From Planctomycetota bacterium (GTDB lineage: Bacteria > Planctomycetota > UBA8742 > UBA2392): a stretch of 64,000 nt of DNA. The notes under the pieces are model-generated. The model did not search any database, was not told where the DNA came from, and saw nothing but the letters and a program-made list of their open reading frames with translations. The stretch is taken from NCBI GenBank assembly GCA_027493625.1, contig JAOSKM010000001.1, forward strand, positions 1,938,657 through 2,002,656. Direction: 5' to 3'. Within the stretch, counting starts at the first letter, position 1. Each line of letters opens with the position of its first letter. Made by a program: the position numbers and the translations under genes. This document shows, piece after piece, positions 1 to 64,000 of the stretch.

Positions 1-9
1 GGCCGGGCA

Positions 10-39
10 GGGGCAGTCACTTCGGTGGCTGCCCCTTTT
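10..39 (+). terminator. GC-rich hairpin with T tract (also a dispersed-repeat copy)
   Basis: An 11-bp imperfect stem (GGGGCAGTCAC / GTGGCTGCCCC) closes a TTCG loop and is followed by TTTT. This is the form of a plus-strand intrinsic terminator for a gene lying before the window. Its sequence also belongs to the GGGGACAG-type hairpin family found elsewhere in the window, so it may be a repeat copy that happens to work as a terminator. Confidence 0.5.
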
Positions 40-43
40 CCTG

Positions 44-400
44 TTAACTGCCGCGATAGACGCAGCCGGCCGTGCAGGTTTCCTTGACCGCGACTTTGCT
101 CAGGTTGGCCAGTGCGGGCTTGAGGCGCTGCCAGACCCAGATCGCGAGGTTCTCGCTGGTGGGGTTTTCCAGGCCTTCGATGTCGTTGAGGTAGTTGTGG
201 TCAAGCTGCCGGTCGATCGGCGCGAAGGCCTGCTTGATCTCGGCAAAGTCCTGCACCCAGCCGGTCTGTTCGCCGACCGGGCCTTCCACGTGCACGGAAA
301 TCTCGAACGAGTGGCCGTGCAGGCGCCCGCACTTGTGCCCGGGCGGCACGTTCGGCAGCTTGTGCGCGGCCTCGATGCGGAAGGTCTTGTAGATCTCCAT
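44..400 (-). CDS. queD: 6-carboxy-5,6,7,8-tetrahydropterin synthase (QueD)
   Basis: QueD converts 7,8-dihydroneopterin triphosphate to 6-carboxytetrahydropterin in the queuosine/7-deazaguanine pathway. The 118-residue protein matches the bacterial family over its full length. The three zinc histidines are visible (H13 in EAAH, H28 and H30 in LHGH), as are the catalytic cysteine C24 in HKCGRLHGH and the family motifs LENPTSE and KETCTAGC near the C-terminus. I chose the ATG at 398-400 because family members begin with this [13 protein letters not shown]-type segment; the frame stays open another 25 codons upstream without resemblance. No other queuosine gene is adjacent. Confidence 0.95.
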
Positions 401-514
401 GGCACCGATATAGCAACCTTGCACCGGTTCTCCACACGGGGTGCGGCACTGACACCTTTTCCGAAATCCGATCACACCCCTCGCGGCCGGTATCTCCTCG
501 CTACAACCTGGAAG

Positions 515-985
515 TTCTGTCGCCCCTTACGGGGCTCCTTGGATTGGATGCAGACCGGACCCCGGGCTCACGCCCGGGGCTAAGTTCTGGCGCCCGCAAG
601 CGGGCTGAACGCTGCCGCAAGCGGGCCAGGCACCGCCGCGGATGGCCGAAAGCCTGCGCGGATGGCCGAAAGCCGCCGCGGATGGCCGAAAGCCGCCGCG
701 GATGGCCGAAAGCCGCCGCGGATGGCCGAAAGCCGCCGCGGATGGCCGAAAGCCGCCGCGGATGGCCGAAAGCCTGCGCGGATGGCTGAGAGCCTGCGCG
801 GATGGCTGAGAGCCTGCGCGGATGGCTGAGAGCCTGCGCGGATGGCTGAAAGCCGCCGCGGATGGCTGAGAGCTGCTGCTGGCGGGCTGAAAGCCGCCGC
901 AGGCGGCGCAAGAACTTAGCCCGGGGCGTAAGCCCCGGGTTGCCGGGCATAAAACCACTGAGCCCCGTCAGGGGCGACAGAAAGA
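515..985. repeat. Composite palindromic repeat block upstream of dnaB
   Basis: Two nested pairs of inverted arms bracket a tandem array. The outer arms are at about 516-537 and 962-983 (TTCTGTCGCCCC... against ...GGGGCGACAGAA). The inner arms are at about 555-590 and 905-942 and share CCCGGGGCTAAGTTCT and its complement. Between them lie GCAAGCGGGCTGA-type hairpins and the 20-bp array listed separately. The frame stays open across it only because 20-bp repeats rich in GCC/GCG avoid stops in some frames; I do not regard it as coding. The stretch 401-514 holds nothing I can identify. Confidence 0.75.
631..890. repeat. 20-bp tandem repeat array, about 12 units
   Basis: The core GATGGCYGAR starts at 641, 661, 681 and so on every 20 bases to 861, giving 12 copies separated by AGCCGCCGCG or AGCCTGCGCG. 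The 5' units read GATGGCCGAA and the 3' units GATGGCTGAG/GATGGCTGAA, so two subtypes are arranged in blocks as expected from unit duplication. The last unit decays into GGCGGGCTGA. There are no unique spacers, so this is not a CRISPR array. Confidence 0.9.
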
Positions 986-1046
986 ATGTCGCACTGGCCG
1001 CTAACATGAGCGCGTCCGGACTGGACGTGTGGAGCACATAGGCATC

Positions 1047-2480
1047 ATGGCAACCGAGCAAGGTTTCATCCCCCCGCACAGCATCGAGGCCGAACAGGCC
1101 GTGCTGGGCGCCATATTCGTTGACCCGGGCTGCCTGCCCGAGGTGACGCTGATCCTGAAGACGCCCGAGATGTTCTGGCGCGCCAGCCACCAGCACATCT
1201 ACCGCGCGATCCAGCAGCTCTCGGCCGAGGGGCACGAGATCGACTGGGTCAGCGTAGGCGAGCAGGTGCGCAAGAACGGCGCGCTGGATGAATGCGGTGG
1301 AAACGACGCCCTGCACGCCTACCTGTCCGAAGTCAGCCACAGCGTGCCCAGCGCGTACGCGGCCGAGCGCTACGCCGGCATCGTGCGCGACCGCGCCCTG
1401 ATGCGTGAGATCATCCTGCGCGCCAGCGACATCCGCAGCATGGCGCTGGATGAAACCCGTACACCGGGCGACGTGATCGAGAAGCTGGAGCGCGACGTGT
1501 TCGAGATCGCCGCCCAGCGCTTCCACGGCGAAACCCACAGCGTGCAGATGCTGATCCAGAAGGTGATGGAGCAGCAGTCCCGGATGCGCGAGTGGCGCCT
1601 CTCCCACGACGGCCACGCCCTGCCAGGCCTGAGCAGCGGCTACAGCGACCTGGACGCCTTCACTACCGGCTGGAAGGCCGGCGAGCTGATCGTGATCGGC
1701 GCGCGTCCCGGCCAGGGCAAGACTTCGCTGATGCTGAACCTGGCGGAAAACATCGCGCTGGACGCCCACAACCGCCGCGATGACGGCAGGGGCGGCGTGC
1801 TGGTGTTCAGCCTGGAAATGACCGGTACCGAGCTGGTGCAGCGCGTGATCTGCGCCAACGCCGGCGTGGACCTGAAGAAGGTGAAGCTGGGCCTCTACAA
1901 CAAGCAGGAAGAGGCCGAGCTGAAGGAAGCCACCGGCCGGCTGGCCCAGGCCGCGATCTTCGTGGATGACTCGTTCACGCTCAGCATGTCCGAGATCCGC
2001 AGCAAGGCGCGTCGCATGAAAGAGCGCCACGACATCGAGGCCGTGTTCGTCGACTACCTGCAGCTGGTGAAAGACAACGACCGGCTGGACCGCCACCTGC
2101 AGATCGGCAACATCAGCCGCGGCATGAAGGCGCTCGCCCGTGAACTGAACATCCCGGTAATCACCGCCGCGCAGCTGAACCGCGGCGTCGAGCAGCGCAG
2201 CAGCCGGGAGAAGCGCCCGATGCTCAGCGACCTGCGCGAATCCGGCAGCATCGAGCAGGACGCCGACCAGGTGCTGATGATCCACCGCAAGGAATCGGAA
2301 GACGGCGCCATCGACACCAACGAACTGGCCGAGGTGGACCTGATCGTGGCCAAGAACCGCAACGGTCCCACCGGCGACGTCGAAATGCTGTTCCGCAAGC
2401 GCTTCACGCGCTTTGAGCAGAGGGATACCAGGTACGGCATCGACGATTTCCGGTCCGTGCCCACAACGCAAGCACGGTAG
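1047..2480 (+). CDS. dnaB: Replicative DNA helicase DnaB
   Basis: DnaB is the hexameric 5'-3' helicase that unwinds the chromosome at the replication fork and recruits primase. The N-terminal domain begins with the typical PHSIEAEQAVLGAIF segment. The RecA-like C-terminal domain carries Walker A (GARPGQGKTS, about residue 218), the VFSLEMT motif, Walker B-type VFVDYLQL, and the SDLRESGSIEQDAD and FRKRFTRF segments. The length of 477 residues is normal. I prefer the ATG at 1047, with GGAG at 1031-1034, over an upstream GTG at 1029. No intein or other replication gene is seen next to it. A palindromic repeat block lies directly upstream. Confidence 0.96.
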   Translation: MATEQGFIPPHSIEAEQAVLGAIFVDPGCLPEVTLILKTPEMFWRASHQHIYRAIQQLSAEGHEIDWVSVGEQVRKNGALDECGGNDALHAYLSEVSHSVPSAYAAERYAGIVRDRALMREIILRASDIRSMALDETRTPGDVIEKLERDVFEIAAQRFHGETHSVQMLIQKVMEQQSRMREWRLSHDGHALPGLSSGYSDLDAFTTGWKAGELIVIGARPGQGKTSLMLNLAENIALDAHNRRDDGRGGVLVFSLEMTGTELVQRVICANAGVDLKKVKLGLYNKQEEAELKEATGRLAQAAIFVDDSFTLSMSEIRSKARRMKERHDIEAVFVDYLQLVKDNDRLDRHLQIGNISRGMKALARELNIPVITAAQLNRGVEQRSSREKRPMLSDLRESGSIEQDADQVLMIHRKESEDGAIDTNELAEVDLIVAKNRNGPTGDVEMLFRKRFTRFEQRDTRYGIDDFRSVPTTQAR

Positions 2481-2546
2481 CCGGGTGCCGGCGCCGTGCG
2501 CATTCTCGTCGCAGGCTGCCGGCGAACACGAAGATGCGTGGCTGCA

Positions 2547-4366
2547 TCAGCCCGCGGTGATCGCCTTCTTGGCGCGCTTGCGGGCGTTTTCGTCCAGCTC
2601 GCGCTTGCGGATGCGGTAGGCCCTGGGCGTCACCTCGACCAGCTCGTCGGGCTCGATCCACTCCATGGCTTCCTCGAGGCTCAGGTCGCGGCGCGTCTTG
2701 AGGCGCGTGAAGGACTCCTTGGTGCTGCTGCGGATGTTGGTCAGGTGCTTGGTGCGGCACACGTTGGCCACGATGTCGCCCTCGCGGCAGTTCTCGCCCA
2801 CCACCTGCCCGGCGTAGACCGGGTCCGTGGGTCCCACGAAGAAGTCGCCGCGGTCGTTCAGGTTGTCCAGCGCGTAGCTGGTGACCTGGCCGTTCTCCAT
2901 GTTGATGATCGAGCCGCGCGCCCGCCGCGGATGTCGCCGGCCATGCGCTTGTACTCGCGGAAGCGGTGACTGAAAATCGCCTCGCCCTGGGTCGCCGTCA
3001 GAATGCGGGTGCGCATGCCGATCAGCCCGCGTGAGGGCACCTCGAAGTGGATCACCGTGCGCTCGCCGTGGTTCTCCATGTGCGTGAGCTGCCCGGCCCT
3101 TGAGCCCAGCAACTCGATCACCTTGCCCGCGTGCGCCTGCGGCACGTCGATCACCGCGTCTTCCCAGGGTTCTTCCTTGTGGCCGTCCACTTCGTGCACG
3201 ATCACCTCGGGTGCGCCGATCGCGAACTCGTAACCCTCGCGGCGCATATTCTCAACCAGAATGCCCAGGTGCAGCGTGCCGCGGCCCATCACCTTGAAGC
3301 TGTCGGCCGCGTCGCCGGTATTCACGCGCAGGGCCACATCGGCCTCGGCGGCGCGCTCCAGGCGGTCGCGCACCTGGCGGCTGGTGACGAACTCGCCTTC
3401 CTTGCCGGCAAAGGGCGAGTCGTTGACGCGGAACTCCATGGTGATGGTGGGCTCATCGATCGGCACCGGGGGCAGCGCCTCCGGGTGCTCGATGTGCGCG
3501 ACGGTGTCGCCGATGTCGATGTCTTCCAGCCCCACGATCGCCACGATGTCGCCGGCGCTGACCTGTTCGACGTCCACGCGCTTCAGGCCGTCGAACACCT
3601 GCACCTGCTTGGCCTGGGCCTTGTGCACGGTGCCCTCGCGCTTGACCACCGCCACCTGCTCGCGCGCGGTCAGCGTGCCGCGCATGATGCGCCCGATGCC
3701 CACTCGGCCCACGAACTGGTCGAACAGGAAGTTGGTGATCTGCACCTGGAACGGCTTGTCGGGCTGCACTTCCGGGCCAGGGATCTTGTCGATCATGGCG
3801 TCCATCAGCGGCACCAGGTTCTCGCCCCGTGTTGACGGGTCAAGGCTGGCCACGCGGTCGCGGCCGGAGGCGTAGATTACCGGGAAATCCAGCTGCGCGT
3901 CGTCGGCGCCCAGGTCGATGAAAAGCTGGAACACCTCGTCCAGCACCTCCAGCGGGCGGGCGTCCGGGCGGTCGATCTTGTTCACCACCACCAGCGGCTT
4001 CAGGTGGTGGGCCAGCGCCTTGCGCAGCACGAATTTGGTCTGGGGCATGGGCCCCTCGGCCGCGTCCACCAGCAGGAAGCAGCCGTCGGCCATGCTCAGT
4101 ACGCGCTCGACTTCGCCGGCGAAGTCGGCGTGGCCGGGGGTGTCGATCAGGTTGACCTTCACGCCCTTCCACACGAACGAAACGTTCTTGGCCAGGATGG
4201 TGATGCCGCGCTCGCGCTCCAGGGGGTTGCTGTCCATGAACGCTTCGGCGTGCTCGGACTTGTGGCCGAAGAAGTTCGCGGCCTCCAGGAAGCCGTCCAC
4301 CAGGGTGGTCTTGCCGTGGTCAACGTGGGCTACGACTGCAATGTTGCGGATGTCTTCGCGGCGCAT
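2547..4366 (-). CDS. typA: Ribosome-associated GTPase TypA/BipA, frameshifted near its C-terminus
   Basis: TypA/BipA is a translational GTPase that acts on the ribosome, especially in stress and low-temperature assembly. The N-terminal part (4366 to about 2920) has G1 AHVDHGKTT, switch segment RERGITI, G3 DTPGHADF and G4 NKIDRPDARP, followed by domains II, III and V. The protein then leaves its frame in a GC run (2913-2930, after GDIRGGR), and the remaining 117 residues (MENGQVTSYALDNL... to ...DELVEVTPRAYRIRKRELDEN) continue in another frame to the stop at 2547. These are the expected family C-terminus, so one missing base is the likely cause. The start MRREDIRNIAVVAH is the standard family start. 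Confidence 0.92.
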
Positions 4367-4663
4367 GGGTGTCCTGCCAAAGGTGCGGTAGGGTAACGAA
4401 GCAGCGCGCGACCGCAATCCCGGGCGTAAGCATTCGCGAGCCTACGCCACTTATCCATGACGGCCCCGTTCCCACCCCCTGCCCGGTTTTCCCGCGTAGA
4501 GATTCACCGCCTGGCGGCGCAGCGCCGGCAGGCAAACGGCAAACCATGAGCCCGTTTCGTGAGTTGAGGTGACGCGTTCACCCGCTCAGCCTGGCGCCCG
4601 CTTCGGCGCATGGGTCGCGGCTTGCCATGACGGCGTCCCCCCGATTTCCCCCGGAGCACGAAC

Positions 4664-5071
4664 ATGAAACTCACTGCTTTGCTGCTGGGCGTACCGCTCA
4701 CGGCCGCGGCCCTGCTGGCCGCTTTCACCTACACCTGGAACTCGTTTGCCGGCGACCCGCTGCCCGTACACGCTGACGGCGCGGGCGTTGACAACGCGCG
4801 CGAGGGCTACACCGTCAGCACGGTGCGGGTCGGCGACATCGAGTACCTGGTGGTCTCTTCGTACGCGCGTTTCGAAGGCGAAAAGAAAGAGGAACTGAAG
4901 GGCACACCGCGTCACTTCATCACCGTCTACGAAATCGTGCGCAAGTCGGAGGGCAAGGCCGAATTGATCCTGATCGGCAGCCGCTGCATAGAATGGGACC
5001 GCGGCTATGAGCTGATCAATTTCAAGGCCGACGGGGCCGCGCCGGTGAAGCTGCGCGGCACACGCGATTAG
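4664..5071 (+). CDS. Small exported/anchored protein, paralogue of the next gene
   Basis: I do not recognise a named family. The 135-residue protein starts with a hydrophobic segment (residues about 4-26, LTALLLGVPLTAAALLAAF) followed by a mature domain. It shares its plan with the protein at 5202-5616: an N-terminal helix, TY(A/T)(Y/W)N(T/S)F, HADG, then FITVYEIV / CITFYEIV, a GSRC motif and a final acidic segment with (E)LI(N/K)F. GGAG lies 7 bases before the ATG. The two genes are tandem and probably a recent local duplication. Function unknown; a signal-anchored periplasmic protein is my inference. Confidence 0.75.
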   Translation: MKLTALLLGVPLTAAALLAAFTYTWNSFAGDPLPVHADGAGVDNAREGYTVSTVRVGDIEYLVVSSYARFEGEKKEELKGTPRHFITVYEIVRKSEGKAELILIGSRCIEWDRGYELINFKADGAAPVKLRGTRD

Positions 5072-5080
5072 GGCCGCAAC

Positions 5081-5111
5081 CGGGGCCGGACGCCGAGGGT
5101 GCCCGGCCCCG
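5081..5111. other. Perfect 9-bp GC hairpin between the paralogues
   Basis: CGGGGCCGG at 5081-5089 pairs with CCGGCCCCG at 5103-5111 across a 13-base loop. There is no T tract after it, so it is not a typical intrinsic terminator; it may be a weak attenuator or stability hairpin between the two paralogous genes. Confidence 0.4.
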
Positions 5112-5201
5112 CGGTCTGTAAAATCCCGCTTCTGCGTGCCTGTGGCGGGGTCAGACGCTACAATCCGAAAACCAACCCTCCCCCGGTCGAGAGGAAAACG
5201 C

Positions 5202-5616
5202 ATGAAATTCGACACACTGGTCAAGGCGGTGTTCGCGCTGGCCGCGCTGATCGCCGCAGGCACGTACGCCTACAACACCTTCGTTGACAGGGCCGAGACT
5301 GCCCACGCCGACGGCGTCGACACCAAGGAAGGCTTCGACGTGATCAGCTTCGGCGCCAACCGCCAGGGTGGCTACGTGGCCGTCACCAAGTATGCGGAAA
5401 ACCCGTTTGAGCCCGGGCAGATGCGCCACTGCATCACCTTCTATGAAATCGTGAAGGCGGGCGGCGACGGCGAAGCCAAGCTGCACCTGGTGGGCAGCCG
5501 CTGCCTGGATTACGACCAGGGCCCGGACCTGATCAAGTTCGAGGAAGTGAAGGGCGAAACGCCCAAGGACCTGAAAGAAGCCATCGAAAAAGGCCAGCAA
5601 GGGCAAACGCCGCTAA
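5202..5616 (+). CDS. Small exported/anchored protein, second paralogue (frame disturbed at 3' end)
   Basis: This is the second copy of the tandem pair, about 137 residues. It has an N-terminal hydrophobic segment (FDTLVKAVFALAALIAAGTY), HADG near the processing region, CITFYEIV and a GSRC motif in a ~100-residue domain. GAGAGG precedes the ATG at 5202. As given, the frame does not stop: it runs through 5617-5843 into the next gene. Removing one A from the A5 run at 5587-5591 gives an ending ...EAIEKASKGKRR and a TAA at 5614-5616, matching the size of the paralogue. I therefore treat this as a separate gene with an inserted base. Function unknown. Confidence 0.65.
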
Positions 5617-5843
5617 AACCCGCAGCCGTGCAGCAGGGGCAGGCGCTTTGGCGTCTGTCCCTGTTCCGTCTGCACGTTCCGCGCAGGCTGCACCAGGCGA
5701 CAGCAACGCTTGAAGGGGCGAGCCACAAAGGGGGGATTCTCCCCGCACCTGCCATTTCCTTATCCCGGGAGTGGCAAGCGCTTGGAGCAAGTGGTCAAAT
5801 CAGCTATACAAAAGCTCTGCGCAGCACAACCGAGGAAACCAAG

Positions 5844-8800
5844 ATGGCGCGACGCGACACAGGCACTCGCAGCATCAAACTCCCGGGCGGCGGCCAGCCC
5901 GCCCGTCCCCAGCAGCAGCCCGCACGGCGCCCTGCCGGCCCGCCCCCGACCGACGACGTCGGGCGCGCCATGGCCGACCTGGACGCCAGCGCCCAGATCC
6001 GCGACCGCAGCCAGCTGCCCAGCAAGGTGAAGGTGATCACCCCGCAGGTGATCATGAACATCGTGCAGTCCGTGACCGACAAGTTCGGCATGGACGCCGG
6101 CATCGACCGCGAGGAATTCAACCAGCTGATCATGCAGCAGACGCAGATGGAAATGCGCCTGCAGCAGGCCAACGAAAAGGTCGAGAACTACAAGGCCGAG
6201 TACAAAAAGGTCTACGACGCCTTCACCAACGCCCAGCAGCTGCTGAAGCAGGCACAGGCGGGCCAGGCCGGCAACGAGCAGTTCCTGGACCAGTACGAAC
6301 AGCAGATCGCCGAGTTGCAGCAGCGCAACGCCGCGGCCGTCGACACCTACATGGACCTGCAGCAGCAGCTCGACAGCGTCACCCAGCAGTACAGCGCGCT
6401 GGAAGCCGCCCTGCAGCAGCGCGACAACGACTACGCCCAGCTGCAGCAGCAGTTGATCGAGCTGGAGCAGGGCGGGGTCGCCGCGGCCGACGCCCAGGCC
6501 GAAGCCGACCAGCTGCGCGAGCAGATCGCGCAGCTCGAGCAGCAGCTGGCCGACATGGAAAACGCCAGCGCCGAGGCCAGCGAAGGCATCAACCAGGAAG
6601 CCAGCCTGCGCGAACAGGCCGAGCGCGAACGCGACGAGCTGAACGGCCAGCTGACGGCCCTGCAGGCGGAGCTCGACCAGGTGCGCGGCGAGCTGGCCCA
6701 GACCAGCGAAGGCGCATCCGAGGAAGCCCAGGCGCTGCAGCAGCAGGTCGAGGACCTGAAGCGCCAGCTCAAGCAGGGCGAGCGCAGCCACGCGAAGTAC
6801 GAGAACATGGAGATCGAGCTGGAGAAGCTGCGCACCCAGGAAGGCGCGTGGCTTGAGGAAAAGCGTCGCCTGGCCAGCCAGCTCAGCAACGAAACCAACA
6901 ACCGCCGCGCCGCCGAGGAAAAGCTCAAGGCCATCGAGATGGGCGAAACCCTGCCCGAGGCCAGCAAGGCCGTCGAGGAACGCGCCAAGAAGGCCGAGGC
7001 CGATGCTCAGGGCGCGAAGCAGGAACTCGATCAGCTCAAGAAAGAACTCGAGAAGGCCAAGGCCGGCGCCAGCAAGGCCGACGAAGTCAGCGGCGAACTG
7101 GCACAGGCGAAGTCCGAGCTCGAGAAGACCCGGGCGGATCTCAAGCAGCTCAACGAGGACCTGGGCAAGGCGGGCAACGCCGCCAAGGAACTCGGCATGC
7201 TCAAGCGCAAGTTCGAGAACGTCGAGGCCGAGCTCGAGGGCCTGCGCGCCTCCGAGGGCAAGTGGCTCGAGGAAAAGCGCCGCATGGCGGCCCAGCTTTC
7301 CAACGAGACCAACCTGCGCCGCGAGCTTGAGCAGAAGATGAAAGCCGAGCTGGCGGACGCGCAGTCAGAGAACGAGGCCGGAAAAAAAAACTCCAGGCAG
7401 TAACCGCACTTGAAGCGGAACGCGACAAGGCGCTCAAGGACCGCGACGTAGCCGAGCGCTCACTCAACGTAATCGAAGACGAAAACGAAGCCCTGCGCAG
7501 GGCGAACGACGACCTGCTGCAGCGCCTGGACGCGTTGCAGGAAGACGGCGGCCAGAAAGCCCGCGAACTCGAACAGCAGCTCGGGCAGGTAAAGAAAGAC
7601 CTCGACGAAACCGAGCGCAAGCTGACCGCGCGCCACGAGCTGGTGGCCAAGCTCGCCCCCGAGCTGGACGCCGCCCGCAAGCTGATCGAGGAGCAGGACA
7701 GCAAGCTCGCCCAGAACGAAGAGCAGCTCAAACGCCTGGGCGCCGAACTCGAGTCCGCCCACGGCGAGATCGAAAAGCTGATGGAGGAAGCCGGCCAGGC
7801 CGGCGCCGCCACCTCGCAGCAGCAGCAGGCGCTGGCCGACCTGCAGTCCAGGCTGGCGGAAGCAGAAGATGCCCTGAAGCGCCGCGACGAGCGGGTCCAG
7901 GAACTGGAGCTGGGGGCGGAACGCACGCAGCAGCAGCTGAAAGAAGCGCTGCAGCGCGCGGAAGAACGCGTCCAGGAACTGGAAAAGAAACTGGCCGATC
8001 AAGGCGCCGAGGCCGAAAAGCGCGAAGCCGCGGAACGGCAGATCAGCGAGTTGCAGGAAGCGCTGGCACGCGCCGAGGCGCGCAACGAAGAGCTGCAGTC
8101 CGAGCTGGACGAGAAGGCCGCCCGCGCCGACCAGCTCGGCGGCGCCGAGAAGCGCCTGTCAGAGATCGAGGAAGAGCTGGCCGACGCGAAGTCCGAGGCT
8201 GAAACCGCGCGCAACGCCCGCGACGCCGCCCAGGAGGAAGTCGCCACCCTGAACGAACGCCTGCAGGCCGCGCAGAAGGAAGCCGGCAAGCTGGACGAGA
8301 TGCAGCGCCGCCTGGAAGCCCGCGACCGGCAGATCGAAGTCGCGCAGCAGCAGCTCAATGACCTGCGCGAGGAACTCAAACTCGAAGAAGAGGAACGCGC
8401 CAAGGCGGGCGAATCCCTGCGCGCCGCACGCGAGGCCGAAGAGCGTGCAATTGAACAGGCCGAGGCCCTCGAGAACGAACTGGCCGAAGCCAAGGCCGCA
8501 GGCGAGGAGGCGAAGCAGCAGGCCGAGGCACAGCGCCAGGAAATTGCCGATCTGAAGGCGCGCCTGGCCGACACCGAGGAACGCGCACTCAAGCAGGCCC
8601 AGAGCCTCGAGCAGGAGGTCGCCGACCTGAACTCGCGCCTCACCGAGGCCGAGGAGATCGCGGAGCGGGCCAGCGAGCAAGCCGCCGAGAACGCGGCCGG
8701 CAAGGCGGAAGCCATGGACGCCCTGCGCGCGGAAAACGATTCGCTGAAGCAGCGCAACGAAGAGATCACCCGCAAGCGCGACGACGTGCTGAAGGGGCTG

Positions 8801-9890
8801 GAGGCCGCAGTCGGCGAGCTGGACGCCATGAAGGAAGTGCTGGCCGGGCGCGACGTCGACCTGCGCGCCGCGCAGGGCGAACGCGACGAGGCCCGCAAAC
8901 AGGCCGAGGAGCTGCGCCGCGAGCTGGAGGGAATGAAGGCCCTGCAGGCCGAGATCGACGCCCTCGAGGCCAGGCACCGCGAGGCCAGCGATGAGCTGCT
9001 GCGCGTCGGCGGCGCCTTGACCAACGCCGAGCAGGCCGCGGAAAAGTGGCGCGACGAGATCGACGCCCTGAAGCAGAAGGTCGAGCAGACCACCGAGCAG
9101 CGCCACGAGGCTGAGAAGCAGCTGGTGGAAGCACGCGCCAAGCTGGACGCCGAGCAGGAGCTGCGCCGCGAGCACAACCGCCGCATCGAGCAGCTGGAGG
9201 ACGCCCTGGAACGCGAGCGCCAGCAGCTCGACAAGTCGGCGCCGGCCGAGGCGCTCACTACGCTGTCGGCGCAGCTCGCCAACGAGCGCGCCAAGTGGGA
9301 GTCGCGCATCGGCGAGCGCGAAGGCGAACTCGAGGAAATGCGCAAGCGACTCGGTGAAGCCGAGGGCCGCGAAAGCGACCTGGCCGCGCAGCTGGAAAGC
9401 GTCGAGCTGTCAAAGCAGGACGTGAATCGCGCCAAGGCGCTCGCCGGCCAGCGCCGCGCGCAGATCGAGCGCATGCAGAGCGACGTCGAGACCGCGCGCC
9501 GCCAGGCCAAGGATTCCGAGGCCTACTGGAAGAACGAGATGTCCGAGTTCCAGCAGATGGTCGCCGCGCACCTGCTGGCCGCTGAAAATAAGGAAGAAGG
9601 CAGCGACCAGAAGCTGCAGGGCCTGCTGGAAGAGCTGAAGGTCGGCATCGCCGACAAGTACGCCAAGCTGCGCCGCAAGGCCAACCGCATGGAAAAGGAA
9701 CTGGCCGAGACCAAAGACAAGCTCACGGCCGTCGAGCGCATCCTCGCCAAGAAGGAAGAAGAGGACTCACGCCTCAACAAGATCGTCGAGGAAATCGAAG
9801 AGCGCGAAAAAAGTACCGGGGACAAAGAAGAAGGCAGCCGCCAAAAAGCCGGCCGCCAAGAAGAAGGCGCCTGCCAAAAAGAAGAAGTAA
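5844..9890 (+). CDS. Very large coiled-coil protein with Lys/Ala-rich tail (two frame breaks)
   Basis: No family could be assigned. The start (ATG 5844, GAGGAAACC upstream) is followed by about 40 Pro/Arg/Gln-rich residues, a ~70-residue segment (VITPQVIMNIVQSVTDKF), then more than 1,100 residues of almost unbroken heptad coiled coil rich in Glu, Gln, Ala and Lys. A repeat of about 45 residues, WLEEKRR(L/M)A.QLSNETN, occurs near 6840-6930 and 7260-7350. The frame breaks at an A9 run (7382-7390) and at an A6 run (9807-9812). Correcting both restores one frame of about 1,348 residues that ends in a basic KKAAAKKPAAKKK-type tail at 9888-9890. The tail suggests nucleic acid or membrane-surface binding; the body suggests a filament or scaffold. 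No ATPase head is present. Confidence 0.8.
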
Positions 9891-9923
9891 CCAGAATCCC
9901 TACTGACGAGAATGCAGCGCCCA

Positions 9924-10015
9924 GGGACAGGCACCTTCGGTGCCTGTCCCTTTCAGTGTGCACACGCATCCGCCATGGACGCCGAAAGGGGACAGTCGCC
10001 AAGGTGACTGTCCCC
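9924..10015. repeat. Two-hairpin dispersed repeat, copy 1
   Basis: The first hairpin is GGGACAGGCACC-TTC-GGTGCCTGTCCC (9924-9950), followed by TTT. After a ~37-base spacer containing CCATGGACGCCGAAA comes GGGGACAGTCGCC-AA-GGTGACTGTCCCC (9988-10015) and then GGTTGTGG. The same arrangement recurs at 11448-11542, so this unit and that one flank the gene at 10041-11438 as direct repeats. Confidence 0.9.
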
Positions 10016-10040
10016 GGTTGTGGGGTAGACTATAGGCGCC

Positions 10041-11438
10041 ATGGAAGCCCCGCCCGACGAAAAGGCTTTGCAGGAACTGGCCACGGCCACGCGCGGCCGT
10101 GCGGCCGGCGGCAAGTGGCGCATTTTGGTGGCGGCGCTGCTGCTGGCGGCGCTGGTGGTCGTGGGCTTCGCGGTGGTCACGGAAAGCATCCGGCAGTCCG
10201 GCATTTCCAGCGCGAAGAAGGAAGCCCGCGAGGCCGCAGAGGCCGTGCAGGCGCGCTACGCGCATGTGAACGACTGGCCGGCCTGGTACCGCAACCGCCT
10301 GCCGGAAAACTGGGGCGGCGACAAGCTGCAGGCATGGATCGACTCCGCCCAGCCAGTATCTGACAAGCAAGGAGACCATGTGCTTACGGATCTCCTCGTC
10401 GCGATGGATTGGGAACTCCGCGGAGTCGATGACCCCTCCCTGCCAGCCGACAAAGCAAAGGTCGCCGAGATTCTGCGCGAGATCGAGCCGCTGATACCCG
10501 GCCTTTCCGCTCTCGCCGGCTACCAAAACTTGGCCCTGCTTCCCCACTTCGCGGAGGGCTTTCCGGGGTACAGAGTGATGCCGACCATCAGAGCATTCCA
10601 GCTGATCCGGTTCCGCGTTGCGGCAAACATGTTTCTTGGCAATTGGGCCGCTGCCTGGCAGGAACTTCTGCTGCTGCATGAGGTTGTCAAACGTATGGAA
10701 CCAGCCTCATCCATCGTCCCGTCGCGCATTGTCTACGGCATGGAAAAGTGGTGCATGGACCTTGTTGCGCTCGGCCTGAGGCACGTTGCAGCCCCCCGCG
10801 AGATTCTGGAGCAATGGGCAGTTGAACCGGCCCAGAATCCGGATCGCCTGCTCGAACTGGTTGACGTTGAGCTGGCAATGATCGCGCAGGCATCACGGCT
10901 CCGTGACAGCGAAGAATGGATTGCCGACTTCGGAATCTGGTCTGAAGAAGTCCCGGATGGCAGCGGCTGGTTTGGTTACCTGCAACCTGAACTCAGTTGG
11001 CGCGAACGCAAACAAGCGTGGTCCGGCCCTCAGGAGTCGGCCGAGTTCGCATCCGGGTACATCAACGGCATGCTCGCTGCGGCAGACGGGCTTCGGGCAG
11101 GGATAGCGCCGGAACAAATCCGAGTCGAGGCGGACGTCTGGTTCTACCAGCAAGTGCGGTTAGAGGCGGAAATGACGTTGCGGCGAAGGTTCACCGCCTG
11201 CCTGGCGCGCATCCGGCTGGCGGAGCTGGACCACGCAGACGAAGCAGCGCTGCAGGACGCCCTGGACACACTGGCCGCCGAATACCCGGAGCTCGAGCTG
11301 GAGCGTACACCCGGCGGGATCGTGCTGAAATTCCGCGACACCCCGGACAACCGCAAGTACCTCAACTACGACGAAGAGGGCGGCGAGTCGTTCCACGAAG
11401 CCAATCCGCCCGTCACACTGAAACCGCTGAAACCGTAG
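10041..11438 (+). CDS. Single-pass membrane protein of unknown function
   Basis: I do not recognise this 465-residue protein. A hydrophobic helix at about residues 29-50 (WRILVAALLLAALVVVGFAVV) follows a short cytoplasmic N-terminus. The rest is a soluble, largely helical domain with many Trp and Leu residues (e.g. NDWPAWYRNRLPENW, WELRGVDDPSLPAD). Parts of the middle (about 10360-11000) are visibly less GC-rich than neighbouring genes. It stands alone between two direct copies of a two-hairpin repeat, which is consistent with a mobile or acquired cassette, though that is only an inference. The ATG at 10041 has no clear ribosome-binding site. Confidence 0.7.
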   Translation: MEAPPDEKALQELATATRGRAAGGKWRILVAALLLAALVVVGFAVVTESIRQSGISSAKKEAREAAEAVQARYAHVNDWPAWYRNRLPENWGGDKLQAWIDSAQPVSDKQGDHVLTDLLVAMDWELRGVDDPSLPADKAKVAEILREIEPLIPGLSALAGYQNLALLPHFAEGFPGYRVMPTIRAFQLIRFRVAANMFLGNWAAAWQELLLLHEVVKRMEPASSIVPSRIVYGMEKWCMDLVALGLRHVAAPREILEQWAVEPAQNPDRLLELVDVELAMIAQASRLRDSEEWIADFGIWSEEVPDGSGWFGYLQPELSWRERKQAWSGPQESAEFASGYINGMLAAADGLRAGIAPEQIRVEADVWFYQQVRLEAEMTLRRRFTACLARIRLAELDHADEAALQDALDTLAAEYPELELERTPGGIVLKFRDTPDNRKYLNYDEEGGESFHEANPPVTLKPLKP

Positions 11439-11447
11439 ACTCGCCAA

Positions 11448-11542
11448 GGGACAGGCACCTTGGTGCCTGTCCCTTTTCGGTGTGCCGGCGCCAGGTCAGC
11501 CATGAACGCGGAAAGGGGACAGTCACCAAGGTGACTGTCCCC
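11448..11542. repeat. Two-hairpin dispersed repeat, copy 2
   Basis: GGGACAGGCACC-TT-GGTGCCTGTCCC (11448-11473), a spacer with GCCATGAACGCGGAAA, then GGGGACAGTCACC-AA-GGTGACTGTCCCC (11515-11542) and GGTTGTGG. It is in the same orientation as copy 1 at 9924-10015, with the same internal order and closely similar spacer ends. Confidence 0.9.
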
Positions 11543-11570
11543 GGTTGTGGACGTGCGCTCGTGAACGCAA

Positions 11571-11594
11571 AGCCCCCGCGTTACCGCGGGGGCT
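11571..11594 (-). terminator. Intrinsic terminator for the HU-REC-ATPase gene
   Basis: AGCCCCCGCG at 11571-11580 pairs perfectly with CGCGGGGGCT at 11585-11594 around a TTAC/GTAA loop. On the minus strand it is followed by TTTGCG. It lies 18 bases beyond the stop codon of the minus-strand gene at 11613-13007. Confidence 0.6.
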
Positions 11595-11612
11595 CTGTGG
11601 GTTTGTTTGTGT

Positions 11613-13007
11613 TTAGCGGCGCTGGAAGGCGGCTTGCGGCTGGGCTACGCCGGCCTTGGTGCGCTCTTCCTTGAACTTGGTGAGGGTAATCCGGTTACCC
11701 TCGTCGTTGTACTCGACCTTATCCACGCACTTGGTCATCAGCATGATGCCCAGGCCGCCGAGCTTGCCGGCCTTGCGGCGCTCGCGCACGCGGTCAACGG
11801 CGCCGTCTTCGGGCGCCACGTACAGGCGCCAGTCGAAGCCCTTACCCTGGTCGCTCACCACCACGGTCAGGCGCTTGGCGTCGAGGTAATACTCCACGTC
11901 CACGAAGCGGTCGCGGCGGTGGCGGTTACCGTGCTGGGCCGCGTTGCTGCAGGATTCGCGGAAGGCCGTGCACATCTGCACCTGCTGGCCTTCGTTCAGG
12001 CCGCTGTCTGCAAACAGGCGCGCGGCGATCTCGTTGGCGCGGTCGATCCAGCGGTCCTCGGTGGGGAAGCGGAAGTACACTTCCTGCTCGAAGACGGCCT
12101 GTTCTTCCGTGCTGCGCTCAAGCTCGCGTTCGCCGAGCTCGAGCATGTCCTTCACTTCGAAGGGCTGCGAAAGCTGCTCGTTGCCCAGGAAGCGGAAGGT
12201 CTTGAACCAGGCCTTTTCCTTGCCGGCGGGCAGCATCTCGAGGATCGGCACCAGCGAGCTGACCTTGTGGGTCTTGGCATACTCGACCACGGCGTCGGCG
12301 TCCGGCATCACGCAGTCGATGATGATCAGGCTGATCGGGTCTTCAATCAGGTACTGCTTGGCCTGGTCGAGGCTGGTGACCACTTCGACGATCCAGCCCG
12401 CCTTGCTGAAGTGGTACTCGATGGTCTTGATGAACGGGTCCTCGGCGTCTTTGCAGCCGAGCAGGATCTTGTTGGCGCGGGCCGATTCAAGCTGCTCTTT
12501 CAGCTTGCCCGACGCCTCGAACTCGACGGCGCCGCCCTGCACGGTGTCAATCAGCTGCGGCGCGGCGCTGAACTCCACGCTGCGCTTGGAAACGGCGATG
12601 GTGCGCACGCCCTCGTGGCCGTCTTCGGCGGGGACGATCTGCGCCTTGCGTTCTTTCAGGCGGAACTGGCCGAAGCCGCTGAGCTCAACCACGTCGTGGC
12701 GCATCACCTTGCCGATGATGGCGTCAACCAGCGCGCCGGCCACGGATGCCACGTCGCTGGTGTTCAGGCCGTGGGCGCCTTCGATGGCGTCCTGCGTGTC
12801 GGCGCCGGGCACGGTGGCGCTGCCCTTCTTGCCCTTGGCGGGGCAGGAAATGCGGCCCAGGTTCGACAGCTCAACGGATTTGCCGGCCACCAGTGACTGG
12901 CGCACAAAGTCCAGAATCGCGTCAACAACCTGCTGCGTAACCCCTGCGTCAACGCCGGCTGCCCGGGCGACTTCGGGAATGATCTCGGATGAATTCCAGG
13001 TCTTCAT
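11613..13007 (-). CDS. Fusion: two HU/IHF-like domains, receiver-like domain, GHKL serine-kinase-type ATPase
   Basis: The 464-residue protein combines modules not normally linked. Residues 1-58 resemble the helical half of an HU/IHF subunit (QQVVDAILDFVRQSLVAGKSVELSNLGRIS, in pieces). Residues 82-155 give a second HU-like unit with VVELSGFGQFRLKER and a shortened arm. Residues 180-298 look like a receiver domain with an acceptor-like aspartate D231 in IIIDCVMPD. Residues 311-445 form a HATPase domain of the RsbW/SpoIIAB kind: N-box FRESCSNAAQHGN (E351, N355, H359), G1 DQGKGFDW and G2 GGLGIMLM. No phosphoacceptor histidine domain is seen. A role as a DNA- or nucleoid-bound anti-sigma/serine kinase is inference. 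The ATG at 13005-13007 starts the first HU domain directly. Confidence 0.85.
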   Translation of the reverse strand: MKTWNSSEIIPEVARAAGVDAGVTQQVVDAILDFVRQSLVAGKSVELSNLGRISCPAKGKKGSATVPGADTQDAIEGAHGLNTSDVASVAGALVDAIIGKVMRHDVVELSGFGQFRLKERKAQIVPAEDGHEGVRTIAVSKRSVEFSAAPQLIDTVQGGAVEFEASGKLKEQLESARANKILLGCKDAEDPFIKTIEYHFSKAGWIVEVVTSLDQAKQYLIEDPISLIIIDCVMPDADAVVEYAKTHKVSSLVPILEMLPAGKEKAWFKTFRFLGNEQLSQPFEVKDMLELGERELERSTEEQAVFEQEVYFRFPTEDRWIDRANEIAARLFADSGLNEGQQVQMCTAFRESCSNAAQHGNRHRRDRFVDVEYYLDAKRLTVVVSDQGKGFDWRLYVAPEDGAVDRVRERRKAGKLGGLGIMLMTKCVDKVEYNDEGNRITLTKFKEERTKAGVAQPQAAFQRR

Positions 13008-13081
13008 GCCTACGCCCCGTGTTCTGGACGTGCCAGATGTGAAACTGCCAGTCTACCCCAAACTCGGCCGCAAGGGAACGG

Positions 13082-13849
13082 TTACCGTCCGCCCAGCTCT
13101 TTGGCGCGATCCGACAACTCGCGCTGGTCGACCACACCCTTGCGCTTCAGCAGCTCGATCACGCTGTCATACAACTCCTGCTCGGTGATTACGCCCTTTT
13201 TAAGCAGGACAGGAATCACGGCCGCGCGCAGGTCTGCGCGCGTAATGGCGGTGGTGCTGAGCTTGGCACTGGCGTCGGAAAGCCGCTCGCGCACGCTGTC
13301 GACCAGTGAGGACTCGGTGGCGTCGCGCAGGGCGGCCAGGCTGCCCCTGCTGGCGGGGCGCAGGCGCCCGGCGCTCTTGGGCTTCAGGGCGGGCTCGCTC
13401 TGCGATTCCTGTTCCTTGATGTCGAGATACTCGGCAATCGCGCGCTTGATCGAGTCGCGGGTCGCCAGTGTGGTTTCGATCTTCTTGCCGGTCACGAACT
13501 GCAGCTCGTCCAGCGCTTCGTAGTCGGTGGGGTCGCTCATCGCGACCGTCAGCACGTTGGCGGTCTGGTGCACCGGGATCAGGTGGTGCTTTTCGATGAT
13601 GTCCTTGGGCACGGCCTTCAACAGGTTGACCGGCAGGATCATGTTCGCCAGGTCCGTGACTTCCATGTTGTAGTGGCGCGCAATCTCGCGGGTCAGGGCC
13701 TCGTCGGTCATGTAGCCGAGCTTGACGATGATGCCGCCGATCTTGCCGCCCAGGGACTTCTGGTACTCGATCGCAGTATCCAGCTGCTCTTTGGTAATCA
13801 GCTTCTTCTTGAGAAGCATCTCACCCAGCTTCAAGCGCTCAAAGGCCAT
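13082..13849 (-). CDS. Stand-alone MshEN / GspE N-terminal-domain protein
   Basis: MshEN (T2SSE_N) domains normally form the N-terminus of type II secretion or type IV pilus ATPases and can bind c-di-GMP. Here a 255-residue protein has this domain (KLGEMLLKKKLITKEQLDTA, LGGKIGGIIVKLGYMTDEAL, DYEALDELQFVTGKKIE) but no ATPase. A Ser/Ala-rich linker (about residues 150-190) leads to a C-terminal helical segment that repeats the theme VLLKKGVITEQELYDSV. I start at ATG 13847-13849, where GGGG lies nearby, rather than five codons upstream. It lies 74 bases upstream of the HU-REC-ATPase gene on the same strand, so the two could be co-transcribed. The paralogous full-length ATPase is at 30967-32859. 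Confidence 0.8.
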   Translation of the reverse strand: MAFERLKLGEMLLKKKLITKEQLDTAIEYQKSLGGKIGGIIVKLGYMTDEALTREIARHYNMEVTDLANMILPVNLLKAVPKDIIEKHHLIPVHQTANVLTVAMSDPTDYEALDELQFVTGKKIETTLATRDSIKRAIAEYLDIKEQESQSEPALKPKSAGRLRPASRGSLAALRDATESSLVDSVRERLSDASAKLSTTAITRADLRAAVIPVLLKKGVITEQELYDSVIELLKRKGVVDQRELSDRAKELGGR

Positions 13850-14192
13850 CGTGCAACCCCGCAACTGGCCGGCATACAGACCTCCCCCTTGGTCGGTCCG
13901 TGTCCGGAGCTCGAAAGATGGTAACCGAGGGGGTCATGTAAAACGTAACAGGGCATGCATTAAGCGTCAACGCATTTCACTGTTACTGCTGGACTTGCGA
14001 CGTTTTCCGACACACCCCGCGGAATCCAGGCTTCAGGTTGCTGGGCGAAGGCCGAATCTTGCCGCATCTGCACCCCGCGCGCCTGCGCTTGCTGTTCCCA
14101 TGCCAGGCGCCGGCTGAAGCCGGGAACTTTGCCCGCGCCTTTCCCGTCAATTAAATGGTTCTGATTCGTTACAATGTTCCAGAGGGACCCAC
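13850..14192. other. Divergent intergenic region
   Basis: This 343-bp gap separates the MshEN gene (minus) from the membrane coiled-coil gene (plus). I see no gene in it. It contains a TACAAT hexamer at 14170-14175, a plausible -10 element for the plus-strand gene with the start codon 18 bases further on, but no good -35 partner. Confidence 0.4.
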
Positions 14193-16010
14193 GTGACCGA
14201 ACTCCAGCGCCGCATCGACAAGTTCCGCCTGCACCTGATGCTGCGCCTGGCCGGCTGGGCCGCGCTGCTTGGCCTGCTGGTCGCCCTGCTGGTCGTGATC
14301 TTCGCACCCTGGCTGCGCGACGGCATCGGCCTGCCCGGCTACTGGCTGACCATCGCGCTGCCGCTTGCCTTCCCGCTGGCCTACGTGTTCTTCACCCTGC
14401 TGCGCCGCCCTGACGACCGTACCGTGGTGCTGGCCGCCGACGCATGGTGCCGGGCCGAGGGCTCGATCATCAGCGCCTGGGAACTCGAACGCGAACACCC
14501 CGACAGCCCCTTCAACAAGCCGGTCGCGGACAAGGCCGTGCGCATGCTGGACAACCACCGGCTGCCTGAGCCGCCGCTGCTTCGAAAAGCCCTCCTCGCG
14601 CTGCTGGTGATGCTGGCGCTGCTGCCGCTTTCGCGCTTCGTTTATGCCCAGATGCAGGAATCCGAGCAGGATGAACAGAAGCAGGCCGCCGAGCGCAAGG
14701 TGGACACACCGCCCGAAGAGGCCGAGAAGCTGGCCCAGGAGGCCGCCGCAGCCGCCGAGCGCGCCAAGCAACTGGGGGCGAAACAGCAGGAGCAGCTTGC
14801 CGACGACCTCGAGCAGGCGGCCCGCAACGCCCAGGCCGGCGGCCAGGACAAGGAACGCGCCCTGCGCGACGCCAACAGCCTGGTCGACCGGGCCAAGGCC
14901 CAGACCGAAGCCCAGCAGCGCCGTGAAGAAGCGCGCGAAGCACTGGCCGAAAGCGAGGCCACACGCGACCTGGCCGAAGCCATTCAGCGCTCCGATCACC
15001 AGGCGGCCCGCACGGAGATCGAAGATCTGGTCGAGCAGGTCTACAACAAGGACGGCCGTATCGACCCCGCCCGCGCGGAAGAGTTGCGCCAGGCCGTACA
15101 GAAAGCCCGCGAACAGGCCCCGCAGGACGCCCGCCTGCGCCGCGCCGCGGAAACCCTGGAACAGCTGCTGGAACAGCAGGCCCTGGAACAGGCCCAACAG
15201 CGCCGCGAACAGACCGAGAAGGACATGCGGGCATCGGGCATGGACCCGGAGGCGGTCAAACAGGCCATGGAGAAACTCCAGGACGTGGACGAACGCGCCC
15301 TGGCCCGCGCCCTCGAAGAACTGGCCAAGGCCGCCAGCCCCCTGCGCGACCTGGACGTCAGCGGCCGCGAAATGGAGGAGCTGCTGAAACAGCTGGAGGC
15401 CGGAAAGCTGGACCCCAGTCAGGCCGAGGAAATGGCCGAGGCCGCCCGGCAGCTCAGCGAGCGGCTGGAACTGGATGCGGAAACCCTGCGCGAGATGTTG
15501 AAGGACGGCCGTGAGTTCGAGGGGGCTGAAGAAGACCGCCGAAGAGATGATGAAAACATGCCAGAGGGAGAGCGCCCGACCGGACCCGATCAGGTCCCGG
15601 AGTGGGCCAGGCAGGCCATGCCCGAAGACTGGAAGCAGGCCTGGAAACAGGCGGGCGAGGAAGGCCGCGAGCCCGGCAAGGGCACAGGCAGCCGGCAGGG
15701 CTCCGGCGAGGACGGCCGGGAAGGCCCCGACGGCGGCAAGGGCGCAGGTGAAGGAAAGACCGGCGACCCGACCAGGCCGGTCGAAGGCGGAGGTATAGAA
15801 GAAGGCGTAGAGACCAGCGACACCGGCCAGGGCGAAAAGGACCCCGACAAAGACCCCGAACGCCTCGACCCCAACAAAGCGGGCGACGAGAAGGCCCGGC
15901 GCGAAGGCAGCGGGCGATCAGCAGAAAGCAGCGGACTGAACACCCGCGATGAAGAAGAGCGCCTGCCACGGCGCTATCGCGAAGCCGCCCGCAAGTACTT
16001 CGAACGGTAG
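14193..16010 (+). CDS. Membrane protein with long Gln/Glu-rich coiled coil
   Basis: The 605-residue protein starts at GTG 14193 with GAGGGA upstream. It has two transmembrane helices near the N-terminus (about residues 19-40 and 48-70) and a third at about 131-152, then a long charged coiled coil (residues about 155-450). The final ~130 residues are low-complexity Gly/Glu/Asp/Lys with repeated DGREGPDGGKGAGEG-like text. The layout resembles DUF4175-type envelope proteins of other phyla, but I see no decisive motif, so this stays a description. No partner gene is obvious. Confidence 0.75.
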   Translation: MTELQRRIDKFRLHLMLRLAGWAALLGLLVALLVVIFAPWLRDGIGLPGYWLTIALPLAFPLAYVFFTLLRRPDDRTVVLAADAWCRAEGSIISAWELEREHPDSPFNKPVADKAVRMLDNHRLPEPPLLRKALLALLVMLALLPLSRFVYAQMQESEQDEQKQAAERKVDTPPEEAEKLAQEAAAAAERAKQLGAKQQEQLADDLEQAARNAQAGGQDKERALRDANSLVDRAKAQTEAQQRREEAREALAESEATRDLAEAIQRSDHQAARTEIEDLVEQVYNKDGRIDPARAEELRQAVQKAREQAPQDARLRRAAETLEQLLEQQALEQAQQRREQTEKDMRASGMDPEAVKQAMEKLQDVDERALARALEELAKAASPLRDLDVSGREMEELLKQLEAGKLDPSQAEEMAEAARQLSERLELDAETLREMLKDGREFEGAEEDRRRDDENMPEGERPTGPDQVPEWARQAMPEDWKQAWKQAGEEGREPGKGTGSRQGSGEDGREGPDGGKGAGEGKTGDPTRPVEGGGIEEGVETSDTGQGEKDPDKDPERLDPNKAGDEKARREGSGRSAESSGLNTRDEEERLPRRYREAARKYFER

Positions 16011-16137
16011 TAAGCAATCCGGCGACCGGTGACGGGCATCAAGCTGCCGGTCTCCTGTGCCCCGAAAACTTTTCCATCGCGCGGCGCACCTAACTCGTTA
16101 CATTGCCGGACCTTTCCGACAGTGAAGCGAGGCAGGG

Positions 16138-17031
16138 ATGAGTGTGCGGGTTCTGATTCTGCTGGTGGCCGTGTTCGGCGCCTCCCTGTACGCCCAGGGC
16201 ATGAGTGAAGAGTACGTCGAGGGGCGCACGGAAGAGAAGTTCAGCAAGCCCCACGGCTTCAGCCTTGAGTGGGACCTTTACGCCTACGTGCCCTGGTTCG
16301 AGCAGCAGCAGCGCGTGCGATCGGGCGGCATCGGCTCGGATCGCATCAGCTTCACCGATGACATGGACGGCCTGCCGATCGGCGTGTTCGGCGGCACCGA
16401 CGTGCGCATGCGCTTCTCGTGGTATGACAGCGTGGAGATCGGCTACAACGCCTACTTCACGCGCGCCTTCAGCGACGACCTTGGCGAGTTCAAGCGCTGG
16501 AACGGCATCATCTACCCCGAAAACACCGACATCGACTACGCCGCCGACCTGCACGACTTCCGCATCCTGTATCGCCGCGACCTGTTCCGGCTTGGGCTGA
16601 CCAAAAACTTCACGTTCTTCATCAAGGCCGGCCTCGAGTACAGCTACATCCGGACCCAGGTGGCCAGCGACACCTTCACGGTCGAGGATGACCGCGACGT
16701 CGAGGAATTCCGCGAGCTGCTACCCTGGTACAGCGCGGGCTTCGGCGCGGAGATCGAAATCGGGCGCAGCATCCGCATCACCGCCGAGGCGCGCGGCACC
16801 TACATGGTCGGCTTCCCCACCTTCCAGGAGCGCGACCGCGACGACATGAAGCAGAGCATCTGGAGCCTCACCGGCCTGGTCAGCTTCGACTGGAACATCA
16901 CCGACTGGTTCGCGCTGGTCGCGCGCGTGCACTACCGCTACCTGAAAGTCCGCCTGTACGGCGGCTTCCGTCAGGACAACTTCCTCTGGTACAGCGTGGG
17001 CCCCGACATTGGCTTCGGCCTCAGGTTCTAG
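16138..17031 (+). CDS. Putative outer-membrane beta-barrel protein
   Basis: A signal peptide (VRVLILLVAVFGASLYAQG) precedes a ~275-residue mature protein made of alternating hydrophobic/aromatic strands: FSLEWDLYAYVPW, VRMRFSWYDSVEIGYNAYF, FTFFIKAGLEYSYIR, LLPWYSAGFGAEIEIG, SIRITAEARGTYMVGF, WFALVARVHYRYLKVRLYGGF. It ends in a C-terminal phenylalanine (GFGLRF), the signature recognised by the BAM machinery in didermic bacteria. GCGAGGCAGGG lies directly before the ATG, and a TACATT hexamer at 16099-16104 could be the -10 box. No specific transport function can be read from it. Confidence 0.8.
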   Translation: MSVRVLILLVAVFGASLYAQGMSEEYVEGRTEEKFSKPHGFSLEWDLYAYVPWFEQQQRVRSGGIGSDRISFTDDMDGLPIGVFGGTDVRMRFSWYDSVEIGYNAYFTRAFSDDLGEFKRWNGIIYPENTDIDYAADLHDFRILYRRDLFRLGLTKNFTFFIKAGLEYSYIRTQVASDTFTVEDDRDVEEFRELLPWYSAGFGAEIEIGRSIRITAEARGTYMVGFPTFQERDRDDMKQSIWSLTGLVSFDWNITDWFALVARVHYRYLKVRLYGGFRQDNFLWYSVGPDIGFGLRF

Positions 17032-17096
17032 CCCGTCCCTTTGATCTGCTCTTCCGTCTGCTAACCTGCACGCGTCCGCTGAACAGATTGGAACGT

Positions 17097-17924
17097 GTGG
17101 CCGGTAAAACCATCCGCGTATTGTGTCTGGGTGACCTCGTGGGCAGGCCGGGAAGGCGCGCGATCCGCGAGTGCCTGCCGCAGATCAAGGCCGATCACCA
17201 GCTCGATTTCACCATCGTAAACGTCGAGAACGCCACCAACGGCGCGGGCCTGCGCGTCAAGGAAGGCGAAGAGCTGCTGGGCTACGGAATCGACTGCATG
17301 ACCAGCGGCGACCACATCCTCGACTTTCCCGAGTCCGCGGACTACTGCGAAAAAGAGTACCGCCTGCTGCGCCCCGTGAACTATGAAATGAAGGGCCGCG
17401 GGGCATGGATCTATGACCCCGGCAGCGGCGTGCGCATCGGCGTCGTCAACGCCTGCGGCCACGTGTTCATGAAAGAGCGCTGCAGGACACAGAACGTGTT
17501 TCACGCGACGCGCGACGCGGTCGAGAAGCTGCGCGAGGAAACGCCCATCATCTTCGTGGACATGCACGCCGAGGCGACCAGCGAGAAGATCGCCATGGGC
17601 TGGCACCTGGACGGCAAAGCCAGCGCCGTGTTCGGCAGCCACACCCACGTGCAGACCGCGGACCTGCAGGTGCTGCCCGGCGGCACCGGCTACATCACCG
17701 ACCTCGGCATGACCGGCCCGCACCACGGCGTGATCGGCCGCGACATGGAGGCCGTGCTGAAGCGCTTCACCACGGACGAGCGGCACTTCATGAAAGTGGC
17801 CAAAGGCTGGATCCGGCTGACCGGTGCGATCTTCGAGGTGGAGGTCGGCAGCGGCAAGTGCGTCGGCACCCAGCTGTTCAGCCACACGCTCGAGGGCGTG
17901 GAAGAGACCGGCGAAGGCGCCTGA
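17097..17924 (+). CDS. YmdB-family metallophosphoesterase (TIGR00282 type)
   Basis: YmdB proteins are dinuclear-metal phosphodiesterases; the Bacillus and Deinococcus members hydrolyse 2',3'-cyclic nucleotides and affect RNA metabolism and biofilm decisions. The protein shows the family motifs in order: LGDLVGRPGR, VNVENATNG, SGDHILD, NACG, VDMHAEATSEK, GSHTHVQTAD and TDLGMTGP. About 275 residues is the usual length. The start is uncertain: TTG 17088 and GTG 17097 are both in frame; I use GTG 17097 because the family begins close to IRVLCLGD. In Bacillus the gene often sits near rny; here no RNase Y is adjacent. Confidence 0.9.
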   Translation: MAGKTIRVLCLGDLVGRPGRRAIRECLPQIKADHQLDFTIVNVENATNGAGLRVKEGEELLGYGIDCMTSGDHILDFPESADYCEKEYRLLRPVNYEMKGRGAWIYDPGSGVRIGVVNACGHVFMKERCRTQNVFHATRDAVEKLREETPIIFVDMHAEATSEKIAMGWHLDGKASAVFGSHTHVQTADLQVLPGGTGYITDLGMTGPHHGVIGRDMEAVLKRFTTDERHFMKVAKGWIRLTGAIFEVEVGSGKCVGTQLFSHTLEGVEETGEGA

Positions 17925-17943
17925 GCTTGAACGTCCCGCAACC

Positions 17944-17971
17944 GGGGACAGGCGCCGCGGCGCCTGTCCCC
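17944..17971. repeat. Dispersed hairpin repeat, single-hairpin copy
   Basis: GGGGACAGGCGCC and GGCGCCTGTCCCC flank a 2-base centre, followed by TTTT and CGCGTTCATGGCATCTGTC. It may act as the terminator of the YmdB gene ending 20 bases upstream. Confidence 0.8.
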
Positions 17972-18154
17972 TTTTCGCGTTCATGGCATCTGTCATCCCC
18001 GGGGGTGGTCACACGGCCACCTGACCCAAGTGACAAAGTTTGAAATTGCACAACCCGGCCTCGCAATTAGGGTGACATACATTCGACGCCAGAGATCGCT
18101 CACGAATCGGGGGCCGGCAACGGCGCCCCGCGTTGACGGAGTAAGGAGAGGACC

Positions 18155-20031
18155 ATGGGACTAACCAGGTGGGTCTGTTTCGGTCTATTTGCGTTGTGCT
18201 GCACACCCCTGGTGGCGCAGAACCAGTTTACGGTCACGAACCTCAATGATTCCGGCGCCGGCAGCCTGCGTCAGGCAATCGACGACGCCAACAATACGGC
18301 GAACCAGGTGGTCAGCATGGTGCCGGTGGCTGACGAGGTGCGTTTTCAACCCGGTGTCACCGGCACACTCACGCTGACTACCCCGTTGCCCCAGATCGTT
18401 GAAGGAGTCTCGATCATCGGTCCCGGGAGGTCGCTGCTGACCATCACCGGCTCCGGAACCATGCGCATCTTCGAAACCAGCTTAGGGCACTATCTGGGCG
18501 TGTCGCACATGACCCTGTCCAATGGTTTCGCCAGCGGCGACGGCGGCGCGATCTTCAGCCGCGGCTTCACCGTGATCAACGACGTCGCCTTCAACAACTG
18601 CCACGCGGTCGGCGCCAGTTCCGGGTCCGGTCCGGGCGTGGACGGGCGCGGCGGCGCGATCTTCCATGAACCCGTGCTGGCCGAGTTGTGGGTGACCAAC
18701 TCGCTGTTCGACGGCTGCACGGCCGATGGCGGAAACGGTACCAGCGGCAACGGTGGAGGCGGCTTCGGAGGTGCAGTCTTCCTTTCCAACGGCGTGGGCC
18801 GCTTCTCTCTAAGCACCATACAGAACTGCGCCGCCACCGGCGGTGACACCGCCACCAGCGGAGGCGGGGGTTCGGCCAGGGGGGCGGCGTCTACGCCGAC
18901 TCGGCGCTCGACCTTGACGACGTTGTGATCGACAACTGCAGCTGTACAGGCGGCACCACCACGACGGCATCCGGCGAGGGCGGCCGTACCTATGGAGGCG
19001 GCATCTATGCCCTGTCCAACGTGGACGCGCTGCGGATGACCATCTCGTCGTGCAGCCTGCTGGGCGGCACGCCGGGCGCAGGCGGCATCGGCGGCGAGTC
19101 CGGCGGCGCCGGCCTGTACACGTCAACCCCGGGCGGCACCATGACGGTTTCACTGCAGCTGGTGTCCATCGAGAACTGCGACGCCGTCAGCCCCAGCGGC
19201 GGCTTCGCCTTCGGGGGCGGCATCGCGGGATACACCCAGATCACCCTGCTCGAATCGGAAATCGACCAGTGCACCGCCGCCGGCAGCGGTGGTGGCATTC
19301 ACTACGAGGGCTCCGAGAGCGTGCAGATCACGCGAAGCACAATCAGCAACTGTACGGGCACGGGAGTGTCCGCCATCTCTTCGCCGTCCTTTGTGTTCAT
19401 CAACTGTACCATCAGCACCAACAACGGCGGCGCACTGACCGGCGGCATCGACGTAACCGGTGCGGTCGTGCAACTCAGCTTCAGCACGGTCACCGCCAAC
19501 CAGGGAGCGACCTGGGGTGGCGTGCGCCGCAGCGCAGGCTCGCTCAGCATCATCGGCTGCATCATCGCGGCCAATGCTGGATCGGGCTCAGCAACTGACC
19601 TCGACGCCGCGGCCAGCATGACGGTTCAGAACAGTGTGATCGGTATCCAGGACCCTGACGCCATCGCACAGGACGGCGTCAACGGCAACCAGGTCGGTAG
19701 TGTCGGCACGCCGCTCGACGCGAAGCTCTCCGGCCTTGCCGGCAACGGCGGTCCTACCTCAACCCACGCCCTGCTGGCCGGCAGCCCCGCCATCGACATG
19801 GGTGGAGCCATCAGCCCCCCGAGCACGGACCAGCGTAACGCACCGCGCACGATCGGGCCTGCCGATGCAGGCTCGTACGAGTACGGCGCCACCCCTCCCA
19901 ACACCGGCGGAACCTCCGGCGGCGAGGGCGACTCGCGCTGCGCGGTTTCCGGCAGCGCCGGCCTTGGCTGGCTGCTGCTGCTCGGCCTGCTGGCGGCCAT
20001 GGCCACGGCCGGCAGGCTGCGCCGCGAGTAA
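18155..20031 (+). CDS. Surface beta-helix protein with C-terminal membrane sorting signal (frameshifted)
   Basis: A signal peptide (residues 1-21, ending LVAQ) leads into FTVTNLNDSGAGSLRQAIDDAN, the start typical of polymorphic outer-membrane or parallel beta-helix surface proteins. Gly/Ser/Thr-rich beta-helix repeats with NC and GGAI motifs follow. At the C-terminus, a Gly-rich spacer with SRCAVS, a hydrophobic helix (LGWLLLLGLLAAMATAG) and RLRRE form a tripartite sorting signal resembling MYXO-CTERM. The frame breaks in a G-run at about 18879-18884; adding one base joins the two halves (...GGVYADSALDLDD...). AAGGAGAGG precedes the ATG. Function is probably adhesion or cell-surface structure, inferred from fold only. 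Confidence 0.85.
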
Positions 20032-20047
20032 CTTGCGCCTTCAGAAA

Positions 20048-20074
20048 GGGGCAGGCACCGAAGGCGCCTGTCCC
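20048..20074. repeat. Dispersed hairpin repeat, degenerate copy
   Basis: GGGGCAGGCACC pairs imperfectly with GGCGCCTGTCCC and is followed by TTTCGCCTGTC. A decayed second hairpin may lie at about 20190-20222. It follows the surface-protein gene by 16 bases. Confidence 0.6.
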
Positions 20075-20238
20075 TTTCGCCTGTCGCCCGCCGCGACCTC
20101 CGCCGCCTCCCCCACCGCGTCCCTGCCCGGCGCCCCGGCGTCTGTCACGCCTGCAGGTGAAGCATTGTCGACGCCTCGAACGCGAACGGGGATACTCGCC
20201 CAGCTGAAGGTCCCCAGGTGCTGTCCGGCTTTCCATTG

Positions 20239-20970
20239 TCAGGCAGTTGCGGTCGCGGCCCGGGGCTCCGTGACCGCGCGCGCGGCCGGCATCAGTGCCT
20301 GGCGCAGGCTGAGGATGTGCCCGGCGAAGGCGAGCGGCACCAGGAACGCCGGCAGCCAGATGTAAGGGAAGGTGGCCACCACCTCCGGCCCCGGCTGCAC
20401 GAAGATTTTCTGCATCGGGCCGGGCATCGAGAGCACGGCGTGGATCAGCACGTTGAGCAGCAGCCCCAGCCCCAGCAGGTTCCAGCCGATCACCACCAGC
20501 CTGTTCGGCCTGCGCAGGACCAGCCACGCCGCAAAGGGCGCGGTCAGCCCGGTGACGATGTCGAAGTTGCGCCCCTTAAAGCTCAGCAGCTCAGGCCCCG
20601 CGCCGTTGACAGCCAGCATGAACAGCACCAGCTCAACGGGCACGCGGAAAGCCTGGAAGCCGACCAGTTTCGGCGCGCTGAGCGCGGCGACCACGCGCCG
20701 GCCGAGGGGGCCGAGGGTCAGCACCAGCGCAAGCGTCATTGTGAAGGCCAGCACCGGCAGGTTCGGCGGCATGCGGTCGGGCGCCGGCGCCAGCACGCCC
20801 GAGGCGGCAATCGCGGCTGTCAGTCCCAGCCAGAGGGCAATCGCCGCGGCGGCAACCCCCGTCGCGCGCGCCGCCTGCCCGCGGAAAGCGGCGCGGACCG
20901 CGCTGAGCACGAGCGCAGCGCAGGCGAACACCAGGCACATGAAGAAGACGTCCACGACGATCTGGGGCAT
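20239..20970 (-). CDS. Polytopic membrane protein of unknown function
   Basis: I find no named family. The protein (243 residues from ATG 20968-20970) has about seven hydrophobic helices, for example VDVFFMCLVFACAALVLSAV, ATGVAAAAIALWLGLTAAIA, VLAFTMTLALVLTL, VPVELVLFMLAV, LVVIGWNLLGLGLLLNVLI and FPYIWLPAFLVPLAFAGHI. Between them are loops with FEVGRNFD-like text (SFKGRNFDIVTGLTAPF) that I recall from uncharacterised membrane proteins of several phyla. The open frame extends 67 codons further upstream, but that part is not protein-like. It stands alone next to the IS element. Confidence 0.7.
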   Translation of the reverse strand: MPQIVVDVFFMCLVFACAALVLSAVRAAFRGQAARATGVAAAAIALWLGLTAAIAASGVLAPAPDRMPPNLPVLAFTMTLALVLTLGPLGRRVVAALSAPKLVGFQAFRVPVELVLFMLAVNGAGPELLSFKGRNFDIVTGLTAPFAAWLVLRRPNRLVVIGWNLLGLGLLLNVLIHAVLSMPGPMQKIFVQPGPEVVATFPYIWLPAFLVPLAFAGHILSLRQALMPAARAVTEPRAATATA

Positions 20971-21177
20971 GGCGAAGCCTCCACTTGTCGGCCGCGACAT
21001 TACGAGCACCTTGTTGTATCTGCAACTTAATTCCGGGCCCGCAACGGAAACGGGGACATCTATGAGCGATTGGGTCAAGGGGGCTGAGGGTTGCTTGCGG
21101 GGTTGGTCCAAACATCTATTCGATGTCACCGCCTGAGCGGGCATCACTTGACGAGTTCGCGCCGGCCTCACTCAGGC

Positions 21178-21218
21178 ACTCGACCTCTCAGGGTCATGTC
21201 CCCAGTCCGAGGTCCGGC
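21178..21218 (-). ncRNA. Candidate bridge-RNA loop of the IS element
   Basis: IS110-family elements encode a bridge RNA in a non-coding end. In this element the longer non-coding end is downstream of the transposase. On the minus strand a perfect 6-bp stem (GACCTC / GAGGTC, 21209-21214 and 21182-21187) closes a 21-base loop containing GACTGGGGACA. GGGGACA is complementary to one target flank (TGTCCCC on the same strand) and GACTG equals the end of the other flank. That is what a target-binding loop would carry. Full RNA ends cannot be read from the sequence; this is a candidate only. Confidence 0.35.
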
Positions 21219-21261
21219 TTATCCAACCCGCAGCTCCCCCTGCCTCACGCCTTAGTTGTCC

Positions 21262-22269
21262 CTACTCTGCCTGCCGCCACACCTCCCCGCTGCGCAGCAT
21301 GCTCAGCATCACCCGTGCCAGCCAGTGCGCCGTGGCGACGATGGCCTTCTTGGTGCGCTCTTTGTCCCCGCGCCTGAACTGTTCGTACTTGGCGCGGATC
21401 ACGCCGCTGCGACGGATGCCCTGCCAGGCCGCCTCGACCAGCAACTGGCGGACGCAGCCCGGCCCGTCCTTGGTGATGTGCCCGAGGTGGTTGCGCCTTG
21501 CGCTGGCGTCCTGGCGTGGCACCAACCCGAAGTAGTCGCCGATCTGGCTGGTGCGCGCAAAGCGCCTGGCGTCATCCACCCAGGCCACGAACGCCTCGGC
21601 CGTGCGGGTGCCGACGCCGGGAATCGTTCGCAGCAGCGCCACGCCCGGGTGACGGGCGGCAATCTGGTCGAGCTGGCGCGTGAAGCGCGACACCCGCTGC
21701 TTCAGCAACTCGAGGTCCTCCAGGTGCTCGTCCATCCGCCAACGCGTGGTCTCCGGCAGATCAAGCTGCGTCAGCCACAGGATCCCCTTCTTCGTCCACA
21801 GCCCGCGTGGCGCCTTGATCGCCTGCTCACGCAGCAACGCGCGGATGCTGTTCTTCACCGCAGTGCACTTGGCAACCGTGCGGCCGCGGTGACGGATCAG
21901 CCCGCGCCACTCGCGGACCTGCACATTCGGGACGTAGACGGCGGGCACAGCGCCAACCGAGAGCAGCTTGGCCAGCTTGCTTGCGTCGACACGGTCGTTC
22001 TTGCGCTTGGAAGCGTAGATCAGCCGAAGGTGGCCGGGATGCGCGACGGTGACCGAACGAGCGACGCTTGAGAGGGTTTCAAACCACTTGCCGTAGCCGC
22101 AGCTGGCCTCGAAGCACAAGTCGAAGGGAGCTTCGATTCTTAAAAGCTGCTTTTTGACTTCCTCGGGGCCGCCGCGGACCGTGATGATCGAGGGCTTGGG
22201 CTGGCCGGATGTGATGCCTGCGATTGTGGATTGCGAGGAATGCACGTCGACACCAACATATGTAGTCAT
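21262..22269 (-). CDS. IS110/IS1111-family transposase
   Basis: The 335-residue protein has the N-terminal RuvC-like DEDD domain (YVGVDVHSS, DLCFEASCGYG, KNDRVDASKLAKLL) and the C-terminal Tnp20 domain with a helix-hairpin-helix (LLRTIPGVGTRTAEAF) and the segment GDYFGLVPRQDASA...LGHITKDGPGCVRQLL. These recombinases insert without terminal repeats or duplications, guided by a bridge RNA in characterised members. The gene is intact, so the element may be active. The ATG at 22267-22269 begins MTTYVGVDVHSS as in relatives; GGAGACAAAAC lies directly upstream. Confidence 0.95.
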   Translation of the reverse strand: MTTYVGVDVHSSQSTIAGITSGQPKPSIITVRGGPEEVKKQLLRIEAPFDLCFEASCGYGKWFETLSSVARSVTVAHPGHLRLIYASKRKNDRVDASKLAKLLSVGAVPAVYVPNVQVREWRGLIRHRGRTVAKCTAVKNSIRALLREQAIKAPRGLWTKKGILWLTQLDLPETTRWRMDEHLEDLELLKQRVSRFTRQLDQIAARHPGVALLRTIPGVGTRTAEAFVAWVDDARRFARTSQIGDYFGLVPRQDASARRNHLGHITKDGPGCVRQLLVEAAWQGIRRSGVIRAKYEQFRRGDKERTKKAIVATAHWLARVMLSMLRSGEVWRQAE

Positions 22270-22275
22270 GTTTTG

Positions 22276-22313
22276 TCTCCTGGTTGGGGTAGACCTCGAA
22301 CTGCCAAACGTGA
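22276..22313 (-). other. Hairpin upstream of the transposase
   Basis: GGGGTAG-A-CCTC pairs with GAGG-CTACCCC around a 14-base loop within the transposase leader. It could be part of an element-encoded RNA or a control hairpin for the transposase message. Confidence 0.4.
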
Positions 22314-22387
22314 GGCTACCCCTCCAGGATGACCCATCGCTACATAGTCTCAGTCACCCAGGGCGACTGTCCCCGTCTGCGCACGAA

Positions 22388-22828
22388 CTAAAAACCGCGG
22401 ATGCGCTTGCTTACGCGGAACAGCGTTTCCATTCCGCCCTTGCCAAGGGTGTCTTCGGCCTCGGACTGCGCCTTGCGCCAGTGGGGAATTGCCTGGTGAA
22501 GTTTGCGCCGGCCGTCGTCGGTAAGCAGCAAGGTATGGGAGCGCGCGTCGGCGCCCTGCAGCTTGCTGATCCAGCCGTTGCGCTCCATGCGGTCGACGTT
22601 GCGGCTGAGCGTTGACTTGTCCAGTTTCAGCGCCTCGCACAGGCTGCCGGGATTCACGCCGCCGGTGTGTTCCAGGGCGACCAGGATGGTCATCTGCGGC
22701 GAGGTCAGTCCCACGTTGCGCAATGCGTCATCGTAGATGCCGGTGATGACGCGTCCGAGCAGACGGGTGCGGCTGGCAAGGCAGGCGTTTGCGATCTCGT
22801 CGGCGATGCTCTTCAGTTGTTTGGCCAT
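22388..22828 (-). CDS. MarR-family transcriptional regulator
   Basis: The 146-residue protein has the winged-helix layout of MarR: an N-terminal dimer helix, GLTSPQMTILVALEHTGG, a recognition helix LDKSTLSRNVDRMERNGWI and the wing QGADARSHTLLLTDDGRRKL. MarR proteins are usually dimeric repressors released by small ligands. The gene is divergent from a fatty-acid desaturase, and the shared 156-bp interval holds several inverted repeats, so control of the desaturase and of itself is a reasonable inference. Start ATG 22826-22828. Its 3' end abuts the remains of the dispersed hairpin carrying the IS element. Confidence 0.9.
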   Translation of the reverse strand: MAKQLKSIADEIANACLASRTRLLGRVITGIYDDALRNVGLTSPQMTILVALEHTGGVNPGSLCEALKLDKSTLSRNVDRMERNGWISKLQGADARSHTLLLTDDGRRKLHQAIPHWRKAQSEAEDTLGKGGMETLFRVSKRIRGF

Positions 22829-22850
22829 ACAACTGATTGTAACTGCACAA
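22814..22850. promoter_or_regulatory. Overlapping inverted repeats at the marR start
   Basis: CAGTTGT (22814-22820) and ACAACTG (22829-22835) form a perfect 7-bp inverted repeat with an 8-base spacer centred on the marR start codon. TTGT-AACTGC-ACAA follows at 22837-22850. Repeated ACAA(C) half-sites suggest an autoregulatory operator. Confidence 0.4.
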
Positions 22851-22865
22851 CCGCCCCCGGGGCAA

Positions 22866-22894
22866 TTGATAAACTGACCACCGGGTCATTTATT
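22866..22894 (+). promoter_or_regulatory. Promoter of the desaturase gene with embedded operator
   Basis: TTGATA at 22866-22871 and TTTATT at 22889-22894 are separated by exactly 17 bases, fitting a sigma-70-type promoter. The spacer contains the inverted repeat TGACC-ACCG-GGTCA (22875-22888). A regulator bound there would block RNA polymerase; the divergent MarR protein is the obvious candidate, though another lipid-responsive regulator is possible. Confidence 0.5.
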
Positions 22895-22984
22895 GCCTAG
22901 GATATCGACCATGGCAGGATAAACTGTCGCTACATGAAAGACCGTGTGGGCGGTCTGTTAACTGTTTCTGCAAGGGCAATTGGC

Positions 22985-24058
<1,074 letters not shown>

Positions 24059-24083
24059 CGCGAATCAGCAAAACTGACGGGTT

Positions 24084-24117
24084 AAAAAAAGCGGGCCGCC
24101 TGAGGAGTGCGGCCCGC
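24084..24117 (-). terminator. Strong 9-bp GC hairpin with A7/T7 tract
   Basis: GCGGGCCGC (24091-24099) pairs perfectly with GCGGCCCGC (24109-24117). An A7 tract precedes it on the plus strand, so the U tract lies on the minus-strand transcript. It may limit antisense transcription into the desaturase, or act on both strands at the end of that gene. Confidence 0.5.
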
Positions 24118-24274
24118 CACTACAACCGGTGCTGAGGGAGGCACATTTCAACAGAAACCTGTCGAAACTTGGAGGAGGACAATTTCCCCAGCCCCGGCTT
24201 ACAAAGAGTATAACGGACAAGTACGGCAAGCAAGCTAAAGTATTTTCCGCAACGCTCTGAAAGAACCCCGGCTG

Positions 24275-25116
24275 ATGACGCAACTCCCTGGCACAAAACT
24301 CCTTACAACGATCGCCGAGCGGGTCTCAGAGATTCAGCTGAAATACTTCGACCGCCTCGAAAACGCCCAGATCCAGCACAAGCAGGACCGCCACCGCGAC
24401 CTGCTGACCATCGCCGACAGCGAATCCGAACGCGTCATCATCGAGACCATCCGCGAGGCGTTTCCCTCCCACGGCATCCTGGGGAAGAAACCGGCGCCGA
24501 CCTGCGCGACAGCGAGTGGGTCTGGATCATCGACCCCGTGGACGGCACTACCAACTTCGCCCGCAGCTTCCCGTTTTTCGCCGCCAGCGTCGGTTGCTGG
24601 CACAAGGGCAGGCCGGTGCTGGGCCTGGTCGAGGCGCCCTACCTGCACGAGCGTTTCATGGCCGAGGCGGGCTCGGGCGCGTTCCTGAACGGCAAGCGCC
24701 TGGCCGTCAGCGCCACCCCCGACATCGCGCATTCGGTGCTGGCCACCGGCTTCGCCTACGTGCGCAACGAGGTGGTCCGCAACAACGTGGACAACTTCAG
24801 TCGCCTGATCCTCAAGTGCCACGACATCCGCCGCCCCGGCGCCGCCAGCCTTGACCTCGCCTACGTGGCGGCCGGGCGCTTCGACGGTTACTGGGAGCCC
24901 TACCTGAAGCCCTGGGATGTAGCGGCCGGCTGCCTGCTGGTGACCGAGGCCGGCGGCAGGCTGACGGATTTCCATGGCGGCGACGACTGGCTGTTCGGCG
25001 CCAACCTGGTGGCCAGCAACGGGCTGGTGCACGAAGAACTGCGTGCGGAGCTGTCCGGCACCGAGCCCGAGTACCAGCCCTGGGGCCGCGAGATCGAAAA
25101 GCAGATACGAGGGTAG
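24275..25116 (+). CDS. Inositol-monophosphatase-family phosphatase (frameshifted)
   Basis: Mg-dependent, Li-sensitive phosphatases of this fold act on inositol phosphates, PAP or sugar phosphates. The N-terminal part (24275-24480) covers KQDRHRDLLTIADSESERVII. One G missing in the G4 run at 24481-24484 shifts the frame; with it, the metal motifs GILGEETGAD and IIDPVDGTTNFA read through. The C-terminal motif YLKPWDVAAGCLLVTEAGG follows. About 280 residues, normal for the family. The exact substrate cannot be told; SuhB-like or histidinol-phosphatase-like roles are possible. Confidence 0.88.
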
Positions 25117-25118
25117 GC

Positions 25119-25257
25119 CAGGTTTCAGGATTCAGGTTTCAGGTTACAGGGAAAAGCCTGGACGTCGGGTGCTGGCGGAGGTCGGAACAATCGCCAACTG
25201 ATGCTGCAGCTTCCAGACACGATCCCTGTCACCTGAAACCTGCTCCCTGAAACCTGA
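25119..25257. repeat. 34-bp imperfect inverted repeat with 72-bp spacer
   Basis: CCAGGTTTCAGGATTCAGG... at 25119-25152 is complementary, with few mismatches, to ...CCTGCTCCCTGAAACCTGA at 25222-25256. Each arm itself contains the repeated word CAGGTTTCAGG. It lies between the phosphatase gene and the next gene and could form a long hairpin in either transcript. Confidence 0.75.
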
Positions 25258-25312
25258 TTCCGCTCCGGCCGCTCATTGAACATTGGGCGCGATTGATTGA
25301 TTATTGCCTGCC

Positions 25313-27302
25313 ATGGACACACTGGTCATCGTTCGCAAGATCCGCGAGGCGGAGGCGCTGGCTGATGCCGGCAAGCACGGCGACGCGCGCCGTCTGCTTG
25401 AGCCCCTGCTGGGCGACGATGGCCTGACCAGCGCGCACCGCAAGCTGGTCAGCAAGAAGCTGGAGCTGTTCGAGAAACAGCAGCAGCGCATGACCCGCAT
25501 TCTGTCGCGGCGCGGCACCTCAACCGGCGTGCGCAGCGAGTCCGACCTGTCCTCCGAGCGCACCTCGATCCGCCCGGCTGTGGTGGACAAGTCCGAGCGC
25601 CCCACGGACCGCAGCATCGACAAAGAGGATCGCTCCGAGCGCCCGACCGACCTGAGCATCGAGAAGGAGAACCGCGGTGCCGCCACGGAGGTGGTGCCCA
25701 AGGCCCGCAACGTGGACACCGAGGTGCCGGAGAAGGGCCACAAGCTGAAGGTGGAGCCGCGCGAGAGCAGCGGCCAGAGCAGCGGCATGTGGCGCGCGGT
25801 CGAGGAGCGCCGCGAAGTGGTACGCCCGCCCGACCCCAGCGAATCGCAGGAACTGGCGCCCGTCATCGACAGCGACAGGCTGGACGCCGTGGCTGAAACC
25901 GACGACTCCGACCCGCGCAAGACCGACATCTTCGTGGGCGCCGCCGCAGGTTTCCGACGTAGTGGTGCAGGTCGCGCCTGACGAGGACAGCGCCCCCGTG
26001 ATCAGCCGCCTGAACGTGGACAAGCCGGTGCAACCCCGGCCCCACGACACGCCGGCGCCCTGGAACGACACCCCCGTGCCGCAGGCGATGACCCTGGCGC
26101 CGAAGGCGCTGACGCCGCCGCCCCCGGTCACGGTGCGGGACAGCTTCGTCATTCCGCCCACCGATACCGTGCAGGTCTCCGCGCTTCCCGACAAGGACGA
26201 CCACTCGACCTACCTGCTGGCCGACGATTACTTCGCGCCGCGACCCAGCGCTCGCCCGCAGGCGCGCAGCAACCCCGAGCTCAAGGCCCTGGCCGAGCGT
26301 CTGCCCGACGACGACCTGCGCCGCGAGCTGGCGCTCGAGGTGGTCAAGCTGCGCGAGCAGCTCGAGGCCGTGCAGCGCGACAGCAAGCGCGAACCCCGCT
26401 CGGGCTCGCGCAAGATCGAACGCGAGGACCGCCCGGCGTCGGGCTCGTTCCACATCCCGGCCAGCCAGGTCAACACCATCGTGCGGCGCGCCGCCGGCAC
26501 GGACCAGATCGAGGTCCATATGCCGGGGCGCGACGAGAACGCCTCGGAGCTGCAGGTGCTGCGGCGCGACAGCGTGCGCGGCGAGAAAACCACCGCCAAG
26601 CCGACCGACCGCGTGGCGCTGGCGCAGGACTACATCGACGCCGGCCAGATCCAGAAACCCAGCCTGCTCAAGCCGCTGGCCACCTGGCTGGGCGTGCTGG
26701 TGGTGCTGGGGGTGATCGGCTGGGCCGTGCACCTGGCCTGGCGCTCCATCGCCGAGGCAGACCTGCAGGCCATTGAACTCAGCACCGAAGGCATCGGCGA
26801 GTACCGGCTGGGAACACCCAAGGCCGGCTACGCCGACATCAGCGGCAAGAAGAACATGGTGGAGCCGGCTGTGCTGAATGCGCGGGGCTGGCTGGTGCAG
26901 TATGAAGAGAGCGCCGAGTTGATCACGGCCGTGGCGATGCCGGGGCCGACGCTGGCCGACCCCGATGCAAGCGGCTTCAACGCGCTGCAGATCAGTTTCA
27001 ACGGCGACCTGCTGAAGCTGCAGGGGAACACGACGGCCGAGGCGGTCAGCACGCGGTTCGGCGGCGCAATGCCGCCCTTCAGCCAGGCGGTGTGGGAGCA
27101 GTCCGAAACCTACACGCTCAGCTTCCCCTCGCAGCAGGGCGACCGGGTGCTGGAGTTCTGCTACGACACGCACAACCCGGCCGCGCCGCTGTGGGTGCGG
27201 GTGGCCGACGCGGGCCGGTCGCCGCGCGTGCCGGCGCGCGGCGATTTTTTCGGACGAATAGGCGGGGCTGGTGCGGACAAGCATAAGGCTGCTATCTTCT
27301 GA
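25313..27302 (+). CDS. Single-pass membrane protein of unknown function (frameshifted)
   Basis: No family recognised. The cytoplasmic N-terminal part is helical (VRKIREAEALADAGKHGDARRLLEPLL, TPR-like) and then disordered, with a repeat SERPTDRSIDKED / SERPTDLSIEKEN. A frame change of one extra base near 25937-25953 separates this part from the rest, which reads PQVSDVVVQVAPDED and continues. A transmembrane helix (WLGVLVVLGVIGWAVHLAW) occurs near codon 460, followed by a ~190-residue extracytoplasmic domain. I start at ATG 25313. It ends 16 bases before the MBL-fold gene, so the two are probably an operon. Confidence 0.75.
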
Positions 27303-27318
27303 GCGTCGAAAGGACTGA

Positions 27319-28251
27319 ATGAAGATCCGCTTCTGGGGAGTGCGCGGCAGCCTTCCAACGCCCGGGCCTGAAACGGCCCGCTACGGCGGCAACACCACGT
27401 GCATCCAGGTGATCCGCGATTCCGGCCCGCTGATCATCATCGACGCCGGCACGGGCATCCGCGTGCTGGGCGACCAGCTGATGAAAACGGCCAGGCCGCC
27501 GTTCGACATCAAGCTGCTGGTCACGCACACCCACTGGGACCACATCCACGGCTTCCCGTTCTTCACGCCGATCTATACGCCCGGAAGCAAGGTCGAGGTG
27601 ATGGGCATCGGGCCTTTGCGCGAAGGCAAAAGCTTCGAGCAGGTGATGCGCGACCAGATGACCTACAGCTATTTCCCGGTCGAGAACACCATGCTCGACA
27701 ACGTGGTCAGCTACCTCGACTTCAACCACAAGTTCAAAGACGGCGTGGAGCGCAGCTTCGAGCTGTGTGAGGGCGTCAAGGTGACGCTCAAGCTCACCAA
27801 CCACCCGGTATACTGCATAGCCTATCGCATCGAAGCCGACGGCAGGTGCTTCGTGTTCAGCGGCGACCACGAGCCCTGGGCGCGCACCACCACCGACGAC
27901 CGCCCCGGCGACACGCGCGAGCTGTTCCGCATCATGAACCACCGCATGGTCGAGTTCTGCCGCGGCGCGGACCTGATCGCCTTTGACACCACCTACACCC
28001 AGGCCGAGTACGAGAGCGTGGACAAGCCGCAGCTCTCCAAGCGCGGCTGGGGCCACAGCTACTTCGAGTTCAACATCGGGCTCGCCAGGCAGGCCGGCGT
28101 GAAGCGCCTGGCCTTCACCCACCATGATCCCACGCGAACCGACGACGCGCTCGACCGTTTAATGAGCGAGACCTACCTGCCCCTGGCGAAGAAAGAGGCT
28201 CCGGACACGGAGTTCTTCGCCGCCCGCGAGGGCATGGAGATCGAACTGTAG
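27319..28251 (+). CDS. MBL-fold metal-dependent hydrolase
   Basis: Metallo-beta-lactamase-fold hydrolase, 310 residues. The metal-binding motif is HTHWDHIHG, with later ligands in FSGDHEPW (Asp) and FTHHDP (His). The N-terminus KIRFWGVRGSLPTPG and YGGNTTCIQV are typical of the subgroup annotated as cyclic-nucleotide phosphodiesterase-like or RNase Z-like proteins often found near signalling genes. AAAGGACTGA precedes the ATG. Substrate unknown; a phosphodiester is plausible from the subgroup. It is probably co-transcribed with the membrane protein upstream. Confidence 0.88.
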   Translation: MKIRFWGVRGSLPTPGPETARYGGNTTCIQVIRDSGPLIIIDAGTGIRVLGDQLMKTARPPFDIKLLVTHTHWDHIHGFPFFTPIYTPGSKVEVMGIGPLREGKSFEQVMRDQMTYSYFPVENTMLDNVVSYLDFNHKFKDGVERSFELCEGVKVTLKLTNHPVYCIAYRIEADGRCFVFSGDHEPWARTTTDDRPGDTRELFRIMNHRMVEFCRGADLIAFDTTYTQAEYESVDKPQLSKRGWGHSYFEFNIGLARQAGVKRLAFTHHDPTRTDDALDRLMSETYLPLAKKEAPDTEFFAAREGMEIEL

Positions 28252-28255
28252 GCGC

Positions 28256-28304
28256 GTGGCACAGGCGATCCTGCCTGTGAGTGGCACAGGCAATCCTGCC
28301 TGTG
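28256..28304. repeat. Two tandem copies of a 24-bp palindromic repeat
   Basis: GTGGCACAGGCGATCCTGCC... at 28256-28279 and GTGGCACAGGCAATCCTGCC... at 28281-28304 (24 bases each) contain the palindrome CACAGG-...-CCTGTG. A third copy further on (29220-29665) is split by a MITE-like insertion. They lie directly before the gene at 28317. Confidence 0.8.
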
Positions 28305-28316
28305 CGCGGATGCACG

Positions 28317-29213
28317 ATGGCAAAGAAGAAACTCGACCTGGCTACTTTCGAACTTCCCGACGGCAGAAAACGCCGCGGCTCGTTCGTCGTGCGCCTGGCC
28401 CTGCGCCGTCTCTCCCTGCGCCAGCACCGCGATGCCCTCAAGGCCGCCGCGCGCATGGTGCTGGTGCTGCCGGCCCTGCAGGCGGGCCTGCTGGTCGGCG
28501 TGCTGAAGGGCGAGACCTGGATGCTGCTGCTGGGCCTCGAGGGGCTGTTGATCGCCTGGCTGGCAGCCGGGCAGCTTTCGCGCCCCGCGCCGGAAAGCAA
28601 GCTGATCGGCTTCGGCATCGCGCTGCTGAACGCGGTGCTGCTCAGCGCCGTGGGCCTGTTCCTGGGCAGTCACCTGTTCTGGGTAACGGGCGTGCTGGCA
28701 ATGCTGCCGGTGACGGCGCTGGTTTTTTCGGCCACCGGCGCGCGCACGGTGAAGCTGGCATGGCTGGCATTCGGCGCGCCGCTGCTGCTGGTGCTGCTGG
28801 CGTCGGGCGCCGGGCGGGTTGCGATCGAGCTGTCGAAGAGTGAGAGCGACCCCGTGCAGCGCGGGCAGGAGTTGCAGGTCGCCTGGTATGCCCTGCAGTT
28901 CCGCGGCGGCACCGGTACGGAGCGCGCACTGCTGCGCCTGCGCCAGGCGCAGGCGGCCTTCGAGGCGGGTGACTTCAAGGCCTCGTGGGAGTTTGCCGAC
29001 GACGGGCTGTACGACGAACGCCGGCTGTTGCGGGCGATTCCCGCATCGCTGATCGGCTCTGACCTGGTGGAAAGCCTGCTGCGCCTGAAGGCCCAGGCCT
29101 TCTACAACCATGCCTGGGGCAAGCGGGATCAGATCCACACCCCGCTTCCGCCCGAACCACTGGATGAGGAAACCGCCACAGACCCGACGGTGAAGTTGAA
29201 GTGGGGCTGGTAG
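28317..29213 (+). CDS. Polytopic membrane protein of unknown function
   Basis: Not a recognised family. The 298-residue protein starts MAKKKLDLATFELPDG (ATG 28317) and has about four to five hydrophobic helices: AARMVLVLPALQAGLLVGVL, WMLLLGLEGLLIAWLAAG, GIALLNAVLLSAVGLFLG, VTGVLAMLPVTALVFS and LAWLAFGAPLLLVLLASG. A soluble C-terminal part (about residues 185-298) carries TPR-like helices (ALLRLRQAQAAFEAGDFKASWEFADDGLYDERRLL). It could be a small scaffold in the envelope; nothing more can be supported. Confidence 0.75.
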   Translation: MAKKKLDLATFELPDGRKRRGSFVVRLALRRLSLRQHRDALKAAARMVLVLPALQAGLLVGVLKGETWMLLLGLEGLLIAWLAAGQLSRPAPESKLIGFGIALLNAVLLSAVGLFLGSHLFWVTGVLAMLPVTALVFSATGARTVKLAWLAFGAPLLLVLLASGAGRVAIELSKSESDPVQRGQELQVAWYALQFRGGTGTERALLRLRQAQAAFEAGDFKASWEFADDGLYDERRLLRAIPASLIGSDLVESLLRLKAQAFYNHAWGKRDQIHTPLPPEPLDEETATDPTVKLKWGW

Positions 29214-29225
29214 CTGGTGGCACAG

Positions 29226-29656
29226 GCAATCCTGCACAATACTGCGGGGTTAGGCGAAGCAGCCATCGGTTTAGCTCTTTGGCGCGGAGCGCCTGAACAG
29301 TGGAAGCCCCACCGAACGCCTCCGGCGTTCGGTGGGGGTAATCGGCGAAAGAACGATCAAAGGCGCGGAGCGCCGACACACTCGCGGCGCTTGCCGCGAG
29401 TGCCGATCGGCCGCAAGCGGCCGTTGTGCCGGCGCTCCGCGCCTCTCGAACTTCTTTTACCCGTAACCCCCGCCTTGTTGGCGCCTCGCTGCGCTTGGCG
29501 CCAACCGGCGGGGGCTAACATTTGTTACGGCGGTTGCGCTCGCAACGTCCGCTTGGCACCACACTGTGGTGCCGCGGATGCGCCTGACTGCCGACACAAT
29601 CTGCACGTCGGAGTCTGCCGCGAAACTCCTTAACCCCGCAGTATTGGGCAATCCTG
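29226..29656. mobile_element. 413-bp MITE-like element with 9-bp target duplication
   Basis: The 9-bp word GCAATCCTG occurs on both sides (29226-29234 and 29648-29656). Inside it, CAATACTGCGGGGTTA (29237-29252) is perfectly inverted at 29631-29646. Removing the element restores the palindromic host repeat seen at 28281-28304. The interior has no credible gene but at least six hairpins, among them CGAACGCC-TC-CGGCGTTCG, CTCGCGGC-GCTT-GCCGCGAG, CGGCCGCAAGCGGCCG, GGCGCC...GGCGCC and GGCACCAC-ACT-GTGGTGCC. It fills the 455-bp gap between the flanking genes. Confidence 0.8.
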
Positions 29657-29668
29657 CCTGTGCCGCGC

Positions 29669-30814
29669 TCAGGTTTTGGCCTGCCTGAACAATGCCAGCA
29701 GTTGCTCTGCCCGGTGACGGTAGCTGTGTCTGGCGCCTTCCTGGGCGGCATCGGCGGACAACCGACGCGCCAGCGCGGCGTCCGACGCCAGTTCGGTCAG
29801 CGCCGCAGCCAGTGCCCGCGCGTCGCCGGCCTGGTACAGCCTCGCGGTGCGCCCGTCCTGCAGCACCTCCCGCACGCTGGGCACGTCGGCAGCCACGATC
29901 GGCAGGCCCATCGCCAGGTACTCGAACAGCTTGAGCGGCGAGGTGAACCGCGCGCTGATGCTGTGCTCGGGCGGCAGCGGGTGCACCGCGCAGGCGCAGG
30001 TCTTGACGTGTAAAGGGATGTCGGCCTGCCCCACCCGGCCGGTAAGCTCAACGCGCCCGTCCAGGCCCAGCCGCGCGATCTCGGACTTCAGGCGCTGTTC
30101 GTCTTCGGGCTTGCCGCCGCCCACGACTTTCAGGCGCAAACCGGGCGCCAGCACCAGCGCCTCCAGCAGCAGCTCAAGCCCTTTCCAGAACTGCAGCGTG
30201 CCGACCCACGCCACGGTGCGGCCGTCACCGCCCTGCCACACCGGCTTAAACAGGCTGGTGTCCACGGCGCTGGGCACCACGGCGGCCGGGCCGCTGTAGC
30301 CGAAACGGGCGCGGATCTCGTCCAGCAGGCCCTGGGTAATCGCAGCCACACCGGCCGCGCGGGAATAGATGTCGCGCTCAAGCTCGTGCAGCCGCGCCGC
30401 CTCGCGCGCGGGCGCCCCGCGGTCGCGCGCCCAAAGTTCACCGACCAGGTGCGCCTCGTAAGCCAGCGGCAGGTTGACACCTTTGTGGGCGGCGTGCGCG
30501 GCCAGCTTGTCGCTGCGCAGCCACAGCACGTCGGCGCCGGAGTGCGGGACCGCCTTGCGGAACGCGCGGAAATACACGCTGTTGAGCGTCAGGCCCATAC
30601 GTTTGTGCAGGCTGGGAAGCGTGGCGATCTTCAGCCCCGGCGGCAACTCCAGGGCCAGGTGCCGTGCGGCGTACTCGCCCACGCGCTCAACGCTGTCCGG
30701 CGTGTACCAGGTCACCGGCGCCAGCTCGGCGACCGCGGCCAGGCTGCGCACGATCGCCACCCAGCGCGCGCGGCCGGCGTCGATCGGTTCATGGTGCGCG
30801 AACACGACATGCAT
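29669..30814 (-). CDS. GT4-type (family 1) glycosyltransferase
   Basis: A GT-B-fold retaining glycosyltransferase, 381 residues, probably acting on the cytoplasmic face of the membrane in polysaccharide or glycolipid synthesis. The C-terminal nucleotide-sugar domain shows VAWVGTLQFWKGLELLLEAL, LKVVGGGKPEDE, and the E-x7-E-like motif area PPEHSISARFTSPLKLFEYLAMGLPIVAADVPSVREVL (given in pieces: EHSISARFTSPLK, EYLAMGLPIVA). The N-terminal domain begins MHVVFAHHEPIDAG, a typical acceptor-binding start. Donor and acceptor cannot be told. It stands alone, divergent from the GspE-type ATPase gene. Confidence 0.88.
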   Translation of the reverse strand: MHVVFAHHEPIDAGRARWVAIVRSLAAVAELAPVTWYTPDSVERVGEYAARHLALELPPGLKIATLPSLHKRMGLTLNSVYFRAFRKAVPHSGADVLWLRSDKLAAHAAHKGVNLPLAYEAHLVGELWARDRGAPAREAARLHELERDIYSRAAGVAAITQGLLDEIRARFGYSGPAAVVPSAVDTSLFKPVWQGGDGRTVAWVGTLQFWKGLELLLEALVLAPGLRLKVVGGGKPEDEQRLKSEIARLGLDGRVELTGRVGQADIPLHVKTCACAVHPLPPEHSISARFTSPLKLFEYLAMGLPIVAADVPSVREVLQDGRTARLYQAGDARALAAALTELASDAALARRLSADAAQEGARHSYRHRAEQLLALFRQAKT

Positions 30815-30966
30815 GCGCCCATTGGAGCCGCGGCCTACGAGTCAGGCAAGTCCGCAACGCCGCTCGTCCGCAATTACGCACGCCGGGGGGACGAAAACAA
30901 CCTGTCGGTACGTTTTTACAGCGGCCGGAAGGGCGCTAGACTGGGGCCGCGCAAACAAAGGGCAAC

Positions 30967-32859
30967 ATGACCGACGTCTCAACCACGCAGCATCCACGCT
31001 ACAGCGAGCGCAAGGAAACCCACCGCAAGATCGGCGAGCTGCTGGTCGAGGCCGGCAAGCTGCGGCGCGACCAGCTGGAACACGCGCTGCGCATGCAGCA
31101 GACCATGGGCGGGCTGATCGGCAGTGTGCTGGTTGAGCTGGGACTGATCCACGACAGCGATCTGTCCGAGACGCTGGCAAAGTCGCTGGGGCTCGAGATG
31201 ATCGACCTCAACCGCATCGGCGTCGTGGACCCGGACGCCGCCCACTTCATTCCGGAAAGCATCGCGCGCCGCCACAAGCTGATCGGCGTACGCTTCGAAA
31301 AGAGCAGGCCGGAACGCAAGACGCCGGACCGCGTGGTGGTCGCGATGTCCGACCCCAGCGATTTCATGGCGCTCGACAGCATCCGCGCCGCCACAAACAT
31401 GGAGCCCATCGCGGCCGTCGCCACCCGCGCGCAGATCAGCGACGCACTGCAGACCGCATACCTGGAAAGCCCGCTCAGCCTTGAAGAAGCCGTCGGCGAG
31501 CTCAAAGACTTCAAGATCGAGACCACCAGCGAACTCGGTGACATCGACGATTTCCAGCGCCTGAAATCAGAGGCCGGCCTGGCGCCCGTGGTGCGCTTCG
31601 TGAACAGCATGCTGTTCGAGGCCGCGCGCATGAAGGCCAGCGACATCCACATCGAGCCGCAGGAGCACCATCTGCGCTGCCGCTTCCGCATTGACGGCGA
31701 GTTGCGCGTGGTCGCGCCGCCGCCCAAGGAGCTGCAGAACGCAATCATCAGCCGCATCAAGATCATCAGCGCGCTGGATATCGCCGAGCGCCGACTGCCC
31801 CAGGACGGACGCCTGAAGATCCGTTTCCTGGGCCGCAACATCGACGTGCGCGTCTCCACCATGCCGACCGTGTTCGGCGAGAAAGTGGTGCTGCGCCTGC
31901 TGGACCAGAGCGGCACCACGCTGAGCCTCGACGACCTCGGCTTCGAGGAAGACATCGTGACCTCGATGCGCCGCATCATCACGGCGCCCTATGGCATCGT
32001 GCTGCTGTGCGGGCCCACCGGCTGCGGCAAGAGCACCACCCTGTACAGCTTCCTGCGCGAGCTGAACACCGCCAACGTCAACATCGTGACGGTGGAAGAC
32101 CCGGTCGAGTACCGCCTTGAGGGCGTGAACCAGACCCACGTGAAAGCCAAGATCGGCCTCACCTTCGCCAACTGCCTGCGCACCATCCTGCGCCAGGACC
32201 CGGACATCGTGATGGTGGGCGAAATCCGCGACCTCGAGACGCTCGAGGTCGCCGTGCGCGCCAGCCTGACCGGCCACCTGGTGTTCAGCACCCTGCACAC
32301 CAACACGGCCGTCAGCAGCATCACGCGCATGGAGAACATGGGCCTGGCGCCCTACCTGATTTCCGCAACGCTGAACGCGGCCCTCAGCCAGCGCCTGGTG
32401 CGCAAGGTGTGCAAGACCTGCGGCAAGCGCGAAGAACTGAAGCCCATGGCGCGTGAAGCGCTCGAGCGCGTGCTGGGGCAGACCGTCAACTTCGAGGTGA
32501 TGCAGCGTGTCGGCTGCCCGGAGTGCGGCTACAGCGGCTACAAGGGCCGCCTGGCGGTCAACGAGCTGTTTGAGCCCAACGACCAGATCCGCGACATGAT
32601 CAACCACGGCGCCGACGAGCTGAAGCTGATCGACGCTGCCAAGGCGTCCGGCATGCAGTTCCTGATCGACAACGCCTGGCGCAAACTCAAGGCCGGTGTC
32701 ACCACGGTTGAAGAGGTGCTCAGCCTCGGCTTCCAGAAGGCCGATGACGCAGCCTCGCTCACACGCGACAAGAACCGCGGCGACAGCGAAGAGCTGGTGT
32801 TCGAAGAAGAAAGTCCGGCCGCCACGGTGATCGACTTCGACCAGCAACCCCCGGCCTAG
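30967..32859 (+). CDS. Type II secretion / type IV pilus assembly ATPase (GspE/PilB family)
   Basis: Hexameric ATPase that drives pilus or pseudopilus assembly at the inner membrane. The N-terminal MshEN domain (KIGELLVEAGKLRRDQLEHAL, MGGLIGSVLVELGLI) is followed by N2 (KASDIHIEP), Walker A GPTGCGKSTT, the Asp box (EDPVEYRL), Walker B MVGEIRD, the His box LVFSTLHTN, and the tetracysteine zinc site CKTCGKR...CPECGY. At 630 residues it is longer than GspE because of an acidic C-terminal extension. GspF, pilin or prepilin peptidase genes are not nearby; the secretin at 60895-63645 could serve the same machine. Confidence 0.93.
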   Translation: MTDVSTTQHPRYSERKETHRKIGELLVEAGKLRRDQLEHALRMQQTMGGLIGSVLVELGLIHDSDLSETLAKSLGLEMIDLNRIGVVDPDAAHFIPESIARRHKLIGVRFEKSRPERKTPDRVVVAMSDPSDFMALDSIRAATNMEPIAAVATRAQISDALQTAYLESPLSLEEAVGELKDFKIETTSELGDIDDFQRLKSEAGLAPVVRFVNSMLFEAARMKASDIHIEPQEHHLRCRFRIDGELRVVAPPPKELQNAIISRIKIISALDIAERRLPQDGRLKIRFLGRNIDVRVSTMPTVFGEKVVLRLLDQSGTTLSLDDLGFEEDIVTSMRRIITAPYGIVLLCGPTGCGKSTTLYSFLRELNTANVNIVTVEDPVEYRLEGVNQTHVKAKIGLTFANCLRTILRQDPDIVMVGEIRDLETLEVAVRASLTGHLVFSTLHTNTAVSSITRMENMGLAPYLISATLNAALSQRLVRKVCKTCGKREELKPMAREALERVLGQTVNFEVMQRVGCPECGYSGYKGRLAVNELFEPNDQIRDMINHGADELKLIDAAKASGMQFLIDNAWRKLKAGVTTVEEVLSLGFQKADDAASLTRDKNRGDSEELVFEEESPAATVIDFDQQPPA

Positions 32860-32862
32860 GTA

Positions 32863-32883
32863 GTGCAGGCGCCCCGCCTGCAC
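32863..32883. terminator. 9-bp hairpin after the GspE-type gene
   Basis: GTGCAGGCG-CCC-CGCCTGCAC starts 4 bases after the stop codon. A T tract is absent, so it may be a repeat unit or a Rho-independent terminator of weak form. Confidence 0.4.
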
Positions 32884-32887
32884 CAAA

Positions 32888-33375
32888 GGTTTCTACACAA
32901 GCCCTCATTTGAGCCGGCGCAGCCGGCGGTTCTCCCGGTAAGCCCCCGGCGGTCGGCGCCAAGCGCAGCGAGGCGCTGACAAGCCGGGGGATATCGCGGC
33001 ATGGCTTCATGAGCCGCGCAGCGGCGGTTCTCCCTCACTGCCTGCGCATGCGTTCTTCCCAAAGCACGGACGCAACGCCAGGACGCCAGGGAGCGCCACG
33101 ACCTATTCTTGGTTCGCACGCCATTCGGTTCGGCCGTGAGCTGGTTGAGCCCGGCACAAGAGTATCGTGGCGCTGCGGCGCACATCGGCGTTGACTGCCG
33201 TGCGGCATTGGTGTGCTTATGAGTCCGCGGCTGAAAACGTTTCGGAACGTCGCACCAGAGCCGCCGCTCCGCGGCTCATGCTTTGCGACTGCCCGAACCC
33301 CCGGCTCCGCTCCCCTGCGCCGGGGGCTTACCAGAGAGACGCCGGCTGCGCCGGCACATGTTTAGAGACCTATGG
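32888..33375. repeat. Hairpin-rich inverted-repeat region without genes
   Basis: This fills the 528-bp gap 32860-33387. Left words (GAGCCGGCGCAGCCGGCGGTT, shown as GCCGGCGCAGCCGGCG; GGTAAGCCCCCGGCG; CATGAGCCGCGCAGCGGCGG) recur inverted on the right near 33240-33360 (CGCCGGCTGCGCCGGC; CGCCGGGGGCTTACC; GCCGCTCCGCGGCTCATG). Each word is itself a short palindrome, so the region can fold as one long imperfect hairpin made of small hairpins. The centre (about 33045-33225) looks like degraded sequence with no convincing gene. Confidence 0.65.
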
Positions 33376-33387
33376 TTCGCAGAGGGG

Positions 33388-35277
33388 TCAGTTCGCCAGC
33401 AGTTCCACCAGCTTGCGGGCGTGGTCGGCCGAGATGGCCTCGCCCAGTGTGCCCTCGAAGCGGCGGGTGATCACGCCCACCACCTTGCCGTTGGTGTTGA
33501 TCAGCGGCCCGCCGGAATTGCCGGGGATGATCGGCGCCGAGGTGCCGATCACGCCCACTTCCAATTGCAGGCTGCGGATGTCGCCGGTGGCGGGGCTGGT
33601 GGTCACCGTGGTGCCCTTGATGACGCTGAGGCCCAGCGGGTAGCCCAGCGACATCACCTTGTCGGTGACGTGCAGGGCCTTCAGCTCGTCGTCGCTGGCG
33701 ATCGGCAGCGGCGTGGTGAGCTCCTTGGCGCTGCGCCGGTCGAACTCAAGCACCGCGAGGTCGTTGAAGGTGTCCATGTTGTGCACGCCGGCCTGCTTCA
33801 CGCGCTCGATGATGTCCTCAGGCAGGTCAGTGCGGAAGCCGGCCTGCTTCAGGTAGCCCTCGTAGTTATCGCCAAAGGTGGTCCAGTCGTCCGGCGCGAA
33901 GCCTTTCACTTTCAGGCTGCCGTTGCCGCCGCGCCCGCCGGGCAGTGTGGCCCAGGCCTCCGAGACGCTTAGGTTGGTGTCGCCCACTTTCTCCCGCAGC
34001 TTGGCGCCGGGGTGCCAGGCCGCGATCACCCAGTCTTTCAGCGGCGCGGGGCGCACGTTGCGGATGGCGTGGCTGATCGAGAGCTCGGGCTTGAACAGGT
34101 AGGGCTTGATCACGTGCTTGTTGGTGACGATCCAGGCCTTCTTGTCGCTGGTTTTGGCGAGCCAGCCGGTGCCGGTTCCGCTCTCGATGCCGACCGCCTT
34201 GCCGTTTTCATCCAGCAGCGGGTATTGCACGAAGATCAGGAACACCGAGTTGTTGTAGGTGTCCATGATCTCGCGGAACGCGTTGTCCGAGGGCGCCTTC
34301 GACAGCTCTTCCAGGCGCTTGAGCTGGTCGGCAGTGGCGTCTTTCAGCTCCTTGAGCTGCGCTTCGCTGATTTCCTTGACGCGCGCCGCGGTCTGCTCGT
34401 CTACGTTCTTCCTGAGTTCCTCGAAGCGCTTGTCCTGCTCGACCTTCAGGGTCGCGACCTGCTCGGCCAGGGATGACTCCAGCGCGTTCATCTTGGCGCG
34501 CAGGTCATCGAGTTCTTTCTGGCGTTCCTTTTCGGCGTCCTGGCGCTGCTTCTCGGCCTCCTGGCGCTTGCGCTCGGCTTCGTCCAGCGCGGCCGTGGCG
34601 TCGGCCTTTTCCTTTTCGTGCCTGGCCTCGTTGTGCAGGTAGTACCACACGCCGATGGCGGCGGCGGCCACGATCAGCATGAACAGCGCGCCCACCAGGG
34701 TGCTCAGGCCCGCGCGGCGGCGCGCGGCCCGGGCCTCGAGCTTTTCGGCCACCGCCTTGATCATGTGGCGGGTCTTGTCGCCGGCGCCGACCTGCGCGCC
34801 GACTTCGTTCACCATGATCGTCAGGCTTTCCGGGTCGCCGTCGTCGGCGGGCTGGGCCTGGGGCACGGTCTGGGCCGCCAGCGTCGGCGGCGGCGCGGGG
34901 CGTGCGGCCTCGCCGGGGATCACGATTTTCATCGTCGCGCCCTCCAGCCCCAGCGAGATTTCGTCGCCGTCGTAGAGGCGCGTCCCTTCGGCCGTGGCGC
35001 GCATGCGGTTGACGTAGAGGCCGTTGCTGCTGCCCTGGTCGCGCAGGAACAGGCCGTCGTTGCGTTCTTCCAGCAGTGCGTGGTGGCCGGAAACCTTGAG
35101 GTCGCGGGCGCCGTCGAAGCGCAGTGTGCAATCGGGGGCGCGCCCGACCATCACGCCGGCGCGGAGTTCCTTGCTGGTGTAGCCGAAGCGCCGCCCCGCC
35201 AGCGAGCTGGTCAGGACTTCAATGATCGCGCGAGGCGCGGCCGGCTCGTGCCGGGTGGGCTGTACGTCTGCCGTCAT
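33388..35277 (-). CDS. FHA domain - transmembrane - coiled coil - trypsin-like serine protease
   Basis: Residues about 17-100 form an FHA phosphothreonine-binding domain (GVMVGRAPDCTLRF, SGHHALLEE, SSNGLYVNRMRA, LYDGDEISLG). A transmembrane helix (STLVGALFMLIVAAAAIGVWYYL) follows, then a charged coiled coil, then a HtrA/trypsin-like domain outside the membrane: His in WIVTNKHV, Asp in FNDLAVLEFD, Ser in PGNSGGPLI. All three catalytic residues are present. The PDZ domain of HtrA is absent. The likely role is envelope proteolysis controlled by cytoplasmic Ser/Thr phosphorylation, an inference from architecture. Start ATG 35275-35277 is chosen close to the FHA domain; ATG 35298 is possible. Downstream of lon on the same strand. 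Confidence 0.88.
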   Translation of the reverse strand: MTADVQPTRHEPAAPRAIIEVLTSSLAGRRFGYTSKELRAGVMVGRAPDCTLRFDGARDLKVSGHHALLEERNDGLFLRDQGSSNGLYVNRMRATAEGTRLYDGDEISLGLEGATMKIVIPGEAARPAPPPTLAAQTVPQAQPADDGDPESLTIMVNEVGAQVGAGDKTRHMIKAVAEKLEARAARRRAGLSTLVGALFMLIVAAAAIGVWYYLHNEARHEKEKADATAALDEAERKRQEAEKQRQDAEKERQKELDDLRAKMNALESSLAEQVATLKVEQDKRFEELRKNVDEQTAARVKEISEAQLKELKDATADQLKRLEELSKAPSDNAFREIMDTYNNSVFLIFVQYPLLDENGKAVGIESGTGTGWLAKTSDKKAWIVTNKHVIKPYLFKPELSISHAIRNVRPAPLKDWVIAAWHPGAKLREKVGDTNLSVSEAWATLPGGRGGNGSLKVKGFAPDDWTTFGDNYEGYLKQAGFRTDLPEDIIERVKQAGVHNMDTFNDLAVLEFDRRSAKELTTPLPIASDDELKALHVTDKVMSLGYPLGLSVIKGTTVTTSPATGDIRSLQLEVGVIGTSAPIIPGNSGGPLINTNGKVVGVITRRFEGTLGEAISADHARKLVELLAN

Positions 35278-35350
35278 GATGGGGAAAGCATATCGCATCC
35301 CCACCAGCGGGCAAGCCGTGCCGGGGACGGGTATCTGTATCAACCCGTTT

Positions 35351-35394
35351 CGCCGGGCGGGACGCCCGGCGAACTCATCGACGGGACGTCGATG
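35351..35394. other. Twin perfect palindromes with GGA loops
   Basis: CGCCGGGCG-GGA-CGCCCGGCG (35351-35371) and CATCGACG-GGA-CGTCGATG (35376-35394) stand side by side between lon and the FHA-protease gene. Neither is followed by a T tract. They may separate expression of the two genes or be short dispersed repeats. Confidence 0.6.
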
Positions 35395-35409
35395 TCACTC
35401 GCGATTCGG

Positions 35410-37863
35410 CTACTCTTCCGTGTCGCGGCCTGTCTTGCGGGCCTTTTTCTTGCCGCGGGTTTTCCTGGTGGGGGCCGGGAGCTTCAGGTCCAGACCTATG
35501 ATGGCTTTGCTGAGGTTTTCCCTTACATCCTCTGTCAGCGTGATGGTCAGGGCCTTCTTGGCCTCTTCCGGCACGTCTTTCAGGTCCTTGTCGTTCAGCT
35601 TGGGCAGCAGCACTTCCTTCAGGCCGCTGCGGTAGGCCGCGAGCACCTTTTCCTTGATGCCGCCCACCGCCAGCACTTTGCCGCGCAGCGTCACCTCGCC
35701 GGTCATGGCGATGTCGCCGCGCACCTTCTTGCCTGTGTACAGGCTGGTGAGCGCGGTGGTGATGCTTACGCCTGCCGAGGGCCCGTCCTTGGGCACGGCG
35801 CCTTCCGGGAAGTGCACGTGCACGTCGTACTTCTCGAAATCCTCAATCGGGATGCCCAGCGCCGCCGCGTTGCTGCGCACGAAGCTGAGCGCCGTGCTGA
35901 CGCTTTCCTTCATCACGTCGCCCAGGCTGCCGGTCACCTTCACGTTGCCCTTGCCCGGGTAGCGCGTGCTCTCGATCAGCAGCGTGTCGCCGCCCATGCT
36001 GGTCCAGGCCAGGCCGCTGACCACGCCGATTTCCGGCCTGCGCGCACCCGCCTCGGGCAGCCACAGCCGCGGCCCCAGGTACTCAAGCAGGTCGTCGGGC
36101 TTGATGGTCACCTCGGCGTCGAGGCTGATTTCCTCGGCCGCCACGCGCGTCGCCAGCTTGCGGCAGATGCCAGCGATGCGGCGTTCGAAGTTGCGCAGGC
36201 CGGCCTCGCGCGTGTAGCCGCGCACGATTTCACGGATGGTCGCCTTGGGGAACTTGACGTTGCCGGCCTTCAATCCCGCGTTCTCGATCTGGCGCGGGAT
36301 GATGTAGCGCTTGGCGATCGCTTCCTTCTCTTCCAGCGTGTAGCCCGCCAGGCGGATCACTTCCATGCGGTCGCGCAGGGGCCCGGGGATGGTGTCCAGC
36401 ATGTTGGCCGTGCAGATGAACAGCACGCGGCTCAGGTCGTAAGGCACGTCGAGGTAACGGTCGTGGAACTGGTGGTTCTGCTCCGGGTCCAGCACCTCCA
36501 GCAGCGCCGCGGCGGGGTCGCCCCGCATGCTCTGGCTGAGTTTATCCACCTCGTCGAGCATCAGGATCGGGTTGGCTTTGCCCGCCTTCTTCATCGCCTG
36601 CAGGATGCGGCCGGGCATGGCGCCCACATAGGTGCGGCGGTGGCCCATGATCTCGGCGTCGTCGCTCAGGCCGCCGAGGCTGATGCGCTGGAACTCGCGG
36701 CCCATGGCGTGCGCGACGCTGCGGCCGAGGCTGGTCTTGCCCACGCCGGGCGGACCGACCAGGCACAGGATGGGGCCCTTGAGTTCCTTCTTGAGCTTCA
36801 GCACGGCCAGGAACTCGATGATGCGGTCTTTCACTTCCTCGAGGCCGAAGTGGTCTTTGTCGAGAATCGCGCGCACGCGCTTGAGGTCGAGGTTGTCGAT
36901 GCTGGTCTCATGCCAGGGCACGCTGAGCAGCCAGTCGATGTGGGTGTGGACCACGTTGTACTCGGCGCTGGCCTCGCTGATCAGGCTGAGGCGGTCGATC
37001 TCGGCCTCGCACTCCTTGCGCGCGATTTCGGGCAACCTGGCCGCGTCCATGCGCTCTTTCAGCTTCTCGATGGCGGCCTCGGTGCCCTCGACGTCGCCCA
37101 GCTCGCCGCGGATGGCCTTGAGCTGCTGGCGCAGGAAGTATTCGCGCTGGGACTTCTCGATCGCCACCTGGGTGCGCATCTGCACTTCGCGGTCCACGGC
37201 CAGGCGCGCGATTTCGTCCTCGATCAGCTTGATCACCTGCTTGAGGCGCTTCTTGCAGTCCAGCTCGCAGAGGATCTCGGCCTTCACCTTCACCGGCAGC
37301 GACATGTAGGTCGCCAGCAGGTCTGCGAAACGGCCGGGGCCGCGGATGTTCATCTTGAGGACGTTCACCAGCTCGTTGGAGTAGGCCGGGTCGAGGCTGA
37401 CCAGGGTCTCGAACTTTTCCAGCGCCTCCTGGATCAGCCGCATCATGGCGGGCGACTCGTCGTCGCTGCCGATGGTGCGCGCGGGGGAAACCTCTGCCAC
37501 TGCGAAAGGGTCGAGGCCGGTGAGCTTCTTGAGCTTGACGCGGGTAAGACCCTGCACCGCGCACTGGATGGTGCCGTCGGGCAGGTACATCTTGTGGATC
37601 AGGCGCCCGCTGACGCCGATCGGGTACAGGTCATCAAGGTTCTTGATGGTCTCGGCCTGCTGGTCGCGCTGGGTGGCCAGGCACAGCATGGTGTCGGCCG
37701 TGGGCAGCGAGTTCAGCAGGTTGATGTTGGGTTTGCGGTGGACGGAAAAGCTGGCAACGTGATAGGGAAACACCACCACGGAGACCAGCGGCAGCAAGGG
37801 CAGCGTGTTGGGCACGGACTGCGCCAGGATCTTGGTGCTGTTGTTTCCCGAGTAACCGGACAT
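35410..37863 (-). CDS. lon: ATP-dependent protease Lon
   Basis: Lon is a hexameric cytoplasmic AAA+ protease that degrades misfolded and regulatory proteins. The 817-residue protein has the LAN substrate domain ([21 protein letters not shown]), helical linker, Walker [14 protein letters not shown], Walker B-type [10 protein letters not shown], sensor residues, and the peptidase domain with Ser in [10 protein letters not shown] and Lys in [13 protein letters not shown]. It ends in a basic [13 protein letters not shown] tail. The ATG at 37861-37863 has GGGGGTG five bases upstream; the open frame extends 271 codons beyond it, but that part overlaps the divergent gene and is not Lon-like. Confidence 0.96.
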
Positions 37864-37905
37864 AATCACCCCCGCCAGTGGGGCCGTTTGTAGCAGGCAA
37901 GCCTG

Positions 37906-39744
37906 ATGGACACAACGCAGTCGGAGGCTGGAGCGCATCCGGGAAAGTCGCGGCAGGCGGCGGCGGGCGCCGTGCTTGCGCTGGGTGCATTCCTGTTCGG
38001 GGGCTTCATGGCGCTGCCCGCGCTGATCGCCGTGCTGCCGCGGATGCGGCGCTACTGGCCGTTCGCGCTGGCGCTGTTTCTGGGCGTGCTGGGCGTGCGG
38101 GGATTGACGCTGCTGGGCGTGAACCCGGTGCTGGCGTGGGCGCGGCTGCGCGCACTGGATCGGCTCGAACACAGCCTGGGCGGCAAGGTCAGCTACGACG
38201 CGTTCCATGGCGATGCCACGCTGGGTCAGCTCAACTTTGAGGGCCTGCGCGTTGAGCTGCCGGAGGTGAGCGGCGAACTCACCCTTGAAAGCGTGCGGAT
38301 CGACACCGGTTTGTTCCTGCTGCTCGGTGGAACGTACTCGGTCAGCGGGCGCAACGTCTCGGTGCGGCTGGATGCATCGGACGGCAAGCTGGAAAGCTTC
38401 CTGGGCCGGCGGGATGCCCCGGCCGGCGTCAGCACCGAATTGCAGATCGAGGGCGGGCGCCTCGAGGTTTTCGGCAGCCCCACCAGCGCGGTCTTCACGT
38501 TGACGCACCTTGGCGGCAGCGTCACCGAGGACGGCTGGAAGCTGAACGTGGGCCTGAGCCGCGCCGAGCTGACCCTGCTGGATCGCACCCACGACATCAT
38601 CGTGTACGGCGGGCTGTCGCTGGGAGAGCAGGGCGAGGGACTGGTCGTGAAGTCCGACCTGCGCGCCGTGGACCAAGAGGCCGGCTTCGGCATCCTGCGC
38701 GGCGAGTTGCAGCCGGGCGGCGCCAGCTCCATGACCTGCGTGATCGACCGGCTTGAGCTAAACCCGCTGTGGGCCCGCTACCGCAAGGTCGACTCCTGCG
38801 CCGGCATGCTGCGCGGCCGCGTGCTGATCGCCGGCGATCTGAACCGGCTGGCGTTCGGGCTGGATTGCGAGGTGCAGGAATTCAGCTACTACCACTTTAC
38901 GGCCATGTCGCTGGACCCGACCCACAGCTTCAAGCTGCCGAATGCTCGCCTGTCCGGCACGCTGGTACTTCTGGACGGCGAGCAGTGGGACTTCCAGCAG
39001 CTGAAAGTCGAGGCTGACCAGGCCACGCTGGCGACGGGGAACTCCATGAGCGCACAGGGCAGCGGTGCGCTTGTGCTCTCAGGCCGCTACCCCGAACTCG
39101 GCGGCGTGCTGGAGGCCACGGTCGAGAGCGGCCTGATCCGTGAGCCGATCAGCTGGAGCCCCACCCACCCGCGCGGCCTGGACAGCGTGCAGCCCAACAT
39201 CGTGACGGTGGCGGAGCAGTTCCAGCAGCTTGAGCTGGACTGGAAGGTCGAGGTCAGGCAGCTGACAGTGGATTGCGAGCCGCTGACCGGCACGCTGGCA
39301 GGCGGCCTGCAGGGCCGGTTCCAGAAGCAGCCGGGCGTGCGCGTCGGCACGCTGCGCGCGGGCGGCGAGCTTGCGCTGAGCGACGGGCGCGTGCGCTGCC
39401 TGGGACTGGATGCGCCGCTGGAAGCCACGCTCGCCTTCAATCCCAACGCCCCCACCAGCCGCGCCGCGTTGAGGGGCCGGCTGAGCACCGAGCTGGGCGG
39501 CACGCCGATCAACTGCGAACTGACCGGCGACCTGCAGCGCCCGGTGTTCGTCTTCACCGGCGCCAACCTCAGCCCCGAGGCCCTGGGCCGGAAAATCTAC
39601 CGTTACAGCCCCGTTGAGTTGACGCCCGCCGAACAGCTCGCGCGCCGCGAGCAGTGCACCCGGATCTTCGGCCCCGCCGCGGCCGTGGAAGAGAACCCGT
39701 TCGTCGCCAAAGCCGCGGGCAAGGTGGCGTTCACCGTGAAGTAG
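37906..39744 (+). CDS. AsmA/TamB-like envelope protein (tentative)
   Basis: A 612-residue protein with two hydrophobic helices near the N-terminus (AGAVLALGAFLFGGFMALPALIAV and RYWPFALALFLGVLGVRGLTLLGV) followed by about 520 residues of short amphipathic strands (VSYDAFHGDATLGQLNFEGLRVEL, DGKLESFLG, LQIEGGRLEVFG, LRGRVLIAGDLNRLAFGLDCEV). That pattern of repeated beta strands after a membrane anchor fits the AsmA-like lipid-transport group, but no diagnostic motif confirms it. It is divergent from lon with a 42-bp interval. No close partner gene. Confidence 0.65.
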   Translation: MDTTQSEAGAHPGKSRQAAAGAVLALGAFLFGGFMALPALIAVLPRMRRYWPFALALFLGVLGVRGLTLLGVNPVLAWARLRALDRLEHSLGGKVSYDAFHGDATLGQLNFEGLRVELPEVSGELTLESVRIDTGLFLLLGGTYSVSGRNVSVRLDASDGKLESFLGRRDAPAGVSTELQIEGGRLEVFGSPTSAVFTLTHLGGSVTEDGWKLNVGLSRAELTLLDRTHDIIVYGGLSLGEQGEGLVVKSDLRAVDQEAGFGILRGELQPGGASSMTCVIDRLELNPLWARYRKVDSCAGMLRGRVLIAGDLNRLAFGLDCEVQEFSYYHFTAMSLDPTHSFKLPNARLSGTLVLLDGEQWDFQQLKVEADQATLATGNSMSAQGSGALVLSGRYPELGGVLEATVESGLIREPISWSPTHPRGLDSVQPNIVTVAEQFQQLELDWKVEVRQLTVDCEPLTGTLAGGLQGRFQKQPGVRVGTLRAGGELALSDGRVRCLGLDAPLEATLAFNPNAPTSRAALRGRLSTELGGTPINCELTGDLQRPVFVFTGANLSPEALGRKIYRYSPVELTPAEQLARREQCTRIFGPAAAVEENPFVAKAAGKVAFTVK

Positions 39745-39754
39745 GGGCGTGTTG

Positions 39755-41063
39755 CTACCTGATGGTCAGCGTGGTGGTGGTGCGTTCGCCGCCGACGTTG
39801 AGGGCAAGCTCGACGTCGCCCTTGAAGCCTTCCGGCAGTTCCAGCGCGCGCAGATCGGCGTCCACCAGCGGGTTCAGGGCGCGGCTGCTGTTCACCTGGC
39901 CTTCGCGCTCGCGCAGGGCCTGGCCGGCGTGGGTCATGCGAATCTGCCAGCTAACGCCGTCTTCACGCCACAGCACGCTCTGCTGGCGGCTGTCGTCGAA
40001 GAACGCGCCCCACAGCACGCGGCCGCCATCCTGCCAGGCCAGGCAGCGGATGTTGCGCACCCGGTTGTAGTACAGCGGCGCCGGGCCGAAAGCGCTCCCC
40101 AGGCCGCTTTCCCGCAGGCTGCTGGTGAACTGTTCCATTTCTTCGGCCAGGCTCGCGCGTTGCGCCATGGGCGCCTGCATCAACGCCACCAGGTAGCCGC
40201 CCTCCAGCCTGGCGTAGGCGATGCGCTGCACGAACTCGTCGGTGCCGAAGTACTCGCCCACGAAGCCTTCGCTGCCGGCGATGGCAGGCCGCAGGCCCGC
40301 CGAGCGTTTGATCTCGATCTTCTTCAGCTCGTTCTCAAGCTCGTCGTGCAGGCGCGGCAGGCTTTCGTAGTCGGTCAACGGCACCTGGAACACGCGCAGC
40401 GAAAACCAGCCCTGCGGCGTGCGGCGCCGCAGGCGGTCGGCTTCGCGCTGCCAGCCCTTCAGCACCACGGCGTAGCGCCCCTCCAGCACCAGCGGCGCCA
40501 GGGCGCCCTGCTCGACGCCTTCGATCAGCACCAGCTCGCGCAGCAGGTCGTCCATGCGGCGAGAGGCCTGGCCCTGCGCGGTGTCCGATACCAGCAGCGC
40601 GAACGCGCGCCCCGCGGACGGCCAGTCCACCACCACGCCCTCGCGCCCGCCAGCCAGCTTCACCGCGCTGCGCCGGGCCGGGATTTCGCGATTGCCGCCG
40701 CGCGGACGGAAGGGGTAGTCCTCGCTGTCTCCGAAACGCGCGCCGTCGACCTCCAGTCGCGATTGCAGGGCCTTGAGACCGTCGGGCCCGAGTTCCCACA
40801 GCGCCGCGGAGCGCGAGGCGTCGATCCACTTTCCGGCCAGCAGGCGGGGAAAGCCCGCGCCGGCGACCGGCGGCGGGGACAGCTGCACGCCGATGCCGCA
40901 ATCCTCGAGCCACGTGTAGTCTCCGACCCGGAAGACCGCGGCTTGCGTTGACGCGTCAAGGGCACGGGCGACAGCGTCGCCGGCGCTGGCACGCGGCCCG
41001 GGCAGCAGCGCCAGCAGCAGGCCTGCTTCGATGAAAAAACAACAGGAAGGCGACTCTGCCCAT
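39755..41063 (-). CDS. Exported protein of unknown function (probable base error in signal peptide)
   Basis: The mature protein of about 410 residues is not recognised; it contains WLEDCGIGVQLSPP, a segment with VDWPSAGRAFALLVSD, and a C-terminal VELALNVGGERTTTTLTIR. As given, the frame only starts at a TTG (41089) with an implausible N-terminus. If one T is removed from the T6 run (41034-41039 on the plus strand), ATG 41061-41063 gives MGRVAFLLFFIEAGLLLALL, an excellent signal peptide ending at PRASAGDA. I use that start. Convergent with the AsmA-like gene, 10 bases apart. Confidence 0.7.
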
Positions 41064-41342
41064 GGGCTCAGTTCAAAAGGAACACTCAAACATTCAACGC
41101 GGGCTCAGGCCGGGGATTCCAGTGGATTCTGCAATTTGGGCTTCGCGTTGGCCAGCGGCCCGGCATGCCGTCGCCAGGGCTTCACAGCCGTTACGGGTGG
41201 CGGCCAGACCGCCGCACCAGGGGGCAGAGCCGGGGAACCGGTGCCATTCCCTTTACTTTCCTGACACCGGGCGGACGTCCGGTCAGCCGGTTCCCGAACT
41301 TACGTTTACATGTAACCTTGCGGCTTCTTTGCAGGGCGGCCC

Positions 41343-43196
41343 GTGCGGACACTGCGTTTCATCCTCGCCGAGTATCGCGCGAACCTTGGCTGGTTCGTAG
41401 CGGGTATGGCCGCGCTGCTGGCGGGCTCGGTGTGCCAGACCATCGTGCCCATCTACATCAAGCTGGCCGTGGATGCCGCATCGCCCGAGGGAATCAAGCA
41501 GCAGGAAGGCGTCGCCGGCGAGTGGGCCCTCAAGCTGCTGCCCATGAAGCCCGAGGCGAACATGGATTTCGTGCTGCTGGCGCTGGGCATGGTGCTGGCG
41601 CTTTCGCTGGCGCTCGGCCTGTTCACCTTCGCCAAGCGCTTCTACCTGATCCGCATCAGCCGCCGCACCGAGTACAGCCTGAAAAAGCGCATGTACACCC
41701 ACCTGCAGAACCAGCCCTCCGCCTGGTTCGACAACACCCGCAGCGGCGGAATCATGAGCCTGATGACCAGCGACGTCGAGGCCGTGCGCATGATGATCGG
41801 CCCGGCCGTGATGTACATCGGCGGCACCATCTTCCTGTTCCCGGCCAGCCTGCTGATCATGTTCTCGCTGAACCAGCTGCTGACCTGGCTGGCGCTGATC
41901 CCGCTGGTGGGGCTGACCGCGGCGACGCTGTGGTTCAATCCCCGCGTGCGCAAGTACAGCCTGGCCAGCCAGGAAGACCTGGAACAGCTTTCCGCCCGCG
42001 CCCAGGAGAATTTCGCCGGCGCCCGCGTAGTGAAGGCTTTCAGCCGCGAAGAGTTCGAGATTTCCGAGCTGCACAAACAGGGCGAGACTTACCTGCACAA
42101 CAAGCTGGGGGCCGCGCGCAACCAGGCGCTGTTCCAGTCGTGCATCTGGGGCTTCTCGGGCGTGGGCGTGCTGATCATCCTGTACTTCGGCGCCATCGAG
42201 ATCAGTGCCGGGCGCTTCAGCACCGGCGACTTCGCGGCCTTCATCCTCTACAACCTCGGGCTGTATTGGCCGATGATCGCTCTGGGCTGGGTCACCATGT
42301 TGTTCGTGCGCGCGGCCGCCAGCCTGAAGCGCATCGACGCGCTGCTATTGAGCGAGCCCGACCCCTCCCGCGTGCCGGGCGGCGAAACGCCCCGGCGCAT
42401 CGAGGGTGAGGTGGTGTTCGAGAACGTCAGCATGCGCTACGCGCCCGACCTGCCGCTGGCGCTGGAGGGCGTCAGCTTCAAGCTGATGCCGGGGCGCACG
42501 CTGGGCATCGTGGGCCAGGTGGGCAGCGGCAAATCCACTGTCGCGTCACTGCTGCTGCGGCTGGCGTCGCCTTCCGGCGGGCGCATCCTGGTGGATCAGC
42601 GGCCGATCGAGCAGTACGACCCGCACGCCCTGCGCCGCTTTATCGGCTACGTGCCGCAGGACAGCTTCCTGTTCAGCGACACCATCGCCAACAACATCGG
42701 CCTGGCATTAGGGGGCGGCACCGCCAGCGCCACGGAAAGCGACCAGACCGGCGCGGACGCTCCCCCCGATCGGAATGCCATCATCCGCAACGCCGTGAAG
42801 ACCGCCGAATTCGAAGAAGAGGTGCTGTCGCTGCCCAAGGGCTGCGACACCATGCTGGGCGAGCGTGGCGTGAACCTGTCCGGCGGCCAGAAACAGCGCG
42901 CCAGTATCGCCCGCGCCCTGGCCGGCAAGCCCACCATCCTGGTGCTTGACGACTGCCTGAGCGCCGTGGACACCGACACCGAGGAACGCATCCTGCGCAA
43001 CCTGAAGGCCGAAACCCGTGAAATCACCACGCTGATCATCGCCCAGCGCATCAGCACCGTCGCCCACGCCGACGAGATCATCGTGCTCGACCACGGCCGC
43101 ATCATTGAACGCGGTACCGACGCCGAACTGCGCGCCGCCGGCGGGCTGTACGCAGAGCTGGCGAAGCGACAGGAACTGGCGGCGGAGCTGGCGTAG
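41343..43196 (+). CDS. ABC exporter, fused membrane and ATPase domains
   Basis: A half-exporter of the MsbA/BmrC type, 617 residues, with six membrane helices then an ATPase domain. Walker A is GQVGSGKSTVAS, the signature LSGGQKQR, Walker B ILVLDDCLSAVD and the H-loop region IAQRIS (Gln replaces the usual His position: IIAQRIS). The catalytic Glu after Walker B is Asp, as in the degenerate subunit of heterodimeric exporters (BmrC/YheI, TM287). An insert of about 20 residues (GGGTASATESDQTGADAPPD) lies before the signature. No partner half-transporter is nearby. GTG start at 41343 with GCAGGGCGG upstream. Substrate unknown. Confidence 0.9.
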   Translation: MRTLRFILAEYRANLGWFVAGMAALLAGSVCQTIVPIYIKLAVDAASPEGIKQQEGVAGEWALKLLPMKPEANMDFVLLALGMVLALSLALGLFTFAKRFYLIRISRRTEYSLKKRMYTHLQNQPSAWFDNTRSGGIMSLMTSDVEAVRMMIGPAVMYIGGTIFLFPASLLIMFSLNQLLTWLALIPLVGLTAATLWFNPRVRKYSLASQEDLEQLSARAQENFAGARVVKAFSREEFEISELHKQGETYLHNKLGAARNQALFQSCIWGFSGVGVLIILYFGAIEISAGRFSTGDFAAFILYNLGLYWPMIALGWVTMLFVRAAASLKRIDALLLSEPDPSRVPGGETPRRIEGEVVFENVSMRYAPDLPLALEGVSFKLMPGRTLGIVGQVGSGKSTVASLLLRLASPSGGRILVDQRPIEQYDPHALRRFIGYVPQDSFLFSDTIANNIGLALGGGTASATESDQTGADAPPDRNAIIRNAVKTAEFEEEVLSLPKGCDTMLGERGVNLSGGQKQRASIARALAGKPTILVLDDCLSAVDTDTEERILRNLKAETREITTLIIAQRISTVAHADEIIVLDHGRIIERGTDAELRAAGGLYAELAKRQELAAELA

Positions 43197-43272
43197 CAGA
43201 AGGGCGGTCCCCCGGCGGCGGTGCAAATCCTGCCCCGGATTGTAAGTGCAACGCGACGGCCGACCGGCAAGT

Positions 43273-44004
43273 ATGACAGGCATGAACGCCCTGGATCACG
43301 ACCAGAAATGCGCGACCTTCAGCCACGCCGGGCGCGAACGCCTGCGTGCCTGGCTGCGCTCCCAGTTCAAAGGCCATGTCTGGCACGAGCTGCTGGCCGC
43401 GCTGATCTATGCCGTGCTGGCGGTGATCGCCCACGTGTTCGTGTACGTGCTGGTAACCGTCGTCTCGCTGCAGTTTACAGGCCGCTCCAGTATCCTGTTT
43501 CACCAGGAATACCTGATCTTCCTGATCCCGCTGCTGATCCTGCTGGCGATGTACCCGCTTTACTGGTGGCAGTACCGCGCGCCGGTGGTCGAGATCGGCC
43601 TTGCCGGCGGGCCGGTGCGCCTGCGCTGCAGCAACATGACGCCTGCCGTGCTGGTGGAGACGGAGGAGCGAAACACCAACTCGGACCTCAACCTGCAGTT
43701 TCTGCTTTTCCCGGTATGGGCGGTGGCCAGCGCGATCACTCACCTGGGCGACGCACTGCGCGCCCTGCGGGTTGACGCGCGCACAGCCTGCCATGTGCTG
43801 GAGTACCTGGTTGCGCAGGACCGCCGCGTGTCGCTGCTGGACCTGGACACCGAGCTGCGCGAGCCCAACCTGCCGGCCGCGCTGCGCGCCCTTGAGTTGC
43901 AGCCGGGGGTGCTGTACTTCACGGGGGAGTACCTGGCCATTGCGCTCAATGAAGAGCTGGCACAAACGGTAAAGGACGCTGCCGGATCAGAGGAAGCAGG
44001 CTAA
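43273..44004 (+). CDS. Two-helix membrane protein of unknown function
   Basis: The 243-residue protein has two strong transmembrane helices (about ELLAALIYAVLAVIAHVFVYVLV and EYLIFLIPLLILLAMYPLYW) with a short loop, then a soluble C-terminal domain (VVEIGLAGGPVRLRC..., ending EYLAIALNEELAQTVKDAAG). I recognise no family. The start is uncertain between ATG 43273 and ATG 43282. It lies 76 bases after the ABC exporter and 10 bases before the RCK gene, so it is probably part of one operon with them. Confidence 0.72.
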   Translation: MTGMNALDHDQKCATFSHAGRERLRAWLRSQFKGHVWHELLAALIYAVLAVIAHVFVYVLVTVVSLQFTGRSSILFHQEYLIFLIPLLILLAMYPLYWWQYRAPVVEIGLAGGPVRLRCSNMTPAVLVETEERNTNSDLNLQFLLFPVWAVASAITHLGDALRALRVDARTACHVLEYLVAQDRRVSLLDLDTELREPNLPAALRALELQPGVLYFTGEYLAIALNEELAQTVKDAAGSEEAG

Positions 44005-44014
44005 AAACCCTCGC

Positions 44015-45061
44015 ATGCGAAGCCGTGAACGCCGAGCCAGGGCCTGGATCAACTACCTGCGCAAGCCGCTGCGCCGGTTCGTGCCCCTGTTCGGATTCGC
44101 CATGGGCACGGTGTTCCTGGGCGGCGTGGCGTTCTACTTCCTGTACGACCAGCGCCTCAGTTTTTCGCAGTCGCTCTGGACCACCTTCGCCCTGCTGACC
44201 GGCGAGCCGACCCTCGACTGGCCGCGCCACTGGCTGCTTGAGGCGCTGTACTACGTGCTGCCGATCCTGGGCCTGGTCGTGGTGCTGGACGGCTTCATCC
44301 GCTTCACCTACTACGCGTTCCGACGCGACGAATCCTCTCCTGAATGGGTGCGCGCCATGAGCGAAACCATGAACAACCACGTCGTCCTGTTCGGCCTCGG
44401 CAAGGTCGGCTTCCGGGTGCTGCAGCAGCTGATCGCCCTCGGCGAACTGGTGACCGTGATCGAGAAAGACCCCCACTGCCCAAACCTCGCATACGCCCGC
44501 AACCACGGCGTGCCGTTCCGCATCGGCAACGGCCGTGAAGAGGGCATCCTGGACGACGTGAACATCCGCCAGGCCAAGTCGCTGATCTGCGCGACCAACG
44601 ACGACCTGGCCAACCTGGAGCTCGCGATCGACGCCCGCAAGCTGAAGCCCGGCCTGCGCATCGTGATGCGCATGTACGACCAGGAACTGGCGGAAAAGAT
44701 CCGCGACACCATGGGCATCGACCTCGCCTTCAGCACCGCCATGCTGGCGGCGCCCCTGTTCGCCACGGCCAGCGCGGACCCTTGCATTCTCAACAGCTTC
44801 TATGTCGAGGAACGCCTGCTGGTGATCGCGAGGCTGACTATCACAGAGGGCTCCGAGTTGCTGGGTGTCTCGGTCGGCGAGCTGGTAAGGACCCACCAGC
44901 TGGTGGTGGTGACCTACAAACGCGGCAGTGGTACCATTTTCCACCCCCCTACCGACACGGTGATCCAGGCCGGGGACGTGGTCACCATCGAGTGCGAACC
45001 CCAGACCCTGCGGAAGCTGCATAACCTCAACCGTGACGGGGCGGCTGCGACGGCCGGGTAA
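44015..45061 (+). CDS. RCK/TrkA-N protein with a channel-like membrane part lacking a K+ filter
   Basis: The C-terminal two-thirds is a clear RCK module: a Rossmann NAD-type motif VVLFGLGKVGFRVLQQL with E at the end of beta-2 (TVIEKDP), then CATNDDLANLELAIDARKL, and a TrkA-C domain (GSELLGVSVGELVR...VIQAGDVVTIECEP). The N-terminal part has two helices (LFGFAMGTVFLGGVAFYFLY and LEALYYVLPILGLVVVLDGFI) flanking a re-entrant-loop-like segment LWTTFALLTGEPTLDWP. The TVGYG-type selectivity filter of potassium channels is absent. It could be a channel with altered selectivity or a non-conducting ligand sensor. Ten bases after the preceding membrane-protein gene. Confidence 0.82.
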   Translation: MRSRERRARAWINYLRKPLRRFVPLFGFAMGTVFLGGVAFYFLYDQRLSFSQSLWTTFALLTGEPTLDWPRHWLLEALYYVLPILGLVVVLDGFIRFTYYAFRRDESSPEWVRAMSETMNNHVVLFGLGKVGFRVLQQLIALGELVTVIEKDPHCPNLAYARNHGVPFRIGNGREEGILDDVNIRQAKSLICATNDDLANLELAIDARKLKPGLRIVMRMYDQELAEKIRDTMGIDLAFSTAMLAAPLFATASADPCILNSFYVEERLLVIARLTITEGSELLGVSVGELVRTHQLVVVTYKRGSGTIFHPPTDTVIQAGDVVTIECEPQTLRKLHNLNRDGAAATAG

Positions 45062-45120
45062 TTGCCCTTTTTGCCCGTTGTGCGGGTGACAAAAGCCCCC
45101 GAATTGGTTCAATCCTGATC

Positions 45121-48100
45121 ATGGCGGGCGGCGGCAATCACAACCACGGACAGGAGTTAGAGCGCGCGCGTAGCGTGCAGCTTTCCATGCTGCCGGAGGT
45201 GCCGCGCATTGAAAGCCTCGAGATTGCGGCCAGCTACCGCGCCTGCGACATGCTGGGCGGCGACTTCTACGACTTCATCCTGATCGACAACTGGCGCCTC
45301 GGCGTGGTGATCGCCGACGTTTCCGGCCACGGCACCGCCGCGGCGCTGCTGATGGCGGCCGCCAAGAAGGTGCTGCAGCTTTGCGGGCGCGGCACGATCT
45401 CGCCGCGTCAGACGCTGCTTGAGGTGAATGACAGCATCCGGGCGGACATCCCCAACGGCATGTTCCTGTCGGTGCTGTACGGGGTGATCGACATCCGCAC
45501 TCAGAAGCTGTGCTTCGCGAGCTGCGGCCACAACCCGCCGGTGATCCGGCGCGGCGACCGGCTGAACTACAACTGGAACCACGACAACGCGCCGGTGCTG
45601 GGGATCATGCCCTCGGCGCAACTGGACAAGTTCCTGCGCGAAGAGTTCGTGCAACTGCTGCCCGACGACCTGCTGCTGTTCTACACCGACGGATTGACGG
45701 AAGCCTTCGACCCGCAGAAGGCCATGTACGGTGAAGAACGCCTGGTGGCGCAGGTGCGTGGCGCGCCGCTGGGCAGCGCGCAGGGCCTGGTAGACGCGAT
45801 CCGCACGGACGTAGACCGCTTCCGCCGCGACGCCACGCTTTCTGACGACGAGACGCTGCTGGTGATCCGCATCGGCAAAGCCGCGCAGCAGGCGGCGCCG
45901 CTGATCCCGGGGGGCAGCTCGTCCACGGTCTCTCTGCCCGCGTTCCGCACACCCCTGATCGGCCGCGACACCGAGGTGGGCGAGCTGGTCGCCGGGCTGC
46001 GTGAGCGCCTGCACCCGGTATTGACCGTGCTGGGCACCGCCGGGGCCGGCAAGTCGCGCGTGGCGATCGCCGCCACGGAATCCGCGCAGGAGGCGTTTCC
46101 CGGCGGGGTTCACTACGTCGACCTGCAGAAGGCGCGCTCGATCGGCGACGTGTGCCGCCAGGTGGCGACCGCGCTGCGCCTGGGCGACGACGAGACACGA
46201 CTGGGGCTGCGCATCTCGATGGCGCTGCAGAGCCCGGCCGGCGCCTCGTTGCTGCTGCTGGACAACTGCGAAGGCGCGCGCGATGCGGTACGGCGCTGCA
46301 TCGAGGAATGGCGTTCCCGCGCCGAGACGCTGAGCGTGCTGGTCACCAGTCGCGCGCCGCTTGAGCTGAAGGGGGAGCATTGCCACACGGTACGCCCGCT
46401 GGCCACGCCGCGCCCCGGGCGCGACGTGCTGAAGACGCCCGCCGACGCCGAGAAGTTCGATGCCGTGAAGCTCTTCCTCGCGCGCGCGCGCGAGGAAGAC
46501 CCGGCCTTCCGCTACACCGAGCAGAACTACCAGGACGTCGCGCGCATCTGTGCGCGGCTGGACGGCCTGCCCCAGGCGATCGAGCTGGCGGCCGGGCGCG
46601 CGGCGGTGCTGTCGCCACGGCAGATCCTGGAGCGGCTGGACCAGCGCTTCGAACTGCTGCAGGGCGGCGAGCAAAGCGAGCGCACCACGCTGCAGGGCAC
46701 ACTGGCCATGAGCTGGGAACTGCTTCCCCAGCACGAGCAGACGGCCCTGATGCTGCTGGCGCAGTTCCCGGACGGCTTTCAGCTCGACGTCGCCGGGCCG
46801 GTGCTGAAGCTGGTGAAGGATTTTGCGCCCGAAGACCTGGTAAACTCCCTGCTGAAGCAGAGCCTGCTGCACGCCGACGTGCTGGACGACCTGGGCGGCG
46901 AGCGGCGCTTCATGATGTACGAATCGTTGCGCGCATTCGGGCTCGAGAAACTGAAGGCCCTGCCGCTCGCCCAGCCGGCCCGCGAAGCCTTCGAGAACTC
47001 CGTGCTGCGCTACGCCCTGCACTGGTGGAGACGGGACCGCGACCACGGCTCCGCCATCGGGCGGCGCCGCGTGCAGCACGAGGTGGAGGCGCTGCTGGAG
47101 GTGATCGCCGGTACCCGCAGCCCCGAGGCGCGGGCCTGGTGCACGGTGATGGTCGCGCCCATCCTGTACGGCAAGGGCGACCAGGACCGGGCCATGAACC
47201 TGCTGCGCGGCGCGCAGGCGGGGCTGCTGCCCGGCTGCGACGAGCACGTGTGGATCAACGTGATCGACAGCTCGCTGCGAGTGAACGAGGCGCCCGAGCA
47301 CGTGGTGGAAGCGCTCAAGAACCCGCACGGCAGCGCGGAAGTCTGCTTCGCGGCCATGCTGACCCGCGCCAATGCCCTTCAGAGCCTGGGCCGCAGCCAG
47401 GAGGCCATCGAGTCACTGCGCGAGGCCGGCCAGCTGGAGGGCCTGACGCCGATCCGGGAAGCCAAGCTGAAGGACCGCCTGGGCGTGATCTACGGTTCGA
47501 TCGGCCGACCCAAGGACGCGCGGCGGCTGTACGAATCCGCGCTGCAGCAGGCGCGCGACCACGACGACCCCATGCTGGTCGCGCGCATCCTGTTCAACCT
47601 GGGTTGGGTCAACCTGCGCGGTGACCGCGGCGGCGACGCGGTGAAGCAGTTGCAGGAAGCGCTGGAGATCGCGCAGCGCGAGGACGACCGCGGCTTCGAG
47701 GCCAGCTCGCTGGGCGGGCTGGCGCTGGCGCTGAACCTGGCCGGCAAGCGCCAGGAGGCCGAGGCCTGCATGCTGCGCGGCATCAGGCTCTCGCGCGAAC
47801 TGGGGCGCACCTTCACCGAGGTCGCGCAGCTGAACACGCTGACCCGCATCTACCACGAACAGAGCCGCGACGAGGAGGCCCTGCAGGTCGCGATCAAGGC
47901 CAAGAAGCTGGCCCACGAGATCGGCTCGCGCAAGAGCGAGGCCCTGGCCGAGGGCAACATCGCGGCGCTCAGCATGGTGCTGGGCAAGGACGTCGAGGGC
48001 GCCGAGGCAGCCTGGCGCAACTCCTACAAGATACTGCTCGAGCTGGGCGAGATGCGCTCGGCGCTGGCCAGCCTCAGCAACCTCGGCGTGATGCTGGGCG

Positions 48101-48822
48101 AGCGCTGGAAGGCCAAGGGCAACCCGCGAGAGCTGCAGGCGGCGATCGACACCCTGACCGAATCCACCACCAAGCGCCGCGAGCTGGGTTACGACCCCCT
48201 GGTCGACGCCGAGCTGCTGCTCGCCGAGCTGCTGGTCGAAACCGGCAAGCGGGGACAGGCCCGCGAGCTGCTGGGGAAAACCCTGGCCACCGCCCGAGGC
48301 CGCGCTGACGACGTGGCCAGGAAGACCGTAGTCGACGGCGAGCGCCTGCTGGCAGAACTGGAAACCGAAAACCTGGTCGCCCACGGCAAGCAGCGCCCCC
48401 GCGGCCAGGCACCGGAGCCCAACGTCAAACCGCGAAGCGTGGTGTCCGCGTCCGGCCGCTCGCCCAACGGACGCCTTCCCGGGAAGCGGCCGCGGATGGG
48501 CAACAAGCCGAGGTCCAGCAACGTGCTGCCGACCGTGCAGGCGCCGCCCAAGGCGGACTCAAGCAGCGCGTTGCCGCGCGTGCAAACGCCGGCCAAGGCG
48601 GGCTCAAGCAATCGACTGGCGAAGGTGCCGCCGGCCAAACCCGGCTCAAGCGGACGCGTTCCGGTCGTGCAGGCGCCGCGCCCCAAGCGCGACTCCAGCC
48701 CTGCCCTGTCCAAGGTGCCGCCCCGAAAGCCGATCAGCTCGAACCTCCCGCCCCTGAAATCCAAGCGGCCCAAGGGGCCGCCGGGAGCCGCGCCGCGTAA
48801 ACGGCCTCGCGGCTACACCTAG
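45121..48822 (+). CDS. Fusion: PP2C/RsbU-type phosphatase, STAND (NB-ARC-like) NTPase, TPR repeats
   Basis: The 1,233-residue protein starts with an RsbU/SpoIIE-type PP2C phosphatase (residues about 11-252; ELERARSVQLSMLPEVP, metal aspartates in GGDFYDF, IADVSGHG, FYTDGLTEAF and SDDETLLVIR). A STAND ATPase follows (about 278-620): LIGRDTEVGEL, Walker A GTAGAGKSRVA, Walker B SLLLLDNCE, LVTSRAPL, and RLDGLPQAIELAA, as in AfsR-like regulators. About ten TPR-like helical pairs fill 690-1080. The tail (1110-1233) is Lys/Pro/Ser-rich with repeats of the type SS-x2-L-x-x-VQ-x-P. The role is inferred: a stress or ligand-gated serine phosphatase. Fifty-nine bases after the RCK gene. Confidence 0.9.
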   Translation: MAGGGNHNHGQELERARSVQLSMLPEVPRIESLEIAASYRACDMLGGDFYDFILIDNWRLGVVIADVSGHGTAAALLMAAAKKVLQLCGRGTISPRQTLLEVNDSIRADIPNGMFLSVLYGVIDIRTQKLCFASCGHNPPVIRRGDRLNYNWNHDNAPVLGIMPSAQLDKFLREEFVQLLPDDLLLFYTDGLTEAFDPQKAMYGEERLVAQVRGAPLGSAQGLVDAIRTDVDRFRRDATLSDDETLLVIRIGKAAQQAAPLIPGGSSSTVSLPAFRTPLIGRDTEVGELVAGLRERLHPVLTVLGTAGAGKSRVAIAATESAQEAFPGGVHYVDLQKARSIGDVCRQVATALRLGDDETRLGLRISMALQSPAGASLLLLDNCEGARDAVRRCIEEWRSRAETLSVLVTSRAPLELKGEHCHTVRPLATPRPGRDVLKTPADAEKFDAVKLFLARAREEDPAFRYTEQNYQDVARICARLDGLPQAIELAAGRAAVLSPRQILERLDQRFELLQGGEQSERTTLQGTLAMSWELLPQHEQTALMLLAQFPDGFQLDVAGPVLKLVKDFAPEDLVNSLLKQSLLHADVLDDLGGERRFMMYESLRAFGLEKLKALPLAQPAREAFENSVLRYALHWWRRDRDHGSAIGRRRVQHEVEALLEVIAGTRSPEARAWCTVMVAPILYGKGDQDRAMNLLRGAQAGLLPGCDEHVWINVIDSSLRVNEAPEHVVEALKNPHGSAEVCFAAMLTRANALQSLGRSQEAIESLREAGQLEGLTPIREAKLKDRLGVIYGSIGRPKDARRLYESALQQARDHDDPMLVARILFNLGWVNLRGDRGGDAVKQLQEALEIAQREDDRGFEASSLGGLALALNLAGKRQEAEACMLRGIRLSRELGRTFTEVAQLNTLTRIYHEQSRDEEALQVAIKAKKLAHEIGSRKSEALAEGNIAALSMVLGKDVEGAEAAWRNSYKILLELGEMRSALASLSNLGVMLGERWKAKGNPRELQAAIDTLTESTTKRRELGYDPLVDAELLLAELLVETGKRGQARELLGKTLATARGRADDVARKTVVDGERLLAELETENLVAHGKQRPRGQAPEPNVKPRSVVSASGRSPNGRLPGKRPRMGNKPRSSNVLPTVQAPPKADSSSALPRVQTPAKAGSSNRLAKVPPAKPGSSGRVPVVQAPRPKRDSSPALSKVPPRKPISSNLPPLKSKRPKGPPGAAPRKRPRGYT

Positions 48823-49195
48823 TACGGCGTCAGGCAAGTTCTCCGCCGATTGCATTCTTTCCTGAAATGCGACCCGTTTCCAACTGCAGACAGGCCACGA
48901 AAACACCAAAGCACAAAACAACTGCACACGAAAACTGCAGGCAGCTCTTTTAGTGGCAGGATCTTTTGTGTTTTCGTGCTTTCGTGGCCCATTGACGCCG
49001 AGATCGCATAGAAATGCGCTCAGCGCCAAGATACTCCGTGTACTCTCGCTTTCGCCAAGGCTTCGTCCGTCAGGCGGCTTCAGCGCGCAGGCTGCGCGAT
49101 GGAGCAGTTGCAGTGCTTCGCGGTCCTTGGCGGCGCTTCGCGGTGACCGCGTCGTTCGACACCTTCAACTGTCGCGAGACTCAGTTTACGGCGGA
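48823..49195. repeat. Intergenic region with a 26-bp inverted repeat
   Basis: GGCCACGAAAACACCAAAGC... at 48893-48918 is nearly complementary to ...GTTTTCGTGCTTTCGTGGCC ending at 48989. The rest of this 373-bp gap reads like further low-conservation repeat text (GCCAAGATACTCCGTGTACTC, CTTCGCGGTCCTTGGCG). I see no gene. Confidence 0.6.
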
Positions 49196-50161
49196 CTAGT
49201 AACCATTCTGCAGGTCGACCTTGTTCGGGACTTCGCGGCCGAGCGCGGCCGCATTCAGCAGCTGGGCAAGCGCCCGCATGCGAAGCAATTCCGTGTCCTG
49301 CACGTGCCCGCCGCGGTGCGGGCTCATCACGACGTTTGGCAGCTCATGAAACGGCAGCGACGACGGAAACGTCGCCCCTGTTGATTCCTTTGAGTCGGGG
49401 TACTTCCACCAGACATCCAGTCCTGCAGCAAAGATGCGCTGCTGCTGCAGGGCTTCGAACAGTGCCGCCTCGTCAACGATCGGCCCACGCGCGACGTTGA
49501 CCAGCACGCAGCCGGGGGACAGCGAGGCGATCTGCGCGCGACCCAGCAACCCCTCCGTCAGGGGCGTGGCCGGCAGTCAGACCAGAACGGCGTCGGCACG
49601 AGGCAGCAATTCAGCCAATGCATCAACTCCGTGCACCGGGTAGTCCTGCCCCTGCTGCGCGCGGCGGGCGATCGCGACCACCTGCATCCCCAAACCAAGG
49701 CAGGCCCGCGCCACACGGCTGCCGATTGCCCCGTGCCCCAGCACCAGCGCCGTGCGCCCTTCCAGTTGCACCGCTTGTTCCATGCGGCCGCGGTCGGACC
49801 AGTCGCCCCGGCGCATGCGCCCGTCGATCGGCACGATCATCTTGCTGGCCGCCAGCAGCAGCGCCATCGCAAGTTCGGACGTCGCGGCCGCGTTGTGGTG
49901 CAGGTTGTGGACGCTGATGTGCGGATACGCGCGCAGTGCTTCGGCTGTGGCTGAGGGCAGACCGGCGAAGGGAATCACCAGGGTGCGCAGAGCCGCACTG
50001 GCAGCCAGCAGTTCAGGCGTCGGTCGCCCGGCGACCAGCACGGCGTATGGCGCGCCGGACGGTGGCTCGCTCCCGAAACTGAGCTCAATGCCGTCACTCA
50101 GCGCTTCCTGCAGGGTGCGCAGTGCTTCCGCATCGGGCTCGTGCTGGATGTGGACGTGCAT
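49196..50161 (-). pseudogene. D-isomer 2-hydroxyacid dehydrogenase interrupted by an in-frame TGA
   Basis: NAD-dependent enzymes of this family reduce 2-keto acids or oxidise D-2-hydroxy acids. The N-terminal part has PFAGLPSATAEAL and the Rossmann motif GRTALVLGHGAIGSRVARA. A TGA at 49577-49579 interrupts the protein after RADAVLV; in the same frame it continues LPATPLTEGLLG, the usual LPLTPET-type motif, then VNVARGPIVDEAAL, AGLDVW, and SPHRGG (catalytic His area) to the stop at 49196. No frame change is needed. The cause may be a mutation, a base error, or recoding. About 321 codons, normal length. Confidence 0.85.
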
Positions 50162-50183
50162 GGGGCAAGTCTATCAATGACAA

Positions 50184-50211
50184 GGGGACAGGTACCTGAG
50201 TACCTGTCCCC
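50184..50211. repeat. Dispersed hairpin repeat, single-hairpin copy
   Basis: GGGGACAGGTAC-CTGA-GTACCTGTCCCC, perfect 12-bp stem, followed by TTTCGTGGCGTCTGTC. It is located 18 bases beyond the flotillin stop codon, where it may act as a terminator. Confidence 0.85.
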
Positions 50212-50229
50212 TTTCGTGGCGTCTGTCTT

Positions 50230-51798
50230 TTAGACCTCGCCCTTACCGAGACCTTCCTTTTCGGACTTGCGCAGCTTGCCCAGGTAGCCCGGCAGCTCCA
50301 CGCCCGCCTGCTCCGCCAGTTCGTGCACCGGGGGCAGGGCGCCGATCAGGCTGCTGAGGAAGCCGGCCGTGCCGCCCTTGCCGTTGCCATTGCCGTTGCC
50401 GCCGCCGTCCCACACCGTGACCTTGTCGATCTTCAGGTTCTGGACCGCCTTCACCTGCTCGGCCACCAGCTCCGGCATCTTTTCGATCAGCAGCAGTGTG
50501 GGCGCGATGTCCGGGCGCTCGGCGCAGGCCGCGACCAGCTTGTTGTAACCGTCGGCCTTGGCTTCCAGCACCTTGCGCAGACCCTCGGCCTCGGCTTCGT
50601 ACTTCATCAGGATGGCGTCGGCTTCACCCTTGGCCTCGCGGCGGCGGCGCTCGGCCACGGCCTCGGCCTCGATCTCGACGCGGCGCTTGTCGATCTCTTC
50701 CTGGACGATGATTTCCTTCTCCAGGCGCGCTTTCTCGAGTTCCTGCTCCTTCTGGTACACGGCGCGCTCGGCCTCGGCGCGGGCTACATCGCCGCGGCGC
50801 TTGGCCTCGGCTTCGGCCTCGGCCAGCGTGGCGTTGCGCTCGGCAATCGCGGCCTTGGAGGTGTTTTCGCCGTCGATGGCCTGCGCTTCGTAAGTGGCCA
50901 CCTGCACGCGGCGCTGCATGTCCGCTTCCTTCTTGCCGGTGTCGGTCTGGGCCGCTTCGCGCGCCACGGCCACTTCCTGGTTCTTCTGGGCGGCGGCTTC
51001 CGCGGCGCGACCTTCGGCCTCGAGCTTGGCCACCGCGATACGCTGGTCTCGCTCGGCCTTCTTCTTACCTTCCGTGGCCAGGGCCTGTTCCTCGGCCACC
51101 TTGATCACGCGTTCACGGTTTTGGCTGGCTTCACCGCTGGCACCCAGCTTTTCCTGCTCGGCCACTTCTACGCGCGCCTGGTTGATGGCCTCGCTGGCCG
51201 CGCGCTTACCGATAGCCTCGATGTAGCCGCTCTCATCCGTGATGTCGCGGATGTTCACGTTGATCACTTCGAGGCCGATCTTGTTGAGCTCGGTGGCGAC
51301 GTTGTCGTTCACCAGCTGCAGGAACTTCTCGCGGTCCTGGTTGATTTCCTCGATGGCCATGGTCGCGATCACCAGGCGCAGCTGGCCGATGATGATGTCC
51401 GCGGCCTGGTTGTGCACGGCGCGTTCATCGAGTCCCAGCAGACGCTCGGCGGCGTTGGACATCACCTGCGGGACGGTGCCGATGCCGATGGTGAAGCTGG
51501 AGGGCACGGCCACGCGGATGTTCTTCTTGCTCAGGGCTCCGCGCAGGTCGATTTCGACTGTGATCGGTTCCAGGCTCAGGTAAGCATAGTCCTGGATCAG
51601 CGGCCACACCAGGGCCGCGCCACCGTGGATCACCTTGGCCGTGCCGCCGCCGACACCCTTACCGAACACCACCAGCAGCTTGTTACTGGGGCAGCGCCGG
51701 TAGTACTTGACCACCAGGATCACCGGCAGGATCAGCAACGTAAACAGCAGCAAGACGATGATGAGGATGATCGCCTCATCCGAGAGTCCCAAAAACAT
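50230..51798 (-). CDS. Flotillin-family (SPFH) membrane protein
   Basis: Flotillins form large oligomers in ordered membrane patches and affect envelope organisation. The 522-residue protein has an N-terminal membrane helix (IILIIVLLLFTLLILPVILVV), an SPFH domain (SNKLLVVFGKGVGGG, VPSSFTIGIGTVP, IRDITDESGYIEAIG), and a long Ala/Glu-rich coiled coil, ending in a Gly/Asn-rich linker and a short C-terminal helix. It lies 33 bases downstream of the NfeD-like gene, the classic pairing. AAGGAGCGGG precedes the ATG at 51796-51798. Confidence 0.93.
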   Translation of the reverse strand: MFLGLSDEAIILIIVLLLFTLLILPVILVVKYYRRCPSNKLLVVFGKGVGGGTAKVIHGGAALVWPLIQDYAYLSLEPITVEIDLRGALSKKNIRVAVPSSFTIGIGTVPQVMSNAAERLLGLDERAVHNQAADIIIGQLRLVIATMAIEEINQDREKFLQLVNDNVATELNKIGLEVINVNIRDITDESGYIEAIGKRAASEAINQARVEVAEQEKLGASGEASQNRERVIKVAEEQALATEGKKKAERDQRIAVAKLEAEGRAAEAAAQKNQEVAVAREAAQTDTGKKEADMQRRVQVATYEAQAIDGENTSKAAIAERNATLAEAEAEAKRRGDVARAEAERAVYQKEQELEKARLEKEIIVQEEIDKRRVEIEAEAVAERRRREAKGEADAILMKYEAEAEGLRKVLEAKADGYNKLVAACAERPDIAPTLLLIEKMPELVAEQVKAVQNLKIDKVTVWDGGGNGNGNGKGGTAGFLSSLIGALPPVHELAEQAGVELPGYLGKLRKSEKEGLGKGEV

Positions 51799-51831
51799 AA
51801 CCCGCTCCTTTTCCGTTAGGGGTCGCCGACG

Positions 51832-52392
51832 CTACTCGGTCGGGCACACCCTCAGAGTCTTTTCATCCACCCGCGCCATCACCACGATCGGCTTGAAGCT
51901 TGGAATCTCGGGGCCGTCGCTGACCGCATCGAAGGTCAGCAGGCGGTTGTTGACCGTCACCTGCACCTGGCCCTTGCCGGCGCCGGCCTCGGGGATCCTG
52001 GTGTACACGGTGCCCTTCAGGCCCTCGGCCTCGAAGTTGCGCACAGTGCCGTCATGTTCAAGCTTGCGCAATGAGAAGATCGCGTAACCCACGGCAAGCG
52101 CCAGGCCGAAGCCCGCCGTGTATCCGATTCCCAGCGCCAGCGCAGGCTGCTGCAACCAGTGCAGCAGAAGGATGGACGACCATGAGCCCATCATCAGCGT
52201 GACGACCAGCGTCAGCAGCGTGAAGATCTTGAAGTCCGCGGCCGCGGCGGCGTCGTGCAGGTCGCCGGGCATGTCGACGGCGTCAACGCCGTCCGCCCCG
52301 TCGCCGCCCTCGATGCCGATGAACATCAGCACCAGGCGCAGAATGAAGAAGGCGGTCGAGACTCCTGCAAGAATGTACAGTACGGTTTCCAT
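51832..52392 (-). CDS. NfeD/YqiJ-like membrane protein, flotillin partner
   Basis: The 186-residue protein has three transmembrane helices (VLYILAGVSTAFFILRLVLMFIG, FTLLTLVVTLMMGSWSSILLLHWL, ALGIGYTAGFGLALAVGYAIF) and a C-terminal beta-rich OB-fold domain (LKGTVYTRIPEAGAGKGQVQVTVNNRLLTFDAVSD). This layout and its position directly upstream of flotillin fit NfeD1b/YqiJ proteins. An acidic cytoplasmic or periplasmic loop (GGDGADGVDAVDMPGDLHD) is distinctive. Start ATG 52390-52392, with AGGACAGGAG upstream; an earlier in-frame ATG is 21 codons away. Confidence 0.82.
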   Translation of the reverse strand: METVLYILAGVSTAFFILRLVLMFIGIEGGDGADGVDAVDMPGDLHDAAAAADFKIFTLLTLVVTLMMGSWSSILLLHWLQQPALALGIGYTAGFGLALAVGYAIFSLRKLEHDGTVRNFEAEGLKGTVYTRIPEAGAGKGQVQVTVNNRLLTFDAVSDGPEIPSFKPIVVMARVDEKTLRVCPTE

Positions 52393-52527
52393 GGCTCCTG
52401 TCCTTTTACGCCCCGGTCTCTGCCTGGCGTGCGCAGAACGTACCACAGCCCCCAAAAGCTGCCGACTCCAATCCGATCCTACTTTTGTAGCCGTATAAGT
52501 GCCGCTAAATCACGGGTTTACACACCC

Positions 52528-53775
52528 TTAGAAGTTCGGGTGGTTCACTTCTACCGCGTGCGCCACCCGCTTGATCGCGAGCATGTAGGCGGCCGTGCGC
52601 CAGGGCACCTGCTTTTCCTCGGCGAGGTTCTGCACTTCGTCCAGGGCGTCGCGCATGATCTGGCGCATGCGTTCATGCACCTTGTCTTCGGGCCAGTAGT
52701 AACGCTGGCGGTTCTGCACCCACTCGAAGTAGCTGACCGTGACGCCGCCGGCGTTGGCCAGCACGTCGGGAATCACGGTAATGCCGCGCTCGGCCAGGAT
52801 GCGGTCGGCGTCGGGCGTGGTGGGGCCGTTGGCGGCTTCCACGATCAGCTTTGCCTTCACGCGCGGGGCGTTGTCGGCCGTGATCACGCTTTCCAGCGCC
52901 GCGGGGACCAGGATGTCGCACTCGAGCTCAAGCAGCTCGGCGTTGCTGATGGAGTCGCCCGGCAGGCCCGCCACTTCGCCGGTTTCCAGCTTGTGCTTGA
53001 CGGCGCCTGACGTGCTGATGCCCTCGGCGCAGTGCACGGCGCCGCGCGAGTCGGAGATCGCGATCAGCGTGGCGCCCAGTGAAGCCAGGATACGCGCCGC
53101 CCACTGCCCCGCGTTGCCGAAACCCTGGATCACCACCCGCTGGCCCTCCAGCGGTTTGCCCAGGTTTTCGAAGTAACGCTCGACACAGTAGGCCAGGCCG
53201 CGCCCGGTGGCGGAATCGCGTCCCTTGCTGCCGCCGAACTCGACCGGCTTGCCGGTGATCACCGCGGGCTCGGGGTGACCGATGAAGTGGCCGTACTCGT
53301 CGGCGATCCAGGCCATGACGTCGGGGCCGGTGTTTACGTCCGGCGCGGGGATGTCGATATCTGGCCCGATCACGCGCGACAGGCGGCGCGCGAAGCTGCG
53401 GGCGGCGCGCTCTTTTTCGCGCTTGCTGAAGTTCTTGTAGTCGCAGATCAGCCTGCCCTTGCCGCCGCCGAAGGGCACGTTCACCACGGCGCACTTCCAG
53501 GTCATCCACATGGAGAGCGCCTTGACCTCGTCGATGCTGACGTCCGGGTGGAAGCGCAGGCCGCCCTTGGCCGGGCCGCGCGCGAAACTGTGCTGGCTGC
53601 GGATGCCGGTGAACACCTGGGTGGTGCCGTCGTCGCGCAGCACCGGCACCGAGAAGACGTGCACGGCCTCAGGCGCGCTGAGGTAGTCGCGCAGGTCTTT
53701 GGAAAGGCCCAGCAGCTCCGCGACTTCATGGAACTGGCGCAGGGCTGTGTCCCAGGTGTTCGGGGTGTCAGGCAT
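52528..53775 (-). CDS. Glutamate dehydrogenase (Glu/Leu/Phe/Val dehydrogenase family)
   Basis: NAD(P)-dependent enzyme interconverting glutamate with 2-oxoglutarate and ammonium, linking nitrogen and carbon metabolism. Residues visible: substrate-binding PAKGGLRFHP, catalytic lysine in PFGGGKGR, aspartate in PAPDVNTG, GGSKGRDSATGRG, nucleotide motif IQGFGNAGQW, and ANGPTTPDAD. Length 415 residues is typical of the short hexameric class. It begins 12 bases after the stop of the WD40 Ser/Thr kinase gene, so the two are very likely co-transcribed. The coenzyme choice is not clear from sequence. Confidence 0.93.
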   Translation of the reverse strand: MPDTPNTWDTALRQFHEVAELLGLSKDLRDYLSAPEAVHVFSVPVLRDDGTTQVFTGIRSQHSFARGPAKGGLRFHPDVSIDEVKALSMWMTWKCAVVNVPFGGGKGRLICDYKNFSKREKERAARSFARRLSRVIGPDIDIPAPDVNTGPDVMAWIADEYGHFIGHPEPAVITGKPVEFGGSKGRDSATGRGLAYCVERYFENLGKPLEGQRVVIQGFGNAGQWAARILASLGATLIAISDSRGAVHCAEGISTSGAVKHKLETGEVAGLPGDSISNAELLELECDILVPAALESVITADNAPRVKAKLIVEAANGPTTPDADRILAERGITVIPDVLANAGGVTVSYFEWVQNRQRYYWPEDKVHERMRQIMRDALDEVQNLAEEKQVPWRTAAYMLAIKRVAHAVEVNHPNF

Positions 53776-53787
53776 GTTCGCGGGCCA

Positions 53788-55734
53788 TCAGACCTGCAGC
53801 GAGTAGACGGCGACTCCGCCTTCGCGCCCGCAGGTGACCATGTTCTTGCCGTCGGGTGAAAACGCCACGCCGCTCACGCCCTTGGGGTGGTCGGCGAACG
53901 TCGCCAGTTCTCCCCAGTCGGGCACGCTGCGCAGCACCAGGATGCGGTCTTCGCCGGCGCTGGCCATCACGCGCGAGTCGTTGCTGAAGGCGATCGACCA
54001 CACCAGGCTGGAATGGTCGCGGATCTTGAGCGTGCGCTCAAAGCCCGGGATCTCGTAGACGCGGATGGTGCTGTCGTCGCTGCCGGTCAGCAGGTAGCGC
54101 CCGTCGGGGCTGAACGACAGGCTGGTGATGGTGCCTCGGTGTCCCTTCAGCTCAACCAGCGTCTCGCCGGTCATCATGTCCCACACCACCACGCTCTGGT
54201 TCAGCGTGCCGCTGGCCATCAGCAGTCCATCCGGGCTGAAGCTCAGCGCCGCGATGCCCCCGCCGTGCACTTCGCTGACCGGCTGGAAGTCGCTGGTGTC
54301 CCACAGCACCGCCGTCTGGTCAGCGCCGGAGCTGGCCAGGAAGTTGCCGTCCGGGCTGAAGCGCACGCCGATCACCGGGGTCTCGTGCCCGTTGATGACG
54401 GCCGCCTCGCGCCAGGTGCGGGTGTCCCAGATGCGCACGGACTTGTCGCCGCTGCCGGTAGCCAGCACTTTCGAGTTGGGGCTGAAGTGAAGGGTTTTCA
54501 CCCAGGCGCTGTGGCCCTTGAGCTCGGCCAGCATCTTGAGGCGCTTGCTGTCCCACACCTTGACGGTGTTGTCCTCACCGGCGGTGGCGAAGCAGCTGCC
54601 ATCGGGCGCATAGGCCACGGCGTGCACCAGGCCCTGGCGCGAGTCCATCAGCTTGATGCGCAGCCAGCGCCCGTCCCTGACCGGGTCCTTTTCCTTCTTC
54701 TCTTCGACCAGCGGGCTGGTGTGGATCTGGGTGGTGCGCGACAGCCCGTGCTGGTCGGTGGCGCCGCCGCCGGTCACCAGCGCCTTGCGCATGTCGAGCG
54801 CGTCCTTGTAGCGCCCGTCGGGGCGAGACTTCAGGCCCTTGTCGACGAAAGCGTCCACCCAGGCGGGCAGATCGGGGCGCAGCGCCGTGGGCGGCTCGTA
54901 ATTGCCGACGGGCAGCAGGCCGGTCAGCAGCTCGTAGAACATCACGGTCACGGCGTACAGGTCGGCGCGCTGGTCCACGTTGGCGGCGTCGCGGGCCTGC
55001 TCGGGCGCCATGTAGCCGGTGGTGCCCATGGCGACCTCGGCCATGGTGGCGTTGCTGACCTCGAAGTTCTTGGCGATGCCGAAGTCCAGGATCTTGATCT
55101 GGAAGTCGGGCGTGCCCGGCTTGCCCTTCAACATCACGTTTTCGGGCTTCAGGTCGCGGTGCACCGTCACTTCGTGCGCGGCGGTCAGGCCGTCGAGCAG
55201 CGACTCGACGATGGTGACGGCCTCGTTCATGGGCACGGCCTGGCCGCTGGAGTCCGCCTCGTTGATCACCTTGCGCAGCACGATGCCGGGGAAGAACTCC
55301 ATGCTGATGTGCCAGCGGCCCTTCCACTCGAAGATGTCGTGGGTGGCGATGATGGCCGGGTGGCGGATCTTGCGGGCGATGCGGCCTTCGCTCTTGAAGC
55401 GCTCGACCAGTTCCTCGTTGTCAATCAGCTGCGGGTTGATGACCTTGAGGCAGCAGAATTCCTCATCCTGGAACTTGTCGCGGCACAGCAGCACGGTACC
55501 CATGCCGCCGCGGCCCAGCTCGCGCTCGACCTTGTAGCGGTCAAGCACGATGGTGCCAGGGTCGTACGAAACGCCCTCGACTTCGAAGACCAGGTCGTCG
55601 CCGTCGTGGACGCGCCCGATTTCGTCGGGCTGGGACGCGCGATCTGACGAACACTCTCCCAGTGCGGCGCCGCAGTTAATACAGAACTTGGCTTCCTTGG
55701 GGTTCTGTGTGCCGCATGCGGGGCAGTTCTGCAT
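53788..55734 (-). CDS. Ser/Thr protein kinase with N-terminal zinc ribbon and C-terminal WD40 repeats
   Basis: A 648-residue soluble kinase. Residues 4-23 are a zinc ribbon (CPACGTQNPKEAKFCINCG). The kinase domain has GRGGMGTV, the Lys in CCLKVI, HRDLKPENVML, DFGIAK and GYMAPEQAR, so it should be active. The activation segment lies between DFG and APE. The C-terminal part has seven WD40-type blades (e.g. VKVWDSKRLKML, VRIWDTRTWREA, VVVWDMMTGETLVEL). No membrane helix. It sits directly upstream of glutamate dehydrogenase. Confidence 0.93.
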   Translation of the reverse strand: MQNCPACGTQNPKEAKFCINCGAALGECSSDRASQPDEIGRVHDGDDLVFEVEGVSYDPGTIVLDRYKVERELGRGGMGTVLLCRDKFQDEEFCCLKVINPQLIDNEELVERFKSEGRIARKIRHPAIIATHDIFEWKGRWHISMEFFPGIVLRKVINEADSSGQAVPMNEAVTIVESLLDGLTAAHEVTVHRDLKPENVMLKGKPGTPDFQIKILDFGIAKNFEVSNATMAEVAMGTTGYMAPEQARDAANVDQRADLYAVTVMFYELLTGLLPVGNYEPPTALRPDLPAWVDAFVDKGLKSRPDGRYKDALDMRKALVTGGGATDQHGLSRTTQIHTSPLVEEKKEKDPVRDGRWLRIKLMDSRQGLVHAVAYAPDGSCFATAGEDNTVKVWDSKRLKMLAELKGHSAWVKTLHFSPNSKVLATGSGDKSVRIWDTRTWREAAVINGHETPVIGVRFSPDGNFLASSGADQTAVLWDTSDFQPVSEVHGGGIAALSFSPDGLLMASGTLNQSVVVWDMMTGETLVELKGHRGTITSLSFSPDGRYLLTGSDDSTIRVYEIPGFERTLKIRDHSSLVWSIAFSNDSRVMASAGEDRILVLRSVPDWGELATFADHPKGVSGVAFSPDGKNMVTCGREGGVAVYSLQV

Positions 55735-55881
55735 GGCCGACCGTTCTACGCCGTGAAAGTGAGCGGAAAAAGTATAGCGGCGGCAAGTTGCCGCGTCACC
55801 CCCGCCGGTGCTTGCCGAATCGGCGCAAGTAGCGTAGTTTCCATGCGTTGCCCGGGCTGGGGCGTTGAACGATGCAGGCTT

Positions 55882-57135
55882 ATGGCACTTGTCCTCGCGA
55901 AGTTTTCCGCACTGCGCACGCTGGAGTATTTCCGCGTGCCCCGGGACCTTTCGCTCAAGGTCAATGACATGGTGGTGCTGCGCACCAAGCGCGGCACGGA
56001 GATGGGGCAGGTGAAAACCGCCCCCGGCGAGCCCGAGCTGGGCCCACGCGACTCCGTGGGCGGAGAGGTGCTGCGCCGCACCACACTGGAAGATTCCGAG
56101 CAGTTCCGCGCCTCAAGGGCCAAAGATTACCGCCCCCTGCGCCGCGCCTTCCGCGAATTGGCCGCGAAGTACCGCCTGCCTGTGCGCTTCGAAGCCGCCG
56201 AGGAACTGCTGGGCGGCGACAAGCTGGTGGTCTACTTCAGCAGTGAAGACCGCGTCGATTTCCGCGACCTGGTCAAAGACCTTGCTGAACACGCGCCCGA
56301 CCAGCGCATCGAGTTGCGCCAGGTGGGCGCCCGCGACGCCGCCCGCCTGACCGGCGACGTGGGCGTGTGCGGCGTCGAGCTGTGCTGCATCAGCTACATC
56401 ATCGACTTCGTGCCCGTCAGCATGAAGATGGCCAAGTCCCAGCGCATCAGCCTGGACCCCAACAAGATCAGCGGCCAGTGCGGGCGCCTGAAGTGCTGCC
56501 TGAAGTACGAGGACGACCTCTATAACGAGCTGAAGCAGAACGTGCCCCAGGAAGGGCAGCCCGTGGTGTGCGACGGGCGCGACTGCCACGCCTGCAACGT
56601 GGACATCCTGCGCCAGAAGGTCACGGTCGATTTCGGCGACGGCAACCGCGAAGAGCGCGACATCACGGAAATCCAGTTCGAGGCCGGCTGGTCGGAAAAA
56701 GACATCCGCCGCTACCGCAAGGAGCGCAAGGCGCAGATCCGCGCCGAGAAAGAAGCCCGCATCGCCGCCCGCGAAGCCCGGGCCGACCGCCGCGCCCAGC
56801 CGCGCCCGGAATCGGTGGACCGTCGCCAGGCCCAGGAGGTCGTGCACCCCGCCCGCCGCGCGGAGGACGAAAACCCGGAGCCAGGCCCCGAATCCGCTGA
56901 AACACCGGTGGCGGAAGACCTGCCGGAGCCCGCTGACGCTCCCGAGGAAGCCGACGCCCCGGAACTTGATACCGCCGAAGACGCGTCGGATGCCGACGAT
57001 TCCGAGCCGGACAGCGACACGCCCGAACAGGCCGGCCCCGGCGGCGATCAGCGCCCCAAGCGCCGCCGTCGCGGCCGTCGCCGCGGCCGACGCAAGCCGG
57101 GCGAGAGCGCACCGCCGCCGGCCGATCCGCAGTAG
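55882..57135 (+). CDS. ricT: PSP1-domain protein RicT/YaaT family
   Basis: RicT with RicA and RicF forms an Fe-S complex that stimulates RNA maturation by RNase Y in Bacillus. The PSP1 domain is recognisable (VNDMVVLRTKRGTEMGQV, FRELAAKYRLPVRFEAAE, LVVYFSSEDRVDFRDLVKDL), as are the Cys motifs GVCGVELCC and GQCGRLKCCLKYED. The C-terminal 140 residues are a long disordered tail, acidic then strongly basic (KRRRRGRRRGRRKPG). I start at ATG 55882, where MALVLAKFSALRTLEYFRV fits the family. It lies 97 bases before metG on the same strand. Confidence 0.9.
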   Translation: MALVLAKFSALRTLEYFRVPRDLSLKVNDMVVLRTKRGTEMGQVKTAPGEPELGPRDSVGGEVLRRTTLEDSEQFRASRAKDYRPLRRAFRELAAKYRLPVRFEAAEELLGGDKLVVYFSSEDRVDFRDLVKDLAEHAPDQRIELRQVGARDAARLTGDVGVCGVELCCISYIIDFVPVSMKMAKSQRISLDPNKISGQCGRLKCCLKYEDDLYNELKQNVPQEGQPVVCDGRDCHACNVDILRQKVTVDFGDGNREERDITEIQFEAGWSEKDIRRYRKERKAQIRAEKEARIAAREARADRRAQPRPESVDRRQAQEVVHPARRAEDENPEPGPESAETPVAEDLPEPADAPEEADAPELDTAEDASDADDSEPDSDTPEQAGPGGDQRPKRRRRGRRRGRRKPGESAPPPADPQ

Positions 57136-57232
57136 ACCAGAGCCGCCGCCGGCCGAGTCCGTTGCAACCGGACGGCCCGCTTTCGCGTTAATTCCCGTTG
57201 CATGAACGGGCAAGAGAGGCCAAAACAGCGCC

Positions 57233-58840
57233 ATGACCGAGTTACAACGACCAATCTACATCACGACGCCGCTCTACTACGTCAACGACGAGCTGCACAT
57301 CGGCCACGCCACCACCACGATCTACGCCGACACGCTGGCCCGTTTCTGGCGCGACTGCGGACGGCCCGTGCTGTTCCTGACCGGCAGCGACGAGCACGGC
57401 CAGAAGATCCACAAGGCGGCCACGGCGGCCGGCACCACGCCGCGCGGCTTCGCCGACCGCATCGTCGGCAAGTTCAACGAGCTGTGGGAGAAGCTGGACG
57501 TCCAGCACGACATTTTCATCCGCACCACGGATCCCTTCCATGAGGCCGCGGTGCAGAAGGTGTTCGAGCGCCTGAAGGCCGCCGACCTGCTGTACAAGTC
57601 GGCTTACAAGGCGCTCTACTGCGTGGAGTGCGAGACCAACTACACCGAGAAAGACCTGGTGGAGGGCGCCTGCCCGGTGCACAAGACCAAGCCCCAGGTT
57701 GTGGAAGAAGAAAACTACTTCTTCAAGCTGTCCGCCTTCACCGAGAAACTGCAGAAGCACATTGAAAGCCACCCGGACTGCATCGTGCCGGAGCCGCGCC
57801 GCAACGAGATACTGGGCAAGCTGCGCGAAGGCCTGAACGACACCAGCGTAACCCGCGTGCAGTTCGACTGGGGCGTGCCCCTGCCCTGGGAGCCCAGGCA
57901 CGTGATCTGGGTCTGGACCGACGCACTGGTCAACTACATCAGCGCGCTCGGCTGGCCCGACAACGACCACTTCCCCACCGACGAGTTTCCCGGCCGTGCG
58001 CGCCATCAGCACGCGACGCCGCCCGGCAGCAAACCCTTCGAATACTGGTGGCCCGAGGCCGTGCACATCGTGGGCAAGGACATCCTGTGGCACCACAGCG
58101 TGATCTGGTGGAGCGAGCTGCTGGGCGCAGGCGTACAGCCGCCGAAGCAGGTGTTCGCGCACGGCTGGTGGCAGGTCGAGGGCGACAAGATGTCCAAGAC
58201 GCTGGGCAACGTGATCCGCCCGGGCGACATTGCCGATAAATACGGCCGTGACGCCCTGCGCTATCACATCCTGCGCGAGGGGCCCCAGCGCGGCGATTCC
58301 GACTGGCGGCAGGCCAGCTTCGAGACGCGCTACAACGCCGACCTGGCCAACGGGCTTGGCAACCTGGTCAATCGTTCGCTCAACATGCTGAACAAGTACT
58401 TTGACGGCGAGGTGCCGGCCGAATGCAAGTTCGAGCACGAGAAGCTGGAAGGCCTGCGCCAGGACCTGATCGGCCACGTCAACGACCTGTCGGACCGCCT
58501 GCTGACGGGTGTGCGCGCCTTTGACCTGAATGCGGCACTGGAGCAGATCTGGGTGCTGGTGCGCGACGCGAACGCCTTCGTCAACGAAGCCGCGCCCTTC
58601 AAGCTGGCCAAGGACCCCGCCCGCAGGCAGGACCTGCAGGCCAGTATGCACGCGCTGTGCGAGGTGGTGCACGCGCTGGCCTACGCGCTGAAGCCCTTTT
58701 TGCCGGACGCGGCGCAGCGCATTGCGGAGCAGCTGGGCATCGACCTGGCGGAGCGGCTGCCGGTCGCGCTGAACTGGGGACGCCTGCTGCCGGGCCACAA
58801 GATCGGCACGCCGGCGCCGCTGTTCCAGCGCCTGGAGTAG
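57233..58840 (+). CDS. metG: Methionyl-tRNA synthetase
   Basis: Class I aminoacyl-tRNA synthetase charging tRNA-Met. The HIGH motif appears as ELHIGHATTTIYAD near residue 22, the connective domain contains CVECETNYTEKDL...CPVH, and the KMSKS motif is GDKMSKTLGNV. The anticodon-binding helix bundle follows. 535 residues is a short form without the C-terminal OB-fold dimer domain, common in this kind of organism. ATG at 57233. It is followed after 13 bases by the Minf_1886 gene. Confidence 0.95.
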   Translation: MTELQRPIYITTPLYYVNDELHIGHATTTIYADTLARFWRDCGRPVLFLTGSDEHGQKIHKAATAAGTTPRGFADRIVGKFNELWEKLDVQHDIFIRTTDPFHEAAVQKVFERLKAADLLYKSAYKALYCVECETNYTEKDLVEGACPVHKTKPQVVEEENYFFKLSAFTEKLQKHIESHPDCIVPEPRRNEILGKLREGLNDTSVTRVQFDWGVPLPWEPRHVIWVWTDALVNYISALGWPDNDHFPTDEFPGRARHQHATPPGSKPFEYWWPEAVHIVGKDILWHHSVIWWSELLGAGVQPPKQVFAHGWWQVEGDKMSKTLGNVIRPGDIADKYGRDALRYHILREGPQRGDSDWRQASFETRYNADLANGLGNLVNRSLNMLNKYFDGEVPAECKFEHEKLEGLRQDLIGHVNDLSDRLLTGVRAFDLNAALEQIWVLVRDANAFVNEAAPFKLAKDPARRQDLQASMHALCEVVHALAYALKPFLPDAAQRIAEQLGIDLAERLPVALNWGRLLPGHKIGTPAPLFQRLE

Positions 58841-58853
58841 GAACGTTCGGGAA

Positions 58854-59258
58854 ATGGACGAAGACCAGGAACAACCAGGACCGATCGACGTCGAGGGCCT
58901 GCTGCTGCAGGTGCGGCGCAAAGACCCGCGCTATCGGGCCGCGGCCTATCATTTCATCCTGTTCCAGGGCATCGAGTACACACTGCGCCAGCACCTGGGT
59001 GTGCCTCAGGGCCAGTTTCGCCACATGAGCGGACGGGAGATCTGCCGGGGCCTGCGCGAGCTGGCGCTCAGTGAGTTCGGCCCGCTGGCGCGCGACGTGT
59101 GGGCCTGGTGGGGTGTGCACACCACGCGTGACTGGGGCGAGATCGTGTTCAACCTGATCGAGGTCGGGCTGCTGCACGCCCAGGACGACGACTGCGTCGA
59201 AGACTTCGACAACGTCTACGACGTGGACGAAGCGCTGACTCCGGCCCGGGTGAAGTAG
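58854..59258 (+). CDS. Minf_1886-type small conserved protein
   Basis: A 134-residue acidic, soluble protein. The text RRKDPRYRAAAYHFILFQGIEYTLRQ, SGREICRGLRELALSEFGPLA, VHTTRDWGEIVFNLIEVGLL is the conserved core of a family seen in planctomycetes, verrucomicrobia and related phyla that I know as Minf_1886. Its function is not known. It starts 13 bases after metG and ends in VDEALTPARVK. Probably co-transcribed with metG. Confidence 0.85.
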   Translation: MDEDQEQPGPIDVEGLLLQVRRKDPRYRAAAYHFILFQGIEYTLRQHLGVPQGQFRHMSGREICRGLRELALSEFGPLARDVWAWWGVHTTRDWGEIVFNLIEVGLLHAQDDDCVEDFDNVYDVDEALTPARVK

Positions 59259-59274
59259 CGCCACGGCCGTGCCG

Positions 59275-60801
59275 CTACAGCATTCGTTGCAGCACTGCAG
59301 TCACGGCTTCAGCTGCCAGGCTGCGGGTGTCGAAGGCGACCAGCTCCAGCCCTTCTTCCGGGGCGGGAAGCTCGAACCGGGCGCGGGCCTGCTCCAGCAG
59401 GTCGGCCGTCGCGTCGCTTACCCTTGACGGGTCAAGAACGCGCTTCTTCATGCGCTCGCGCACCACCTGGTCGGGCGCGTCACAGTGCACGAACAGCGCG
59501 TGGCCGCCTGCCCGCCTTGCCGACTCCACGGCCTGTTTGCGGCCTTGGGCCATGGCGAACTGGGCGTCCAGCACCAGGCCGGCGCCGGCCGTGGCAACCG
59601 CGGCGTACAGTTCGTCGTACACTTTCACCGACATCTCGTGGCTGTAGGCCTCCTGGGGCAGCCGCTCGCTGGGCGCCACGCCGCACAGCTGCTTGCGCAC
59701 CACGTCGCTGTTTACCACCGGCCAGCCGAAGTGGGCGCCGATCGCGTCGGCCACGGTGCTCTTGCCGCAGCCCATGATGCCCATCACCACGATGACGTGC
59801 GGCTCACGCGCGTGGAAGCCGGCCAGCGCGAAGTGCGCGGCCGCCTGCTCGCGGGCGCGCTGCTTCTGTGTTTCGGGCACCTCGGGTTCGTGCAGCTGCA
59901 GCGCCGTCACCTTTCCCATCACGCAGGCGAGGTGCGCCTGGTAGTAGCGGCGCAACGGCTCGGGGTAGTCGTCCCGTGCGACTTCGCGGTAGGCGCTGAA
60001 TACGTGTGCCGCCATATCGAACGCGCCCAGCGACTCCAGGCCGGTGGCCAGAAAGGCCACCTCGCACAGGGTGTCGAGCCGCCGGAACAGCGGGTTGAAC
60101 TCGATGCAGTCGGTGATGATGGGTCGCCCGTCCACGAACGCGATGTTTGTCGGCTTCAGATCGCCGTGGCCGTCGCGGATGCGGTCTTCAGCCACGCGCG
60201 CCGCGAAGACTTCGGGGTGGCGCTCAAACCAGCCGCGCAGCAGGGCGTCCAGCCGCCGCCAGCGCTCGCGTGACAGGCAATCCGGCACGAAGGCCTCGCA
60301 CTCGGCGATGTTGGCCACCGTGTTGTGGCGCAGGTTTCCGGGCAGGCCGGCGGCGCGCACTTCGTCAGTGGCGGGCTCGGCGCGATAGGCCTGCACCAAG
60401 GCGCGCATCAGGGAGATGATGTGCGTCTCATCGAGTTTGCCGTCGCGCATCAATGCCGGGAGCCAGGCGTCGTCGGGAATGCGCTTCATGATCACGCAGT
60501 AGTCGACCACGTCGCGAGAGGATTCAGGCAGGTCTTCACGCAGCTCCCCCACCGCCAGCTTGCCGTCGCGCTCACGAACCTCGGCCACGCCGAGGTAAAT
60601 GTCGGGTGCAAAGCGGCGGTTGAGCTGCAGCTCGTTCAGGATCATCTGCCGCCGCAACTCGAGCGTGGAGTAATCCAGGAACGGGAATTTTACCGGCTTC
60701 TTCAGCTTGTAGGCGCGCTCGGCCGTCAGCAGCACCAGGTTGGCGTGGGTCTGGATCTCGCGCTCGACGGGCAGGTCAAATGGCAGGCCGCTGTGGTGCA
60801 T
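59275..60801 (-). CDS. Fusion of APH-like phosphotransferase and P-loop kinase (AAA_33 type)
   Basis: The N-terminal ~340 residues resemble the aminoglycoside-phosphotransferase fold (ERAYKLKKPVKFPFLDY for the phosphate-binding lysine, GHGDLKPTNIAF catalytic loop, ITDCIEF metal site). The C-terminal ~170 residues form a P-loop kinase (IVVMGIMGCGKSTVADAI, NSDVVRKQL, LVLDAQFAMAQGR). This domain pair is known from many genomes as a bifunctional APH/ATP-binding protein without firm function. I start at ATG 60799-60801; the frame opens 12 codons earlier without a good start. Convergent with the Minf_1886 gene. Confidence 0.85.
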   Translation of the reverse strand: MHHSGLPFDLPVEREIQTHANLVLLTAERAYKLKKPVKFPFLDYSTLELRRQMILNELQLNRRFAPDIYLGVAEVRERDGKLAVGELREDLPESSRDVVDYCVIMKRIPDDAWLPALMRDGKLDETHIISLMRALVQAYRAEPATDEVRAAGLPGNLRHNTVANIAECEAFVPDCLSRERWRRLDALLRGWFERHPEVFAARVAEDRIRDGHGDLKPTNIAFVDGRPIITDCIEFNPLFRRLDTLCEVAFLATGLESLGAFDMAAHVFSAYREVARDDYPEPLRRYYQAHLACVMGKVTALQLHEPEVPETQKQRAREQAAAHFALAGFHAREPHVIVVMGIMGCGKSTVADAIGAHFGWPVVNSDVVRKQLCGVAPSERLPQEAYSHEMSVKVYDELYAAVATAGAGLVLDAQFAMAQGRKQAVESARRAGGHALFVHCDAPDQVVRERMKKRVLDPSRVSDATADLLEQARARFELPAPEEGLELVAFDTRSLAAEAVTAVLQRML

Positions 60802-60856
60802 GAACTGGTTGTAACCGCAATGCGGGTCTCGCGCCAAGGCGCAAGGCTTAAACAGA

Positions 60857-60880
60857 AACGGCGGCCCGAGGGCCGCCGTT
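60857..60880 (-). terminator. Intrinsic terminator of the secretin gene
   Basis: AACGGCGGCC (60857-60866) and GGCCGCCGTT (60871-60880) form a perfect 10-bp stem with a 4-base loop. On the minus strand it is followed by TCTGTTT. It lies 14 bases beyond the stop of the secretin gene. Confidence 0.75.
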
Positions 60881-60894
60881 CATGGTTGGCTTGC

Positions 60895-63645
60895 TTACTG
60901 GCCACCCCAGCCGGGACGGCGCATTTCTTCATCGTTGAGGTCGATGACCTTGGCGTTCACGACGATCACCAGGTTGTACTGTTCCTTGTCGCGGCCCTGG
61001 CGCTTGAAGAGCATGCCGAGCAGCGGGATGTCGCTGAGGATCGGCACACCGCTCTCGATCCACTTGTCGCGCACGGTCTTCAGGCCGGCGATCACGACGG
61101 CGCCGCCGTCCGGCACGCGCACGGTGGTCTGCACGGTCTGCAGCTTGATCTCGGGAATCTGGATCGTCACGGCGCTGGTGGGGCCCAGCGTGGTGGTGAA
61201 GGTCGGGATCGGCAGCAGCAGCTCCGCCACTGTGGGCTGCACCTCGATGGTGATGAAGCGGCGGTCGTTGCTGACCGTGGGCTTCACGTCCAGCACCATG
61301 CCGTCCAGGATGGTGTCGATCACGGGGTTGGCGATGGCGGCCGTGGTGGCCGTCTGCAGCTCGAAGTCCTGCACGTACGGGATCTGGGTCACGATGGTGA
61401 TGTTCGCGCGCTGGGTGTTGAACGCGCTCAGGCGGGGTGCGGTCAGCACCCGTGCCTTCTTGCGCTTCTGCACGGCGACGATCACCGCGTTGATCTGGGT
61501 CAGGTCAACGAAGTAGGCGAACTGCATGGCGAAGCCGCCGTTGTTGGTCAGCATGTTGCCGAGGGCGTTGTCGTAGATGTGCTCGAAACGGCCGCGGATG
61601 TCCTGGTTGAAGTTGACGGGCGGGTTGTTGGGGTCCTGGTTGTTGAAGAAGATACCCGAGGTCGGGTTGGCCGGGGCGATGCCGCCCGAGCCGTTGTCGA
61701 ACTGGCCGCCGGCGTTGTCTTCGGGACCGGTAGTCACGTCCTCCAGGGTGGTGTTGGCCTGGTTCGGCACCTGGGCCGGACCGCCGTTGCCGCGGAAGTC
61801 GATGCCGAAGTCCTGCAGGTAGTCGTCTTCCACGCTGATGAAGCGTACCTCGATGTTGACCATCAGGCCGGCGATCTTGCGCAGTTCGTCCAGGAAGTCG
61901 CGCAACTCGGCCTGCACCTGCGGGGTATGGGTGGCGACCAGCTGTCCGCCGAAGAACTTGAGCGCGTTGGGCTCGTTCCAGCTGTCCGGCGCGACGGACT
62001 CGGTGACCAGCTCCTCGATGCGCTCGATGTCGAGGGTCCGCTCAGACTCCTCGGGATAGACGATGCTGGGGCCGCCGGCGGTGTCGTCGGCACCGGAAAG
62101 CCGGATGCGCGGGCCGATGAACTCGGTGATGTTGAAGGTCAGGTCGCGCACGTCGTGCACGCGGGTGACCACCGAGCTGGCATCCGGCTCCGGATCTTCG
62201 CCCACCACGAACAGTACGCCGAAGCGGTACTGGGTCTCGAGGTCGAGGTCGGTCAGGATGATGTTCAGCGCGCTGCCCAGCGGGATGCTGTCCAGCGAGA
62301 TGCTGACCGGCTCTTCGCCGCTGCTGCTGGCGACGTCCGGGTGAAGGCGGATCGGCACGCCGGCCTTGCGCTGGATGTCCGCGATCACGTTGGTGAGCGT
62401 CTCTTCTTCATAGACGACGTCCACGATCTTGGATTCCAGGGCGTTCTGGATCTTCTGCATCTCCGGGTCGAGCTGCACGGCGTCCTGCGAAACAGCGCGG
62501 CGGGCGCGGATGCGCTCGGCCAGCAGGCCGGTCGGGTAGCGCAGCATTTCGGTCTGCGGCACCATCGCCTCGCGCAGCTGGCGCAGGGTCTCCTGGTAAC
62601 CGGCAATGCGCCTTTCGAAGGTGTCGCGGTTCATCTGGATCAGGCGGCGGTCCGCAATGTCCCGCTTCAGATCGTCGGCCTGGCGGAACTGCGGGTCCAG
62701 GAACAGGATGCGGTCCACGATCTCGGTGGCCGTGCGGAAACGGCGCAGCTCGAGGTTGTAGACGGCCTGGCGCCACAGCTCGACGATCTCTTCCTTGCGG
62801 CGGTCTTCCTCGGCCTGGCCTTCCAGGTCGCGCATGCGGCGCTCGCGGCGCAGGGCCTCTTCCTCGAGGGCCTTGCGTGAGCGCTGCAGCTCCACGCGGG
62901 CACGGTCAAGGCCGGCCTGCGCGATGGTGTCGAAGTCCTTGCTGAGCTCGGCGCCGTAGGGCGCGAACTTCACCAGCCGGCGCAGCTTCTCCCAGGAGTC
63001 GATCGCGGCGGCCCAGTCGCCCGAGGCCTCGGCGGCCTTGGCGGCGTCGTAGGTGCGGGCAGCCTCGATCTCGTACTCTTCCTGCGCGGCGGCGGGCATG
63101 TCGGCCCAGCGCGGCGCCAGGGCGGTGCCCTCTGACAGCAGGTCACGCACCTCATCGAGCAGCGCGACCACGTCCTTGCTGTCCGTGCCCGGCTTCAGGG
63201 CCAGGGCGCGCTCGAAGTAGCGCTCCGCTTCATCGAGGGCGTTGGCCTTCATGGCGATCACGCCACGGTCCTTCAGCCACTTGTACTCGACGTCGCGGCG
63301 GCGGTCGTTGTCGAACACCTCGCGCGACTGCTTGTCGTCCTTGCCCACGTCCGCGCCGCGCGTCGTTTCATCGACCCGCTTGCCGGTGTCGGTCGCGCCG
63401 GCCGTGCCCGTGCGTTCGCCGCCCGGGTTGTCGACCAGGTTGCCGGGCGCGCCTTCGCCGGTGCGCTCGTAGCCCTCGGGTGCGGCGTCTTCGGCCGTGT
63501 CCTCGGAGGCATAGACATTGTCGTCAGGCGTCTCGACGTTGCGCCCGGAGTTGCCCTGGAACGGCATGACGGAGCAGGCCGTGATGGCAACGCAGGTGAA
63601 GGTCAACGCAAGTACAGCACGCAGGTTCCGCAATGTGACTCTCAT
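60895..63645 (-). CDS. Secretin (GspD/PilQ-like) lipoprotein
   Basis: Secretins form the outer-membrane gate of type II secretion and type IV pilus systems. The 916-residue protein has a signal peptide with lipobox AITAC (Cys about residue 24), a ~120-residue linker rich in Gly, Asp and Thr, TPR and coiled-coil helices (EAERYFERALALKPG, RRFRTATEIVDRILFLDPQFRQ), an STN/N-type domain (TLTNVIADIQRKAGVPIRL), and a C-terminal secretin domain (RRVPDGG-type VRVPDGGAVVIAGL, SGVPILSDIPLLGMLFKRQ). The long N-terminal TPR part is unusual for GspD. ATG 63643-63645. The promoter appears at 63854-63882. Confidence 0.9.
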   Translation of the reverse strand: MRVTLRNLRAVLALTFTCVAITACSVMPFQGNSGRNVETPDDNVYASEDTAEDAAPEGYERTGEGAPGNLVDNPGGERTGTAGATDTGKRVDETTRGADVGKDDKQSREVFDNDRRRDVEYKWLKDRGVIAMKANALDEAERYFERALALKPGTDSKDVVALLDEVRDLLSEGTALAPRWADMPAAAQEEYEIEAARTYDAAKAAEASGDWAAAIDSWEKLRRLVKFAPYGAELSKDFDTIAQAGLDRARVELQRSRKALEEEALRRERRMRDLEGQAEEDRRKEEIVELWRQAVYNLELRRFRTATEIVDRILFLDPQFRQADDLKRDIADRRLIQMNRDTFERRIAGYQETLRQLREAMVPQTEMLRYPTGLLAERIRARRAVSQDAVQLDPEMQKIQNALESKIVDVVYEEETLTNVIADIQRKAGVPIRLHPDVASSSGEEPVSISLDSIPLGSALNIILTDLDLETQYRFGVLFVVGEDPEPDASSVVTRVHDVRDLTFNITEFIGPRIRLSGADDTAGGPSIVYPEESERTLDIERIEELVTESVAPDSWNEPNALKFFGGQLVATHTPQVQAELRDFLDELRKIAGLMVNIEVRFISVEDDYLQDFGIDFRGNGGPAQVPNQANTTLEDVTTGPEDNAGGQFDNGSGGIAPANPTSGIFFNNQDPNNPPVNFNQDIRGRFEHIYDNALGNMLTNNGGFAMQFAYFVDLTQINAVIVAVQKRKKARVLTAPRLSAFNTQRANITIVTQIPYVQDFELQTATTAAIANPVIDTILDGMVLDVKPTVSNDRRFITIEVQPTVAELLLPIPTFTTTLGPTSAVTIQIPEIKLQTVQTTVRVPDGGAVVIAGLKTVRDKWIESGVPILSDIPLLGMLFKRQGRDKEQYNLVIVVNAKVIDLNDEEMRRPGWGGQ

Positions 63646-63974
63646 TGAGCGTAGTCCTCGCCTTGGGGTCCGCGACCAACGACAACTCGGCAATCAGCCG
63701 GGGGGCCGTTGTCGCAATACACCAGGGGAACCAGGGGTCCGCAAATCGGGGGGTAACGAGAAGGTTAGCCACGGCGCAAGGTGCGTCAAGCACGAAACCC
63801 GAAGGGAAAGGCCACCGGTTCGTCACTGTCGAACCATGCGTCGAATCGCCCAAATAGTAACGCATATCACAATTTTTTTCAAATTCCGGACCCCTCACCG
63901 GACGACCCCTCCCGCCGCCAGTGTTGGGACTGACATGTGACTTTCGTTTTGTGTCCTCTGAACAGGAGACGGCG
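63646..63974. other. Divergent intergenic region upstream of the secretin
   Basis: This 329-bp gap holds no convincing gene. It contains a minus-strand promoter (listed separately), an AT-rich patch at 63854-63885 (unusual in this GC-rich window), short direct repeats CCGGACCCCT / CCGGACGACCCCT near 63886-63910, and a ribosome site for the next plus-strand gene. Confidence 0.5.
63854..63882 (-). promoter_or_regulatory. Promoter of the secretin gene
   Basis: On the minus strand TTGAAA (63877-63882) and TACTAT (63854-63859) are separated by 17 bases, a good match to a sigma-70-type promoter. A T7/A7 tract lies between them. It would give a leader of about 200 bases before the secretin start. 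Confidence 0.5.
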
Positions 63975-64000
63975 ATGCGTATCGGCACAAGTCTGTTGGC
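63975..64000 (+). CDS. 5' end of a gene cut by the window edge
   Basis: GGAGACGGCG followed by ATG 63975 opens a frame MRIGTSLLA that is still open at the end of the window. The ribosome site is good. Nothing can be said about function from nine codons. Confidence 0.4.

Follow-up and report, generated by a model that had tools for sequence, protein, structure and literature searches.

The window analysed here, a stretch of 64,000 nucleotides from a member of the Planctomycetota, carries a gene (positions 11613-13007, minus strand, ATG start) whose 464-residue product is, with a probability of roughly 60%, the kinase of an undescribed planctomycete partner-switching module. The protein joins in a single chain two HU-like domains, a receiver-like domain and a Bergerat (GHKL) ATPase of the RsbW/SpoIIAB type, a fusion that is real and widespread in the Planctomycetota. 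It is classed here with the partner-switching systems but outside the RsbW equivalog family of NCBIfam (47.9 bits, with a cut-off of 145 bits). A search of the open-access literature found neither HU-pseudoreceiver-RsbW proteins nor an association between MshEN proteins and STAS-zinc-ribbon proteins described.

A conserved fusion of HU, receiver-like and ATPase domains

The initial annotation had read the gene as a fusion of two HU-like domains, a receiver and an RsbW-like ATPase, and the open reading frame, the profile searches and the structural comparisons all agree with this architecture. In Pfam, the protein matches Bac_DNA_binding twice (7.5e-16, 58.6 bits with a cut-off of 22.4) and HATPase_c_2 (1.1e-20), both above cut-off, together with Response_reg below it (0.0039), and the RsbW, IHF and response-regulator models of NCBIfam match under their equivalog cut-offs. 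An AlphaFold model built with 41 relatives (mean pLDDT of 84) contains two HU folds, as had been expected for residues 1-155, followed by a receiver fold and a Bergerat fold, and its Foldseek matches include single-chain IHF, PhoB-type receivers, SpoIIAB/RsbW and the receiver-Bergerat protein LvrC. The full-length protein was recovered in 15 of 15 further genomes searched of the same family, with 70-100% identity, and homologous fusions with about 37-41% identity occur outside the family, in other classes and orders of the Planctomycetota. A chimera resulting from a frame error, which the initial annotation had considered, is thus ruled out, since the single open frame is kept in 16/16 family genomes and in other classes. 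The named genomes among the relatives belong to Planctomycetota, mostly uncultured, such as Candidatus Uabimicrobium amorphum, and the wider pseudo-receiver-HATPase family reaches 95 of the 246 genomes of the phylum (E<=1e-45). The N-terminal module can differ: among 41 aligned relatives, it is HU in 30 and STAS in three.

As for the surroundings of the gene, a scan for sigma-70-type promoters between 11440 and 14250 gave no candidate, and the flanking genes of the plus strand (10041-11438 and 14193-16010) show no Pfam match at E<=0.001. Near-perfect 26-bp palindromes, GGGACAGNCACCNNGGTGNCTGTCCC, are found at 9989-10014, 11448-11473, 11516-11541 and 17945-17970 (0 expected in shuffled sequences); with six exact copies genome-wide, they constitute a REP-like repeat.

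Regarding the N-terminal part, the HU identity of the segments formerly placed at residues 1-58 and 82-155 stands, whereas their limits had to be redrawn with Pfam, AlphaFold and Foldseek. HU1 covers residues 1-67 (12807-13007, minus strand) and is short-armed, while HU2 (residues 68-157; 12537-12806, minus strand) bears a beta arm, poorly defined in the AlphaFold model, and is acidic and devoid of the RNP tip motif by charge and motif counts. Both domains superpose on single-chain IHF (PDB 2IIF) over 162 columns at 3.1 Å (Foldseek), so that, on the basis of one monomer model and this match, HU1 and HU2 are modelled as a single intrachain HU/IHF-like pseudo-dimer. The superposable fold is therefore shared with HU/IHF proteins, especially with that engineered single-chain form, but HU1 is nearly armless, the surface is acidic, the RNP arm motif is absent from the clade of the window protein and signalling domains are fused to the pair. 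The basic surface and the RNP/proline arm tip of DNA-binding HU/IHF proteins are both missing, and the N-terminal 175 residues have a net charge of -4, whereas the genome's two canonical HUs reach +13 and +12. Because of this acidic character and the missing arm motif, the nucleoid binding assumed in the initial annotation is doubtful for the window protein, although some relatives do keep a basic HU part. The HU region stays near-canonical and basic in some of them (L044, Candidatus Uabimicrobium), with KNPRTG retained and HU2 at +13, and several other lineages show a K/R-DPxxG arm motif. Within the family, identity is 38-70% for HU as compared to 85-99% for the pseudo-receiver and ATPase; taken singly, HU1 shows 38-72% and HU2 41-91% between members whose ATPase is 92-99% identical. 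In a tree of the pseudo-receiver-ATPase region built by a quick method, the proteins with two HUs group together with moderate support (SH-aLRT of 90), which is consistent with one HU duplication.

Receiver domains depend on an acidic pair, a phospho-accepting Asp, a Thr/Ser and a Lys. The domain at residues 179-305 (12093-12473, minus strand) has a receiver fold, supported by AlphaFold and Foldseek in spite of the Pfam score below cut-off, but its sole canonical active-site residue is D231 (12315-12317, minus strand), present in 41 of 41 relatives. The acidic pair (mostly replaced by V/C and P/K), the Thr/Ser (by Y/L/F/H) and the Lys (by E/Q) occur in 0/41 each. By established receiver chemistry, and as far as residue counts can tell, the domain is a pseudo-receiver, and a canonical receiver is ruled out by the loss of four of the five phosphorylation residues in every relative. 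From the receiver-like domain of the initial annotation, the fold and the position of D231 are thus retained and the phosphorylation chemistry is not, so that gating by the receiver in the two-component sense is not supported. Since D231 is invariant, its phosphorylation may still proceed through an unusual route.

The RsbW-type ATPase and its putative STAS partner

The C-terminal domain (residues 306-447; 11667-12092, minus strand) is recognised as a Bergerat ATPase by Pfam, NCBIfam, AlphaFold, Foldseek and residue counts. The N-box (E351-N361, ESCSNAAQHGN; 11925-11957, minus strand), with invariant E351, N355 and H359, and the G1 and G2 boxes are where they had been annotated, and all these residues are identical in 41/41 relatives, including the N-box glutamate, which in SpoIIAB is the catalytic base. 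Apart from kinase activity, RsbW-type domains have one further known role, the binding of sigma factors.

A likely substrate is offered by a protein in which a STAS domain is joined to a zinc-ribbon-like CxxC...CxxC segment and a degenerate HATPase (STAS-ZnR). Its gene is the next one downstream of the kinase in five loci (L063, L065, L069, L073 and L082), in four of which (L063, L069, L073 and L082) a second MshEN gene follows, and it adjoins the kinase in L049, L056 and L066. In L067, L068 and L075, the kinase itself carries a STAS domain at the place where HU otherwise sits. Over the 246 genomes of the phylum, STAS-ZnR was detected (E<=1e-38) in 65 of the 95 kinase genomes (E<=1e-45) and in 0 of the 151 without the kinase, with a Fisher p of about 2e-36 that, like any such presence/absence statistic, is inflated by shared ancestry. 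Among the 30 kinase genomes lacking STAS-ZnR, 23 have STAS in cis on the kinase, and seven show neither form at the thresholds used. A phospho-acceptor-type serine occupies 37 of 37 cis and trans STAS domains when aligned with SpoIIAA, the phospho-site of which we take as the reference position. The intact boxes, the adjacent or fused STAS and its invariant serine together point to a STAS-directed kinase, in line with the RsbW-type serine kinase suggested in the initial annotation.

In the family of the window, STAS-ZnR is encoded at a locus separate from the kinase. The copy of the window's genome (L151 5831-6942; G000:C1:1101833-1102935) is split over two frames in the assembly and intact in same-genus genomes, reflecting either an assembly error or a real frameshift. 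Next to it, in the opposite, divergent orientation, lies an MshEN gene (L151 3445-5445) encoding a proline-rich protein of 666 residues, which is apparently the system's second MshEN. The same genome also contains, near C1:936-941 kb, a separate canonical SpoIIE-RsbW-STAS cassette.

Among known systems, the anti-sigma serine kinases RsbW and SpoIIAB with their STAS partners RsbV and SpoIIAA share with this one the Bergerat fold and boxes as well as a serine-bearing STAS domain, linked here by context, fusion and co-occurrence. However, HU and pseudo-receiver domains are added to the kinase, zinc-ribbon and degenerate ATPase parts to the STAS protein, and an MshEN gene is a constant neighbour. 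RsbW-like kinases combined with a receiver in one chain and with a STAS target are also known in SypE/SypA of Vibrio fischeri and HsbR/HsbA of Pseudomonas, but SypE and HsbR, as generally described, have a PP2C phosphatase domain, a normal receiver and no HU, which sets them apart from the window protein. The best structural match is LvrC of Leptospira (PDB 9QIH; 314 columns in Foldseek), with the same order of receiver and RsbW-like Bergerat domains. LvrC is described as a receiver-Bergerat anti-sigma protein in which a canonical N-terminal receiver, phosphorylated by a histidine kinase, precedes the ATPase (PMC13269768), without HU, whereas in the planctomycete protein a double HU precedes a pseudo-receiver.

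The MshEN neighbour

Directly upstream of the kinase gene, 74 bp before it and on the same strand, lies a gene (13082-13849, minus strand) for a 255-residue protein with an MshEN domain (Pfam 4e-21; NCBIfam c-di-GMP motif at 61.8 bits, cut-off of 38) and a C-terminal helical extension. This adjacency, which the initial annotation does not mention, is the most conserved feature of the kinase locus: of the 51 X-pseudoreceiver-HATPase loci, 43 show it, or 43 of the 47 evaluable ones once those with too little upstream sequence (L054, L057, L059 and L066) are left out, the evaluable loci without it being L037, L072, L074 and L080. A same-strand upstream MshEN was present in 0/12 FHA-HATPase-type sister loci and in 0/17 more distant RsbW-like matches, mostly from other phyla (L092-L108). 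With only seven MshEN genes in the 4.7 Mb of the window's genome, the odds of a chance adjacency are small. The sister family (L076-L078, L081, L084, L085 and L088), also from Planctomycetota, combines FHA with the same HATPase type and has no upstream MshEN; in another FHA-type locus (L091), a weak MshEN ORF is encoded divergently. Further flanking genes vary by lineage (MraZ, M24 peptidase, Fe-dependent repressor, AHSA1, Cap15), and the flanks of the kinase loci revealed no conserved pathway gene other than those for MshEN and STAS, so the target pathway cannot be read from context. In one locus (L055 6060-6719), a Cap15-type cyclic-dinucleotide receptor, of a CBASS effector family, is directly downstream of the HU-kinase gene.

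The best Foldseek match of the partner model is MshE with c-di-GMP bound, and the PilB-N/PilZ complex is matched as well. MshEN domains bind their ligand through the motif RLGxx...G...LxxxLxxQ, present twice, although a perfect motif is perhaps not required and some MshEN domains have lost binding (PMC5013675). The window partner keeps the tandem motif (13673-13831, minus strand) with 24 + 5 + 24 residues and the Q32 position, together with substitutions at others (R9 to K, R38 to K, G18 to K and Q61 to H). Across 38 partners, the spacing is likewise kept, with Arg at R9 in 6 (Lys in 19), Gln at Q32 in 34 and Gln at Q61 in 9. Compared to the c-di-GMP receptors VcMshE and TtPilF (PMC5013675, PMC11731258), the partner belongs to the same family, with the exact spacing and a matching fold, but it has no following AAA/traffic ATPase and several ligand-contact positions are substituted. 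Binding of c-di-GMP by the partner is plausible.

Proposed mechanism, alternatives and meaning

The proposed pathway would centre on the Bergerat domain, likely phosphorylating the conserved STAS serine, either in trans on the STAS-zinc-ribbon-degenerate-ATPase protein, in the case of HU kinases, or in cis where STAS replaces HU. Judging from its genomic context, the MshEN partner would likely regulate the kinase. More tentatively, it might do so by binding c-di-GMP, itself an uncertain ligand, or a related molecule, and by gating the kinase via the pseudo-receiver. The HU part, for its part, could serve mainly for assembly, and as a DNA tether perhaps only in lineages with basic HU surfaces.

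Other readings of the protein have to be weighed against the STAS kinase. Rather unlikely, though the fast evolution of HU relative to the pseudo-receiver and ATPase, the degenerate receiver and the anti-sigma binding of RsbW-type domains would all suit it, is a scaffold in which HU and pseudo-receiver dimerise or dock, and the Bergerat domain acts as an ATP-controlled binding switch that sequesters a sigma factor or a STAS protein without any kinase activity; the N-box glutamate, kept in every relative, and the serine, kept in every STAS domain, argue for catalysis instead. Also improbable, and close to the initial annotation, is a kinase or anti-sigma factor that sits on the nucleoid and is switched by phosphorylation of D231. 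The HU folds of the AlphaFold model and the invariant D231 would fit, and LvrC, the target of a histidine kinase and a proposed anti-sigma factor (PMC13269768), offers a precedent, but LvrC is described with a canonical receiver whereas the remaining phosphorylation residues are gone from all 41 relatives here, and an acidic HU part without the RNP motif speaks against a nucleoid location.

Very improbable is a role of the MshEN-kinase pair in the control of type IV pili or secretion, with the MshEN protein binding pilus or PilZ components in place of c-di-GMP and the kinase as the local regulator of the machine. MshEN domains are classically found in PilB/GspE ATPases, and the imperfect ligand motif and the PilB-N/PilZ match could be explained in this way; however, the scanned neighbours included no recognisable pil or gsp gene, and the flanks, with MraZ, M24 peptidase, Fe-dependent repressor and others, differ by lineage. 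A STAS-directed kinase within a partner-switching module is thus the preferred reading, although the separate STAS-ZnR locus of the window's family, with its two-frame copy in this assembly, the imperfect MshEN ligand motif, the seven kinase genomes with neither form of STAS and the influence of shared ancestry on the statistics count against it. The most ambitious form of this reading, which can be put forward only tentatively, is a phylum-wide, c-di-GMP-responsive partner switch of four proteins (the first MshEN, the HU-pseudoreceiver-RsbW kinase, the STAS-ZnR-degenerate-ATPase protein and the second MshEN), where the HU pseudo-dimer would, at least in some lineages, anchor the kinase on the nucleoid.

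Planctomycetota are known for their unusual cell and chromosome biology. If it exists, the four-protein system would link the level of a second messenger, the chromosome and transcription in these bacteria. The module would also exemplify the recruitment of HU into a signalling enzyme, as well as a STAS partner that alternates between a separate protein and a fused domain. A widespread module of MshEN-type sensor and RsbW-type kinase would offer a handle on the control of gene expression in planctomycetes.

Follow-up and report, generated by a model that had tools for sequence, protein, structure and literature searches.

The 64,000-nt stretch of DNA analysed here (the window) carries a gene-less MITE in the gap between two convergent ORFs, the first ending at 29213 (+) and the second, which encodes a glycosyltransferase, at 29669 (−). 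Alignment of copies and inspection of the TIRs place the element proper at 29237-29646 (410 bp, long form). Its ends are perfect 16-bp TIRs, CAATACTGCGGGGTTA, at 29237-29252 (+) and 29631-29646 (−), just as the first-pass annotation had read them. At up to three mismatches, this TIR has three matches in the window versus 0.17 expected by chance. A 12-bp target-site duplication, delimited by comparison with other copies, flanks the element, with GGCAATCCTGCA at 29225-29236 on the left and GGCAATCCTGCC at 29647-29658 on the right. The two differ at one position, the last base of the left copy, which is a later base change in the left duplication; GGCAATCCTGC is common to both flanks. The 9-bp duplication described earlier, GCAATCCTG, is present on both sides, but it is only the inner part of the true 12-bp duplication, and the boundaries given with it (29226-29656) cut through both duplications.

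Immediately outside the duplications lie GGCACA (29219-29224) and TGTGCC (29659-29664), the left and right outer arms of an interrupted host hairpin, which pair with each other once the element is removed. The host site without the element is GGCACA-GGCAATCCTGCC-TGTGCC, so that excision in silico regains a palindrome, as had been claimed. Two near-exact uninterrupted copies of this palindrome are found about 0.9 kb upstream (28256-28278 and 28281-28303); these tandem hairpins, GTGGCACAGGC(A/G)ATCCTGCCTGT at 28256-28303, overlap the start of an ORF at 28281. The arms of the host hairpin vary too much for pattern searches: its consensus matched only 2 places in the same genome. The window also harbors a second, REP-like hairpin family, GGGACAG...CTGTCCC, with six strong hairpins at 9937, 10001, 11460, 11528, 17957, and 50197, four of which form two pairs with a spacing of about 65 bp.

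The interior of the element folds strongly on both strands. The RNA minimum free energy gave z = −11.6 (+) and −13.1 (−), and none of 100 shuffled sequences folded as well. The three ORFs that overlap the element had no Pfam match at E 1. Rfam gave no match above the gathering score; the best matches were miRNA models far below it, which we rejected as a chance effect of strong hairpins. Folding located a hairpin CCCCACCGAACGCC-TCC-GGCGTTCGGTGGGG at 29307-29337, in which several pairs show compensatory changes among 17 diverged copies. A large branched hairpin, GGCGCGGAGCGCCGACACA ... TGTGCCGGCGCTCCGCGCC, with two inner hairpins, occupies 29361-29443 and was also seen in the alignment of diverged copies. 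It is followed at 29463-29519 by CCCCCGCC ... GGCGGGGG with a second stem, TTGGCGCC ... GGCGCCAA, for which diverged copies have other stems. A further hairpin stretch at 29528-29578 is present in the two long copies only, and the short copies have GGCGCTCCGCGCC in its place (19-copy alignment).

In 17 hand-picked diverged copies, the interior architecture is kept while the stems change. Changes on both sides were found at 8 of 59 predicted pairs in this set, and the RNAalifold covariation term was near zero (+0.44) because most pairs do not vary. Whole stems are also swapped, as in L076 (CCCCCAGCG-TAAG-CTGGGGG), and L079 is a mosaic copy. In L079, L088, and L076, whole interior stems have been replaced by others of the same architecture; such replacement could come from module exchange or from repeated nested insertion. 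To judge from the sequences, the interior is pieced together from exchangeable hairpins, and compensatory changes have largely preserved their structure. As a guess, these hairpins might help to form RNA ends or to stabilize the RNA. Interiors that are related but lack clear TIRs are present in this and other genomes and are probably decayed copies. At L084:1302-2035, an intact copy, also recorded as L017, adjoins a decayed copy with eroded TIRs, the flank of which repeats the hairpin GGCTTCCAGCC.

A search of the element's own genome (4.7 Mb, 6 contigs), with the first-pass stretch as query, gave 125 matches in all. Both ends were found at 20 loci, namely 410 bp (the window), 413 bp (L002), seventeen of 368-370 bp, and one of 1561 bp. 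This planctomycete genome thus has about twenty copies, of which 19 are uninterrupted and full-length and one is split by another IS. Both TIRs were within 2 mismatches at all 20 loci, 19 of them in addition to the window copy. The flanks differ among the loci, and each locus has its own duplication of 11 or 12 bp, exact at 18 loci and with one mismatch at two. The direct repeat is thus not explained by the host palindrome alone, because all 20 copies duplicate 11 or 12 bp of 20 different loci. Identity among copies in the same orientation is 91-100%, and the short forms are mostly 98-100% identical, which argues that the burst is young. The 1.56-kb copy (L020:1508-3068) was considered as an autonomous version and rejected; it is a short-form MITE with an unrelated DDE_3 (IS630-like) IS inserted near element position 270.

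Among 60 genomes searched, this one included, 11 gave some match. Near full-length copies outside the own genome were found only in one congener (G002), and most other genomes matched pieces of the interior. The orthologous gene pair abuts without element or hairpin in all five congeners, and for G002 the flanks of the empty site were read directly. In IMG/VR, the TIR 16-mer matched 42 contigs, each once and none as a pair; we took these matches as chance.

We compared the insertion sites at 35 loci from four genomes (the own genome, one congener, and two sister genera; G000, G002, G007, and G008). A duplication within one mismatch was seen at 31 sites from thirty of these loci; the other five (L070, L073, L094, L143, L144), which had none at that limit, are old or recombined copies. 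The best palindrome axis lay exactly at the center of the duplication at 30 of 31 sites, the exception being L009. Insertion into a palindrome is therefore a rule of the family in its own genome and relatives, not an accident of the window copy, and the suggestion of a non-autonomous transposon inside another repeat family was well founded: the element is a TIR MITE within a host-repeat hairpin. An odd axis (22 sites, among which L009 is counted by its displaced axis) went with 11 bp of duplication, and an even axis with 12 bp (eight sites) or 10 bp (one site). In other words, the duplication length equals 8 + loop, that is, 10, 11, and 12 bp for loops of 2, 3, and 4. A stem score of 6 was reached at 29 of the 31 sites, versus 246 of 127,880 axes (0.19%) in the 64-kb window.

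We profiled pairing at 34 sites, the 31 above and three further centered insertions from a wider phylum search. The four positions inside and the four positions outside each duplication edge were paired at 30-33 of 34 sites per position, and the fifth outside position at 14 of 34, about chance. These limits define a stem of about 8 bp, in the middle of which the element ends join, so that the duplication is 8 + loop. The phylum search resolved six IS4-type insertions in all, two of which (L215, L231) are off-center and were left out of the pairing profile and of the re-deal test described below; the centering rule therefore does not hold for the family at large. Non-palindromic duplications of 9-10 bp were found at four more transposase copies (L089, L090, L092, L155).

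A search for an autonomous transposase with the same ends had been suggested, and an autonomous IS with near-identical ends does exist in a sister genus; none was present in the own assembly (rated 86.9% complete), where five PF01609 genes were found and none matched. A homologue of the partner transposase described below was likewise absent from this genome at E 0.001 and by profile search. At two mismatches, the TIR matched 8 of 21 genomes, two of which (G008 and G007) led to transposases. Two sister genera contain full-length autonomous partners; in a third genus, fragments of transposase lie at the edges of contigs. The sister-genus IS in G008 (L152:193-1660; 1468 bp) encodes a 476-aa transposase and has TIRs CAATACTGCGGAATTA / CAATACTGCGGAAATA, the left of which is identical to that of the MITE at 14 of 16 bases. 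Its 11-bp duplication, GGCGGGACGCT, lies in a palindrome, CACG...CGTG. The transposase (P0001) scored 126 bits against NCBIfam NF033592 'IS4 family transposase' (cut-off 115), also matched PF01609, and harbors D155-D231-E341 (D-D-E spacing 76/110) and the Y(2)R(3)E(6)K signature as YIGRWDIEVHIRTLK; it had no match among solved structures. The autonomous relative in G015 (L183) has the ends CAATGCTGCTGGATTA. In G007 we found the 3' part of a transposase gene whose stop codon overlaps the TIR CAATGCTGCGGGATTA, together with gene-less elements of 145 and 187-189 bp that have ends of the CAATGCTGCGGGATTA type and lie in palindromes (L135, L136, L137, L141, L142). Several G007 contigs break just inside this TIR, which a longer repeated element would be expected to cause. 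YREK is also found in the G015 transposase and the G007 fragment. The GTDB records that carry these transposases are the Planctomycetota MAGs SJ383, SJ126, and SJ201.

For the IS4 subgroup, Table 1 of De Palmenaer et al. (2008; PMC2266710) lists ends -AATR--------WTW, lengths of 1400-1650 bp, duplications of 10-13 bp, and YREK. The MITE ends CAATACTGCGGGGTTA and duplications fit this subgroup, the duplications being 10, 11, or 12 bp and hence within its range at every one of the 31 resolved sites; the G008 IS agrees with every listed feature. The likeness thus extends over the ends, the duplication range, the size of the partner, DDE + YREK, and the single ORF; some members of the subgroup are also strongly specific in both target arms (PMC2266710, in the portions available). 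On the other side, the window copy is gene-less, and the accessible subgroup text (PMC2266710) does not describe a loop-dependent duplication length. The match in ends, duplication length, and YREK/DDE motifs makes the element an IS4-type MITE, where the transposase is filed in the IS4 family by profile matches, motifs, and ends.

We therefore consider it very likely (probability about 0.88) that the element is a MITE of an IS4-subgroup IS, moved in trans by an IS4-type DDE transposase, and that it inserts mid-stem into short intergenic hairpins, duplicating 8 + loop. DDE chemistry and cut-and-paste movement are established for the IS4 family. An IS4-type DDE transposase supplied in trans would move the MITE by cut-and-paste; its source has probably been lost from the genome, or the enzyme may be borrowed from a related element. 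We infer the identity of this transposase from the related elements, the nearest known one being from another genus. On each strand, an element end would be joined some 4 bp down from the loop, in the middle of the roughly 8-bp stem. Gap repair would then duplicate half-stem, loop, and half-stem, giving the 8 + loop length.

How the target is sensed admits two answers. The same MITE could find its sites by ordinary double-stranded recognition of a symmetric G+C-rich motif, for example GGC(N)5GCC, and meet hairpins by way of one intergenic repeat family that bears the motif; we regard this as quite plausible, if somewhat short of an even chance. A reader of double-stranded DNA can indeed find a symmetric consensus, and the target motif of IS231A, GGG(N)5CCC, is defined by sequence. 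Base preferences at the edges are strong in our sites, with G at 25 and C at 8 of 34 first inner positions and C at 27 of 34 fourth outer positions. Precedent comes from IS4-family consensus targets conserved in both arms (PMC2266710, as available) and from ISRm22, which enters the axis of one REP consensus (PMC1525189). Against such a motif stands the complementarity, which exceeds what base preferences give. At 28 distinct sites, 205 of 224 positions were paired (91.5%), versus a mean of 52.0% and a maximum of 63.4% in 5000 rounds in which the arms were re-dealt. The 17 sites of the own genome, which share related hairpins and hence are not fully independent, gave 92.6% versus a re-deal mean of 63.2% (maximum 77.9%). 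For G007 alone, with the small sample of 6 distinct sites, pairing was 91.7% and the re-deal maximum also 91.7%, not a significant excess. Moreover, loop length shifts the duplication by one base, and hairpins of unrelated sequence are hit in other genera (L141, L212, L229, L237). These observations suggest that the enzyme may read DNA shape or symmetry, not a fixed sequence. It is possible, though we say so tentatively, that this is a DDE cut-and-paste lineage that recognizes the folded hairpin, be it an extruded cruciform or a hairpin formed while the template is briefly single-stranded, and attacks the two strands at mid-stem, so that the duplication length would come from the target and not from active-site spacing. 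Recognition of the fold is favored by the fact that a double-stranded reader cannot directly check the match of two variable arms.

Two further explanations concern the element itself. Cross-mobilization by the resident IS4-like DUF4372 element (L089, L090, L092; ends CACTACTGTCCGGTTAA) has in its favor three resolved copies and four near-identical transposase genes in the own genome, and its ends have CA, TACTG, and GGTTA in common with the MITE. We nevertheless judge it improbable and rejected this element as the best partner, since its duplications are 9 bp and non-palindromic at three of three resolved copies, versus 11-12 bp in hairpins for the MITE; the DUF4372 domain is also missing from the G008 transposase. 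The stretch might instead be a host structure, either a BIME-like REP array or a structured RNA gene, with the TIRs as its closing stem and the flank repeat as the host palindrome. The very strong fold, the compensatory changes, and the presence, elsewhere in this genome and in its relatives, of related interiors that lack good TIRs would suit this idea, which is refuted by copies with different duplications and retains hardly any credibility. Ends are common to the 20 loci while the flanks differ and each has its own 11-12-bp duplication, the congeners show no trace at the orthologous place, and even the diverged copies L076, L082, and L088 retain TIR remnants and duplications.

The IS4-subgroup MITE favored here has several known counterparts. 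Insertion of the IS4 family at REP axes is already known from ISRm22 of Sinorhizobium, all copies of which lie in REP palindromes at the symmetry axis according to the available text (Tobes and Pareja, 2006; PMC1525189). It resembles our MITE in using a palindrome axis as target and differs in that it is a complete IS that encodes a transposase, has direct repeats of 6 bp, and uses one conserved REP consensus; unlike the family here, no MITE and no loop-dependent duplication appear in the text accessible to us (PMC1525189). Targeting of stem-loops is likewise known from IS1272 (IS1182 group), for which the available portions report 'replacement by structure-dependent transposition', with inverted repeats of unlike sequence targeted and the stem-loop deleted (PMC5678879). 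Its authors also sketched cruciform pathways, as hypotheses, in which either the stem-loop or the loop would be duplicated (PMC5678879, same portions). The likeness lies in inverted-repeat targets of differing sequence; IS1272 makes no duplication, whereas the family here duplicates half the stem plus the loop, between the two hypothetical pathways (PMC5678879, as far as available). All 31 resolved sites have duplications, which does not agree with target deletion of the IS1272 type. A hairpin-recognizing lineage, if true, would correspond to the structure-dependent transposition hypothesized for IS1272, with the difference that it makes a TSD.

IS231A and the MIC231 cassettes of the Bacillus cereus group have ends that start with CA, a symmetric target, and non-autonomous derivatives. 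They are like our family in these CA-starting IS4-family ends, in duplications of 10-12 bp, in the symmetric target, and in the non-autonomous forms, and differ in ends of the CAT... type, in host, and in the sequence-defined motif GGG(N)5CCC. The 10-12 bp range is given for IS231 in the consulted part of PMC2266710.

REPIN/BIME elements and their RAYTs recall the host hairpins, which are intergenic palindromes. A RAYT is a tyrosine HUH enzyme that acts on single-stranded DNA and is not known to make a target duplication; the MITE, by contrast, has TIRs and 11-12-bp duplications. The own genome contains 24 Y1_Tnp (PF01797) genes, for example at L252 (hairpins at 1332 and 1914), L255, and L257, and several of six viewed are flanked by inverted hairpins, as RAYTs are with REPs. 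One such gene (L253) adjoins the MITE copy L019. In the literature searched, where subscription journals are incompletely covered, we found neither this MITE nor an IS4-type MITE in Planctomycetota nor a loop-dependent duplication; within that coverage, the 8 + loop rule was not encountered before.

In DDE transposases, the stagger at the target is usually thought to be set by the enzyme. Here it follows the hairpin loop base for base at 31 sites in four genomes, with arms that vary under kept complementarity. If structure is read, the lineage would offer a natural means of inserting DNA into hairpins, which are safe sites between convergent genes, at terminators, and in REPs, and it could be tested directly whether a DDE transposase senses cruciforms in the cell. 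Whether or not structure is read, the MITE family accounts for one class of intergenic repeats in Planctomycetota genomes.
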